From the NCBI RefSeq assembly GCF_000388115.1, contig NZ_AQGQ01000021.1, positions 1 to 36,670 on the forward strand: a DNA stretch of 36,670 nt, given 5' to 3'. Positions 1 through 36,670 of the stretch are shown one piece after another. Origin of the DNA: Aeromonas molluscorum 848. GTDB taxonomy: Bacteria > Pseudomonadota > Gammaproteobacteria > Enterobacterales > Aeromonadaceae. Positions within the stretch are counted from its first letter, which is position 1, and every line of letters starts with the position of its first letter. Below the pieces are notes generated by a model. That model searched no databases. It was not told the origin of the DNA and was given only the letters and a program-made list of their open reading frames with translations. The position numbers and the translations under genes are program-made.

Positions 1-40
1 GAGCCTCTGTGGCCGCCACTGTGGTTGTCTCTGTCATCAT

Positions 41-1717
41 CTATTCCACCAGCCAGATCAGGGACTCATAGGGGCGCAGCAGGCAGGATTGCGGCTGAGT
101 CGGGCTATCGGGGTAGTTGCCAAGCAGCAGGCGACCTTCACCGGCTTGCATTCCAGTGGGCAGAGCAAAGTCGACGGCCTCGCCGTAGAAGTTGCTCACT
201 ATCAACAAGGTCTGTCCCTGCCATTGGCGGCGATAGGCCCAGATCCGTTGATGGCCCGGTAACTGCTCCTGATAGTCCCCCTGGGTGAAGATGGGATGTG
301 CCTTGCGAAGTCGTACCAGATCCCGGTAGTGCCAGAAGACGGAGTCAGCATCGGCCAGCGCGGCTTCGGCGTTGATCGCGGTGTAGTTGGCTGCGGGCTT
401 GAGCCAGGGCGTGCCTTTGGTAAAACCGGCGTTGGGGGCGGTACTCCACTGCATGGGGGTACGGGAGTTGTCTCGCGACTTGGCCCCCAGAATGGCGAGG
501 ATTTCAGCTTCAGGTACGCCTTCGGCACGTTTGATGGCGAAGATGTTGTTGCTCTCCACATCCTGGTAGTCATGGATGCTGTCATAACCGGGGTTGGTCA
601 TGCCGATCTCCTCCCCCTGATAGATGTAGGGGGTACCCTGCAGCCCGTGCAAGGTGCTGGCCAGCATCTTGGCTGCCACCACCCGGTACTCGCCCTCATC
701 CCCGAAGCGGGAGACGATGCGCGGCTGATCGTGGTTGCACCAGAACAGCGCCGACCAGCCCTTGCCGTGCATGCCGCTCTGCCAGTGGTTGAAGATGCGC
801 TTCAGTTCGAGGAAGTCGAACGGCGCTTTCGTCCACTTGTCGCCATTGGGGTAATCCACCTTCAGATGGTGGAAGTTGAATACCATGGAGAGTTCGGAGC
901 CATCCAGCGCGCCGTAGCGCTGGCAGTGCTCCAGGGAGGTCGAAGACATCTCGCCCACCGTCATGGCTCCGACCGGGGCGAATACGTCGCGGCTCACGTC
1001 CTGCAGGAATTCGTGGATACGCGGCCCGTCGGTGTAGAAGCGGCGGCCATCCCCCACCTCGTCGTTCGGGAAGCGCTGATCCTTGGAGATGAGGTTGATG
1101 ACGTCGAGGCGAAAACCATCGACCCCCTTCTGTGCCCAGAAGTGGATGACCTTCTTCACCTCGGCGCGCACGGCCGGGTTCTCCCAATTGAGATCCGCCT
1201 GCTCGCGGGCAAACAGGTGCAGATAGTACTGGTTTGTGGCCGCATCCAGCTCCCAGGCGCTGCCGCCAAACTTGGACTGCCAGTTGTTGGGCACGCCGCC
1301 ATCCACCGGATCCTGCCAGATGTAGTAGTCGCGGTAGGGGCTGTTTTTATCCCCCAGCGCCGATTTGAACCAGACATGTTCGGTGGAGGTGTGGTTCACC
1401 ACTATGTCCATCACGATGCGAATGTCGCGCGCGTGGGCGGCGGCCAGCAGCGCCTCGAAATCACTCATGGTACCGTAGGCCGGGTCAATATTCAGGTAGT
1501 CGGCGATGTCATAGCCGTTGTCCACCTGGGGGGAAACATAGACAGGAGTCAGCCAGAGGGCGTCGACGCCGAGGATTTTGAGATAGTCGAGGCGGGCCAT
1601 GATCCCCTTGAGATCGCCGGTGCCACGGGCACCCGAGTCCTGAAAGCTTTTGGGGTAGATCTGGTAAATCACGGCACTCTGCCACCAGGGAGTCTGTTTC
1701 ATGGTCGTATCGCTCAT
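41..1717 (-). CDS. treC: Trehalose-6-phosphate hydrolase (alpha,alpha-phosphotrehalase)
   Basis: Cytoplasmic GH13 enzyme that splits trehalose-6-phosphate into glucose and glucose-6-phosphate after PTS import. The 558-residue protein has the GH13 signature blocks: DIVVNHTS near residue 104, the nucleophile Asp205 in GFRLDVINLI, the acid/base Glu256 in VGEMSS, and Asp330 in NHDQPR. Length is normal for TreC. It is the last gene of treB-treC, 77 nt after the treB stop, and a terminator-like hairpin lies in that gap. No strong ribosome binding site precedes the ATG at 1717; the in-frame ATG five codons later is an alternative. The 40 bases downstream to the window edge hold nothing recognisable. 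Family assignment is secure. Confidence 0.95.
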   Translation of the reverse strand: MSDTTMKQTPWWQSAVIYQIYPKSFQDSGARGTGDLKGIMARLDYLKILGVDALWLTPVYVSPQVDNGYDIADYLNIDPAYGTMSDFEALLAAAHARDIRIVMDIVVNHTSTEHVWFKSALGDKNSPYRDYYIWQDPVDGGVPNNWQSKFGGSAWELDAATNQYYLHLFAREQADLNWENPAVRAEVKKVIHFWAQKGVDGFRLDVINLISKDQRFPNDEVGDGRRFYTDGPRIHEFLQDVSRDVFAPVGAMTVGEMSSTSLEHCQRYGALDGSELSMVFNFHHLKVDYPNGDKWTKAPFDFLELKRIFNHWQSGMHGKGWSALFWCNHDQPRIVSRFGDEGEYRVVAAKMLASTLHGLQGTPYIYQGEEIGMTNPGYDSIHDYQDVESNNIFAIKRAEGVPEAEILAILGAKSRDNSRTPMQWSTAPNAGFTKGTPWLKPAANYTAINAEAALADADSVFWHYRDLVRLRKAHPIFTQGDYQEQLPGHQRIWAYRRQWQGQTLLIVSNFYGEAVDFALPTGMQAGEGRLLLGNYPDSPTQPQSCLLRPYESLIWLVE

Positions 1718-1751
1718 CTTGTTGAAACGGGGTTATGGGTAGAACTGGGCC

Positions 1752-1780
1752 AATAAAAAGGGCGGAGCCTGGGCTCCGCC
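1752..1780 (-). terminator. Terminator-like hairpin between treB and treC
   Basis: On the minus strand GGCGGAGCC and GGCTCCGCC form a 9-bp stem around a 2-nt loop (or 8 bp around 4 nt). It is followed directly by CTTTTTATT. It sits inside the operon, so it could partly terminate transcription or stabilise the treB mRNA end, giving less treC than treB. Confidence 0.65.
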
Positions 1781-1794
1781 GTGGTACTTGTCGG

Positions 1795-3225
1795 TCAGGC
1801 AGCGCTCAGTTCCAGCTTGCCAGCCGCCTGCTGGCGTTTGTAAACCAGCATGGTCAGCGCAAGGGGAACCACGATGGCTACCAGCATGGCGATGGAGTAG
1901 ATACCCCAGAACTCTGGTTTGATGGTGAGGATACCTGGCAGGCCACCCACCCCGATGCCGTTTGACATGACATGGGCGAAGCCACAGATGAGGGCCGCAC
2001 AGCTTGAGCCCACCATGGCGCACAGCATGGGGAACTTGTACTTGAGGTTGATACCGTACATGGCCGGCTCGGTCACTCCCAGATAAGCCGAGATGGCGGC
2101 GGGCACCGAGATTTCCCGCTCGTTCTCCTTGCGGCTGATCAGGATGATGCCCACCACTGCGGATGCCTGGGCGATATTGGACAGCGCGATCAGCGGCCAG
2201 ATGGGGGTACCACCAATGTCCTTCATCAACTGCAGGTCCACGGCATTGGTGGTGTGATGGATGCCGGTGATGACCAGAGGCGCGTAGAAGAAACCGAAGA
2301 TGGCAGAGCCAATGGGGGCGAAATCGCCGGTCATGGCGGCTCTGGCAGCATAACCCACGCCTTCACCTATCCAGCGGCCAAAGGGGCCTATCAGGGTGTG
2401 AGCCAGGATGACGGTCACTATGAGAGCAACAAACGGCACTATGACCATGTAGAGATAGGCCGGGATGATGCGTCTGAGATTGGTCTCGAGCCAGGCCAGT
2501 ACCACACCCGCGAGGATGGAGGGAATAACCTGGGCCTGGTAGCCCACCTTCTGGATGGTAAAGATCCCGAAGTCCCATACATCGGGTATCGCGGCGCCGA
2601 TGCCATAGGCATTCATCAACTGCGGCGATACCAGGGTGATCCCCAATACTATCCCAAGGATCTCTGAGCCCCCCATCTTTTTCACGGTAGACCAGCAGAC
2701 GCCGACCGGCAGGAAGTGGAAGATGGCCTCGCCAATTAACCAAAGGAAGGAGTGAACCCCTGCCCAGAATTGGCTGATTTCGACGAGGGTATGGGTACCA
2801 TCATCGAACATCTTGATGTCGCCGATGACGTTACGGAAACCCAGGATCAGACCGCCGGTGATGATGGCGGGCAGCAGGGGCACGAAGATCTCCGCCATAT
2901 GGGAGATGGCGCGTTCCAGCGGATTCATGTTGTGGCGGGCGGCCTGCTTGGCGGCATCCTTGCTGCCGCCGCTGACCCCGATCTCCTCGGTGAGCGCCTT
3001 GTACCACTGGTCCACCTCGTTGCCGATGACCACCTGGAACTGGCCAGCGTTGGTGAAGCACCCCTTGACGGCGGGGATGGTTTCGATGGCCTTGATATCC
3101 GCCTTGGCCGGATCGGCCAGCACGAATCTCAATCGGGTCAGACAATGACTGACAGTGGTGATGTTCTCTTTGCCGCCAATCCGTTCGATCAGCTGCGCCA
3201 GATGCTGTGTGTTGACTTTTGACAT
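1795..3225 (-). CDS. treB: PTS trehalose-specific EIIBC component
   Basis: Inner-membrane phosphotransferase permease that imports trehalose and phosphorylates it to trehalose-6-phosphate. The N-terminal EIIB domain (about residues 1-85) carries the phosphorylated cysteine, Cys28, in the SHCLTRLRF motif. The rest is a polytopic EIIC domain with the typical GVTEPAMYG substrate-site motif near the C-terminal half. No EIIA domain is fused, as in E. coli TreB, which borrows the glucose EIIA. At 476 residues it matches the family. It is upstream of treC and downstream of treR on the same strand, with operator-like palindromes just before it. Confidence 0.95.
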   Translation of the reverse strand: MSKVNTQHLAQLIERIGGKENITTVSHCLTRLRFVLADPAKADIKAIETIPAVKGCFTNAGQFQVVIGNEVDQWYKALTEEIGVSGGSKDAAKQAARHNMNPLERAISHMAEIFVPLLPAIITGGLILGFRNVIGDIKMFDDGTHTLVEISQFWAGVHSFLWLIGEAIFHFLPVGVCWSTVKKMGGSEILGIVLGITLVSPQLMNAYGIGAAIPDVWDFGIFTIQKVGYQAQVIPSILAGVVLAWLETNLRRIIPAYLYMVIVPFVALIVTVILAHTLIGPFGRWIGEGVGYAARAAMTGDFAPIGSAIFGFFYAPLVITGIHHTTNAVDLQLMKDIGGTPIWPLIALSNIAQASAVVGIILISRKENEREISVPAAISAYLGVTEPAMYGINLKYKFPMLCAMVGSSCAALICGFAHVMSNGIGVGGLPGILTIKPEFWGIYSIAMLVAIVVPLALTMLVYKRQQAAGKLELSAA

Positions 3226-3294
3226 GAGCCTTCCCTCTGTGACTCGATGAATAATGGTCGTTTTTTTGCTGGCTAGCCAATGACCGCCTGCTTA

Positions 3295-3310
3295 TTGGTA
3301 TCGTTCCCAA
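3295..3310. promoter_or_regulatory. Imperfect TreR-like operator
   Basis: TTGGTATCGTTCCCAA keeps one perfect GTTCCCAA half-site of the palindrome at 3342-3355 and a degenerate other half. It lies about 70 bp upstream of the treB start, where a LacI-family repressor would act. Assignment to TreR is inferred from position and similarity to the second site. Confidence 0.5.
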
Positions 3311-3341
3311 CCAGCATGAATCCAGTCGTGCTCTTCGGCAA

Positions 3342-3355
3342 TGGGAACGTTCCCA
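3342..3355. promoter_or_regulatory. TreR operator (perfect palindrome)
   Basis: TGGGAACGTTCCCA is a perfect 14-bp palindrome with the central CG typical of LacI-family operators. It resembles the GGGAACGTTCCC type reported for TreR. It is between treR and treB, so it should control treBC. Confidence 0.75.
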
Positions 3356-3358
3356 ATT

Positions 3359-3374
3359 CGTGGCAATGGTCACA
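3359..3374. promoter_or_regulatory. CRP-like site upstream of treB
   Basis: CGTGGCAATGGTCACA matches the CRP pattern TGTGA-N6-TCACA with one perfect half (TCACA) and GTG kept in the other. It lies upstream of the TreR-like operators relative to treB, fitting catabolite activation of a PTS sugar operon. Confidence 0.45.
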
Positions 3375-3412
3375 AAAAGCGCAAAACGCCGAGGTTCAGG
3401 AGGAAAGATAGA

Positions 3413-4360
3413 CTACAGGGGCTGACAGGGGGCTATGGTGGCCTTCGGCGCCTTGGCCTCTTCTATCTGACCGAGCAACTGCCTGGCGGCCAGGATACCG
3501 GCATCTTTGTAGCCAAAATCCAGACTGAGGGCGTTGGCAAACAGGAAGGTGAGCATGGGATTGCTGCCCAGGCCACTGACCAGAACATCGGTGCGTCCCT
3601 GTTCTTGCAGGTACTTGGCTGCGCCTATGGCCAGGGTGTCACTGGCGCAGACCAGGGCCTGGGTCGCCGGGGTGAGCAAGTTGGCGGCGAGTCGGTAGCC
3701 GCTTTGCAAGCTGAGATCGCCAAGGGCGGCATTGGGGCTGCGCCCTTGCTCCTTGCAGTAATCGAGATAAGCCTGATGGCGGCGCAGACCCGTGGTGAGA
3801 TCCGTGCGTTCGACACCCAGATAGGCCACTTCATCAATGCCGCGCTCCTTGAGGTGCGCCAGCACGGCCCGCACCGCCCCCTCGTCATCGTAACAAACGG
3901 AGGAGAACCCGGGGCGTTCCCGCGCCATCAGCACCAGTTTGTCGGTCAGCGGCGCCATGGTGTCATAGTCGAGATCGTTGAAGGCAAACAGGATAATGCC
4001 GTCTACCCCGCGCCGGGACAGCACCGCCAGATGTTCGCTCACCTTGGCCGGGGAGAACTTGCTCTCCATCAGCACCGCGTCGTAGCCGCAGGCATAGAAG
4101 GTTTCAAGCATGCCGCGCACTGCCTGGTTCTCCGAGCTGGAATCGAGTCGGGATACCACTATGCCTATCACTCGTTGGCTCTGACTGCGCATGGCGCGAG
4201 CCGATTTGCTCGGCACGAAGCTGTGCTGGGCTATCACCGCTTCGACCCTGGCCCGGGTCTCGGGGTTGACCTTGGGATCCTGATTGAGCACCCGGGAGAC
4301 GGTCGATTTACCGACCCCACTGAGGCTGGCTATATCTAGGATGGTCAGTTTCTTTTCCAT
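3413..4360 (-). CDS. treR: Trehalose operon repressor, LacI family
   Basis: DNA-binding repressor of the trehalose genes; in the E. coli family trehalose-6-phosphate is the inducer. An N-terminal LacI-type helix-turn-helix (TILDIASLSGVGKSTVSRVLN, the first part of the protein) is followed by a periplasmic-binding-protein-like sensor domain. The start is placed at the ATG at 4360 so that the protein begins with MEKKLT, which fits the LacI family. An ATG 12 codons upstream gives an unlikely extension. It is transcribed in the same direction as treBC, with 187 nt of operator-bearing DNA between them. Confidence 0.92.
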   Translation of the reverse strand: MEKKLTILDIASLSGVGKSTVSRVLNQDPKVNPETRARVEAVIAQHSFVPSKSARAMRSQSQRVIGIVVSRLDSSSENQAVRGMLETFYACGYDAVLMESKFSPAKVSEHLAVLSRRGVDGIILFAFNDLDYDTMAPLTDKLVLMARERPGFSSVCYDDEGAVRAVLAHLKERGIDEVAYLGVERTDLTTGLRRHQAYLDYCKEQGRSPNAALGDLSLQSGYRLAANLLTPATQALVCASDTLAIGAAKYLQEQGRTDVLVSGLGSNPMLTFLFANALSLDFGYKDAGILAARQLLGQIEEAKAPKATIAPCQPL

Positions 4361-4498
4361 GTGAGATCCGTGGCAGGGGAGCAGGGCAGACGACAAAGTG
4401 CAGACATTGTTGTGATTAAGACCTGTGAATACAAGTCCATGGCGCTAGAATGGCTGCTCCGCCCATGAGGGCGCCCTCTGTTGCGCAGGACGAGCACC

Positions 4499-5450
4499 AT
4501 GGATTTGATCACCAGTCTCAACTTCTCACTCTCCATCACTGGCCCCATTTGCGTGGTGCTGATCCTCGGGATAGTGCTCAAGCGCTTCGGCCTCTTGCCG
4601 GACAGCTTCGTTGAGTCCGCCTCCCGTCTGGTGTTCCAAGTCACCCTGCCTGCCCTGCTATTCCTCAGTATGGTGCGCACCGACTTTTCAACCATGCCAA
4701 GCCCCTGGCTCATCCTCTACGGTTTGCTCGGTACCTTGGCCGGTTTCCTGGTGCTGGAAGTATTGGCCTCCCGCTTCATTCCCGAGCAACGTCAGCGCGG
4801 CATCTTCGTACAGGGCAGCTTTCGCGGCAACATGGGTATCATGGGGCTGGCCTATGTGCAGAACGCCTACGGCCCACAGGGGATAGGCGCCGCTGCCCTG
4901 CTGGTGGGCTCGGTCACAGTGCTCTACAACATCCTGGCGGTGATCACCCTCACCCGCAGTCTGGGGGGAGGGAAAGGGATCAAGCCCATCTTGAGGGGGA
5001 TAGTCAGAAACCCTCTCATCATCGCCATACTGGCTGCCTTGCCGTTCGGCCTGCTTGGCATAGAGCTCCCGCAGCTGGTGATCACCACGGGCAGCTATTT
5101 TGCCAACATGACACTGCCGCTGGCCCTGCTTTGTACCGGCGCCAGCCTCAACCTCAATGCCCTGCGCGGCGGCGCCATGCTGACCGGCTGGGCCACCGTC
5201 AACCGTCTGTTCTGCATTCCCGTGCTGCTGGTGCTGGGGGCCTGGGCGCTCGGCTTCAGCACCCAGGCCCTCGGCATCCTCTTCCTGATCAGCTCCACCC
5301 CCACAGCGGCCGCCAGCTACGTGATGACCCGCGCCATGGGGGGCGGACAGCGCCTTGGCGGCCAACATCATCGCGACCACCACCCTGGGTTCGCTGGTCA
5401 CCACCAGCCTGGGGGCGGCCCTGATGAACTATCTGGGGTTGATGGGATAG
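4499..5450 (+). pseudogene. AEC-family (auxin efflux carrier-like) transporter, frameshifted near the 3' end
   Basis: Integral membrane transporter of the AEC/YfdV-like family; substrate unknown. From ATG 4499 (AGGA 8 nt upstream) the reading frame encodes hydrophobic segments up to a run of six G at 5338-5343. There the frame leaves a membrane-protein pattern and enters a low-complexity His/Pro/Gly-rich tail. Removing one G restores an in-frame ending (ALAANIIATTTLG, then LVTTSLGAALMNYLG) with a stop at 5448-5450. That gives about 316 residues, the usual AEC length. Without correction the frame runs to 5503. Either a real inactivating or phase-variable change in the C-terminal helix, or a one-base sequence error. 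Divergent from treR. Confidence 0.8.
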
Positions 5451-5574
5451 CCAAACACTCGGCGTACTGTTGTCAGCATCGCCACCCCCCGGCTCGTTGG
5501 TGAGCACTAGCCTGAGTGTCGATGACCGGCGCCGGGTCTGTGGGTAAGCCGGGCAATGGAGGCTAACGCAGTGC

Positions 5575-5605
5575 TTGACCTTGCCCTGGCTGACAACGTT
5601 AGGCT
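5575..5605 (+). promoter_or_regulatory. MerR/CueR-type promoter for the HMA protein
   Basis: A -35 box TTGACC at 5575 and a -10-like TAGGCT at 5600 are separated by 19 bp, the long spacing typical of MerR-family targets. The spacer holds a dyad, ACCTTGCC then GACAACGT, which matches 6 of 8 positions. It closely resembles the layout of the E. coli copA promoter. CueR control by copper is inferred. Confidence 0.6.
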
Positions 5606-5634
5606 GAAGAAACACCCACAAGAGGAGGCTCAAC

Positions 5635-5829
5635 ATGACTATCGAACTGACCCTATCCGGCATGTCCTGCGGTGGCTGCGCCGCCAGCTTGCAAAAAGCC
5701 CTGCTGGCCCAGCCGGCGGTGACCTCAGCGAAGGTAGATTTCGCCAGCAATCAAGCCGTCATCGAGAGCGAACTGAGCAAAGCGGAGCTGATCGCCCTGA
5801 TTGAGGCACAAGGATTTGGTGCGAGTTAA
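5635..5829 (+). CDS. Small heavy-metal-associated (HMA) domain protein, CopZ-like copper chaperone
   Basis: A 64-residue single HMA domain with the metal-binding motif GMSCGGC at residues 9-15; the two cysteines bind Cu(I). The beta-alpha-beta-beta-alpha-beta pattern fills the whole protein. It probably buffers or delivers cytoplasmic copper to a P-type ATPase that is not in this window. A strong ribosome binding site (AGAGGAGG) precedes the ATG. The gene stands alone with its own MerR-type promoter. The metal is not proven: mercury (MerP-like) is less likely because there is no signal peptide. Confidence 0.88.
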   Translation: MTIELTLSGMSCGGCAASLQKALLAQPAVTSAKVDFASNQAVIESELSKAELIALIEAQGFGAS

Positions 5830-5883
5830 ATTATCTAAATAGAGGTATAAAACAGGTTAAAATTCTGTATCCAGCTGTTTTTT

Positions 5884-5899
5884 GGTGAGAGACATCACA
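5884..5899. promoter_or_regulatory. CRP-like site upstream of ansB
   Basis: GGTGAGAGACATCACA has both half-sites (GGTGA and TCACA) at the 6-nt CRP spacing, matching TGTGA-N6-TCACA at 9 of 10 positions. It lies 61 bp before the ansB start. Enterobacterial ansB genes are CRP-activated, so this is a likely activator site. Confidence 0.65.
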
Positions 5900-5959
5900 A
5901 ACGACGGCAACAGAAAGCGCAAACTTGCTGCACTTTTTTCATCCAGAAGGATTTGCAGC

Positions 5960-7018
5960 ATGACTCACCCTCTTCGCAAGACCCTGCTCGCCGCCGTCGT
6001 TGGCCTGACGCTATCCCCCCTGGCCATGGCCTTGCCCCATATAGAAATCCTGGCGACCGGTGGCACCATAGCCGGTGCCGGGCAGTCCGCCACCCAATCC
6101 AACTATGAAGCGGGCAAGGTGGCCATCGAGACCCTGATCGCCGCCGTGCCCGAGATGAAGAACGTGGCCGAGGTGCAGGGGGAGCAGGTGGTCAAGATCG
6201 GCTCCCAGGACATGAACGACGAGGTGTGGCTCACGCTCGCCAAGCGGGTCAACGAGCTGCTGGCCAAGGATGAGGTGGACGGCATCGTCATCACCCACGG
6301 CACCGACACCATGGAAGAGACCGCCTACTTCCTCAACCTCACCGTCAAGAGCGACAAGCCAGTAGTGCTGGTGGGTGCCATGCGCCCCTCCACCGCCATG
6401 AGTGCCGATGGCCCGCTGAATCTGTATAACGCCGTGGTCACCGCCTCCGATCCCAGCTCCAAGGGGCGTGGTGTCATGGTCGCCATGAACGATACCGTGC
6501 TGGACGCCCGGGACGTCATCAAGACCAACACCACAGGGGTGCAGACCTTCGCCGCCCCCAACTTCGGCCCGCTGGGTTACATCCACAACGGCAAGATCGA
6601 CTACCAGCGCAGCCCGGCCCGCCTGCACACCAGCAAGACCCCGTTCGATGTGAGCAAGCTCGACAAGCTGCCGCAGGTGGGCATCGTCTACAGCTATGTC
6701 AACGCCACCGATCTGCCGGCCAAGGCCATGGTGGATGCCAAGTTTGACGGCATCGTCAGCGCCGGGGTGGGCAACGGCAACCTCTATCACAGCCTGTTCG
6801 ACACCCTGGCCAAGGCGAGCAAGGACGGCATCCGTGTGGTGCGCTCCGCCCGCGTGCCGACCGGCGCCACCACCCTGGATGCCGAGATCGATGACGCCAA
6901 GTACGGCTTCGTGGCCGCCGGCACCCTGAACCCGCAGAAGGCGCGCATCCTCTTGATGCTCTCCCTGACCCAGAGCAAGGATCCGGCCCAGATCCAGCGC
7001 TGGTTCCAGCAGTTCTGA
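5960..7018 (+). CDS. ansB: Periplasmic L-asparaginase, type II
   Basis: Hydrolyses L-asparagine to aspartate and ammonia in the periplasm. The 352-residue precursor starts with a Sec signal peptide whose cleavage is predicted after residue 24 (LAMA, then LPHIEI). The mature enzyme shows ATGGTIAG (nucleophile Thr36) and HGTDTMEET (second catalytic threonine with Asp and the later lysine), both diagnostic of the family. The start at 5960 has AGAAGGA 8 nt upstream. A longer frame from 5882 would run over the CRP-like site and destroy the signal peptide, so it is rejected. A strong bidirectional terminator follows. Monocistronic. Confidence 0.95.
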   Translation: MTHPLRKTLLAAVVGLTLSPLAMALPHIEILATGGTIAGAGQSATQSNYEAGKVAIETLIAAVPEMKNVAEVQGEQVVKIGSQDMNDEVWLTLAKRVNELLAKDEVDGIVITHGTDTMEETAYFLNLTVKSDKPVVLVGAMRPSTAMSADGPLNLYNAVVTASDPSSKGRGVMVAMNDTVLDARDVIKTNTTGVQTFAAPNFGPLGYIHNGKIDYQRSPARLHTSKTPFDVSKLDKLPQVGIVYSYVNATDLPAKAMVDAKFDGIVSAGVGNGNLYHSLFDTLAKASKDGIRVVRSARVPTGATTLDAEIDDAKYGFVAAGTLNPQKARILLMLSLTQSKDPAQIQRWFQQF

Positions 7019-7058
7019 CCTCCTTGCCGGCATCGGCCGGTATGGGGTGATGACAACA

Positions 7059-7087
7059 AAAAGGGCGGGACAAGATCCCGCCCTTTT
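7059..7087. terminator. Bidirectional terminator between ansB and the exchanger gene
   Basis: AAAAGGGCGGGA and its exact complement form a 12-bp stem around the loop CAAGA. A and T runs on either side allow function for both convergent genes. Confidence 0.9.
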
Positions 7088-7108
7088 GCATGTGGTGTGG
7101 CTGGTGCC

Positions 7109-8095
7109 TCAGTTCGCCATCAGCCAGCCGCAGAAACCCAGGTACACCAGTCCTACGCAGGCCAGCCTGCCCGCCGTCATCCGCTCCCGGCTGAAGCCCC
7201 ACCACAGCAGTACCACCGCCAGCAGGGTCACCAGGGAGGAGACCATCATGGTGCTGTCGAGCAACCAGGGGGTGAACAGCAGGCAGAACGCCTTGGGAAT
7301 GGTGCCCTGGATCATCATGGCACCGGAGATGTTGGCCAGCGCCAGCCGATGCTTGCCCTGACGCCCCCAGATCAGCACGTTCATCAGCTCCGGCATCTCG
7401 GTCGCCACCGGGCTCAGCAGCAGGGCCGCCAGCACGGGGGAGAGGCCGAACAGCTCGCCCATGCTCTCCAGCTGATGAACGAACAGCTGGGCCGCCAGCG
7501 CCACCACCACCAGGGCTCCTAGGGTCTGCAGCAGCACCTTGCCAAGCGCTGGGATCCCGGCGCCCGGATCCAGCTTGAGGGGCTCGGGCAAGTCGGCTGC
7601 CTGGCTGTCGGTCTGTCTCAGTTCGCGCCGCACATAGAGCAGATACATCAGCACGAACAGAGGGGCCAGCCAGGTTTTGCCAGTGAAGGCCACCATGCCG
7701 AGGGCCACCGCCACCAGGAAGATAGCGACAAACCAGGCCTGATCCCGGCCAGTCTCGCGCTGCACCTCGCCAGCGATGGCCCTGTGCTCACGGCTCATGC
7801 ACAGCAGCAGGGTCACGCCGACGGTGGCATAGCCTATGGTGGAAAGCACCAGGGGGCCACCGAGGGCGGCCCCTATCCCTATCTGCTGCTGGGCGGGAGC
7901 ATCCCCCATCAGCAGGGCCGTCAGGGTGACTATGCATTCGGGCAGGGCAGTGCCGAGGGCCGCAAGCAGGGAGCCGGTGGCACTCTGGGAGAACTTGAAG
8001 TGATGGCCGGTCCATTCGATGCCGTTGACGAAATATTCGCAGGCCAGGTAGATGGTGACGGCAGAGAGCAGAAATAACAGCAGGGTGATCAACAT
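7109..8095 (-). CDS. CaCA-family cation exchanger, probable Mn2+ exporter
   Basis: A 328-residue membrane protein with two Na+/Ca2+-exchanger repeats. The first repeat has GSLLAALGTALPECIVTLTAL and the second LLLSPVATEMPELMNVLIW; both keep the acidic residue and proline of the alpha-repeat signature. About ten membrane segments can be seen. The start is set at ATG 8095. The frame stays open to 8281, but that part is a yybP-ykoY riboswitch and leader, and its translation is not protein-like. Homology alone says Ca2+/H+ or Na+ exchange. The riboswitch responds to Mn2+ in studied cases, so manganese efflux is the better inference. The ribosome binding site is weak, as expected for a controlled leader. 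Confidence 0.85.
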   Translation of the reverse strand: MLITLLLFLLSAVTIYLACEYFVNGIEWTGHHFKFSQSATGSLLAALGTALPECIVTLTALLMGDAPAQQQIGIGAALGGPLVLSTIGYATVGVTLLLCMSREHRAIAGEVQRETGRDQAWFVAIFLVAVALGMVAFTGKTWLAPLFVLMYLLYVRRELRQTDSQAADLPEPLKLDPGAGIPALGKVLLQTLGALVVVALAAQLFVHQLESMGELFGLSPVLAALLLSPVATEMPELMNVLIWGRQGKHRLALANISGAMMIQGTIPKAFCLLFTPWLLDSTMMVSSLVTLLAVVLLWWGFSRERMTAGRLACVGLVYLGFCGWLMAN

Positions 8096-8110
8096 AATAG
8101 GCAACCGCCA

Positions 8111-8166
8111 GGCGAGCAGAACAACCGATGGACCCGATACGGCTCGCCCGGCTGGCTTGCGTATCG
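8111..8166 (-). promoter_or_regulatory. Alternative hairpins between riboswitch and start codon (expression platform)
   Basis: On the minus strand, CGATACG (8166-8160) can pair with CGTATCG (8141-8135), enclosing GGCGAGC (8148-8142). The same GGCGAGC can instead pair with GCTCGCC (8117-8111), close to the start codon. The two 7-bp helices exclude each other. This is the layout of a riboswitch expression platform controlling access to the translation start. Folding is inferred by eye. Confidence 0.55.
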
Positions 8167-8170
8167 AGGC

Positions 8171-8282
8171 CAAAGGTCTTGCAGGGCGATAGATGCTATC
8201 GCCGCCCATGCCATGGATCTGATGATCCAAGAATGTTGACATGAGCCCTGCCCGGATCGACGGGCGGTTGCTACTCCCCAAT
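8171..8282 (-). ncRNA. yybP-ykoY manganese riboswitch
   Basis: Read on the minus strand, the element opens with GGGGAGTAGC (8279-8270). It contains GTCAACATTC (8240-8231), two local hairpins (GGATC with GATCC; GGCGATAG with CTATCGCC), and ends with GCAAGACCTTT (8182-8172). These blocks, their order and the roughly 110-nt length match the yybP-ykoY family known to sense Mn2+. It precedes the exchanger gene on the same strand. The closing stem is not fully obvious by eye. Confidence 0.87.
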
Positions 8283-8493
8283 GACAGTGCGGTCTTTTTA
8301 CCAAGTTGGCCGCCGCCTCACAAGGCAACGTGATGATCATCCGCTGGATCAGTTGTAAGGGAATGTGACGCCACTTCGGCCAGCCATCCATGGTTTTCCG
8401 TCCGGATCCTTGATCTTTCCCCGTCATCTGCGCCTTGGCACAGCCCTTGCTATGACCTGACTACTGTCCACAACGATTTGGCAAGGGTGAACG

Positions 8494-9081
8494 ATGAAAC
8501 GGTGGATCCAACATTTTTACCAACTGAACCGCCTCAACTGGCTCATGGTCTGGTTGCTACTCTGCTGCAGCATTATCTTGCTGTTTCCGACTTGGCTGAT
8601 GAAAGGGGCCGTGAGTACCTGGGCCGAGCTGCACGCCGCCTGGCTCGGGGTCGGTATGCTGATCGCCATCTCCTACTTTTGCAGCCAGGGCATGCTGATC
8701 CTGTGGGAGTGGGCCTGCGGTGAATGGTTGTCCCGCAAGCAGAAAGATCAGCTTTCCCAGATGATCGCCTTCCTCGACTTCAACGAGAAGGCGGTACTGC
8801 GCGAGTTCGTGCTGCAGCGTAAAAGCGTCATAAACCTGCCGATCACCGAGCCCGCCGTCAAAAATCTGATAGACGCAGGCGTGCTCACCTACGCCTACGG
8901 CAAGCCGGTGCGGGAGAAGGATGACGAGAACCAGATCCGGGCGCTGATGATAGCCCTGCCTGCCCGCCCCCTGCTCACCTACAAGGTGCTGGGTCTCTCC
9001 CGTGGCAAGATGAGCGACGAACAGGTGGAGCAGATCATGAACGCCAGACCCAAGTTCGCCCAAAAAAGCCTGCAGCGCTGA
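8494..9081 (+). CDS. Membrane protein, superinfection-exclusion B (SieB)-like family
   Basis: A 195-residue protein with two hydrophobic segments (about residues 15-35 and 48-70) followed by a charged cytoplasmic domain of about 120 residues. Overall layout and the KEKAVLREF-type helical region resemble the chromosomal SieB-like family, named after a lambdoid prophage exclusion protein; the actual role in Aeromonas is not known. No prophage genes surround it. Ribosome binding site AAGGGTG precedes ATG 8494. It is followed by a terminator shared with mgsA. Family recognition is from memory and moderate. Confidence 0.55.
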   Translation: MKRWIQHFYQLNRLNWLMVWLLLCCSIILLFPTWLMKGAVSTWAELHAAWLGVGMLIAISYFCSQGMLILWEWACGEWLSRKQKDQLSQMIAFLDFNEKAVLREFVLQRKSVINLPITEPAVKNLIDAGVLTYAYGKPVREKDDENQIRALMIALPARPLLTYKVLGLSRGKMSDEQVEQIMNARPKFAQKSLQR

Positions 9082-9102
9082 GTCCTGCATGTTCACCCAC
9101 AA

Positions 9103-9127
9103 AAAAGGCGCCATATCGGCGCCTTTT
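9103..9127. terminator. Bidirectional terminator
   Basis: AAAAGGCGCC and GGCGCCTTTT form a 10-bp stem around ATATC. It serves the SieB-like gene (plus) and mgsA (minus), which converge here. Confidence 0.9.
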
Positions 9128-9150
9128 GCTATTTCCCCAGCGACGGCTGT

Positions 9151-9609
9151 CTATTGGGTTCGTGCCTTGAGGTAGCCTGCATAGTCCGGGATCTGCACAC
9201 TGAACGCCTGGTGCATGTGGGGGCTGTCCATGATGAAGTCGGCGGTTGCCTCATTGGTCGCCATCGGAATGTTCCAGACGGCGGCCAGACGCAGCAGCGC
9301 CTTGACGTCCGGATCATGGGGCACGGCGTTGAGAGGATCCCAGAAGAAGATGAGCACATCTATCTTGCCTTCGGCAATCAGGGCGCCGAGTTGCTGATCG
9401 CCGCCCATGGGGCCGGAAAAGAGGCAGGTAATAGGCAACTGGGCCGACTTGCTGAGCAGGCTGCCCGTGGTGCCAGTTGCATAGAGGTGATGCAGCTTGA
9501 GCTCTTCCTTGCGACGGCCAACCCAGTTGAGCAGTGCCGTCTTCATATTGTCATGTGCCACCAGGGCGACTCGTTTATGGGGGGCCATTTCCCGTGCAAT
9601 CTGTTCCAT
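9151..9609 (-). CDS. mgsA: Methylglyoxal synthase
   Basis: Converts dihydroxyacetone phosphate to methylglyoxal and phosphate, a bypass of lower glycolysis used under phosphate limitation or sugar-phosphate stress. The 152 residues equal the E. coli length. Family blocks are intact: [10 protein letters not shown] at the N-terminus, YATGTTG (phosphate site), SGPMGGDQQ with the catalytic Asp, and [23 protein letters not shown] 9609 gives the standard N-terminus. Monocistronic, ending at a shared terminator. Confidence 0.97.
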
Positions 9610-9723
9610 CTTGGTATCCGAGGGTGAAAAGTTGAGACGCTTATCCTAATCGAAAGCGTCGCCCCCTGCCTATCGGGGCGCCATAACTGTGATCCGGGTG
9701 AAGCATGGCCGGTGCGGACCATG

Positions 9724-9743
9724 AAAAACCCGCCTAAGCGGGT
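9724..9743 (-). terminator. Terminator after bfr
   Basis: On the minus strand ACCCGC-TTAG-GCGGGT is followed by a T run. It lies 36 bp past the bfr stop. Confidence 0.85.
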
Positions 9744-9779
9744 CTGGATATCGTCGATTGGCATGAAGCGCTCGGCTAG

Positions 9780-10256
9780 TCAGGATCCTTGATGAAGCTG
9801 AGATTGTTGGTAATTTTCGAGACCAATGCGGCCGATGAGGTCTATTTGAGTTTCCAGCCAGTCCACATGCTCCTCTTCATCTTCGAGGATATCCTGGAAC
9901 AGATCCCGACTGACATAGTCGTGCGTGGATTCGGCATAGCCGATAGCAGCCTTCAAGTCCGGGATGGCATCCATCTCCAGAGAGAGATCGCAGCGCAGCA
10001 TCTCTTCGACTGTCTCGCCGATACGCAGCTTGCCCAGCTCCTGCAAGTTGGGCAGGCCCTCCAGAAACAAGACGCGCTTGATCAGTTCGTCCGCATGCTT
10101 CATCTCGTCGATGGATTCGTGATACTCCTTGTGCCCCAAGGCCTTGAGGCCCCAGTCATCATAGATACGGGCATGCAGGAAATATTGGTTGATGGCAACC
10201 AGCTCGTTGGCTAGCACCTTGTTCAAATGCGCGATAATTTTGGCATCACCTTTCAT
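9780..10256 (-). CDS. bfr: Bacterioferritin
   Basis: Heme-containing iron-storage protein forming a 24-subunit cage; oxidises Fe2+ and stores it as ferric mineral. The 158-residue chain keeps the ferroxidase ligands (Glu18, Glu51, His54, Glu94, Glu127, His130) and the heme ligand Met52 in [14 protein letters not shown]. The start is ATG 10256, giving MKGDAKII as in E. coli, with AAGGAG 8 nt upstream; a TTG two codons earlier is less likely. It follows bfd on the same strand, the usual bfd-bfr partnership in which Bfd helps release iron. Confidence 0.97.
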
Positions 10257-10363
10257 CGTCAATTCTCCTTGCTGGATCCATCAAGCTTAGACTAGGAAGA
10301 TGACAACAACAGGACAAGCGGGCAGATACCCGCTGAGGAAGGGGGCGGCGAGGCCAGGGAAAC

Positions 10364-10552
10364 TCAGGCTACCTGGTAGTAGCTGGGGACCTTGTCGAGT
10401 TCGGCCTTGATGATCGCTTTCGCCATGGGCAAGCACTTGCCGCACTGGCTGGCCAGACCCAGCTCTTTCCTGAGTTGACGAAGATCTTTACCTGCCTGTA
10501 CCGCCTGACGTATCTGGGTATCGGTAATGCCACGGCACAAACAAACGTACAT
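10364..10552 (-). CDS. bfd: Bacterioferritin-associated ferredoxin
   Basis: Small [2Fe-2S] protein that passes electrons to bacterioferritin to mobilise stored iron. In 62 residues it has the four cysteine ligands as CLC near residue 4 and CGKC near residue 37, the BFD-like pattern. It lies upstream of bfr with 107 nt between. A small hairpin (AGCGGG with CCCGCT, 10317-10334) in the gap lacks a clear T run. Iron-regulated expression is usual for this gene, but I see only a weak Fur-like sequence upstream. Confidence 0.95.
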   Translation of the reverse strand: MYVCLCRGITDTQIRQAVQAGKDLRQLRKELGLASQCGKCLPMAKAIIKAELDKVPSYYQVA

Positions 10553-10687
10553 ATTTACACCTCACCTTGGAATAAACTGAAATCTAAATGAGAGTGGTTT
10601 GCAGTGCAAATAACAATTGGGAATAAGCCGGGCCACTTGCCACTCCTCAGCCCCTTGAGGACAATGTCCCATCACTTTGGAGGTTCC

Positions 10688-10990
10688 ATGTTCAAGACCC
10701 TGTTCAAGTCACTGTTTGGTGGCGCAGCGCCCGCCGCACCTGAGGTTACCCCGACTGAATATGCCGGCTATCTCATCTATCCAGAACCCATGGCCGAAGG
10801 GGGGCAATATCGACTGGCGGGGCGTATTACCAAGGAAGTGGCTGGCGAGCTTTGCACTCACCGATTTATTCGCTCCGATCTGTTCGCCAGCCCGGCCGAT
10901 GCCGAACGCTTCATGGTGCAAAAGGCCCAGACCTTCATCAATCAGACCGGGGAGCAGATGTTCGGCCCCAGACCGGGTCAGGACGCATGA
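10688..10990 (+). CDS. HlyU-family small protein
   Basis: A 100-residue protein with an amphipathic N-terminus (MFKTLFKSLFGG), then a compact domain containing YAGYLIYPEP, GGQYRLAGRI and THRFIRSDLF. This pattern matches the small family labelled HlyU (transcriptional activator) in domain databases. It is not the ArsR-type HlyU of Vibrio, and its function is poorly known. ATG 10688 has a perfect GGAGG five bases upstream. The stop codon overlaps the tmcA start (ATGA), so the two are probably translated together. Confidence 0.65.
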   Translation: MFKTLFKSLFGGAAPAAPEVTPTEYAGYLIYPEPMAEGGQYRLAGRITKEVAGELCTHRFIRSDLFASPADAERFMVQKAQTFINQTGEQMFGPRPGQDA

Positions 10991-13041
10991 TCGCATTGCG
11001 CCAGGCCCTGCGCAGGGCTGGGGAGCGGCGTCTGGTCTGGTTGGAGGGCGCTGAAACCGAGACGCTGGCTGCCGCCCAGACATGGTTGTCCGGCGATATC
11101 TTCTGGCTCGGCGAGGGGCCGCCGCAATATGCCCCCCTGCCTGCGGCCAAGGCGCTGCAACGGCTCGGTCAGGAGTGCGATACCCTGGTGTTCAATAGTT
11201 TCAGCGGCTTTCACCCCGATGCGTTCGGCGCCCTGGCAGGTACCCTTCGCGCAGGGGGCTTGCTGATCCTGCTCACCCCGCCACGGGCTGAGTGGCCCGG
11301 TTTCGCGGATCCAGACAGGCTACGCCTGGTCGCCACACCGGACGACCTGCCACGTGCGGGTCAGGGCTTTATTGCCCGGCTGGCGCGCCTGCTGCATCAA
11401 GATCCCGCCCTGGATCTCGCGCTGCCGACACTCTCTTCCCCTTGGCATCCCATCCAGACTGATCGCCCCATGACGGCGGGTCAGACTCACGCCATCACGG
11501 CCATTCGTCAGGTGCTGCATGGCCACCGGCGACGGCCGTTGGTGATCAGTGCCGATCGTGGGCGAGGCAAGAGTTCGGCTTTAGGATTGGCTGCTGCGGT
11601 CTTGTTACGCGAGCAGCCAGGACTGTGCATTGCCGTTACGGCGCCTGCCAAGGCGACTGTCTCCAGCCTGTTCGAACATGGGAGGCTCGCCCTGGGCGAG
11701 GCGTCAGACAGGATAGCGTTCTATTCCCCCCAGCAGCTGGTGCAAGAAGAGATAGCCTGCGATCTGCTGTTGGTCGACGAGGCCGCCGCCATTCCAACGC
11801 CGCTGCTCGAGATCATGCTGGCGCGCCACAGTCGCATTGCTTTTGCCACCACAGAGCATGGCTATGAGGGGACGGGGCGTGGTTTTCACCTGCGCTTCAA
11901 GGCCCATCTTGACCAGCGGGCGCCCGGCTGGCAGGAGCTGCATCTGGACGAACCTGTGCGCTGGCGCGCCGGTTGCCCGCTGGAGGCCCTGGTGTTTCGC
12001 CTGCTGGGGCTGGATGCCGAGGTCAGGACGCCACCCCCTGTGCTTGCCCCGGTGCGGCGCCAGATAACCCAGCAGGCATTGGCCAGCGACGAGGCTCTGC
12101 TCAATCAGGTATTCGGGCTGCTGGTGCTGGCTCACTACCAGACGACGCCCAGCGATCTGCGCATCTTGCTGGAGAGCCCGGACCTCGACATTCATCTGTT
12201 GGAGCAAGATAGCAGTCTGCTCGCAGTGGCACTGGTGGCGCGGGAGGGCCATATCCCGGCCGAGCTTGCCGAGGATATCTGGGCAGGGCGGCGGCGGCCC
12301 CGCGGCCATCTGTTGCCGCAGTCCCTGCTGGCCCATGGCGGCTTGCGGGAGGCAGGGGAGCGCAGCTATGGCCGGGTACTGCGCATCGCCGTGCATCCCG
12401 AGCTGCACAGACGCGGGCTCGGCAGTTTGCTGCTTGACCAGTTAGTGACCCATTACCGGGACTCCGGGGTCGATTACCTCGGCGCCGCCTTCTCTGCCAC
12501 GGCCGATCTGCTGCCTTTTTGGCGCCGGGCGGGCCTGCAGGCATTGCGCATCGGCCTGCAGAGAGATGCGGCCAGTGGCAGCCATGCCGCCCTGTTGCTG
12601 CGTGCCCTGCGCCCCGAGCGGGAGGCCGAACTTGCCCGTTGGCACGAGCGCTTTTGCCGCCAACTGCCGACGCTGCTGGCCGGTGAGCTGCGGGAGCTGG
12701 ATCCCGAGCTGGTTTGGCAGTGCGTGGCCCCCGTTGAGGGGAAGGAGGGTGAGAAAGAGGAACCGACGGACAGATGGTCAGGGTGGGAGGCGTTTGATGA
12801 GGATGAGCTGACTTGTTTTGCCCATCACCACAAACCGTTCGAGCTGTGCCAACCCAGCCTGCAGCGCTGGCTGGCGGTCAACATGAACCGCCTGGATGGA
12901 TTGAAACCTGCGGAGCGAGCCTTGCTTATCGCCAGCATTTGGCAATACGCACCCTGGGAGTTGCTGGCTCGTCGCCAGAGCCTCAGTGGCAAGCCTGAAC
13001 TCATCAAAGCACTGCGTGGCTTGCTGGCGCGGCTGTTGTAG
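10987..13041 (+). CDS. tmcA: tRNA(Met) cytidine acetyltransferase
   Basis: Makes N4-acetylcytidine at the wobble base of elongator tRNA-Met using acetyl-CoA and ATP, which prevents misreading of AUA. The 684-residue protein has an N-terminal domain, a RecD-like helicase domain with Walker A GRGKS near residue 192 and Walker B LLVDEAAAIP near residue 260, TTEHGYEGTGRGF, and a GNAT domain with the acetyl-CoA loop RRGLGSLL near residue 475. The start at 10987 overlaps the preceding HlyU-family stop; the open frame extends further 5' but inside that gene. A strong terminator follows. Confidence 0.95.
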   Translation: MIALRQALRRAGERRLVWLEGAETETLAAAQTWLSGDIFWLGEGPPQYAPLPAAKALQRLGQECDTLVFNSFSGFHPDAFGALAGTLRAGGLLILLTPPRAEWPGFADPDRLRLVATPDDLPRAGQGFIARLARLLHQDPALDLALPTLSSPWHPIQTDRPMTAGQTHAITAIRQVLHGHRRRPLVISADRGRGKSSALGLAAAVLLREQPGLCIAVTAPAKATVSSLFEHGRLALGEASDRIAFYSPQQLVQEEIACDLLLVDEAAAIPTPLLEIMLARHSRIAFATTEHGYEGTGRGFHLRFKAHLDQRAPGWQELHLDEPVRWRAGCPLEALVFRLLGLDAEVRTPPPVLAPVRRQITQQALASDEALLNQVFGLLVLAHYQTTPSDLRILLESPDLDIHLLEQDSSLLAVALVAREGHIPAELAEDIWAGRRRPRGHLLPQSLLAHGGLREAGERSYGRVLRIAVHPELHRRGLGSLLLDQLVTHYRDSGVDYLGAAFSATADLLPFWRRAGLQALRIGLQRDAASGSHAALLLRALRPEREAELARWHERFCRQLPTLLAGELRELDPELVWQCVAPVEGKEGEKEEPTDRWSGWEAFDEDELTCFAHHHKPFELCQPSLQRWLAVNMNRLDGLKPAERALLIASIWQYAPWELLARRQSLSGKPELIKALRGLLARLL

Positions 13042-13075
13042 TACCCAGCCCGCCGGGATACAAATCCTGCCTCCA

Positions 13076-13113
13076 GATACAAACAAGGCGCCCTGAGGCG
13101 CCTTGTTTGTATC
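13076..13113. terminator. Long bidirectional terminator between tmcA and the NhaC gene
   Basis: A perfect 17-bp stem (13076-13092 with 13097-13113) closes on the tetraloop CTGA. It has a GGCGCC core and AT-rich base, and serves both convergent genes. Confidence 0.85.
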
Positions 13114-13122
13114 AACGGTGAC

Positions 13123-14529
13123 TCAGCGCGAGCTGGCCGCCGGGATGACCGGAACCCGACTGACAAACTTGCCCATGTAGGCGAAGGAGATGGTCACAAG
13201 GATGCATATGAAGCTCAACCACATGTATGGCAGGTAATCCAGCGTCGCTACCCCGAGCACCCCGGCCATGAAGATGCCGTTGTCACTCCAGGGCACCATG
13301 CCGCAGGTAAGGGTACCGCCGAACTCTGCATTGCGGGAGAGGTTCTTGCGCGCCAGTCCCAGCCGGTCATAGTTCTTGGCCATGATCTTGGGAGTCAGGA
13401 TCAGTGATACATACATGGCAGAGCCAAAGACGTTGGCCAGAAAGGCGGTACCCAGGGTGTGAGTCGTCAGGCTGCCGACACTGTTGATGCGCTTCTCGAA
13501 GGCTCCTGCGATCACCTCGAGCAGACCGACCTTCTCCAACAGACCGCCAAACCCTAAGCCGAAGATGATGACGGCCACCGAGCCGAGCATGGATTCCATA
13601 CCGCCGCGGCCCAGGATGTTGTCGATGAAACCGACCCCCGAGGTGATGGCGAACGGGCTGTAGGCCGAGTGCATCGCCTTGACCGGATCCATATCCTGAA
13701 AGACGATGGCCCAGATAAGACCTAGCAGGGCGCCAAAGCTGATCACCGGGAAGGCGGGCTTGCGGTTCGCCAGCAGGCCCAGCACCAGGATCACCGGCAC
13801 CACGGCCAGGGGCGTGATATTGAACTGCTTGTCGAGGGCTTCCATCACCAGGTTGACCTGCTCCAGGCTGACATTGCCCGAGTACTGCATGCCGACCACA
13901 GTAAACAAGGCCGCCGTGATGACATAGGAGAGCAGGCTGATGGGCAACATGCCCTTGATGTGTTCTACCACGTCGACGTTGGACATGGTCGAGGCCAGTA
14001 CCACAGAGTCGGAGAGGGGAGAGAGCTTGTCGCCGAAATAGACGCCGGAGAGTACGGCACCGGCCACCAGTGGGGCAGGCACCCCCAGACTGTGGCCAAT
14101 GCCCATCATTGCAATACCGGCGGTGGCGGCCGATCCCCAGGAGGTACCGGTTGCCAGCGAGGTGAGTGAACAAATTATCAGGGTCGCCAGCAGGAAGATG
14201 GAGGGGTGTATTACCTTGAGGCCGAAGTAGATGATGCTGGGCACTATACCTCCCGCGATCCAGGTTCCGACCAGGGCGCCGACGGAAACCAGTATCAAGA
14301 TGGCCCCCATCCCCTTGGCTACGCCATCGACGGCGGCCTGTTCCAGGGATTTGTAGTCATGGCCGAGCTTGATGCCGAGCCCCATGATGACGAACCAGGC
14401 GATAAACAGGGCCAGCTGGATCGGCAGATCGAGCAGGCTGGTAAACGAGAAGGCCAATGCCAGAAAGATGGCCAGGCAGGCCAGCACCTGAAACATGCTT
14501 GGCAGACGGGGATGTTGTTGGTTTTGCAT
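13123..14529 (-). CDS. NhaC-family Na+/H+ antiporter
   Basis: A 468-residue inner-membrane protein with about 11-12 hydrophobic segments. NhaC-family blocks include LTSLATGTSWGSAATAGIAMMGIG, GVYFGDKLSPLSDSVVLAS and TCGMVPWSDNGIFMAGVLG. Most members exchange Na+ for H+; some relatives in gammaproteobacteria are thought to be amino-acid transporters, so the substrate is not certain. ATG 14529 has AGGAAG upstream. Single gene, closed by the long shared terminator. Confidence 0.88.
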   Translation of the reverse strand: MQNQQHPRLPSMFQVLACLAIFLALAFSFTSLLDLPIQLALFIAWFVIMGLGIKLGHDYKSLEQAAVDGVAKGMGAILILVSVGALVGTWIAGGIVPSIIYFGLKVIHPSIFLLATLIICSLTSLATGTSWGSAATAGIAMMGIGHSLGVPAPLVAGAVLSGVYFGDKLSPLSDSVVLASTMSNVDVVEHIKGMLPISLLSYVITAALFTVVGMQYSGNVSLEQVNLVMEALDKQFNITPLAVVPVILVLGLLANRKPAFPVISFGALLGLIWAIVFQDMDPVKAMHSAYSPFAITSGVGFIDNILGRGGMESMLGSVAVIIFGLGFGGLLEKVGLLEVIAGAFEKRINSVGSLTTHTLGTAFLANVFGSAMYVSLILTPKIMAKNYDRLGLARKNLSRNAEFGGTLTCGMVPWSDNGIFMAGVLGVATLDYLPYMWLSFICILVTISFAYMGKFVSRVPVIPAASSR

Positions 14530-14774
14530 AGATACTTCCTAAACTCTTGCTCGCCAAGGTGGGTGCCTCTCATCCTGTGAACTTGTCATGTCCCGAGGCG
14601 CCCACCCAAAATGAGGCGGCAATCTACCACAGAGTCCCCTCTTAAAATTCAAACTTACCGGGCATTTTTGAACTTTTGGTTGATGAATTTACACAAAATT
14701 TGATTTTGTACCGGTTTTTGTAGGTTGGTAAGCCCAGTGGACTGCTGCGATCCGAGGGAAGGAAAAGATAGTCA
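14530..14774. other. AT-rich intergenic control region of the NhaC gene
   Basis: About 245 bases without a gene. The part from 14640 to 14730 is much more AT-rich than its surroundings. It contains an inverted repeat CAAAAT-TTG-ATTTTG at 14694-14708, a possible regulator site for the minus-strand NhaC gene. No regulator can be named. Confidence 0.4.
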
Positions 14775-14811
14775 TTGCACTGGGGTTCATGCCAAATGAT
14801 AATTATTACTA
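14775..14811 (+). promoter_or_regulatory. Promoter overlapped by a Fur box
   Basis: TTGCAC at 14775 and GATAAT at 14798 are 17 bp apart. The -10 is buried in TGATAATTATTACTA (14797-14811), which matches the 7-1-7 Fur consensus at 12 of 14 positions. Fur bound with iron would block RNA polymerase here. Confidence 0.65.
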
Positions 14812-14833
14812 TTCATTGTGCATGGAGATGGCG

Positions 14834-15043
14834 ATGAGCTGGATATACAGGGGCGCCCTTTTTATGGCACTGGTATTAGTGGGGATATGGGGTCATGACA
14901 AGCAATACGGGCTCTGGAGCCTGGGGTTTGTACTGGCCGCCGGGATCTTGCTTGAGCCCAGACTCAGGCCTGTGCTCATTCTGCTGCCAGTGGCGGGTAT
15001 GACGGGAGTGGCTGCCTTGTTGTGGCAGCACCCCTGGTACTAG
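14834..15043 (+). CDS. Small membrane protein, unknown function, probably Fur-regulated
   Basis: A protein of 69 residues that I do not recognise. It has two or three hydrophobic segments covering most of its length (GALFMALVLVGIWG, then LWSLGFVLAAGILL, then LILLPVAGMTGVAALL). Start chosen at ATG 14834 because TGGAG lies 6 nt upstream. The frame is open from ATG 14789, but that start falls inside the Fur-box promoter and would not be on the transcript. ATG 14822 is also possible. The promoter suggests a role under iron limitation. Convergent with the ComFB-like gene, 7 bp apart. Confidence 0.6.
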   Translation: MSWIYRGALFMALVLVGIWGHDKQYGLWSLGFVLAAGILLEPRLRPVLILLPVAGMTGVAALLWQHPWY

Positions 15044-15050
15044 CTGCAGG

Positions 15051-15320
15051 TCAGTCGCGGCTGGTTGAGCTCTGCACTCGTACCAGAGCGTGGGCCAAGG
15101 AGAGTCGGACCTCCTGTTCCATGGCGTCACGTTTCTCCTGGCTGAGAAAATAGATCATATCCACGTCATGGCGTATGTAGTGGGCGGGGAGTTGATTGAG
15201 GGCGAGGCAGCACAGGTCGGCAAGCTCGTCTTCACTCAGGCGCCTGGCCAGATCTTGCTGGACGATGGCCTTGTTGACCAACTGCTCGTAGAAATTGTGG
15301 ATCTCGGTGCTGAGTTTCAT
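15051..15320 (-). CDS. ComFB-like protein
   Basis: An 89-residue protein with the pattern of the late-competence ComFB family: an N-terminal helix (HNFYEQLVNKAI), then CCLALNQLPAHYIRHDVDMIYFLS. The cysteine, LNxLPxxYI and acidic residues are typical. In Bacillus the gene is in the comF operon, but its function is unclear; in other bacteria members bind cyclic dinucleotides or are uncharacterised. No competence genes are adjacent. Family call is from memory. Confidence 0.7.
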   Translation of the reverse strand: MKLSTEIHNFYEQLVNKAIVQQDLARRLSEDELADLCCLALNQLPAHYIRHDVDMIYFLSQEKRDAMEQEVRLSLAHALVRVQSSTSRD

Positions 15321-15372
15321 GGGCCCGTCTCCTTGGTGGTGTCAGGGCAAGGATAGCTAGTCGAAACCAAAT

Positions 15373-15408
15373 ACAAAAGGCCCGTGATTTTCATCACGGG
15401 CCTTTTGT
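15373..15408 (-). terminator. Terminator of the tRNA-Leu cluster
   Basis: A 16-bp perfect stem on the minus strand (ACAAAAGGCCCGTGAT with its complement) closes on a GAAA tetraloop. It sits 8 bp beyond the last tRNA. Confidence 0.92.
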
Positions 15409-15416
15409 CGAATAGA

Positions 15417-15502
15417 TGGTGCGAAGAGAGGGACTCGAACCCTCACATCCGTGGGACACTAACACCTGAAGCTAGCGCGTCTACCAATTCCGCCACCTTC
15501 GC
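15417..15502 (-). tRNA. tRNA-Leu (CAG)
   Basis: 86 nt with encoded CCA. Acceptor stem GCGAAGG, class II variable arm, anticodon loop TTCAGGT giving CAG (reads CUG), and T-arm GGTTCGAGTCC. Closely similar to E. coli leuT/leuV/leuQ. Third and last copy in the transcript. Confidence 0.97.
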
Positions 15503-15570
15503 ACACTGTTTTCCCAACCTGTTTTACATGGAGTTGGCCATGCACTGTCTGTTTTTACATGTCAGAATCA

Positions 15571-15656
15571 TGGTGCGAAGAGAGGGACTCGAACCCTCAC
15601 ATCCGTGGGACACTAACACCTGAAGCTAGCGCGTCTACCAATTCCGCCACCTTCGC
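15571..15656 (-). tRNA. tRNA-Leu (CAG)
   Basis: Identical to the copy at 15417-15502 over all 86 nt. Middle gene of the three, separated from its neighbours by 68- and 53-nt spacers. Confidence 0.97.
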
Positions 15657-15709
15657 ACATTGGGTCATCAATCTTGTTTTACATGCCATTGATGAAGCAT
15701 GCTGCAGTA

Positions 15710-15795
15710 TGGTGCGAAGAGAGGGACTCGAACCCTCACATCCGTGGGACACTAACACCTGAAGCTAGCGCGTCTACCAATTCCGCCACCTTCGC
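15710..15795 (-). tRNA. tRNA-Leu (CAG)
   Basis: First gene of the cluster in the direction of transcription and identical to the other two. It lies immediately downstream of the promoter at 15812-15839. Confidence 0.97.
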
Positions 15796-15811
15796 ATCAC
15801 TGCGGACGGGG

Positions 15812-15839
15812 ATTCTATAGAGTTTTGGGGGAGCGTCAA
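15812..15839 (-). promoter_or_regulatory. Promoter of the tRNA-Leu cluster
   Basis: On the minus strand TTGACG and TAGAAT are 16 bp apart, followed by a GC-rich discriminator (CCCCGTCC). Such discriminators are typical of stable-RNA promoters under stringent (ppGpp) control. Confidence 0.75.
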
Positions 15840-15923
15840 CAGCCGCAATGGACTTTTTTCGCCCTTGGCAGAGAAAACCCAGCCAAGGGGACAAAACTTC
15901 AGCAATTGTCGGATGACACCGGC

Positions 15924-17381
15924 TTAGCGAGCGAGGGCATCCCGATACATTTGCACATACTGCTCAACCGAATCTGGCCAGTCGAAGCGGGTCTGCATGG
16001 CACGGCGCTGTATCAGCGCGAAACGGTCGGTATCTTGCAGAAAATAGAGCAGGCTGCGACGCATGGCATCGAGCAGACCATGGGCGGTGGGATCCATAAA
16101 GCAGAAACCGGTAGCCTCATCATCGCCCTGGTCCCAGTCCACAACTGTGTCCTTGAGGCCGCCGACTGCCCGCACCAGAGGCAGTGTGCCATAGGCCAGG
16201 CTGTACATCTGGTTAAGGCCGCAGGGTTCAAACAGGGACGGCATCAGGAAGATATCGGCGCCCGCCTCTACCAGGTGGGCCAGCCTGTCGTCGTAGGTAT
16301 TGATAAAGGCAAATCTGTCTGGATGTCGCTGGGCGATGGCCTGAAGCTGCGCAGCCAGGGAGGGATCTCCTGAACCGACGATCACGACTTGCACCCGGTG
16401 GCGCAGGAAGTCCTCAAGGGCGGGGATAAGCAGGTGAACGCCTTTTTGCTCCGTCAGTCGGCATACCATGCCGTAGATGGGGTCGCTCACCACCGGCAGA
16501 CCGGCATCTTGTTGCAACTGGGCACGACAGCGAGCCTTGCCGCTCAGATCCTGAGCATCATAGTTGGCCGGCAGGTGGGGGTCTGTGGCCGGATCCCAAT
16601 CCTGATAATCGCAGCCGTTGAGGATGCCGCATAGATCCGCTGCACGCTGCTGGAAGGCCGATGCCATGCCATGAGCGCCCAGATGGGTCAGCAATTCGTT
16701 GGCATAGTTGGGACTCACCGCATTGATCTTGTCGGCGTAGAGCACACCACACTTGAGCAGGTTGATGTGGCCATAGTCATAGGCCACTCGCTGTTCGTAA
16801 TGACTTATCTCGGGCACGGTTGCAAATTGCACCCGATCGAATACCCCCTGGAAGGCGGCGTTGTGGATGCTGATGACGCTGCGGGTCTGGGCGAAGAAGG
16901 GGTTGCTGGCGTGTCGGGTCTTTAGCAACAGCGGCAGCAGGCCTGTGTGCCAGTCGTTGCAGTGGACTATGTCCGGGGCGAAGCCGAGCTGCTCTGTGGC
17001 ATGGAGGGCGGCGGCGGCCAGAAAGGCGAACCGCTCACCATTGTCACCATAGGCCTGGTTATGTTCGGCGTAGAGTTCAGCCCGCTCGAAGTAGCGGGGA
17101 CAATCGATGAGATAGACGGGGAAGCCGTCCAGCTCGAGTTGATGCAGACGATAACCAATGTCTTCCTGTCCGGCCGGGGTAGGCAGCCAGCGCGAGGCCA
17201 GCAACCTGGCTTCGTCACGGCGCTTGAGCCCCTTGTAGAAGGGCAATATGATGCGCACATCATGGCCCTGCTGGGCCAGATAGCGCGGTAGCGCACGTGC
17301 CACATCGGCCAGGCCGCCGGTCTTGACCAGCCCCTCGACCTCTGAGGCCACGAACAGAATTTTTAATGGGTTAATAGCCAA
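15924..17381 (-). CDS. glgA: Glycogen synthase (ADP-glucose:glucan glucosyltransferase)
   Basis: Extends alpha-1,4-glucan chains using ADP-glucose. The 485-residue GT5 enzyme has the N-terminal ADP-glucose loop KTGGLADV (residues 20-27) and the C-terminal LMPSLFEPCGLNQMYSLAYGT block with the catalytic Glu. The gene begins with a TTG at 17381 that overlaps the glgC end by 11 nt; GGGGAG is 9 nt upstream and no ATG lies nearby, so translation is probably coupled to glgC. glgB, glgX and glgP are not in the window. A small intergenic space separates its end from the tRNA promoter. Confidence 0.93.
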   Translation of the reverse strand: MAINPLKILFVASEVEGLVKTGGLADVARALPRYLAQQGHDVRIILPFYKGLKRRDEARLLASRWLPTPAGQEDIGYRLHQLELDGFPVYLIDCPRYFERAELYAEHNQAYGDNGERFAFLAAAALHATEQLGFAPDIVHCNDWHTGLLPLLLKTRHASNPFFAQTRSVISIHNAAFQGVFDRVQFATVPEISHYEQRVAYDYGHINLLKCGVLYADKINAVSPNYANELLTHLGAHGMASAFQQRAADLCGILNGCDYQDWDPATDPHLPANYDAQDLSGKARCRAQLQQDAGLPVVSDPIYGMVCRLTEQKGVHLLIPALEDFLRHRVQVVIVGSGDPSLAAQLQAIAQRHPDRFAFINTYDDRLAHLVEAGADIFLMPSLFEPCGLNQMYSLAYGTLPLVRAVGGLKDTVVDWDQGDDEATGFCFMDPTAHGLLDAMRRSLLYFLQDTDRFALIQRRAMQTRFDWPDSVEQYVQMYRDALAR

Positions 17382-18588
17382 CTCTCGCTCCCCTGGGTAT
17401 CACGACAATACCCCCTTCAGATACGGTGAACCTTTCCCTGTCATGGGTCAGATTCTCACCGATCACGGTGCCGGGCGCAATTTCAACATTCTTGTCTATG
17501 ATGGCTCGTCGAATTGAGCAGCCCTCGCCTATCTTCACATCCCCAAGTAGCACGGACTCGCTGATGTGGCTGCAGGGGCCAATGTTGCAGCGAAAACCCA
17601 GGATGGAGCGCTGGATCTGGCTGCCCTGAATGAAGCACCCCCCGGAAATCAAGGAGTTGGCAATCTTGACCTTGCACTGCTCGGTATCGACGAAGGTGGC
17701 GGGCGGCAACGGTGGATAGTGGGTATGCAATGGCCACTTGCGATTGTAGAGGGAGAAGGGGGGATTGTCGGCAACCAGATCCATGTGGGTTTGCCAGTAG
17801 CCATCCAGAGTCCCGACATCGCGCCAATAGACATTCGGGCCCTCCCCCGGGATCACGTTGGTGCTGTAGTCATAGACATAGACGGGAGCACGGGGAAAAA
17901 GGTGAGGGATGATGTCTTTGCCAAAATCATGGCTGGAGTGTTCATCGTCCCCATCCCGCTTGAGCTCACGATAGAGCGCTTCGGTCTCGAAGATGTAGTT
18001 ACCCATGGAGACCAGAGCCTGGCTGGGATCTCCTGGTATGTGCTTGGGATGCTTGGGCTTTTCCTCAAAGCCTATCATGCGCCCCTCGTCGTCCACCTCG
18101 ATCACCCCGAAGGCACTAGCTTCTTCAATCGGCATGCGCAGCGCAGCCACCGTCAGGGCCGCCGCTTTCTGCTTGTGGAAACTGACCATCTGGCTTACGT
18201 CCATCTTGTAGATATGATCCGAGCCAAAGATGCAGACATGTTCAGGGTCGGAGATCTCGATGAAGCGCAGGTTCTGGTAGATGGCATCGGCGGTACCGTC
18301 ATACCAGCGCTTGCCCATCCGCATCTGGGCCGGGATGGGATCGATGAAGCGATCCGTGATGCCGACAATGTTCCAGCCCTTCTTCATGTGCAGATAGAGG
18401 GACTGGGACTTGAACTGGGTCAACACATAGATCCGCAGGAAGTCGGCGTTGACGAAGTTGTTGAGCACAAAGTCGATGAGCCGATAGCTGCCACCAAAGG
18501 GGACTGATGGTTTGCTGCGAGTGGTGGTCAGCGGTTGCAGACGGGTGCCTTCACCGCCCGCCAGTATCATAGTGAGTATGCCTGCCAT
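17371..18588 (-). CDS. glgC: Glucose-1-phosphate adenylyltransferase (ADP-glucose pyrophosphorylase)
   Basis: Makes ADP-glucose from glucose-1-phosphate and ATP, the committed step of glycogen synthesis. At 405 residues it has the nucleotide-binding signature LAGGEGTRLQPLT at the N-terminus, RSKPSVPFGG, the YDGTADAIYQN block and the C-terminal left-handed beta-helix with hexapeptide-like repeats. It is slightly shorter than E. coli GlgC (431). First gene of glgC-glgA; start ATG 18588 with GAGAG upstream. Confidence 0.96.
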   Translation of the reverse strand: MAGILTMILAGGEGTRLQPLTTTRSKPSVPFGGSYRLIDFVLNNFVNADFLRIYVLTQFKSQSLYLHMKKGWNIVGITDRFIDPIPAQMRMGKRWYDGTADAIYQNLRFIEISDPEHVCIFGSDHIYKMDVSQMVSFHKQKAAALTVAALRMPIEEASAFGVIEVDDEGRMIGFEEKPKHPKHIPGDPSQALVSMGNYIFETEALYRELKRDGDDEHSSHDFGKDIIPHLFPRAPVYVYDYSTNVIPGEGPNVYWRDVGTLDGYWQTHMDLVADNPPFSLYNRKWPLHTHYPPLPPATFVDTEQCKVKIANSLISGGCFIQGSQIQRSILGFRCNIGPCSHISESVLLGDVKIGEGCSIRRAIIDKNVEIAPGTVIGENLTHDRERFTVSEGGIVVIPRGARVGY

Positions 18589-18636
18589 GGTCTTTTTCTC
18601 TCCAGTGCTGCTGTGAAAAGGCTTTCAGAGTATCGC

Positions 18637-18659
18637 AAAAAAATACCCCCAAAGGGGGT
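18637..18659 (-). terminator. Terminator after rsmC
   Basis: On the minus strand ACCCCC-TTT-GGGGGT followed by a run of seven T. It separates rsmC from glgC. Confidence 0.88.
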
Positions 18660-18725
18660 TGTTAAACGTTTGCGGATACCATAACAGATTCCAAGCGAGA
18701 CTCTAAACAAGATTTATGACAGTCG

Positions 18726-19754
18726 TTACAGGCTGCTGCGATAGACCCTGAACTTGGTATCGGCTGCGCGGATCTCGGTCCGCGTGAAGCTGGCTTCCAG
18801 TATAGGTTGATAACGGAGGAAGAGATTGGCCACTATGGTCAGAGTGCCATGATGGGCCAGATGGCGAGGCGCCTCTGCCAGGAAGGTCTCGGTGGCGGCG
18901 TAATGAGTCTTGAGTCCGGCGTGAAACGGCGGATTGGACACTATCCGATCGAAGCGGCCGGGCAGCGCCGAGTAGACGTCCGAGGCCAATACCTGTGCCG
19001 TGAGGCCGTTGGCAGCCAACGTGCGGCGGCTCGATTCCAGAGCCAGGGCATTGATATCGACCATGGTGATGTCGAGATTGGGATTACGTTTGGCCAGTAC
19101 TGAGCCGATGACGCCTGCGCCACAGCCAAAGTCGAGCAGGCTGCCGCTCATGGCTGGCAGGTTGGCGAGCAGCATCTTGCTGCCGAGATCCAGCTCGCTG
19201 GCGCTGAACACCCCGGGCAGTGCCTGTATCGTCAACTGGGTGTCGCCTATCTGGCACTGATACTGGCTGAACCACTCTTCGAGGGAGAAGGGGGCAACCG
19301 GTTCGCAGAGTTCGCCATGATAGAGGGAGCAGCGCCGTGCAGAGTCACGTTTGACCGGCTTGCCTGCATAGGGGGCGATCAGCTTGTCGGCACCATTGAT
19401 GCCGCCATTGTTGTCACCGGCGAGGAAGATATCCGCCCCGGCGTGCAACAGAGGAGTCACCATGGCGAGCAGGAAACGAGCCTCGGCCTTGGCCTTGGGC
19501 AGCAGCAGCAGCAGGGCATCGAAGCGGGTCTCGCCCCCCAGCTCATGACCGAAATGGATACGCTCGCCGAGCGCCTCCTGCTGAGTCAGGAAATAGCTGT
19601 AATCCGTGGTAAAGACCATCAGTTCACGGGCGATCCCGGCCAGCTCACGGGGATAATCATCTTCCAGTGCACCGCACACCAGCAGGCTCTTGCCCTCGAA
19701 CAGGGCTTGATTACGTTCCAGCATCTGGCTGACGGCACTCAGGGGATGACTCAT
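18726..19754 (-). CDS. rsmC: 16S rRNA (guanine-1207-N2)-methyltransferase
   Basis: Methylates G1207 in helix 34 of 16S rRNA on the 30S subunit. The 342-residue protein has the duplicated layout of RsmC: a degenerate N-terminal methyltransferase-like domain and a catalytic C-terminal domain with the SAM loop [12 protein letters not shown] and the SNPPFH active-site motif. The start is ATG 19754, with GGAGAG upstream, matching the 343-residue E. coli protein; the frame extends 19 codons further without support. Divergent from dapA. Confidence 0.94.
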
Positions 19755-19804
19755 GACACTCTCCGGGGGTTTTTGGCCCGCTAGTATACATGGCTGCTTT
19801 CGCC

Positions 19805-19833
19805 TTGACATTTATGCCGTGTTCCAGAAAGAT
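19805..19833 (+). promoter_or_regulatory. Candidate dapA leader promoter
   Basis: A consensus -35 box TTGACA (19805-19810) lies 17 bp upstream of AAAGAT, a weak -10. Start of transcription would be near 19840, just before the leader ORF. The -10 is poor, so the call is tentative. Confidence 0.4.
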
Positions 19834-19867
19834 GCCCGAACACTAATTTTTCCTCGGGGATGGCGTG

Positions 19868-19939
19868 ATGCGGTTCAACGCGTTGAAACGAAAGCATAAA
19901 AAGAACCCAAAACCTGGGTTTGCTGGCGTGCGCGCGTAA
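19868..19939 (+). CDS. Lysine-rich leader peptide of dapA (23 aa)
   Basis: ATG 19868 to TAA 19937, preceded by GGGGA 8 nt upstream. Of 23 residues five are lysine, at positions 7, 9, 11, 12 and 15, within a basic stretch (LKRKHKKNPK). It ends before the terminator at 19966-19998 and upstream of dapA, the first enzyme specific to the lysine/diaminopimelate branch. This fits a ribosome-stalling leader like those of trp, his and thr operons. The peptide itself would have no function. Not seen expressed; assigned from codon content, position and RNA pairing. Confidence 0.7.
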   Translation: MRFNALKRKHKKNPKPGFAGVRA

Positions 19940-19998
19940 CCCTCTCACCGCCCTGAGATGTTTCAAACCCCGCTGCGCACTCCGTAGCGGGGTTTTTT
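19904..19998 (+). promoter_or_regulatory. Transcription attenuator before dapA (1:2, 2:3 and 3:4 pairings)
   Basis: Segment 1 AACCC (19904-19908) can pair with segment 2 GGGTT (19916-19920). Segment 2 GGGTTTG (19916-19922) can instead pair perfectly with segment 3 CAAACCC (19964-19970). Segment 3 is also the left arm of the terminator: AACCCCGCT (19966-19974) with AGCGGGGTT (19986-19994), followed by six T. Stalling at Lys11/Lys12 (19898-19903) would cover segment 1 and let 2:3 form, so that RNA polymerase reads on into dapA. The terminator arm itself is certain; the switching is inferred. Confidence 0.72.
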
Positions 19999-20032
19999 GT
20001 TGATGTCGAGAGTCGACGGAGAAGGAGATTCC

Positions 20033-20905
20033 ATGTTTCAAGGTTCGATCGTTGCGCTGATCACCCCCTTTCGTGATGGCCAACTGGATGAGGCGGCACT
20101 GCTGCGCCTGGTAGACTGGCACCTGGAGCAGGGTACTCACGGCATAGTGCCGGTGGGCACCACGGGGGAGAGTCCGACCCTGAGCCACGATGAGCACTGC
20201 CGGGTGGTCGAGCTGGTGGTCAAGCAGGTCGCTGGCCGGGTGCCGGTGATCGCCGGTGCCGGTTCCAACAACCCGGTGGAGGCCATCGAGTACACCCGTT
20301 TCGCCGAGCAGGCGGGAGCGGATGGCACCTTGCATGTGGCCGGTTACTACAACCGTCCGAATCAGGAAGGACTCTACCATCACTTCAAGGCCGTCCACGA
20401 TGCGACGACCAAGCCCATCATCGTCTATAACATTCCGCCCCGTGCCATCGTCGATGTGCAGCCAGCCACCCTGGCCCGGCTTGCCGAGTTGCCACGTATC
20501 GTCGGGGTCAAGGATGCCACTGGCGATCTGTCCCGCCCCCTGACTGAACGTCAGCTCATCAAGAAGCCGTTCGCCTGGCTCTCGGGTGAAGACGCTACCG
20601 CCGTGGCCTACAACATAGGCGGTGGTCAGGGTTGTATCTCGGTGACTGCCAATGTGGCCCCCAAGCTCTTGGCACAGGTGCAGAACCTGACCTTGGCAGG
20701 TGACTGGCAGGCAGCTCGCGCGCTGCAGGACAGGTTGATCCCGCTGCACCAGGCCATGTTTGCCGAGCCTAGCCCGGCGGGGGCCAAGTATGCGGCCTCC
20801 CTGCTCGGCCTGTGCACCGAAGAGTGTCGCTTGCCCGTGATGCCGCTCGCCGAGGCAACCAAGCAGCGGATCCGCGATGCCATGCTGGCACTGGACCTGC
20901 TCTAA
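20033..20905 (+). CDS. dapA: 4-hydroxy-tetrahydrodipicolinate synthase
   Basis: Condenses pyruvate and aspartate semialdehyde, the first step committed to lysine and diaminopimelate (peptidoglycan). The 290-residue TIM barrel has the Schiff-base Lys160 (GVKDATGD), Tyr132 (IVYNIPPRA) and Thr43-Thr44 (PVGTTGESP). The lysine-feedback pocket residues known from E. coli appear intact (His52, His55, Asn79, Glu83). Start ATG 20033 has AAGGAG 5 nt upstream. No terminator is evident in the 51 bp before the next gene. Control probably combines feedback inhibition with the leader attenuator. Confidence 0.96.
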   Translation: MFQGSIVALITPFRDGQLDEAALLRLVDWHLEQGTHGIVPVGTTGESPTLSHDEHCRVVELVVKQVAGRVPVIAGAGSNNPVEAIEYTRFAEQAGADGTLHVAGYYNRPNQEGLYHHFKAVHDATTKPIIVYNIPPRAIVDVQPATLARLAELPRIVGVKDATGDLSRPLTERQLIKKPFAWLSGEDATAVAYNIGGGQGCISVTANVAPKLLAQVQNLTLAGDWQAARALQDRLIPLHQAMFAEPSPAGAKYAASLLGLCTEECRLPVMPLAEATKQRIRDAMLALDLL

Positions 20906-20956
20906 CGGCGAAAAAATGGGCTCTGGATCGACCTTTTAATCGTTAATCGAGTCACT

Positions 20957-22702
20957 ATGAATCCCGCTCTATATACTGCACGGGTTCAGTTGAGGATGAT
21001 TGACATGCTGGAATGGGATCCGGAGCACTTCACCAGTTTTGAGCACCTTTGTGAGGTGACGCTGGCGACTATCAGGGAGAAGACGGAAGCCGATCAGATC
21101 TATCTGTGGTTGAATCGACCGCAACCGGAGCTGTTTGCCTTCTACCCCGAACGGGGACTGGTGAGCCTGGATCCCCATCAGGCCAGCATGCTGGGGCTAC
21201 CCCTGCCTTTCATCGAGCAGGCCCTTGCCAAGGGCCAACTGCTCATCGAACTCAAGAGTGATCCCACTGGCTGGTGCGAGGCGGTAGAAGCTCCGCCTGC
21301 CCAGCTCAGAGCCTGTTTTCCACTCAAGCGCCAACAGGGGCTTGAGGGCTGCGTCTATCTCGAAACCCACCGTCGCCTGGACAGGCTCACCCCCCGCCAG
21401 AAGCAGAGCATACAGCTGCTGATGCACTATTTAGCCGCCGAGCTGGAGAGCCGCATGCTGAGCAATCTGGTCAGCCGGGAGCGGGATGAGCGGCTGACGA
21501 CTGAGGCATCCCTGGTTCAGAGCGAGGCACTCCAGCAATCTTTCCTGGACCTGTTGCAATCCCTGCATCAGGTCGGGGTGCAACTTTCAAGTTGTCGCAC
21601 TGAATCGAATCTGCTGCACGATGCCGTGCTGCTGGCCCGCAGCCTGCTGCAATTCGACAGGGTTGCCGTCTTCCTGATCGATCCGGACTTCACCATCATG
21701 CAGGGCAGTTGGGGCACCAACGAAGCGGGAGAGATCACCGACGAGCGCCATTTCGTCAGCCCGATCCCGGAACACCCTGTGGTGCAGGAGGCGTTGCGCC
21801 GCAAGGATTATGTGCTGGTGCTGGAAGATGCGCCCCTCTATTACGAGCAGCAGGAGGTGGGGCGCGGCTGGAACGCCATGGTCTCCTTGTGGGATGGGGA
21901 TACCCCCATCGGCTGGATTGCCGCCGACAACCTGCTGCAACGCAAGCCCATCAAGACCTACCATGGGGAAATCTTCAAGCAGTTCGCCGCCATGCTCTCC
22001 CAGATGCTGATCCGCCAGCGCAATCATGCCGCCCTCGAGCAATTCAACCGGGATCTGGAGGTGCGGGTCGCGGCACGGACTCGCCAGCTGGCCGAGACCA
22101 ATGAAGCGCTGGAGTCGGTGAACCGGGCGCTGGCGCAGGCCAACGAGCAGTTGGCGCTGCTCTCCATGGAAGACCCGCTCACCGGCATCGCCAACCGCCG
22201 GCAATGGGATCTGACTCTGGCCCGGGAGTGGGAGATGGCGCGTCGCCAACATCGGCGGCTGGCCGTGCTCATGATAGATGTCGACGAGTTCAAGGCGTAT
22301 AACGACCACTTTGGCCACGGCAAGGGGGATCTCTGCCTGCGCCAGGTGGCCCAGTTGCTGCAAGAGTGTGAGCGGCGCCGCACCAACCTGGTGGCGCGCT
22401 ATGGGGGGGAGGAGTTCGTGATCCTGCTCTGTAATCCCCAGCCCGGGGAGGCGGAGTTCCTCTGTCAGCGCATTCATCAGCAGCTGGCCAAACTCGCCAT
22501 TCACCATCCCGCGTCTAGGGTGAAATCACAGCTTACGGTGAGCATCGGATTTAGCTACTGGGCCCCGGATCAGGGCGTGCAGTGGGAGCAGCTTATCGAG
22601 AGAGCGGATCAGGCGCTCTATCGTGCCAAGTCAGCTGGCCGTGCCTGCAGTCGGATCTTTGAACCGCAGTCGTTGCCCACGGAGCAAATTTCAACCGTCT
22701 AG
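20957..22702 (+). CDS. Diguanylate cyclase with GAF sensor domains
   Basis: Makes the second messenger c-di-GMP from two GTP. A soluble protein of 581 residues: an N-terminal GAF-like region (about 20-180), a second GAF-like region (about 215-360), a coiled coil (about 365-405), and a GGDEF domain starting at DPLTGIANRR (near 406) with an intact GGEEF active site near residue 483. The product-inhibition site, normally RxxD four residues plus one before GGEEF, reads RRTN: the Asp is Asn, so feedback may be weak. The ligand of the GAF domains is unknown. ATG 20957 has a poor ribosome binding site; ATG 21005 in the same frame is possible. Confidence 0.88.
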   Translation: MNPALYTARVQLRMIDMLEWDPEHFTSFEHLCEVTLATIREKTEADQIYLWLNRPQPELFAFYPERGLVSLDPHQASMLGLPLPFIEQALAKGQLLIELKSDPTGWCEAVEAPPAQLRACFPLKRQQGLEGCVYLETHRRLDRLTPRQKQSIQLLMHYLAAELESRMLSNLVSRERDERLTTEASLVQSEALQQSFLDLLQSLHQVGVQLSSCRTESNLLHDAVLLARSLLQFDRVAVFLIDPDFTIMQGSWGTNEAGEITDERHFVSPIPEHPVVQEALRRKDYVLVLEDAPLYYEQQEVGRGWNAMVSLWDGDTPIGWIAADNLLQRKPIKTYHGEIFKQFAAMLSQMLIRQRNHAALEQFNRDLEVRVAARTRQLAETNEALESVNRALAQANEQLALLSMEDPLTGIANRRQWDLTLAREWEMARRQHRRLAVLMIDVDEFKAYNDHFGHGKGDLCLRQVAQLLQECERRRTNLVARYGGEEFVILLCNPQPGEAEFLCQRIHQQLAKLAIHHPASRVKSQLTVSIGFSYWAPDQGVQWEQLIERADQALYRAKSAGRACSRIFEPQSLPTEQISTV

Positions 22703-22763
22703 GCCATGGCCTCCCGTCCGCGTGCTGTTAGAATGGCTCTCTTTTTCCGATGCAGAGCTGCCC

Positions 22764-23354
22764 ATGATCCTCTCCCGTTTTCAAGGCCTGGTCTTCGACC
22801 TGGACGGTACCCTGGTTGACTCCATGCCGCTGCACCTTGCGGCCTGGGAGCATGCTTCCCGCGAGTTTGGTTTCAAGTTCGATGGAGACTGGTTTTATGA
22901 ACTGGGCGGCATGCCGAGTCGCAAAATCGCCCTGCTGGTGGCCGAGCAGCAACAGATAGTCCTGGATCCTCTGGAAGTGACTCGCTGCAAGACGGCCCAC
23001 TATGTGGCCAATCTGCACAAGGCGACCGTCTTCCCCGCCATGCTCGAGCTGGTGCAGGCCCATTATGGTCATCTGCCCATGGGGGTGGGGACGGGCTCGC
23101 CCCGCATCAATGCCGACGCCGTGTTGCGCAATACCGGCCTGGAGCGCTACTTTCCCGTGGTCGTGACCGCAGACGACGTCACCCAGCACAAGCCGCACCC
23201 TGATACTTTTCTGCTGGTTGCCGAGCGACTGGGCGTCGAACCTCGTGGCTGCCTGGTGTTCGAGGATACCGGTATCGGCCTGGCTGCCGGGCAGGCTGCC
23301 GGCATGCGGACGTGTCTGGTCAAGGGCGGTGTGCCGACTTTGCTGGCGGACTGA
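22764..23354 (+). CDS. yqaB: HAD-superfamily sugar phosphatase, YqaB-like (fructose-1-phosphatase)
   Basis: A 196-residue haloacid-dehalogenase-type phosphatase. Motif I FDLDGTLVDS gives the nucleophile Asp12 and Asp14; motif II is GVGTGS; motif III lysine is in THHKPHPDTF-like context (QHKPHPDTF); motif IV is VFEDTGIGLAAG. Length and the conserved KPHPDTFLL and CLVFED blocks fit E. coli YqaB, which acts on fructose-1-phosphate and related sugars. The start is ATG 22764; the frame is open further 5' but overlaps the cyclase gene. Substrate is inferred. Confidence 0.85.
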   Translation: MILSRFQGLVFDLDGTLVDSMPLHLAAWEHASREFGFKFDGDWFYELGGMPSRKIALLVAEQQQIVLDPLEVTRCKTAHYVANLHKATVFPAMLELVQAHYGHLPMGVGTGSPRINADAVLRNTGLERYFPVVVTADDVTQHKPHPDTFLLVAERLGVEPRGCLVFEDTGIGLAAGQAAGMRTCLVKGGVPTLLAD

Positions 23355-23669
23355 TCCTCATCCGGCAGTTGATGGATTGTTCGCGACCATGAAGCTGCAT
23401 GGGCGCTGAAGATCGCCACCCAGGGCATCAGGCGGGCAATCAATAGTGTGGTCTCTGGCGGCATTCCGGCCAGCGGCTCAGGTAATTTGGTGCCCAAAGA
23501 TAACGAATCGACTCCGCCTCGTTGATGGCGATGGGGGGAGCTTTGAAGGGGGGAATTAGTTGTCCACTCCCCGGCGGGACAGGTAAAGAGGGGAGTGGAC
23601 ATCTGTCACGGGTTGACGCAAGTCGCGGTGTGACCGCCGCGTGGGCCCCGGTGACAGGGAAAGCCTGGC
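23355..23669. other. Intergenic region with a 12-bp inverted repeat
   Basis: About 315 bases with no gene I can support between the YqaB-like gene (plus) and the Hfq paralogue (minus), which converge here. The only clear structure is a perfect 12-bp inverted repeat: 23561-23572 pairs with 23590-23601 around a 17-nt loop. It has no T run on either side, so it is not a standard terminator. Confidence 0.6.
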
Positions 23670-24032
23670 TTACTGTTCGCTGCTGCCACCCTGGTCGTTA
23701 TTGTCATAACGGCCCGGGGCGCCATGGGGGCGCGGTGCCATGGATACACGGGGTTTACGGGCACGCTGAATGTTGACCTGGGGGCGACCCGAGTGCATGG
23801 CGATGGTGGAGATCTTGGCCTTGTAAACCAGCTGCTGGTTGCCATGAGCGTCGGTCAACAGCACGCTGTACTGGTCAAAGCCACTGATGGTGCCTTCCAG
23901 CTTGATGCCGCTCACCAGGAAGATGGCAACCTGACTGCGGTTTTTACGAAGCCAGTTAAGAGCTGAATCCTGCCCATTCCCGAGGGAGAAGGCTTGCTCA
24001 ATGGTGGCGTAGCTGGGGGATTCGGTTGTCAT
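23670..24032 (-). CDS. Divergent Hfq paralogue (RNA chaperone-like Sm protein)
   Basis: A 120-residue Sm-fold protein. Residues 20-76 align with canonical Hfq without gaps up to a two-residue insertion near 61-65. Shared features are GQD (Gln21 matching Gln8), LNWLRKNR rim residues, FLVSGIKLEGTISGFDQ and LVYKAKISTI. The proximal-site YKH motif is YKA (Ala72 replaces His57), rim residue Glu18 is Asn31, and the distal-face tyrosine is Phe38. There is a 13-residue N-terminal extension and a basic, Pro/Gly-rich tail of about 40 residues. It is not next to miaA or hflX, so it is a second copy, with RNA binding probably altered. Start ATG 24032. Confidence 0.82.
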   Translation of the reverse strand: MTTESPSYATIEQAFSLGNGQDSALNWLRKNRSQVAIFLVSGIKLEGTISGFDQYSVLLTDAHGNQQLVYKAKISTIAMHSGRPQVNIQRARKPRVSMAPRPHGAPGRYDNNDQGGSSEQ

Positions 24033-24185
24033 AAATTATTGTCCCGCGGAAAAAAAGTGGCGTTTGATTGTGCTAAATGGCCACTGGCTTGTCAAAGTCA
24101 TTCTGTTGCCGCCCCAACTATGGGGTGAGATAGGGGCTGGTAGCCCGGACGCCCTACTGCGATAATCGCGCTTTCATGGTCCGTG

Positions 24186-25475
24186 ATGGACCCAGACAGA
24201 GATATTCATTTGCCATCAAGTTCCAAACTGAGCCCATATCGCACCGATCCAACGGCATGCGAAGAGTGCGATCTGCTCGCCCCCGCCACCGAGCTGGCGC
24301 TCGGCGAGGCTCAGCATTGTGTGCGATGCGGCCATATCTTGACCAGCCACCTGCCGGATCAGGGTCGGCGACCGCTCGCCTACGGTCTGGCTGCCATCAT
24401 CATGTTCGTGCTCGCCAACAGCTTCACCTTCATGTCGTTCTCCGCCAAGGGGCTGGGCCAGGAGATGACCTTCCTGCAGTGCATCACTACCTTGGTCAAT
24501 GAGGGGTATCTGTTCCTCGCCGCCGTGCTAAGCCTGACCCTGATAGGGTTGCCCCTCGTCTACATGGGCTCCATCATGCTGGTGCTGTGGCGCCTCGACA
24601 AACCGATGCACAGCAAGGCTCTCCGTTCGCTCGGCCGCTTGCTGTGCCGGATCAAGCCCTGGTTGATGGTGGATGTGTTCCTCATCGGCGTCCTCATCTC
24701 CCTGGTCAAGCTGATGGGCATGGCCGACATCAAGATGGGCCTCTCCTTCTGGGCCTTCGTGGGCTATACCCTGCTGCTGATCAAGACGATCTCCTCCCTG
24801 GATCGCATGTGGTTCTGGCAGCGGCTGTTTGGCCAGACAGAGGGGCGGGAGCTGGATCTGACCGCAGGAGCACGGGAGGCTGGTCTGGTCGTTTGCCATA
24901 TTTGCGGCGCACTCGGCGAGCTGGGGCAGCATAGCTGTCGGCGCTGTGGCGCACATCTGCACAGCCGTAAACCCGGTGGACTGGGGCGCACCTGGGCCCT
25001 GCTGATCACCTCGGCCATCCTCTATGTCCCGGCCAACCTCTATCCCATCATGGATACCGTCTTTCTCGGCGATACCAGCCCCTCGACCATACTCGGCGGC
25101 GTCGTACTGCTGTGGGCGCTGGGCTCCTATCCCATCGCCGCCATCATCTTCATCGCCAGCGTGGTGATCCCCCTGGCCAAGATACTGGCCCTGTTCTGGC
25201 TCTGCTACCGGGTGCAGACCGGGGATGGCGCTTCGCCCCTTGGCAAGCTCAAGCTCTATCGCATGACGGAGTTTGTTGGTCGCTGGTCCATGATTGACGT
25301 CTTCGTGGTGGCCATACTGGCTGGGCTCATCCGACTCGACAATCTGATGACCATCTACCCCGGCCCTGCTGCCGTTGCCTTTGCCGGCGTGGTGCTGATC
25401 ACCATGGTGGCCGCCATGAGTTTCGATTCCCGTCTGATTTGGGATTTACAACAAGGAGAACGCGAACGTGAGTGA
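24186..25475 (+). CDS. pqiA: Paraquat-inducible protein A, inner-membrane component
   Basis: Inner-membrane partner of the PqiABC lipid-transport system between the two membranes. The 429-residue protein has two tandem PqiA domains, each with a zinc-ribbon-like pair: CEEC/CVRCG near residues 25-50 and CHIC/CRRCG near residues 238-260. Each is followed by about four membrane helices. First gene of pqiABC; the pqiB start overlaps its end by 8 nt. A GTG just before ATG 24186 is an alternative start, and neither has a clear ribosome binding site. Confidence 0.93.
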   Translation: MDPDRDIHLPSSSKLSPYRTDPTACEECDLLAPATELALGEAQHCVRCGHILTSHLPDQGRRPLAYGLAAIIMFVLANSFTFMSFSAKGLGQEMTFLQCITTLVNEGYLFLAAVLSLTLIGLPLVYMGSIMLVLWRLDKPMHSKALRSLGRLLCRIKPWLMVDVFLIGVLISLVKLMGMADIKMGLSFWAFVGYTLLLIKTISSLDRMWFWQRLFGQTEGRELDLTAGAREAGLVVCHICGALGELGQHSCRRCGAHLHSRKPGGLGRTWALLITSAILYVPANLYPIMDTVFLGDTSPSTILGGVVLLWALGSYPIAAIIFIASVVIPLAKILALFWLCYRVQTGDGASPLGKLKLYRMTEFVGRWSMIDVFVVAILAGLIRLDNLMTIYPGPAAVAFAGVVLITMVAAMSFDSRLIWDLQQGERERE

Positions 25476-27117
25476 GCGTAAGACAGTGAAGAAAGCCAGC
25501 GCCGAGTTTTTCGGATCGGCGGCGGCGATCTGGATGGTGCCGCTGGTGGCCCTGTTGATCGGCGCCTGGATGCTGTTCCAGCACTGGTACTCCCAGGGCC
25601 CCAGCATAGAGCTGACCGTGCCCACGGCCGAAGGCATAGTGGCGGGCAAAACGGTGATCCGCTCGCGAGAGGTGGATGTTGGCCGGATAGAGGCGGTGGA
25701 GCTGAGTGAAGATTATAGCCACGCCGTGATCACGGCGCGTCTCTCCAACAATGCAGCCAACATGCTCAAGGGAGACACCCAGTTCTGGGTGGTCAAGCCG
25801 AGGATCGGTCGTGAAGGGGTCTCCGGCCTCGGCACTCTGCTCTCCGGAGCTTACATAGAACTTTCCCCGGGCAAGAAGGGCAAGGCGAAGGCGCGCTACG
25901 AGATCCTCGACATACCGCCGCTTGCCTCCCTCGATGCCAAAGGGCTCAGACTGACGCTCAACAGCGCTGAAACCCGCTCTCTCAGTGTGGGATCCCCCAT
26001 TCAATACAAGGGCTACACCATAGGCCAGGTGGAGGAGGTGAAGTTCTTGCCCGAGAAGAGCGAGCTGGAATATCAGATTTTCATCAACGCCCCCTATGAC
26101 GTGCTGATCACCAACAACTCTCGCTTCTGGATGACGCCAGGGTTCGAGGCGTCCCTGACCAGCGAAGGCATGAAGGTGAAGATGGACTCGCTCGAAGGTC
26201 TGATCGACGGCGGCATCACAGTCGGCCTGCCGGCGGGCTGGATGCCGGGTGACCAGGTCAAGAACAAGGATGCCTTCACCCTGTTCAAGGATCAGAACAG
26301 CGTGCTGGCCGGTAGTCTGGATCAGTTCATCGACTACGTCTTCCTGTTCGAAGACAGCCTGGCCGGGTTGCACCCGGGGGCGGCCGTGGAGTATCGCGGC
26401 GTACGAGTGGGGACTGTTGTGTCGTCGCCCTATCTCATCGATGACAAGGCGAGCCAGCTGTTCAAGAGCAAGGTGATCCCGGTGCTGGCGCGGATCGAGG
26501 TGCAGCGGATCTCCCATCGCTATGCCAGTGCCGAGCGTGAGCAATGGCGTAAGCTGTTCAGCAAGCAGTTCCAGGAAGGGCTCAGGGCCACGCTCAAGAC
26601 TGCCAGCCTGCTTACGGGGGGCAAGGTGATCGATCTCAACTTCTATCCGGAGGCGCCTGCCTTCATGGCGCGCAAGATGTCCGGCTTCGAAGTGTTCCCG
26701 ACCACCCAGGGCGGCCTGGATCAGATAGAGCGCAAGGTGAACCTCATCCTCGACAAGTTTGTCGACATGGACATAGCCACCACACTGGCGCAGGTCAACA
26801 GCAGTCTGGCCAACCTGGACAAGACGATGAAGAACGTCAGCTCCCTCAGCGCCAACCTCGACAAGCTGACCAGCCAGCGGGCGACCCAGCAGTTGCCGGC
26901 TTCTCTCAACGAGAGCCTGGTGCAGCTCAAGGAGACCCTGAGCAGCTATGATGGCGCCTCCCAGACCAACCAGGATCTGCGTCAATCGGTGCAGTCCCTC
27001 AATCAGTTGATGCGTGAGTTGCAGCCCCTGGTGCACTCTCTCAATGAGCAACCGAGCTCGCTGATCTTCGATCGCTCCAGACCCCAGGACCCTGAACCCA
27101 AGCGAGGTACCGAATGA
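25468..27117 (+). CDS. pqiB: Paraquat-inducible protein B, MCE-domain lipid-transport protein
   Basis: Periplasm-spanning component that forms a hexameric tube for lipid movement. The 549 residues have one membrane helix near the N-terminus (IWMVPLVALLIGAW), three MCE domains (about 45-135, 160-245 and 285-385, each with a GxxVxYxGxxVG-like core such as GAAVEYRGVRVG) and a long C-terminal coiled coil (about 435-525). Start GTG 25468 has AAGGAG 9 nt upstream. Its end overlaps pqiC by 4 nt (ATGA), so all three genes are translationally coupled. Confidence 0.95.
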   Translation: MSERKTVKKASAEFFGSAAAIWMVPLVALLIGAWMLFQHWYSQGPSIELTVPTAEGIVAGKTVIRSREVDVGRIEAVELSEDYSHAVITARLSNNAANMLKGDTQFWVVKPRIGREGVSGLGTLLSGAYIELSPGKKGKAKARYEILDIPPLASLDAKGLRLTLNSAETRSLSVGSPIQYKGYTIGQVEEVKFLPEKSELEYQIFINAPYDVLITNNSRFWMTPGFEASLTSEGMKVKMDSLEGLIDGGITVGLPAGWMPGDQVKNKDAFTLFKDQNSVLAGSLDQFIDYVFLFEDSLAGLHPGAAVEYRGVRVGTVVSSPYLIDDKASQLFKSKVIPVLARIEVQRISHRYASAEREQWRKLFSKQFQEGLRATLKTASLLTGGKVIDLNFYPEAPAFMARKMSGFEVFPTTQGGLDQIERKVNLILDKFVDMDIATTLAQVNSSLANLDKTMKNVSSLSANLDKLTSQRATQQLPASLNESLVQLKETLSSYDGASQTNQDLRQSVQSLNQLMRELQPLVHSLNEQPSSLIFDRSRPQDPEPKRGTE

Positions 27118-27677
27118 AACGACTCAGCATGGCACTGGCCCTGACAGCGCTGCTGGCCGGGTGCAGCAGCGCCCCCAGCCTGCATTACTACTCCCTGGAC
27201 GCCGATGGCACGCCTCAGGCGGCGCCTGTCACTCACCCGCAGCATCAGCTGGTGCTGCGTCCGGTCCAGATCTCGGATCAGCTCGACAATGTGAGCCTGG
27301 TCTATCAGCTGGAGGGCAAGGAGCTGCTCTTCACCGAGTACCAGCGCTGGGCCGGTTCCCTGGATGGCCAGCTCAACCAGCTGACCCTCAATGGCCTCTC
27401 GGCCCGTCTGCCGGGCTGGGTGGTACGTCAGGATGGTGCCCGTCAGGGCCCCGTGCTCACTATCAGCGTGCAGCGCTTCCAGGGCCGCTTCGATGGCCGG
27501 GCCGTACTGAGCGGGCGCTGGCGCCTGCTGGCCGAAGATGGTCGCGTCTTGCAAGACAACCCCTTCCACATGGAACGGGTTCTGCCTGCCGATGGCTATG
27601 GCGCCTTGGTCGGGGAGCTGAGCATCGGGTGGCAACTGCTGCTTGATCAGATTGCGATCGAGCTGCGCAAGGGGTGA
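27114..27677 (+). CDS. pqiC: PqiC outer-membrane lipoprotein
   Basis: Lipoprotein partner of PqiB, anchoring the tube at the outer membrane. The 187-residue precursor has a type II signal peptide with lipobox LLAGC (Cys17); the next residue is Ser, consistent with outer-membrane sorting. The rest matches the ABC-transport-auxiliary (DUF330) family, with LHYYSL near the mature N-terminus. Length equals E. coli PqiC. A strong terminator closes the operon. Confidence 0.93.
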   Translation: MKRLSMALALTALLAGCSSAPSLHYYSLDADGTPQAAPVTHPQHQLVLRPVQISDQLDNVSLVYQLEGKELLFTEYQRWAGSLDGQLNQLTLNGLSARLPGWVVRQDGARQGPVLTISVQRFQGRFDGRAVLSGRWRLLAEDGRVLQDNPFHMERVLPADGYGALVGELSIGWQLLLDQIAIELRKG

Positions 27678-27693
27678 GCCGGATTGCAGAAAT

Positions 27694-27725
27694 AAAAAAC
27701 GGGAGGCAGTTGCCTCCCGTTTTTT
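27694..27725. terminator. Bidirectional terminator between pqiC and the porin gene
   Basis: AAAAAACGGGAGGC pairs with its exact complement around AGTT, a 14-bp stem ending in a run of six T. It serves both converging genes. Confidence 0.93.
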
Positions 27726-27741
27726 ATGCGGTGCCTGATGG

Positions 27742-28797
27742 TTATTGTGCGACCTCCGAGACTCCCTCTACCTTGACCTCTACCCGGCGATCCGGTGCCA
27801 GGCAGACGATCAGCTCACGTTTGGTGCCGCTGGCGCAGCTGCTGCCGGTGACTGGATTGCTCTCGCCCATGCCCTGCACTTGTACCTTGCTGGCGGGCAG
27901 GCCTTTGCCAATCAGGTAGTCGGCGACGGTGCGCGCCCTGTGCTCGGACAACTTCTGGTTGTAGCCATCGGCCCCGAGGCGGTCTGTGTAACCCATGACG
28001 GTAGCGGTGCCATCCTTGGGTCTGGCCGCTTCAATCTGGCTATAGAGCGTATCCAGCGCCTGGCTGGCCTGCGGCTTGAGGGTGGCCTTGTTGAAGTCAA
28101 ACAGCACGTCCGAACTCAGGCTGAAGGATTGATCCACCATGGTGGGTTCCGGCATTGGCGGCGGTACCACGACGGGCTCGGGGGCCTCCTGCCCAAAGCG
28201 ATAGAGCATACCGATTGAGAGCAGGCCGTTGTCGAGCTCGACCCCGGTGTGATCCAGGTCCATGTCGCCGAGGGGGGTGGTGTACTGGTATTCGAGGCGG
28301 GTTGCCCAGTTGCGATCGATGGCGTACTCGGCGCCCAGTGCGCCAACAAAGGCGGCGCCATCATCGTTGTCCAGCTCCCGGCTATCTGCCCAGGCGTAGG
28401 CGCCGCCGAGACGGCCATACAGGTCCAGGCTGTCGGCGACCGGGAAGCCAATTTTCATGGTCAACTGCACCATCTGGGCCGTCACCTTGTCATCGCCCTT
28501 CATGGTGGGATCAAGCTTGTCGGTGACATCGTATTTGTACTCGCCGAGCCAGTCGTAACCCAGCTCTACGCCGACATTCTGGTTGATCTGATAACCGGCG
28601 AAGGCGCCAGCTCCCAGGGCATCATTGCTCTCGTCGGTAATGTCGGCCGCATCCTTGATGGCGTCATTGTGATCGACTCCGTAGAAATTGGACCAACCCA
28701 GCTTGGCACCGGCATACCAGGTGTTGTCTTGTCCTGCAGCCTGGGCGTTAGCCACCAGCAATCCAGAAACAATCAATGTAATCAATGATTTATTCAT
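27742..28797 (-). CDS. ompA: OmpA-family outer-membrane porin
   Basis: Major outer-membrane protein linking the outer membrane to peptidoglycan. The 351-residue precursor has a signal peptide cleaved after ANAQA (residue 21), an eight-stranded N-terminal barrel with aromatic girdles (YAGAKLGWSNFYG onward), a Pro-rich hinge (EPVVVPPPMPEP), and a C-terminal OmpA/MotB domain with DVLFDFNKATLKP, GYTDRLGADGYNQKLSEHRA and the disulfide pair in SSCASG and IVCLAPDRRVEV. The start is ATG 28797 with AGAGG upstream. Several Aeromonas carry two tandem ompA genes; only one is here. Confidence 0.94.
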   Translation of the reverse strand: MNKSLITLIVSGLLVANAQAAGQDNTWYAGAKLGWSNFYGVDHNDAIKDAADITDESNDALGAGAFAGYQINQNVGVELGYDWLGEYKYDVTDKLDPTMKGDDKVTAQMVQLTMKIGFPVADSLDLYGRLGGAYAWADSRELDNDDGAAFVGALGAEYAIDRNWATRLEYQYTTPLGDMDLDHTGVELDNGLLSIGMLYRFGQEAPEPVVVPPPMPEPTMVDQSFSLSSDVLFDFNKATLKPQASQALDTLYSQIEAARPKDGTATVMGYTDRLGADGYNQKLSEHRARTVADYLIGKGLPASKVQVQGMGESNPVTGSSCASGTKRELIVCLAPDRRVEVKVEGVSEVAQ

Positions 28798-28973
28798 ATC
28801 GTGCCTCTGCAATTTCATATGAAGGAAGTTTGCCTCAGTGGCCTTCCCTTATGGGTCCGGCGGTCAGGGCCGTAGGACAGATTAAAGTTAGTCGCTTTTG
28901 AAAATGTCGCAACTGACTGAATTGACAATATTTGTTGAGGCACTGGTCTGGATGGCAAGGGTGCCATATGGCC

Positions 28974-29004
28974 AAAAAAACGGGGGCTTATTGACCCCCG
29001 TTTT
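28974..29004 (-). terminator. Terminator after the acyltransferase gene
   Basis: AAAACGGGGG and CCCCCGTTTT form a 10-bp stem with an 8-nt loop, and the minus strand ends in a T run. Confidence 0.88.
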
Positions 29005-29029
29005 GTACCAACAGTGATGGGCCAATGGC

Positions 29030-30037
29030 TTATCTTGGCAAGTACTCGTACTGGCTCTCGATGAAAGCGGCGGCCCGTTCACCCAGGGCGGCATGAACGA
29101 CTCGGGTGGGATGGACCTGATCCCAGTACATCTTGCCCTCGCAGTCAGGGGCGGCCACCTTGCGGGCCATCGGGCTGGTGACCGCCTGCGCCAGCAGGGG
29201 GTTGCCCGCGATGGCGAGCCGCTCCTGCGGGCTGAATGCATTGAGGCGGGCATCCTCATTGGCGCTGCTGGCGGCAAAGGGCTTCCACACATAACCACCG
29301 CCATAGCAGGCGTGCTCGGTGTCGCTCAGCCCGAAGTTTTGCGGCTCACTGAGCATCTCGTCGAACTGTTTGTCGATCTCGAACAGGCGTACCAGACCGG
29401 TCGGGGCGAGCTGGCGAGCCAGATTCAACAGCAGGGCGTTGTGATACTGAGAGACATGGCTGGCGGCCTGGGTGACCTTTTGACTGCGGGCCGAGGGATT
29501 CTGGCCCAGATCCGGCAGGTTGAACAACAGCACCTGCTTGGCACCGTTGAGCACGATGCGGCTGGCGGCGTCACTGATGGCATCGCGAACCCGTTTGGCA
29601 TCGGTCTCACTATTCCAGCCGTAGGCCAGGTAGTCGTTGGCGCCGACCCAGAGGATCACCAGATCGTCGGGCTGGAAGCTCTCCTTTTGCAGGAACTGGG
29701 TTATCTCGTAGTCCAGGTTGTTGATCACCTGATACTTGGGGTGCCAGGAGATCTTGTTATAGGCCACTGCGGTGGCGCCCCCTTCCGCTTCATTAGCGAT
29801 TTTCAGGCCGGGAAATTGTGCGTTGAGGTGCTCCAGCCAAACCGGACCGTTGGAAAAGCGCCCCTCATAGTAGGGCGGGCTGGAGGGAAGATAACCACGC
29901 ATCTTGCTATACATCTTGCCGGTGTCGGACAGGCTGTCACCAAAGACGACGATGCGGGAGAAGGCGGGACGTGGTTCGGCCGCCTGGGCTGTCCAGGCCA
30001 GCAGGCCCAGCAGGCAGATAAAACAGGTTCTCATCAT
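29030..30037 (-). CDS. satA: Secreted glycerophospholipid:cholesterol acyltransferase (GCAT)
   Basis: Secreted GDSL lipase that moves the sn-2 acyl chain of phospholipids to cholesterol; a known Aeromonas extracellular factor. The 335-residue precursor has a signal peptide ending TAQA. Mature Ser16 in FGDSLSDTG is the nucleophile; VGANDY and the C-terminal WDQVHPT (His) supply the rest of the site. PPYYEGRFSNGPVWLE and EAEGGATAVAYN are family blocks. Two adjacent ATGs (30037, 30034) are possible starts; the longer open frame to 30145 is not protein-like. In Aeromonas GCAT leaves the cell by the type II secretion system. Confidence 0.95.
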   Translation of the reverse strand: MMRTCFICLLGLLAWTAQAAEPRPAFSRIVVFGDSLSDTGKMYSKMRGYLPSSPPYYEGRFSNGPVWLEHLNAQFPGLKIANEAEGGATAVAYNKISWHPKYQVINNLDYEITQFLQKESFQPDDLVILWVGANDYLAYGWNSETDAKRVRDAISDAASRIVLNGAKQVLLFNLPDLGQNPSARSQKVTQAASHVSQYHNALLLNLARQLAPTGLVRLFEIDKQFDEMLSEPQNFGLSDTEHACYGGGYVWKPFAASSANEDARLNAFSPQERLAIAGNPLLAQAVTSPMARKVAAPDCEGKMYWDQVHPTRVVHAALGERAAAFIESQYEYLPR

Positions 30038-30106
30038 GGGGTATCTCATCTCTTGGGAGCAGGTGTCCTGCGATAGCTGTAGGTGCTCGCCAATCCGCGA
30101 GTCATT

Positions 30107-30121
30107 TGAGAATGATAACCC
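30107..30121. promoter_or_regulatory. Weak Fur-like site upstream of GCAT
   Basis: TGAGAATGATAACCC matches the 7-1-7 Fur pattern TGATAAT-N-ATTATCA at 10 of 14 positions. It lies 70 bp before the GCAT start in the divergent region. Match is modest. Confidence 0.3.
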
Positions 30122-30277
30122 TGCCGAATTTAATTCAACAATCATGGATTGGTCCGCAAGCGATTGCGCTCACACCCCGTTCCCCCAAATGGGGTGGCTT
30201 CACATCTGTTTCACGCCACTTTTGACATCATCTCCCCATCGCCGATATGGCAGCCTGTGAAAACTGAGGAAAGTGAC

Positions 30278-30658
30278 ATGAAAACATTGAACGCTCTTAC
30301 CCTGTTGGCCCTGATCTCCGTCTCCACCGCCACCCTGGCCGCTTACACCGGGCCGGCAGAGCAGAATGCGGTCACTGTCATCCAGCTCAAGGATGTTGCC
30401 GATGACAGCTGGGCCACGGTCGAAGGCAAATTGATCAAGCACCTTGGCGGCGAGAACTACCTGTTCCGCGATGCCAGCGGCGAGGTGGAGGTCGAGATCG
30501 ATGCGGACGTATGGCGTGGCCAGGAAGTCGGCCCGGATGATTTGGTGCGTCTGCGTGGCGAAGTGGATCACAGCTGGAACAAGACCGAGCTGGAAGTGGA
30601 GCAGTTGGAGAAAGTCGGTGCCACACCCCAGAGCAAGGGCGGCTTCATCGCCAAATAG
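30278..30658 (+). CDS. YgiW/YdeI-family periplasmic OB-fold stress protein
   Basis: A 126-residue precursor with a signal peptide ending ATLA, then a single OB-fold domain (VTVIQLKDVADDSWATVEGKL onward, containing YLFRDASGEVEVEID and VRLRGEVDHSW). It belongs to the bacterial OB-fold family of E. coli YgiW and YdeI, linked to stress tolerance; a ligand is not established. GAGGA sits 8 nt before ATG 30278. Divergent from GCAT and followed by its own terminator. No qseBC-like genes are nearby. Confidence 0.85.
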   Translation: MKTLNALTLLALISVSTATLAAYTGPAEQNAVTVIQLKDVADDSWATVEGKLIKHLGGENYLFRDASGEVEVEIDADVWRGQEVGPDDLVRLRGEVDHSWNKTELEVEQLEKVGATPQSKGGFIAK

Positions 30659-30692
30659 CGCACGACGTTGGCGATAAGCTTGAGTCTGATAT

Positions 30693-30723
30693 GAGAAGGG
30701 CGCTCCTGGAGCGCCCTCTTTTA
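30693..30723 (+). terminator. Terminator after the OB-fold gene
   Basis: AGGGCGCT and AGCGCCCT around CCTGG, extended by GAGA/TCTT and ending in TCTTTT. Confidence 0.85.
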
Positions 30724-30762
30724 TGTCGTCATTCCGACGGGAGGTTGAAGATGTGAACGCCT

Positions 30763-31866
30763 TCAACCCGCCCGCTTGGGCACCGTTCGTTTGAACCCTT
30801 TCTCGGCCTGATCGACCTTGTAGAGGTAACGGCGCGCTTCCGCTTTGGGATGCTGCTCGGTCAGGACCTGATAGACAGCCTCGGGGGAGAGGCGGTTGAT
30901 CATGCCGGGTGCGGCCTTGCGGTCGCGGGAGAAGGTATTGAGTACGCCGCCCGCCCCCCCGTTATAGGCGGAGATCACGGCGTAGCGCCGCGAGCGGGGA
31001 TCGGCGATGTCGACCAGATAGACGGTCTGCAGCAGGTGCAGGTAGGCGGTGCCCACATCTATGTTGTAGGCCGGATTAAACAAGTCATCCCGGGTCGGTT
31101 GACCGTTCTTGCCCTTGACCCTGACATAGACATCGCGCCCCGCTGTGGCCGGTATCACCTGCATCAGGCCATAGGCATTGGCATGGCTGACCGCATAGGG
31201 GTTGAAGCTGCTCTCCGTCTTGATCACCGCATAGATGAGGCTCTCGGCGACCCCGTATTTACGGGATGCATCGCGGATGATGCTGGCGTATTTGTAGCCG
31301 CGCTTGTCTTCGTGGTTCGCCACCATGGGGATGTCGACGTAGAAGATGTTGCGAATGCCGAGGGTGCGCTTCTTCATGGCGGTGCTGAGCAGGTAATCGG
31401 CATAGCGCTCTGCTCGCCAGTCGAAGCGGATCGGCTGTCCCTGGTTATCCAGCACCTGGCCATAGAGGAAGGGCTCGCCACCGGGCAATATTTCCCTATC
31501 CGAATAGAGATCCACCTCGGCCGGATCGTCCGGGGTCAGCAGTGTCTCTATGATGGCGCGGCGCAGATGAGACTTGGGATCCAGCCCCGACACCGTCTCG
31601 ATCATGATGTGGCCACTGGAGAAGTCGATGTGGGCACGGCTCTTGTATTCATCCGTGTATTTGACGTAGTCAAACTTGCCCGCAAACAGCGCCTCTCGCC
31701 CCCATATCTCGTTCACGTTATGGGAGAGGGCGCTGATCATGTGCTCGAAGCCGCGCACATCCTTGCCGTTGACCAGGTTGTCATCCTGATCATCACTGGA
31801 TTTAGGGGTAGAAGAGCAGGCACCGAGCAGCAGGATGGCGCACAACAACCAAAAAATTCGGCCCAT
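30763..31866 (-). CDS. mltC: Membrane-bound lytic murein transglycosylase C
   Basis: Outer-membrane lipoprotein that cleaves peptidoglycan glycan strands with formation of 1,6-anhydro-muropeptides. The 367-residue protein has a lipobox LLGAC (Cys17), an MltC N-terminal domain, and a C-terminal SLT domain with the catalytic Glu in IKTESSFNPYAVS, AYGLMQVIPATAG, and AVISAYNGGAG. The start is ATG 31866 with GAGGA upstream. Last gene of mutY-yggX-mltC, the same order as in E. coli. Confidence 0.95.
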   Translation of the reverse strand: MGRIFWLLCAILLLGACSSTPKSSDDQDDNLVNGKDVRGFEHMISALSHNVNEIWGREALFAGKFDYVKYTDEYKSRAHIDFSSGHIMIETVSGLDPKSHLRRAIIETLLTPDDPAEVDLYSDREILPGGEPFLYGQVLDNQGQPIRFDWRAERYADYLLSTAMKKRTLGIRNIFYVDIPMVANHEDKRGYKYASIIRDASRKYGVAESLIYAVIKTESSFNPYAVSHANAYGLMQVIPATAGRDVYVRVKGKNGQPTRDDLFNPAYNIDVGTAYLHLLQTVYLVDIADPRSRRYAVISAYNGGAGGVLNTFSRDRKAAPGMINRLSPEAVYQVLTEQHPKAEARRYLYKVDQAEKGFKRTVPKRAG

Positions 31867-31968
31867 AGGATCCTCGAAAAGGGCGGCCAGGCCGCCCGTC
31901 ACTCACTGGCTGCGGGCTAGGAGAGGTGCCACCGTCGATGGGCACAGGGCCTGGCTCGCAGGTACATC

Positions 31969-32241
31969 TTACTGGCTGGGGGGCGTGTAACCTTCAATGT
32001 CGACTTCACCTGCTTCAAACAGGTAACTCACCATCTCTTTCTCCAGCAACTGGCGATGCTCGACGTTCATCATGTTGAGCTTCTTCTCGTTGATCAACAT
32101 GATCTGTTTGCGTTGCCATTCGGTCCAGGCTTCCTGGCTGATGTTGTCGAAAATGCGTTTGCCAAGTTCACCAGGGTAGAGTTGGAAAGCCAGGCCGGGG
32201 GCCTCTTTCTTCAGGCGTTGGCAAAATACGGTACGGCTCAT
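31969..32241 (-). CDS. yggX: Probable Fe(2+)-trafficking protein YggX
   Basis: A 90-residue cytoplasmic protein that protects iron-sulfur clusters from oxidative damage. [10 protein letters not shown] with Cys7, [12 protein letters not shown], and [19 protein letters not shown] are diagnostic. The ATG overlaps the mutY stop by 4 nt, so the two are translationally coupled; both belong to oxidative-damage defence. 102 nt separate it from mltC. Confidence 0.97.
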
Positions 32242-33302
32242 ATTGACCTCTGTGGTTGCAAGTCGGGATAGCCCAGCAGGCGCGCGGTGGCGGCGGCCAG
32301 ACCGACCTCATCTGGATGGCACAAGTTATACCAGAGTCGGGTATCGGCTTCCATGAGCGAGGCGGGTGGCGCTTGCTCAAGTTCGATGAGCAGGGGCCGG
32401 ATATCGAGATGAAAATGGCTGAAAGTATGGCGAAATCCGGCCAGCTCCCGATAGGGTTGCTCGGCCAATCCCAGGCGACTCAGGCAAGGGGCAACCGCCT
32501 CCAGGCTGTCGACTTGAGGGAAGCAGTAGAGACCACCCCATATGCCTTGGGGGGGGCGCTGCTCGAGCAACAGTCGATTGCCCTGACGGATCATCAGCAG
32601 GATACCGTTGCGAGCCGGGATGCTTTTCTTCGGCTTGCTGTTGGGGTACGCGGTGGGGTTGCCTTGCGACAGCCCCTGGCAGTCGGCTTGCACCGGGCAG
32701 CGTTCACAGGCCGGTTTGCTGCGGGTGCAAATGGTGGCGCCCATGTCCATCATGGCCTGGTTGTAATGGGCGACCCCCAGTTTGGGGGTGAGTCGGGTCG
32801 CGAGCTCCCACAGATCATTCTCCACCGGTTTCAGGCCGGGCCAGCCGGGCAGGGCGAGCCAGCGGGTGAGCACCCGCTTGACGTTGCCATCCAGGATGGC
32901 GTGAGGCTGACCGAGGGAGAGGGAGAGCACGGCGCCTGCGGTGGAGCGACCAATACCAGGCAGGGCCACCACCTCGTCGAAGTGCTCGGGGAACAACCCC
33001 TGGTGCAGATCACGGATCTGCTGGGCCGCCTTGTGCAGGTTGCGTGCCCGGGCGTAGTAACCCAGCCCTGTCCAGTGATGCAGCACCTCGTCGATGGGGG
33101 CATCGGCCAGGGCTATCACGTCCGGGAAACGCGCCATAAAGCGCTCATAGTAAGGGATTACAGTGGCGACCTGGGTCTGCTGCAGCATGATCTCCGAGAC
33201 CCAGACCCGATAGGGGGTCTTGTCCTGCTGCCAGGGCAGGGTCTTGCGTCCATGGATCTGGTACCAGTCCAGGATACGGCTGGCGAAGCTTGATTGACTC
33301 AC
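32238..33302 (-). CDS. mutY: Adenine DNA glycosylase MutY
   Basis: Removes adenine paired with 8-oxoguanine. The 354-residue protein has a helix-hairpin-helix [10 protein letters not shown], catalytic Glu37 (SEIMLQQTQ) and Asp138 (ILDGNVKRV). It also has a [4Fe-4S] cluster loop with Cys192, Cys199, Cys202 and Cys208 in C-X6-C-X2-C-X5-C spacing, and a C-terminal NUDIX-like 8-oxoG recognition domain. It begins with GTG at 33302; no in-frame ATG lies nearby. First gene of mutY-yggX-mltC. Confidence 0.96.
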
Positions 33303-33323
33303 ATTGCTCTCATCTTGTTGATT

Positions 33324-33347
33324 AAAAAGGGGAGCTCTCGGGCTCCC
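33324..33347 (-). terminator. Terminator after exeB
   Basis: On the minus strand GGGAGC and GCTCCC form a stem around a 6-nt loop, followed by CTTTTTAATC. Confidence 0.85.
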
Positions 33348-33408
33348 TCTCTTGTTATTGCCGTGTTTATCTAACGTAACCGTGCAGGTTTTGTACCGGC
33401 TGACGGGA

Positions 33409-34092
33409 TTAGCCCGGCCAATCCTGCAATGCTTTCAGGCTGACGGATTGACCAGCTACGCCGAGCACTATGTAGTTCTGAGCGATGGCTTGCAGCATGA
33501 CGCCAGGTGCCACCTCGTTGCCTTCCCGTATTTCGCGGCCATTGATCACCACACTACGCTTGGCCGGATTGGAAGAGTAGAGGTGAGCGCCATAAGCGAG
33601 ACGGGGGATCTGCTGACGCAGCGCCGGGGTGAGGGCCGCGATGGGAACGACCTGGGATGCCGCAGGCTGGGTCTGCATCGGGGCTGGCTCAGGCTCCAGG
33701 GGCACATTGTTGAGGGCGCTTTGCAGCAGGGCGGCGAGATCCTGGTTGCCGCGTTCCTGGCGCCCCGGATCCTGGGCCGGTTTGGGCAGGATCACGGGTT
33801 CGGGCAGCGGCGGCGGCAGCGGGCGGGTAATCATCGCCTCGGGTTCGACTCGCATGAAGGGCGCAGTGACTATCTCCTTGACCTCGACCTGCTCCTCGAT
33901 GGGGCGGTTATGGAGCAGATGCCAGCCGTAATTGGCCGCAGCCCCCATGGCGATGGCCAGCGGGGCCAGCAACCACCAGATCCAGGCTCGGTTTGGTTCT
34001 TCTTCCCGGCTGACCGGCAATCCCATGGCGGGAATATAGGGGGCATGCTGAGGGGCATCGGCCCGTCGCAGGGCCTTGAGCAGGGTCGACAT
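33409..34092 (-). CDS. exeB: General secretion pathway protein B (ExeB)
   Basis: Inner-membrane partner of ExeA in assembling the type II secretin ExeD. The 227-residue protein has a short cytoplasmic N-terminus ([12 protein letters not shown]), one membrane helix ([16 protein letters not shown], near residue 30), a Pro-rich periplasmic stretch, and a C-terminal GspB domain ([28 protein letters not shown]). The start is ATG 34092, matching the known ExeB N-terminus. A frame opening at 34185 overlaps the exeA end and adds a Pro-rich segment that is not typical. Confidence 0.92.
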
Positions 34093-34174
34093 CAGGCGAT
34101 CACTCCAGGGAGGGGGCGGAGGGGGATATGGCTGGCCGCCAGGGTAGCGGTTGAACCAGGGGGCGCGACTCGCA

Positions 34175-35743
34175 TCAGGAGGCATCCTCCAGCTTGGGCA
34201 TGGGTTCACCGGCCATCACGTTCAGGTGCAACAAGGTGTTGCTGCCGGCAATACCATCGGGATTGAGCCCCTGCTCACGCTGGAACTGCTGCAGCTTGGC
34301 TTTGAGCGCGCCATCAAAGCGCTTCACCTTACGCTCGGGCTGCTGCAGGGCCCGGCTCAGGGCATTGTCGAGCCACTGCACCTGTTCGGCGCCAGCATTG
34401 TTGCCAATCAGGGTCACACCGCCCTTGGGCAGGCGCCACAGCAGGGTGTAGCTGCCGCCCCAGTTGTCCTCAAGCCATTGACGCTCTACCTGCCAACGCT
34501 GCTTGCCAATCAGCAAGGATGCCTTATCGGGCCCGAGTTGGGTGAGGGTCGCATAATAGAGACCGCCGTTCTCATCATTGAGGCTGATGAGCGCCGGGTA
34601 TTGCAGGGCTTGCAGCTCGGCGAGGGAGGCCTCTCCATCCTGGCAGCGCAGCCCGGCCCGGGGAGCATTGTCACAGACTGCCTCCTCCAGACTGGTCTGA
34701 TAGCCCCACACCTTGAACAGATTCTGCATGGCGACATCGGGCTCAATGGCCTGATTGATGGCGCGGGTCAGCTGTTCCTGCTGCTCGGCGCTATTGTCGA
34801 CCTTGACCGGCACTTCCACCTTGATCACTGGCCGCTCGGGGAAGATGCCGACAAACTGCCAGCCCCACCAACCGAGTGTGACCAGCAGGGCTCCGGTCAG
34901 GGCCACGGTCAGCCCGGATTGCCAGCTACCCTCGTCGCGAATGCCGCTCACCTCATAGGCTGCCACACTGATGTCCTTGTGGCTCACCTTGTGGCTGGCC
35001 CGGGCAAAGGCGCCGATCAGGGCGCGGTCGCAGATAAGGTTGATAAGGCGGGGAATGCCGCCGGAGAGCCGGTGCAGGGTAGCGAGTGCCTTGGGGGTGA
35101 AGATGGGTTGCACGCAGCCCGCGACCTGGAGACGAAAGCGCACATAGGCATCGACGTCCGTGGCCGAGAGCGGCAGCAGGTGATAGCGGGCCGTGATGCG
35201 CTGGGCCAGCTGACGAAGCAGAGGCTGGCGCAGCATCTGCTGCAGCTCGGGTTGACCTATCAACACGACCTGCAGCAGTTTTTTCTCGTCGGTTTCCAGG
35301 TTGGTCAGCAGGCGCAGCTGCTCCAGCACCCCGGGCAGCAAATGCTGGGCCTCATCGACCAGCACCACGCTGCGCTTGCCCGCCGCCAGATTGACGAGCA
35401 GATGATCGCGGATCAGATCAAACAGCGTCTTGAGACCGGCATCGGCCCCATAGGGCAACTGATACTCGTCGCAGATGGCGGCCAGCAGATCCCGCTCGGT
35501 GAGTGAAGGATTGAGTATGTAGGCGATCTCGGTGTCGGCGGGCAATTGTTGCAGCAGGCAGCGGGACACAGTGGTCTTGCCGGTGCCCACTTCTCCGGTG
35601 AGCAACACAAAGCCCCCCCCATCTTGCAGGCCGTAGTTGAGATGGGCGAGCGCCTCCCCATGCCGTTCACTCATATAGAGATATTTGGGATTGGGCGAGA
35701 TGGAGAAGGGCGCTTCCGACAGACCGAAAAACTGTGTGTACAT
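34175..35743 (-). CDS. exeA: General secretion pathway protein A (ExeA), peptidoglycan-binding ATPase
   Basis: ATPase that helps place and multimerise the ExeD secretin in the outer membrane. The 522-residue protein has an AAA-type domain (Walker A GEVGTGKT at residues 50-57; Walker B VVLVDEAQH), a membrane helix near residue 275, a periplasmic C39-like segment, and a C-terminal peptidoglycan-binding domain (LQQFQREQGLNPDGIAG). The start is ATG 35743; the frame opens five codons earlier. Followed by exeB 82 nt on. The rest of the exe genes (exeC-N) are not in the window, as known for Aeromonas where exeAB is a separate operon. Confidence 0.95.
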   Translation of the reverse strand: MYTQFFGLSEAPFSISPNPKYLYMSERHGEALAHLNYGLQDGGGFVLLTGEVGTGKTTVSRCLLQQLPADTEIAYILNPSLTERDLLAAICDEYQLPYGADAGLKTLFDLIRDHLLVNLAAGKRSVVLVDEAQHLLPGVLEQLRLLTNLETDEKKLLQVVLIGQPELQQMLRQPLLRQLAQRITARYHLLPLSATDVDAYVRFRLQVAGCVQPIFTPKALATLHRLSGGIPRLINLICDRALIGAFARASHKVSHKDISVAAYEVSGIRDEGSWQSGLTVALTGALLVTLGWWGWQFVGIFPERPVIKVEVPVKVDNSAEQQEQLTRAINQAIEPDVAMQNLFKVWGYQTSLEEAVCDNAPRAGLRCQDGEASLAELQALQYPALISLNDENGGLYYATLTQLGPDKASLLIGKQRWQVERQWLEDNWGGSYTLLWRLPKGGVTLIGNNAGAEQVQWLDNALSRALQQPERKVKRFDGALKAKLQQFQREQGLNPDGIAGSNTLLHLNVMAGEPMPKLEDAS

Positions 35744-35851
35744 AAGGATCCATTCCATTGTTATGGCGGCAGGTTAAAGCCTCACCGGGGTTATGTCAAA
35801 GGCCCGAAAACCCCAGGAGCAGGGGTCATCGTACCCGAGCCGCAAAGCCGA

Positions 35852-35857
35852 TATAAT
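35852..35857 (+). promoter_or_regulatory. -10 box of the cca promoter
   Basis: A perfect TATAAT. The -35 region 16-18 bp upstream is poor. Transcription would start near 35864, too close to ATG 35871 for a usable ribosome binding site, which supports the TTG start at 35889. Confidence 0.55.
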
Positions 35858-35888
35858 CGGGACAGCATCCATGAGGGAGAGAGTCGAT

Positions 35889-36670
35889 TTGCAGATCTAT
35901 CTGGTAGGGGGGGCGATCCGGGATCGTCTATTGGGATTGCCGCAAGGGGACAGGGACCATCTGGTGGTCGGGGCCACGGTCGACCAGATGCTGGCGCAAG
36001 GTTACAGCCAGGTCGGTCGTGACTTTCCTGTGTTCCTTCATCCCAAGACTCATGAGGAGTACGCCCTGGCGCGTACCGAGCGCAAGCAGGGCCAGGGTTA
36101 CACCGGTTTCGTCTGCCATGCGGCGCCCGATGTTACCCTGGAGCAGGATCTGCTGCGCCGGGACCTCACCGTCAATGCCATCGCCGAAGATGAGTCTGGC
36201 CAGCTCCATGACCCTTATGGTGGCGTGCAAGATCTCGAGCAGCGGCTGTTGCGCCATGTCTCTCCTGCCTTTAGCGAAGATCCCCTGCGCATCTTGCGGG
36301 TGGCCCGCTTTGCGGCCCGTTTCCATGCCCAGGGTTTCGTGGTGGCGCCAGAGACGCTGGGGCTGATGCGGGAGATGACCGATGCCGGCGAGCTGGCCCA
36401 CTTGACCCCGGAGCGGGTCTGGAAGGAGTTGGAGCGGGTGCTGATGGGGCCGACCCCGGCGGTCTTCTTCGAAGTATTGCGTGCATGTGGCGCTCTCAAA
36501 GCGCTCTTCCCCGAACTCGATGCCCTGTTTGGTGTGCCCGCGCCTGCCAAGTGGCACCCGGAGATTGATACCGGCATCCACACCCTCATGGTGCTGGAGC
36601 AGGCCTGCCAACGCTCTCCCGCTCTGGCGGTACGCTTTGCGGCCTTGTGTCATGACTTTGGCAAGGGGTT
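35889..36670 (+). CDS. cca: CCA tRNA nucleotidyltransferase (multifunctional), 3' part beyond the window
   Basis: Adds or repairs the 3' CCA of tRNAs; the gammaproteobacterial type also has phosphodiesterase and phosphatase activities from an HD domain. The first 260 residues are present: the nucleotidyltransferase motif [12 protein letters not shown], the catalytic Asp21 and Asp23 (GDRDHLVVG), [42 protein letters not shown] and the first HD motif LCHDFGKG at the edge. TTG start at 35889 has GGGAGAGAG upstream. ATG 35871 is in frame, but the promoter position argues against it. Truncated by the window end. Confidence 0.93.

Follow-up and report, generated by a model that had tools for sequence, protein, structure and literature searches.

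Probable lysine-responsive leader-peptide attenuator upstream of a dapA paralog conserved in the Aeromonadaceae

The locus lies in a 36,670-nucleotide stretch of Aeromonas molluscorum 848 (hereafter the window), in which a putative leader region precedes a lysine-pathway gene. The gene encodes a 4-hydroxy-tetrahydrodipicolinate synthase (TIGR00674, 310.5 bits against a cut-off of 206.15), confirming its first-pass annotation as dapA; residues T44, T45, Y107, Y133, R138 and K161 (numbering of the first alignment row) are invariant in eight aligned orthologs, and we take their roles to be those of the E. coli enzyme. A second dapA is found in the same genome (G000:C6), 45% identical to the window copy and flanked by a gcvR-like frame before and a bamC-like frame after, an arrangement that presumably mirrors the E. 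coli gene order; no leader is visible by eye at this second copy. Orthologs of the window gene occur in 37/37 genomes of the genus (86-100% identity) and in 73/75 genomes of the Aeromonadaceae, the two exceptions being G037, which carries the other dapA only, and G068 (63% complete), which has no match. The features of the locus are as follows.

19805-19833, + strand: probable promoter, with TTGACA at 19805-19810, a 17-base spacer and a weak -10 element, AAAGAT, at 19828-19833
19865, + strand: possible alternative GTG start of the leader ORF
19868-19939, + strand: leader peptide ORF MRFNALKRKHKKNPKPGFAGVRA, read from the sequence, 23 codons plus TAA (ATG at 19868, stop at 19937-19939)
19872-19941, + strand: predicted leader hairpin (1:2), from the fold and clade-wise RNAalifold, with arms 19872-19896 and 19921-19941 and apical stem 19904-19909:19915-19920
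19886-19912, + strand: proposed stall zone, with Lys codons K7 (19886-19888), K9 (19892-19894), K11 (19898-19900), K12 (19901-19903) and K15 (19910-19912)
19928-19941, + strand: segment 2, the stop-codon box; GUGCGCGCG spans 19928-19936 and has its partner within 19971-19980 in the window
19934-19941, + strand: segment 2 in the family register, where GCGUAACC pairs with approximately 19972-19978 (6/7)
19965-19998, + strand: intrinsic terminator (3:4), a stem-loop at 19965-19995 followed by a U-run, with segment 3 as its 5' arm
20033-20905, + strand: dapA paralog (DHDPS), the gene proposed to be controlled, with ribosome site AGAAGGAG just 5'

Most of the anatomy described in the first-pass annotation is borne out. 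The 23-codon ORF it reported does hold five lysines within residues 7-15 (at positions 7, 9, 11, 12 and 15), the four segments it named are present (AACCC at 19904-19908, GGGTTTG at 19916-19922, CAAACCCCGCT at 19964-19974 and AGCGGGGTT at 19986-19994), and the Rho-independent terminator before dapA takes the form of a 13-pair stem-loop (8 G-C pairs, loop of 5) running into the U-run. Leader and terminator together give a fold z of -4.44, to which the terminator contributes a large part. The translation start signal it ascribed to the ORF is weak, with only CCTCGGGGATGGCGTG upstream of the ATG; by eye, CAGGTG or CAGGAA lies 5' of the leader in some clades, Aeromonas leaders have weak start signals and those of Tolumonas have no evident one. 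Here the case for the leader is at its weakest. TTGACA or TTGACT sits at a like place (by eye) in relatives from the Aeromonadaceae and from the two families introduced below as f2 and f10; a consensus promoter scan of the window did not list the TTGACA at 19805-19810, presumably because the -10 element is weak. The left-hand neighbor, rsmC, is on the opposite strand, so that no left neighbor gene transcribes into the terminator, whereas a leader transcript would.

The leader is conserved throughout the family. We scanned all 73 Aeromonadaceae (f1) ortholog loci, keeping the ATG-started ORF with most Lys, and found a leader with at least three Lys codons, together with a terminator, at every one of them; the best count of Lys in ten codons is 3 in 26 loci, 4 in 35 and 5 in 12. 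This choice of ORF favors Lys, and residue and shuffle controls were therefore added (below). An alignment (A1) of the 67 distinct leaders, six duplicates having been dropped, reveals that the stop box follows the Arg codon of the Arg-Lys core at a spacing of exactly 45 bases in 62/67, and that the codon after this conserved Arg is Lys in 60 of the 62 equal-length rows (AAA 32, AAG 28). The leader frame likewise holds in relatives, departing in only 2/67 distinct leaders, each time with at least four Lys codons already passed: in L054 it is shifted by an indel and the stop moved, and in L056 it is ended by an early stop. These two loci come from two genomes of the Oceanisphaera-containing genus g3, and represent either real variation or assembly error.

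Lys-rich leaders recur, with unlike peptides, beyond the Aeromonadaceae. An ortholog search of the order (E 1e-100) retrieved 88/394 genomes: 34 of f1, 11 of f2 (the single genus g6, Moritella), 12 of f10 (which includes Celerinatantimonas) and 31 of f3 (which includes Ruminobacter), of which we examined the loci of 11/11, 12/12 and 22/31 for f2, f10 and f3, respectively. In 11/11 f2 and 11/12 f10 loci, as in 73/73 of f1, a leader ORF containing Lys and a terminator lie 5' of dapA. The f2 leaders resemble MLTLKRKQDKQGKLKPA and have 3 to 6 Lys, and those of f10 differ from f2 and from one another (MSISLKLKKYKRPELKRGWLTAGCN; MTNLVSFKLKRKLPKCRERDLAGQH; MGFPSISTEKKTLPKKALKLL; MVKKIQAKVMIKKMIAFILR), and several have uncertain start codons; no such leader was found at f10 ortholog locus L155. 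Clusters of at least four Lys in ten codons occur in 9/11 f2 loci (the other two have 2 and 3) and in 11/12 f10 loci, and a GG..TTTT signature 5' of dapA in 73/73 f1, 11/11 f2, 11/12 f10 and 5/22 f3 loci. Inspection of the 22 f3 loci by eye found many with no leader and with the end of an apparent asparagine-tRNA ligase gene directly 5'. The initial proposal of a lysine leader-peptide attenuator at dapA is thus well supported by comparison, Lys codons and terminator recurring in three families with unlike peptides.

More distant relatives give a patchier picture. Among the best 80 of 582 relatives in a wider-lineage survey, a Lys-rich ORF precedes dapA in at least ten Marinomonas loci, nine of them with KRNGDKR and an ORF start approximately 165-205 bases before dapA (L212, L213, L215, L216, L218, L220, L221, L223 and L231), and one (L211) with a different Lys-rich ORF that does not contain this motif; a simple scan found no U-tract terminator at the Marinomonas dapA loci, where the ORF may perhaps serve control of translation. 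The same 80 include single Pseudomonadales, Acidiferrobacterales and Granulosicoccaceae genomes (L217, L219 and L230, respectively) with a Lys-rich short ORF and a terminator before dapA, three loci (L204, L207 and L210) with a terminator and no convincing Lys leader, and one (L224) with a terminator and 3 Lys in ten codons; no locus among them reaches 4 or more Lys in ten outside f1, f2, f10, Marinomonas, L217, L219 and L230. With a distant dapA as query (E 1e-95), matches were obtained in 3/369 genomes of the class, including the window's own, and in 3/63 of the order of G737. An RNA model of the leader (R1) was also searched in the window's own genome and in 345 genomes of the order. In its own genome R1 identifies the window locus at E 1e-19 and no second copy, the next match (E 0.05) being confined to model positions 73-133 and the two that span the full length reaching no better than E 0.6-0.8. 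Matches occur in 56 of the 345 genomes, 29 of them Aeromonadaceae; 20 of the remaining 27 were examined, of which five are f2 genomes with dapA at the matched place and 15 have no dapA there. The matches in those 15, and an extra place in G050, were taken as chance terminators, dapA being absent.

Two controls address the Lys clusters. For the residue control we took any short ORF within the 200 bases 5' of dapA and recorded, for each of the 20 residues, the best cluster in ten codons. Lys comes first on average in f1 (3.8, with Ala second at 2.3), f2 (3.8, with Asn second at 3.0) and f10 (3.9, with Leu second at 3.2); in the 22 loci of f3, the family without the leader, its mean is 1.1. The shuffle control used 400 dinucleotide shuffles for each of 21 sequences of our choosing, with ATG, GTG or TTG starts. 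The 5 Lys in ten codons of the window's 200-base upstream region were matched in 0/400 shuffles, as were the clusters observed in L040, L154 and L156; matches rose to 1-7/400 for L039, L015, L052, L145, L213, L219 and L230, to 14-21/400 for L041, L147, L217 and L114, and to 35, 77 and 260 of 400 for L224, L210 and L204, with three f3 sequences at 299-400. Because loci within a family are related, the independent evidence is the agreement on Lys of the unlike leaders of several lineages. The same results bear on the idea of a constitutive partial terminator accompanied by a chance ORF, or of a small RNA gene with a terminator that happens to lie before dapA. Attenuator leader transcripts can indeed act as small RNAs (rnTrpL, in the text available of PMC10117765), but conservation of the Lys-rich ORF and of its spacing to the stop box, recurrence of Lys in unlike leaders and the rarity of such ORFs in shuffles together make this reading highly improbable.

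A leader that is translated and controls the terminator might also answer to a signal other than lysyl-tRNA, such as the charge of a Lys/Arg-rich nascent peptide, arginine or the general speed of translation. Such a signal would fit the Arg codon beside the Lys core, invariant in the 62 equal-length Aeromonadaceae rows, and Aeromonas clade B, whose nine distinct leaders have only 3 Lys plus 3-4 Arg. We nonetheless consider it quite unlikely: Lys recurs across lineages but Arg is absent from the cores of Celerinatantimonas (EKKTLPKKALK) and L217 (AAKKPVAKKQ), mean clusters of Lys exceed those of Arg in the residue control (3.8 vs 2.2 in f1, 3.8 vs 2.9 in f2, 3.9 vs 1.9 in f10), and the enzyme encoded downstream belongs to the lysine pathway.

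Base pairing within the 67 aligned rows informs on how the leader could govern the terminator. Terminator cells are paired in 97.8% of cases, with two-sided changes at one pair (in 9 rows). The stop box GCGUAACC is paired with the terminator 5' arm in 92.9% of 533 cells, compared with 26-36% when slid; two-sided changes here amount to a single cell and shuffled columns do as well, so this pairing is conserved rather than covarying. Judged by alignment, the conserved candidate antiterminator is the leader stop-codon box with the terminator 5' arm, and in this respect the layout first put forward needs revision: the trp/his/thr design stands, but its specific 2:3 geometry gives way to the stop-codon box. 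That earlier 2:3 helix is a perfect 7-bp match in the window but is fully paired in only 2/67 distinct leaders, with 45.7% of cells paired where slid controls reach as much as 44.9%, and we rejected it as a family-wide antiterminator.

The helix could yet operate in the window's own clade, as GGGUUUG (19916-19922) with CAAACCC (19964-19970). In keeping with this, the 7-bp match is perfect in L003 and L004, and the clade B counterparts pair so well that no foreign segment equals them (fraction 0.00). Its near absence from the other leaders, the prediction that a ribosome at K15 would cover 19916-19922 and the window's predicted nascent fold, which uses pairing at 19928-19936 instead, lead us to regard this geometry as unlikely. 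The stop-box antiterminator is itself uneven between clades, in that a clade's own 2:3 arm beats foreign arms in five clades and is clearly worse in two (-8.3 vs -12.3 kcal/mol for own vs other-clade terminator arms in the window's clade, -7.1 vs -13.2 kcal/mol in clade B).

The 1:2 pairing AACCCA:UGGGUU (19904-19909 with 19915-19920) caps, in the predicted fold, a longer hairpin of the leader. Its registers were chosen clade by clade, differ between clades and display few two-sided changes. The apical stem is paired in 140/140 cells of 28 Aeromonas rows (slid controls at most 84/140, two-sided changes at two pairs), in 107/113 cells of 23 g3 rows (slid at most 76/115, one pair with two-sided changes) and in 40/50 cells of g5 (slid at most 25/50); the register tried for g4 failed, with 11/18 cells against 15/18 for a slide of -1. 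The outer helix is paired in 136/138 cells in g3 (slid at most 66/138) and 68/70 in g5 (slid at most 39/60). Exchanging arms between clades leaves a weaker apical stem in 7/7 clades and a weaker outer helix in 6/7, clade C being the exception.

Segments 2 and 3 are complementary in most lineages tested, even though segment 2 itself differs between them. Among 18 sequences of our choosing, each compared with 400 shuffles, the f10 pair GGCUGGGU:ACCCGGCC of g14 is equaled by 0/400 shuffles and 0/17 foreign segments. Shuffles as good number 3 for g3 L052, 7 for g74 and 9 for g50, 14 for g3 L059, 15 for Celerinatantimonas and 16 for Tolumonas; they reach 39-52 for the window (43), clade C, L040 and Moritella, 61 for L224 and 122 for L039. 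The pairing is no better than chance (158-322/400) in clade B (252), L217, L219, L210 and L230. The predicted antiterminator pairing is thus weak in one Aeromonas clade (B) and moderate in the window.

Folding of the 67 leaders with a ribosome placed on the Lys codons leaves the terminator arm bound upstream with a mean P of 0.63-0.77 per clade, and with the ribosome at the stop this falls to 0.03-0.43 (P stays at 0.40 or above in L040, L051 and L055). With the ribosome placed at Lys, shuffled spacers give a mean P of 0.43-0.59, so that the Lys-position P is by itself a modest signal; for clades B, D and g4, the folding stability of the real spacer does not exceed that of shuffled spacers, or hardly does. 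We therefore set aside ribosome-position folding as proof of mechanism. At the level of the family, clustered Lys codons, an intrinsic terminator, a candidate stop-box antiterminator that a ribosome at the stop would mask and a predicted competing 1:2 hairpin are all present.

We conclude that the dapA locus probably carries a trp/his/thr-type transcription attenuator with a lysine-responsive leader peptide, an interpretation drawn from comparative sequence analysis and favored, among other points, because dapA belongs to the lysine pathway. In such an attenuator, RNA polymerase would start near 19840 and transcribe the leader. With lysyl-tRNA plentiful, a ribosome translating the leader would reach the stop and cover the stop-codon box, allowing the terminator to form and transcription to end before dapA. 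With lysyl-tRNA short, the ribosome would wait on the Lys codons at 19886-19912 and break the leader hairpin, and the freed segment 2 could pair with the terminator 5' arm and permit read-through into dapA. If no ribosome were on the leader, the 1:2 hairpin would sequester the stop-codon box.

Descriptions of RNA-level control by lysine usually center on the L-box riboswitch. Like this riboswitch (RF00168), of which the window's genome has two copies, the proposed attenuator would control lysine-pathway genes; it differs in what it would sense, since the proposed leader would be translated and would respond to lysyl-tRNA, not to free lysine. Of the two riboswitches, L185 (G000:C180) precedes an NhaC/Tet(35)-like antiporter gene and L186 (G000:C45) precedes lysC. 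At the window's dapA locus RF00168 has no match at the gathering score and none listed up to E = 10, and no match to the Rfam T-box model is listed. The window leader has no Rfam hit at the gathering score, nor do 13 loci of diverse lineages; at a lax threshold all matches fall far short of their cut-offs, and of the His, Thr, Trp and Leu leader families only Trp_leader is listed, at 16.5 bits against 41.

The design matches the trp, his, thr, ilv, leu and phe attenuators, in which a biosynthetic gene is preceded by a terminator and by a short ORF with many codons for the pathway's product, and in which the stop codon lies inside the would-be antiterminator segment. It departs from the known amino-acid attenuators in specificity: the available text of PMC3766115 gives His, Leu, Thr and Trp in Rfam, with Ile/Val and Phe also characterized, and lysine is absent from these, just as no Rfam leader family reaches its cut-off at the dapA locus. 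A related case is the Sinorhizobium meliloti peptide SEP5, put forward as a leader with Lys codons and connected by its authors with threonine and lysine biosynthesis; unlike the dapA leader it is dominated by Thr (6 Thr, 3 Lys codons), precedes an aspartate dehydrogenase gene and is conserved only in Sinorhizobium, and the text available of PMC10117765 includes no terminator or antiterminator analysis of it. Elsewhere, as far as the accessible portions go, PMC1262725 has the L-box named for lysine, the lysQ case of PMC4833913 is placed under histidyl-tRNA, and term searches of the main texts of PMC2965389 and PMC2659441 did not find dapA. A lysine leader-peptide attenuator was not found in the parts of the open-access literature searched, and Vitreschak 2004 and Lopatovskaya 2010 could hold one; the design is classical, and its lysine specificity is probably new as far as this open-access search reaches.

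If the lysine attenuator is real, lysine would join an attenuator list that we take to comprise His, Thr, Ilv, Leu, Phe and Trp, and one genome would hold metabolite-sensing and charged-tRNA-sensing devices for the same pathway. Such control may help to explain why the Aeromonadaceae keep a second dapA, and the leader offers a simple, testable genetic part. More tentatively, and with somewhat more doubt than confidence, we suggest that lysine leader-peptide control of dapA could be an old and widespread gammaproteobacterial system, found in three families of the window's order, in Marinomonas with its KRNGDKRKAKK-type leaders and in the single Granulosicoccaceae, Acidiferrobacterales and Pseudomonadales genomes; in Aeromonas it would operate beside the lysine riboswitches, with free lysine read at lysC and lysyl-tRNA at dapA.

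Elsewhere in the window, a Mn2+ riboswitch (yybP-ykoY, RF00080, 65.1 bits) lies on the minus strand at 8184-8291, and three consecutive tRNA-Leu genes with anticodon CAG occupy 15417-15795 on the same strand.
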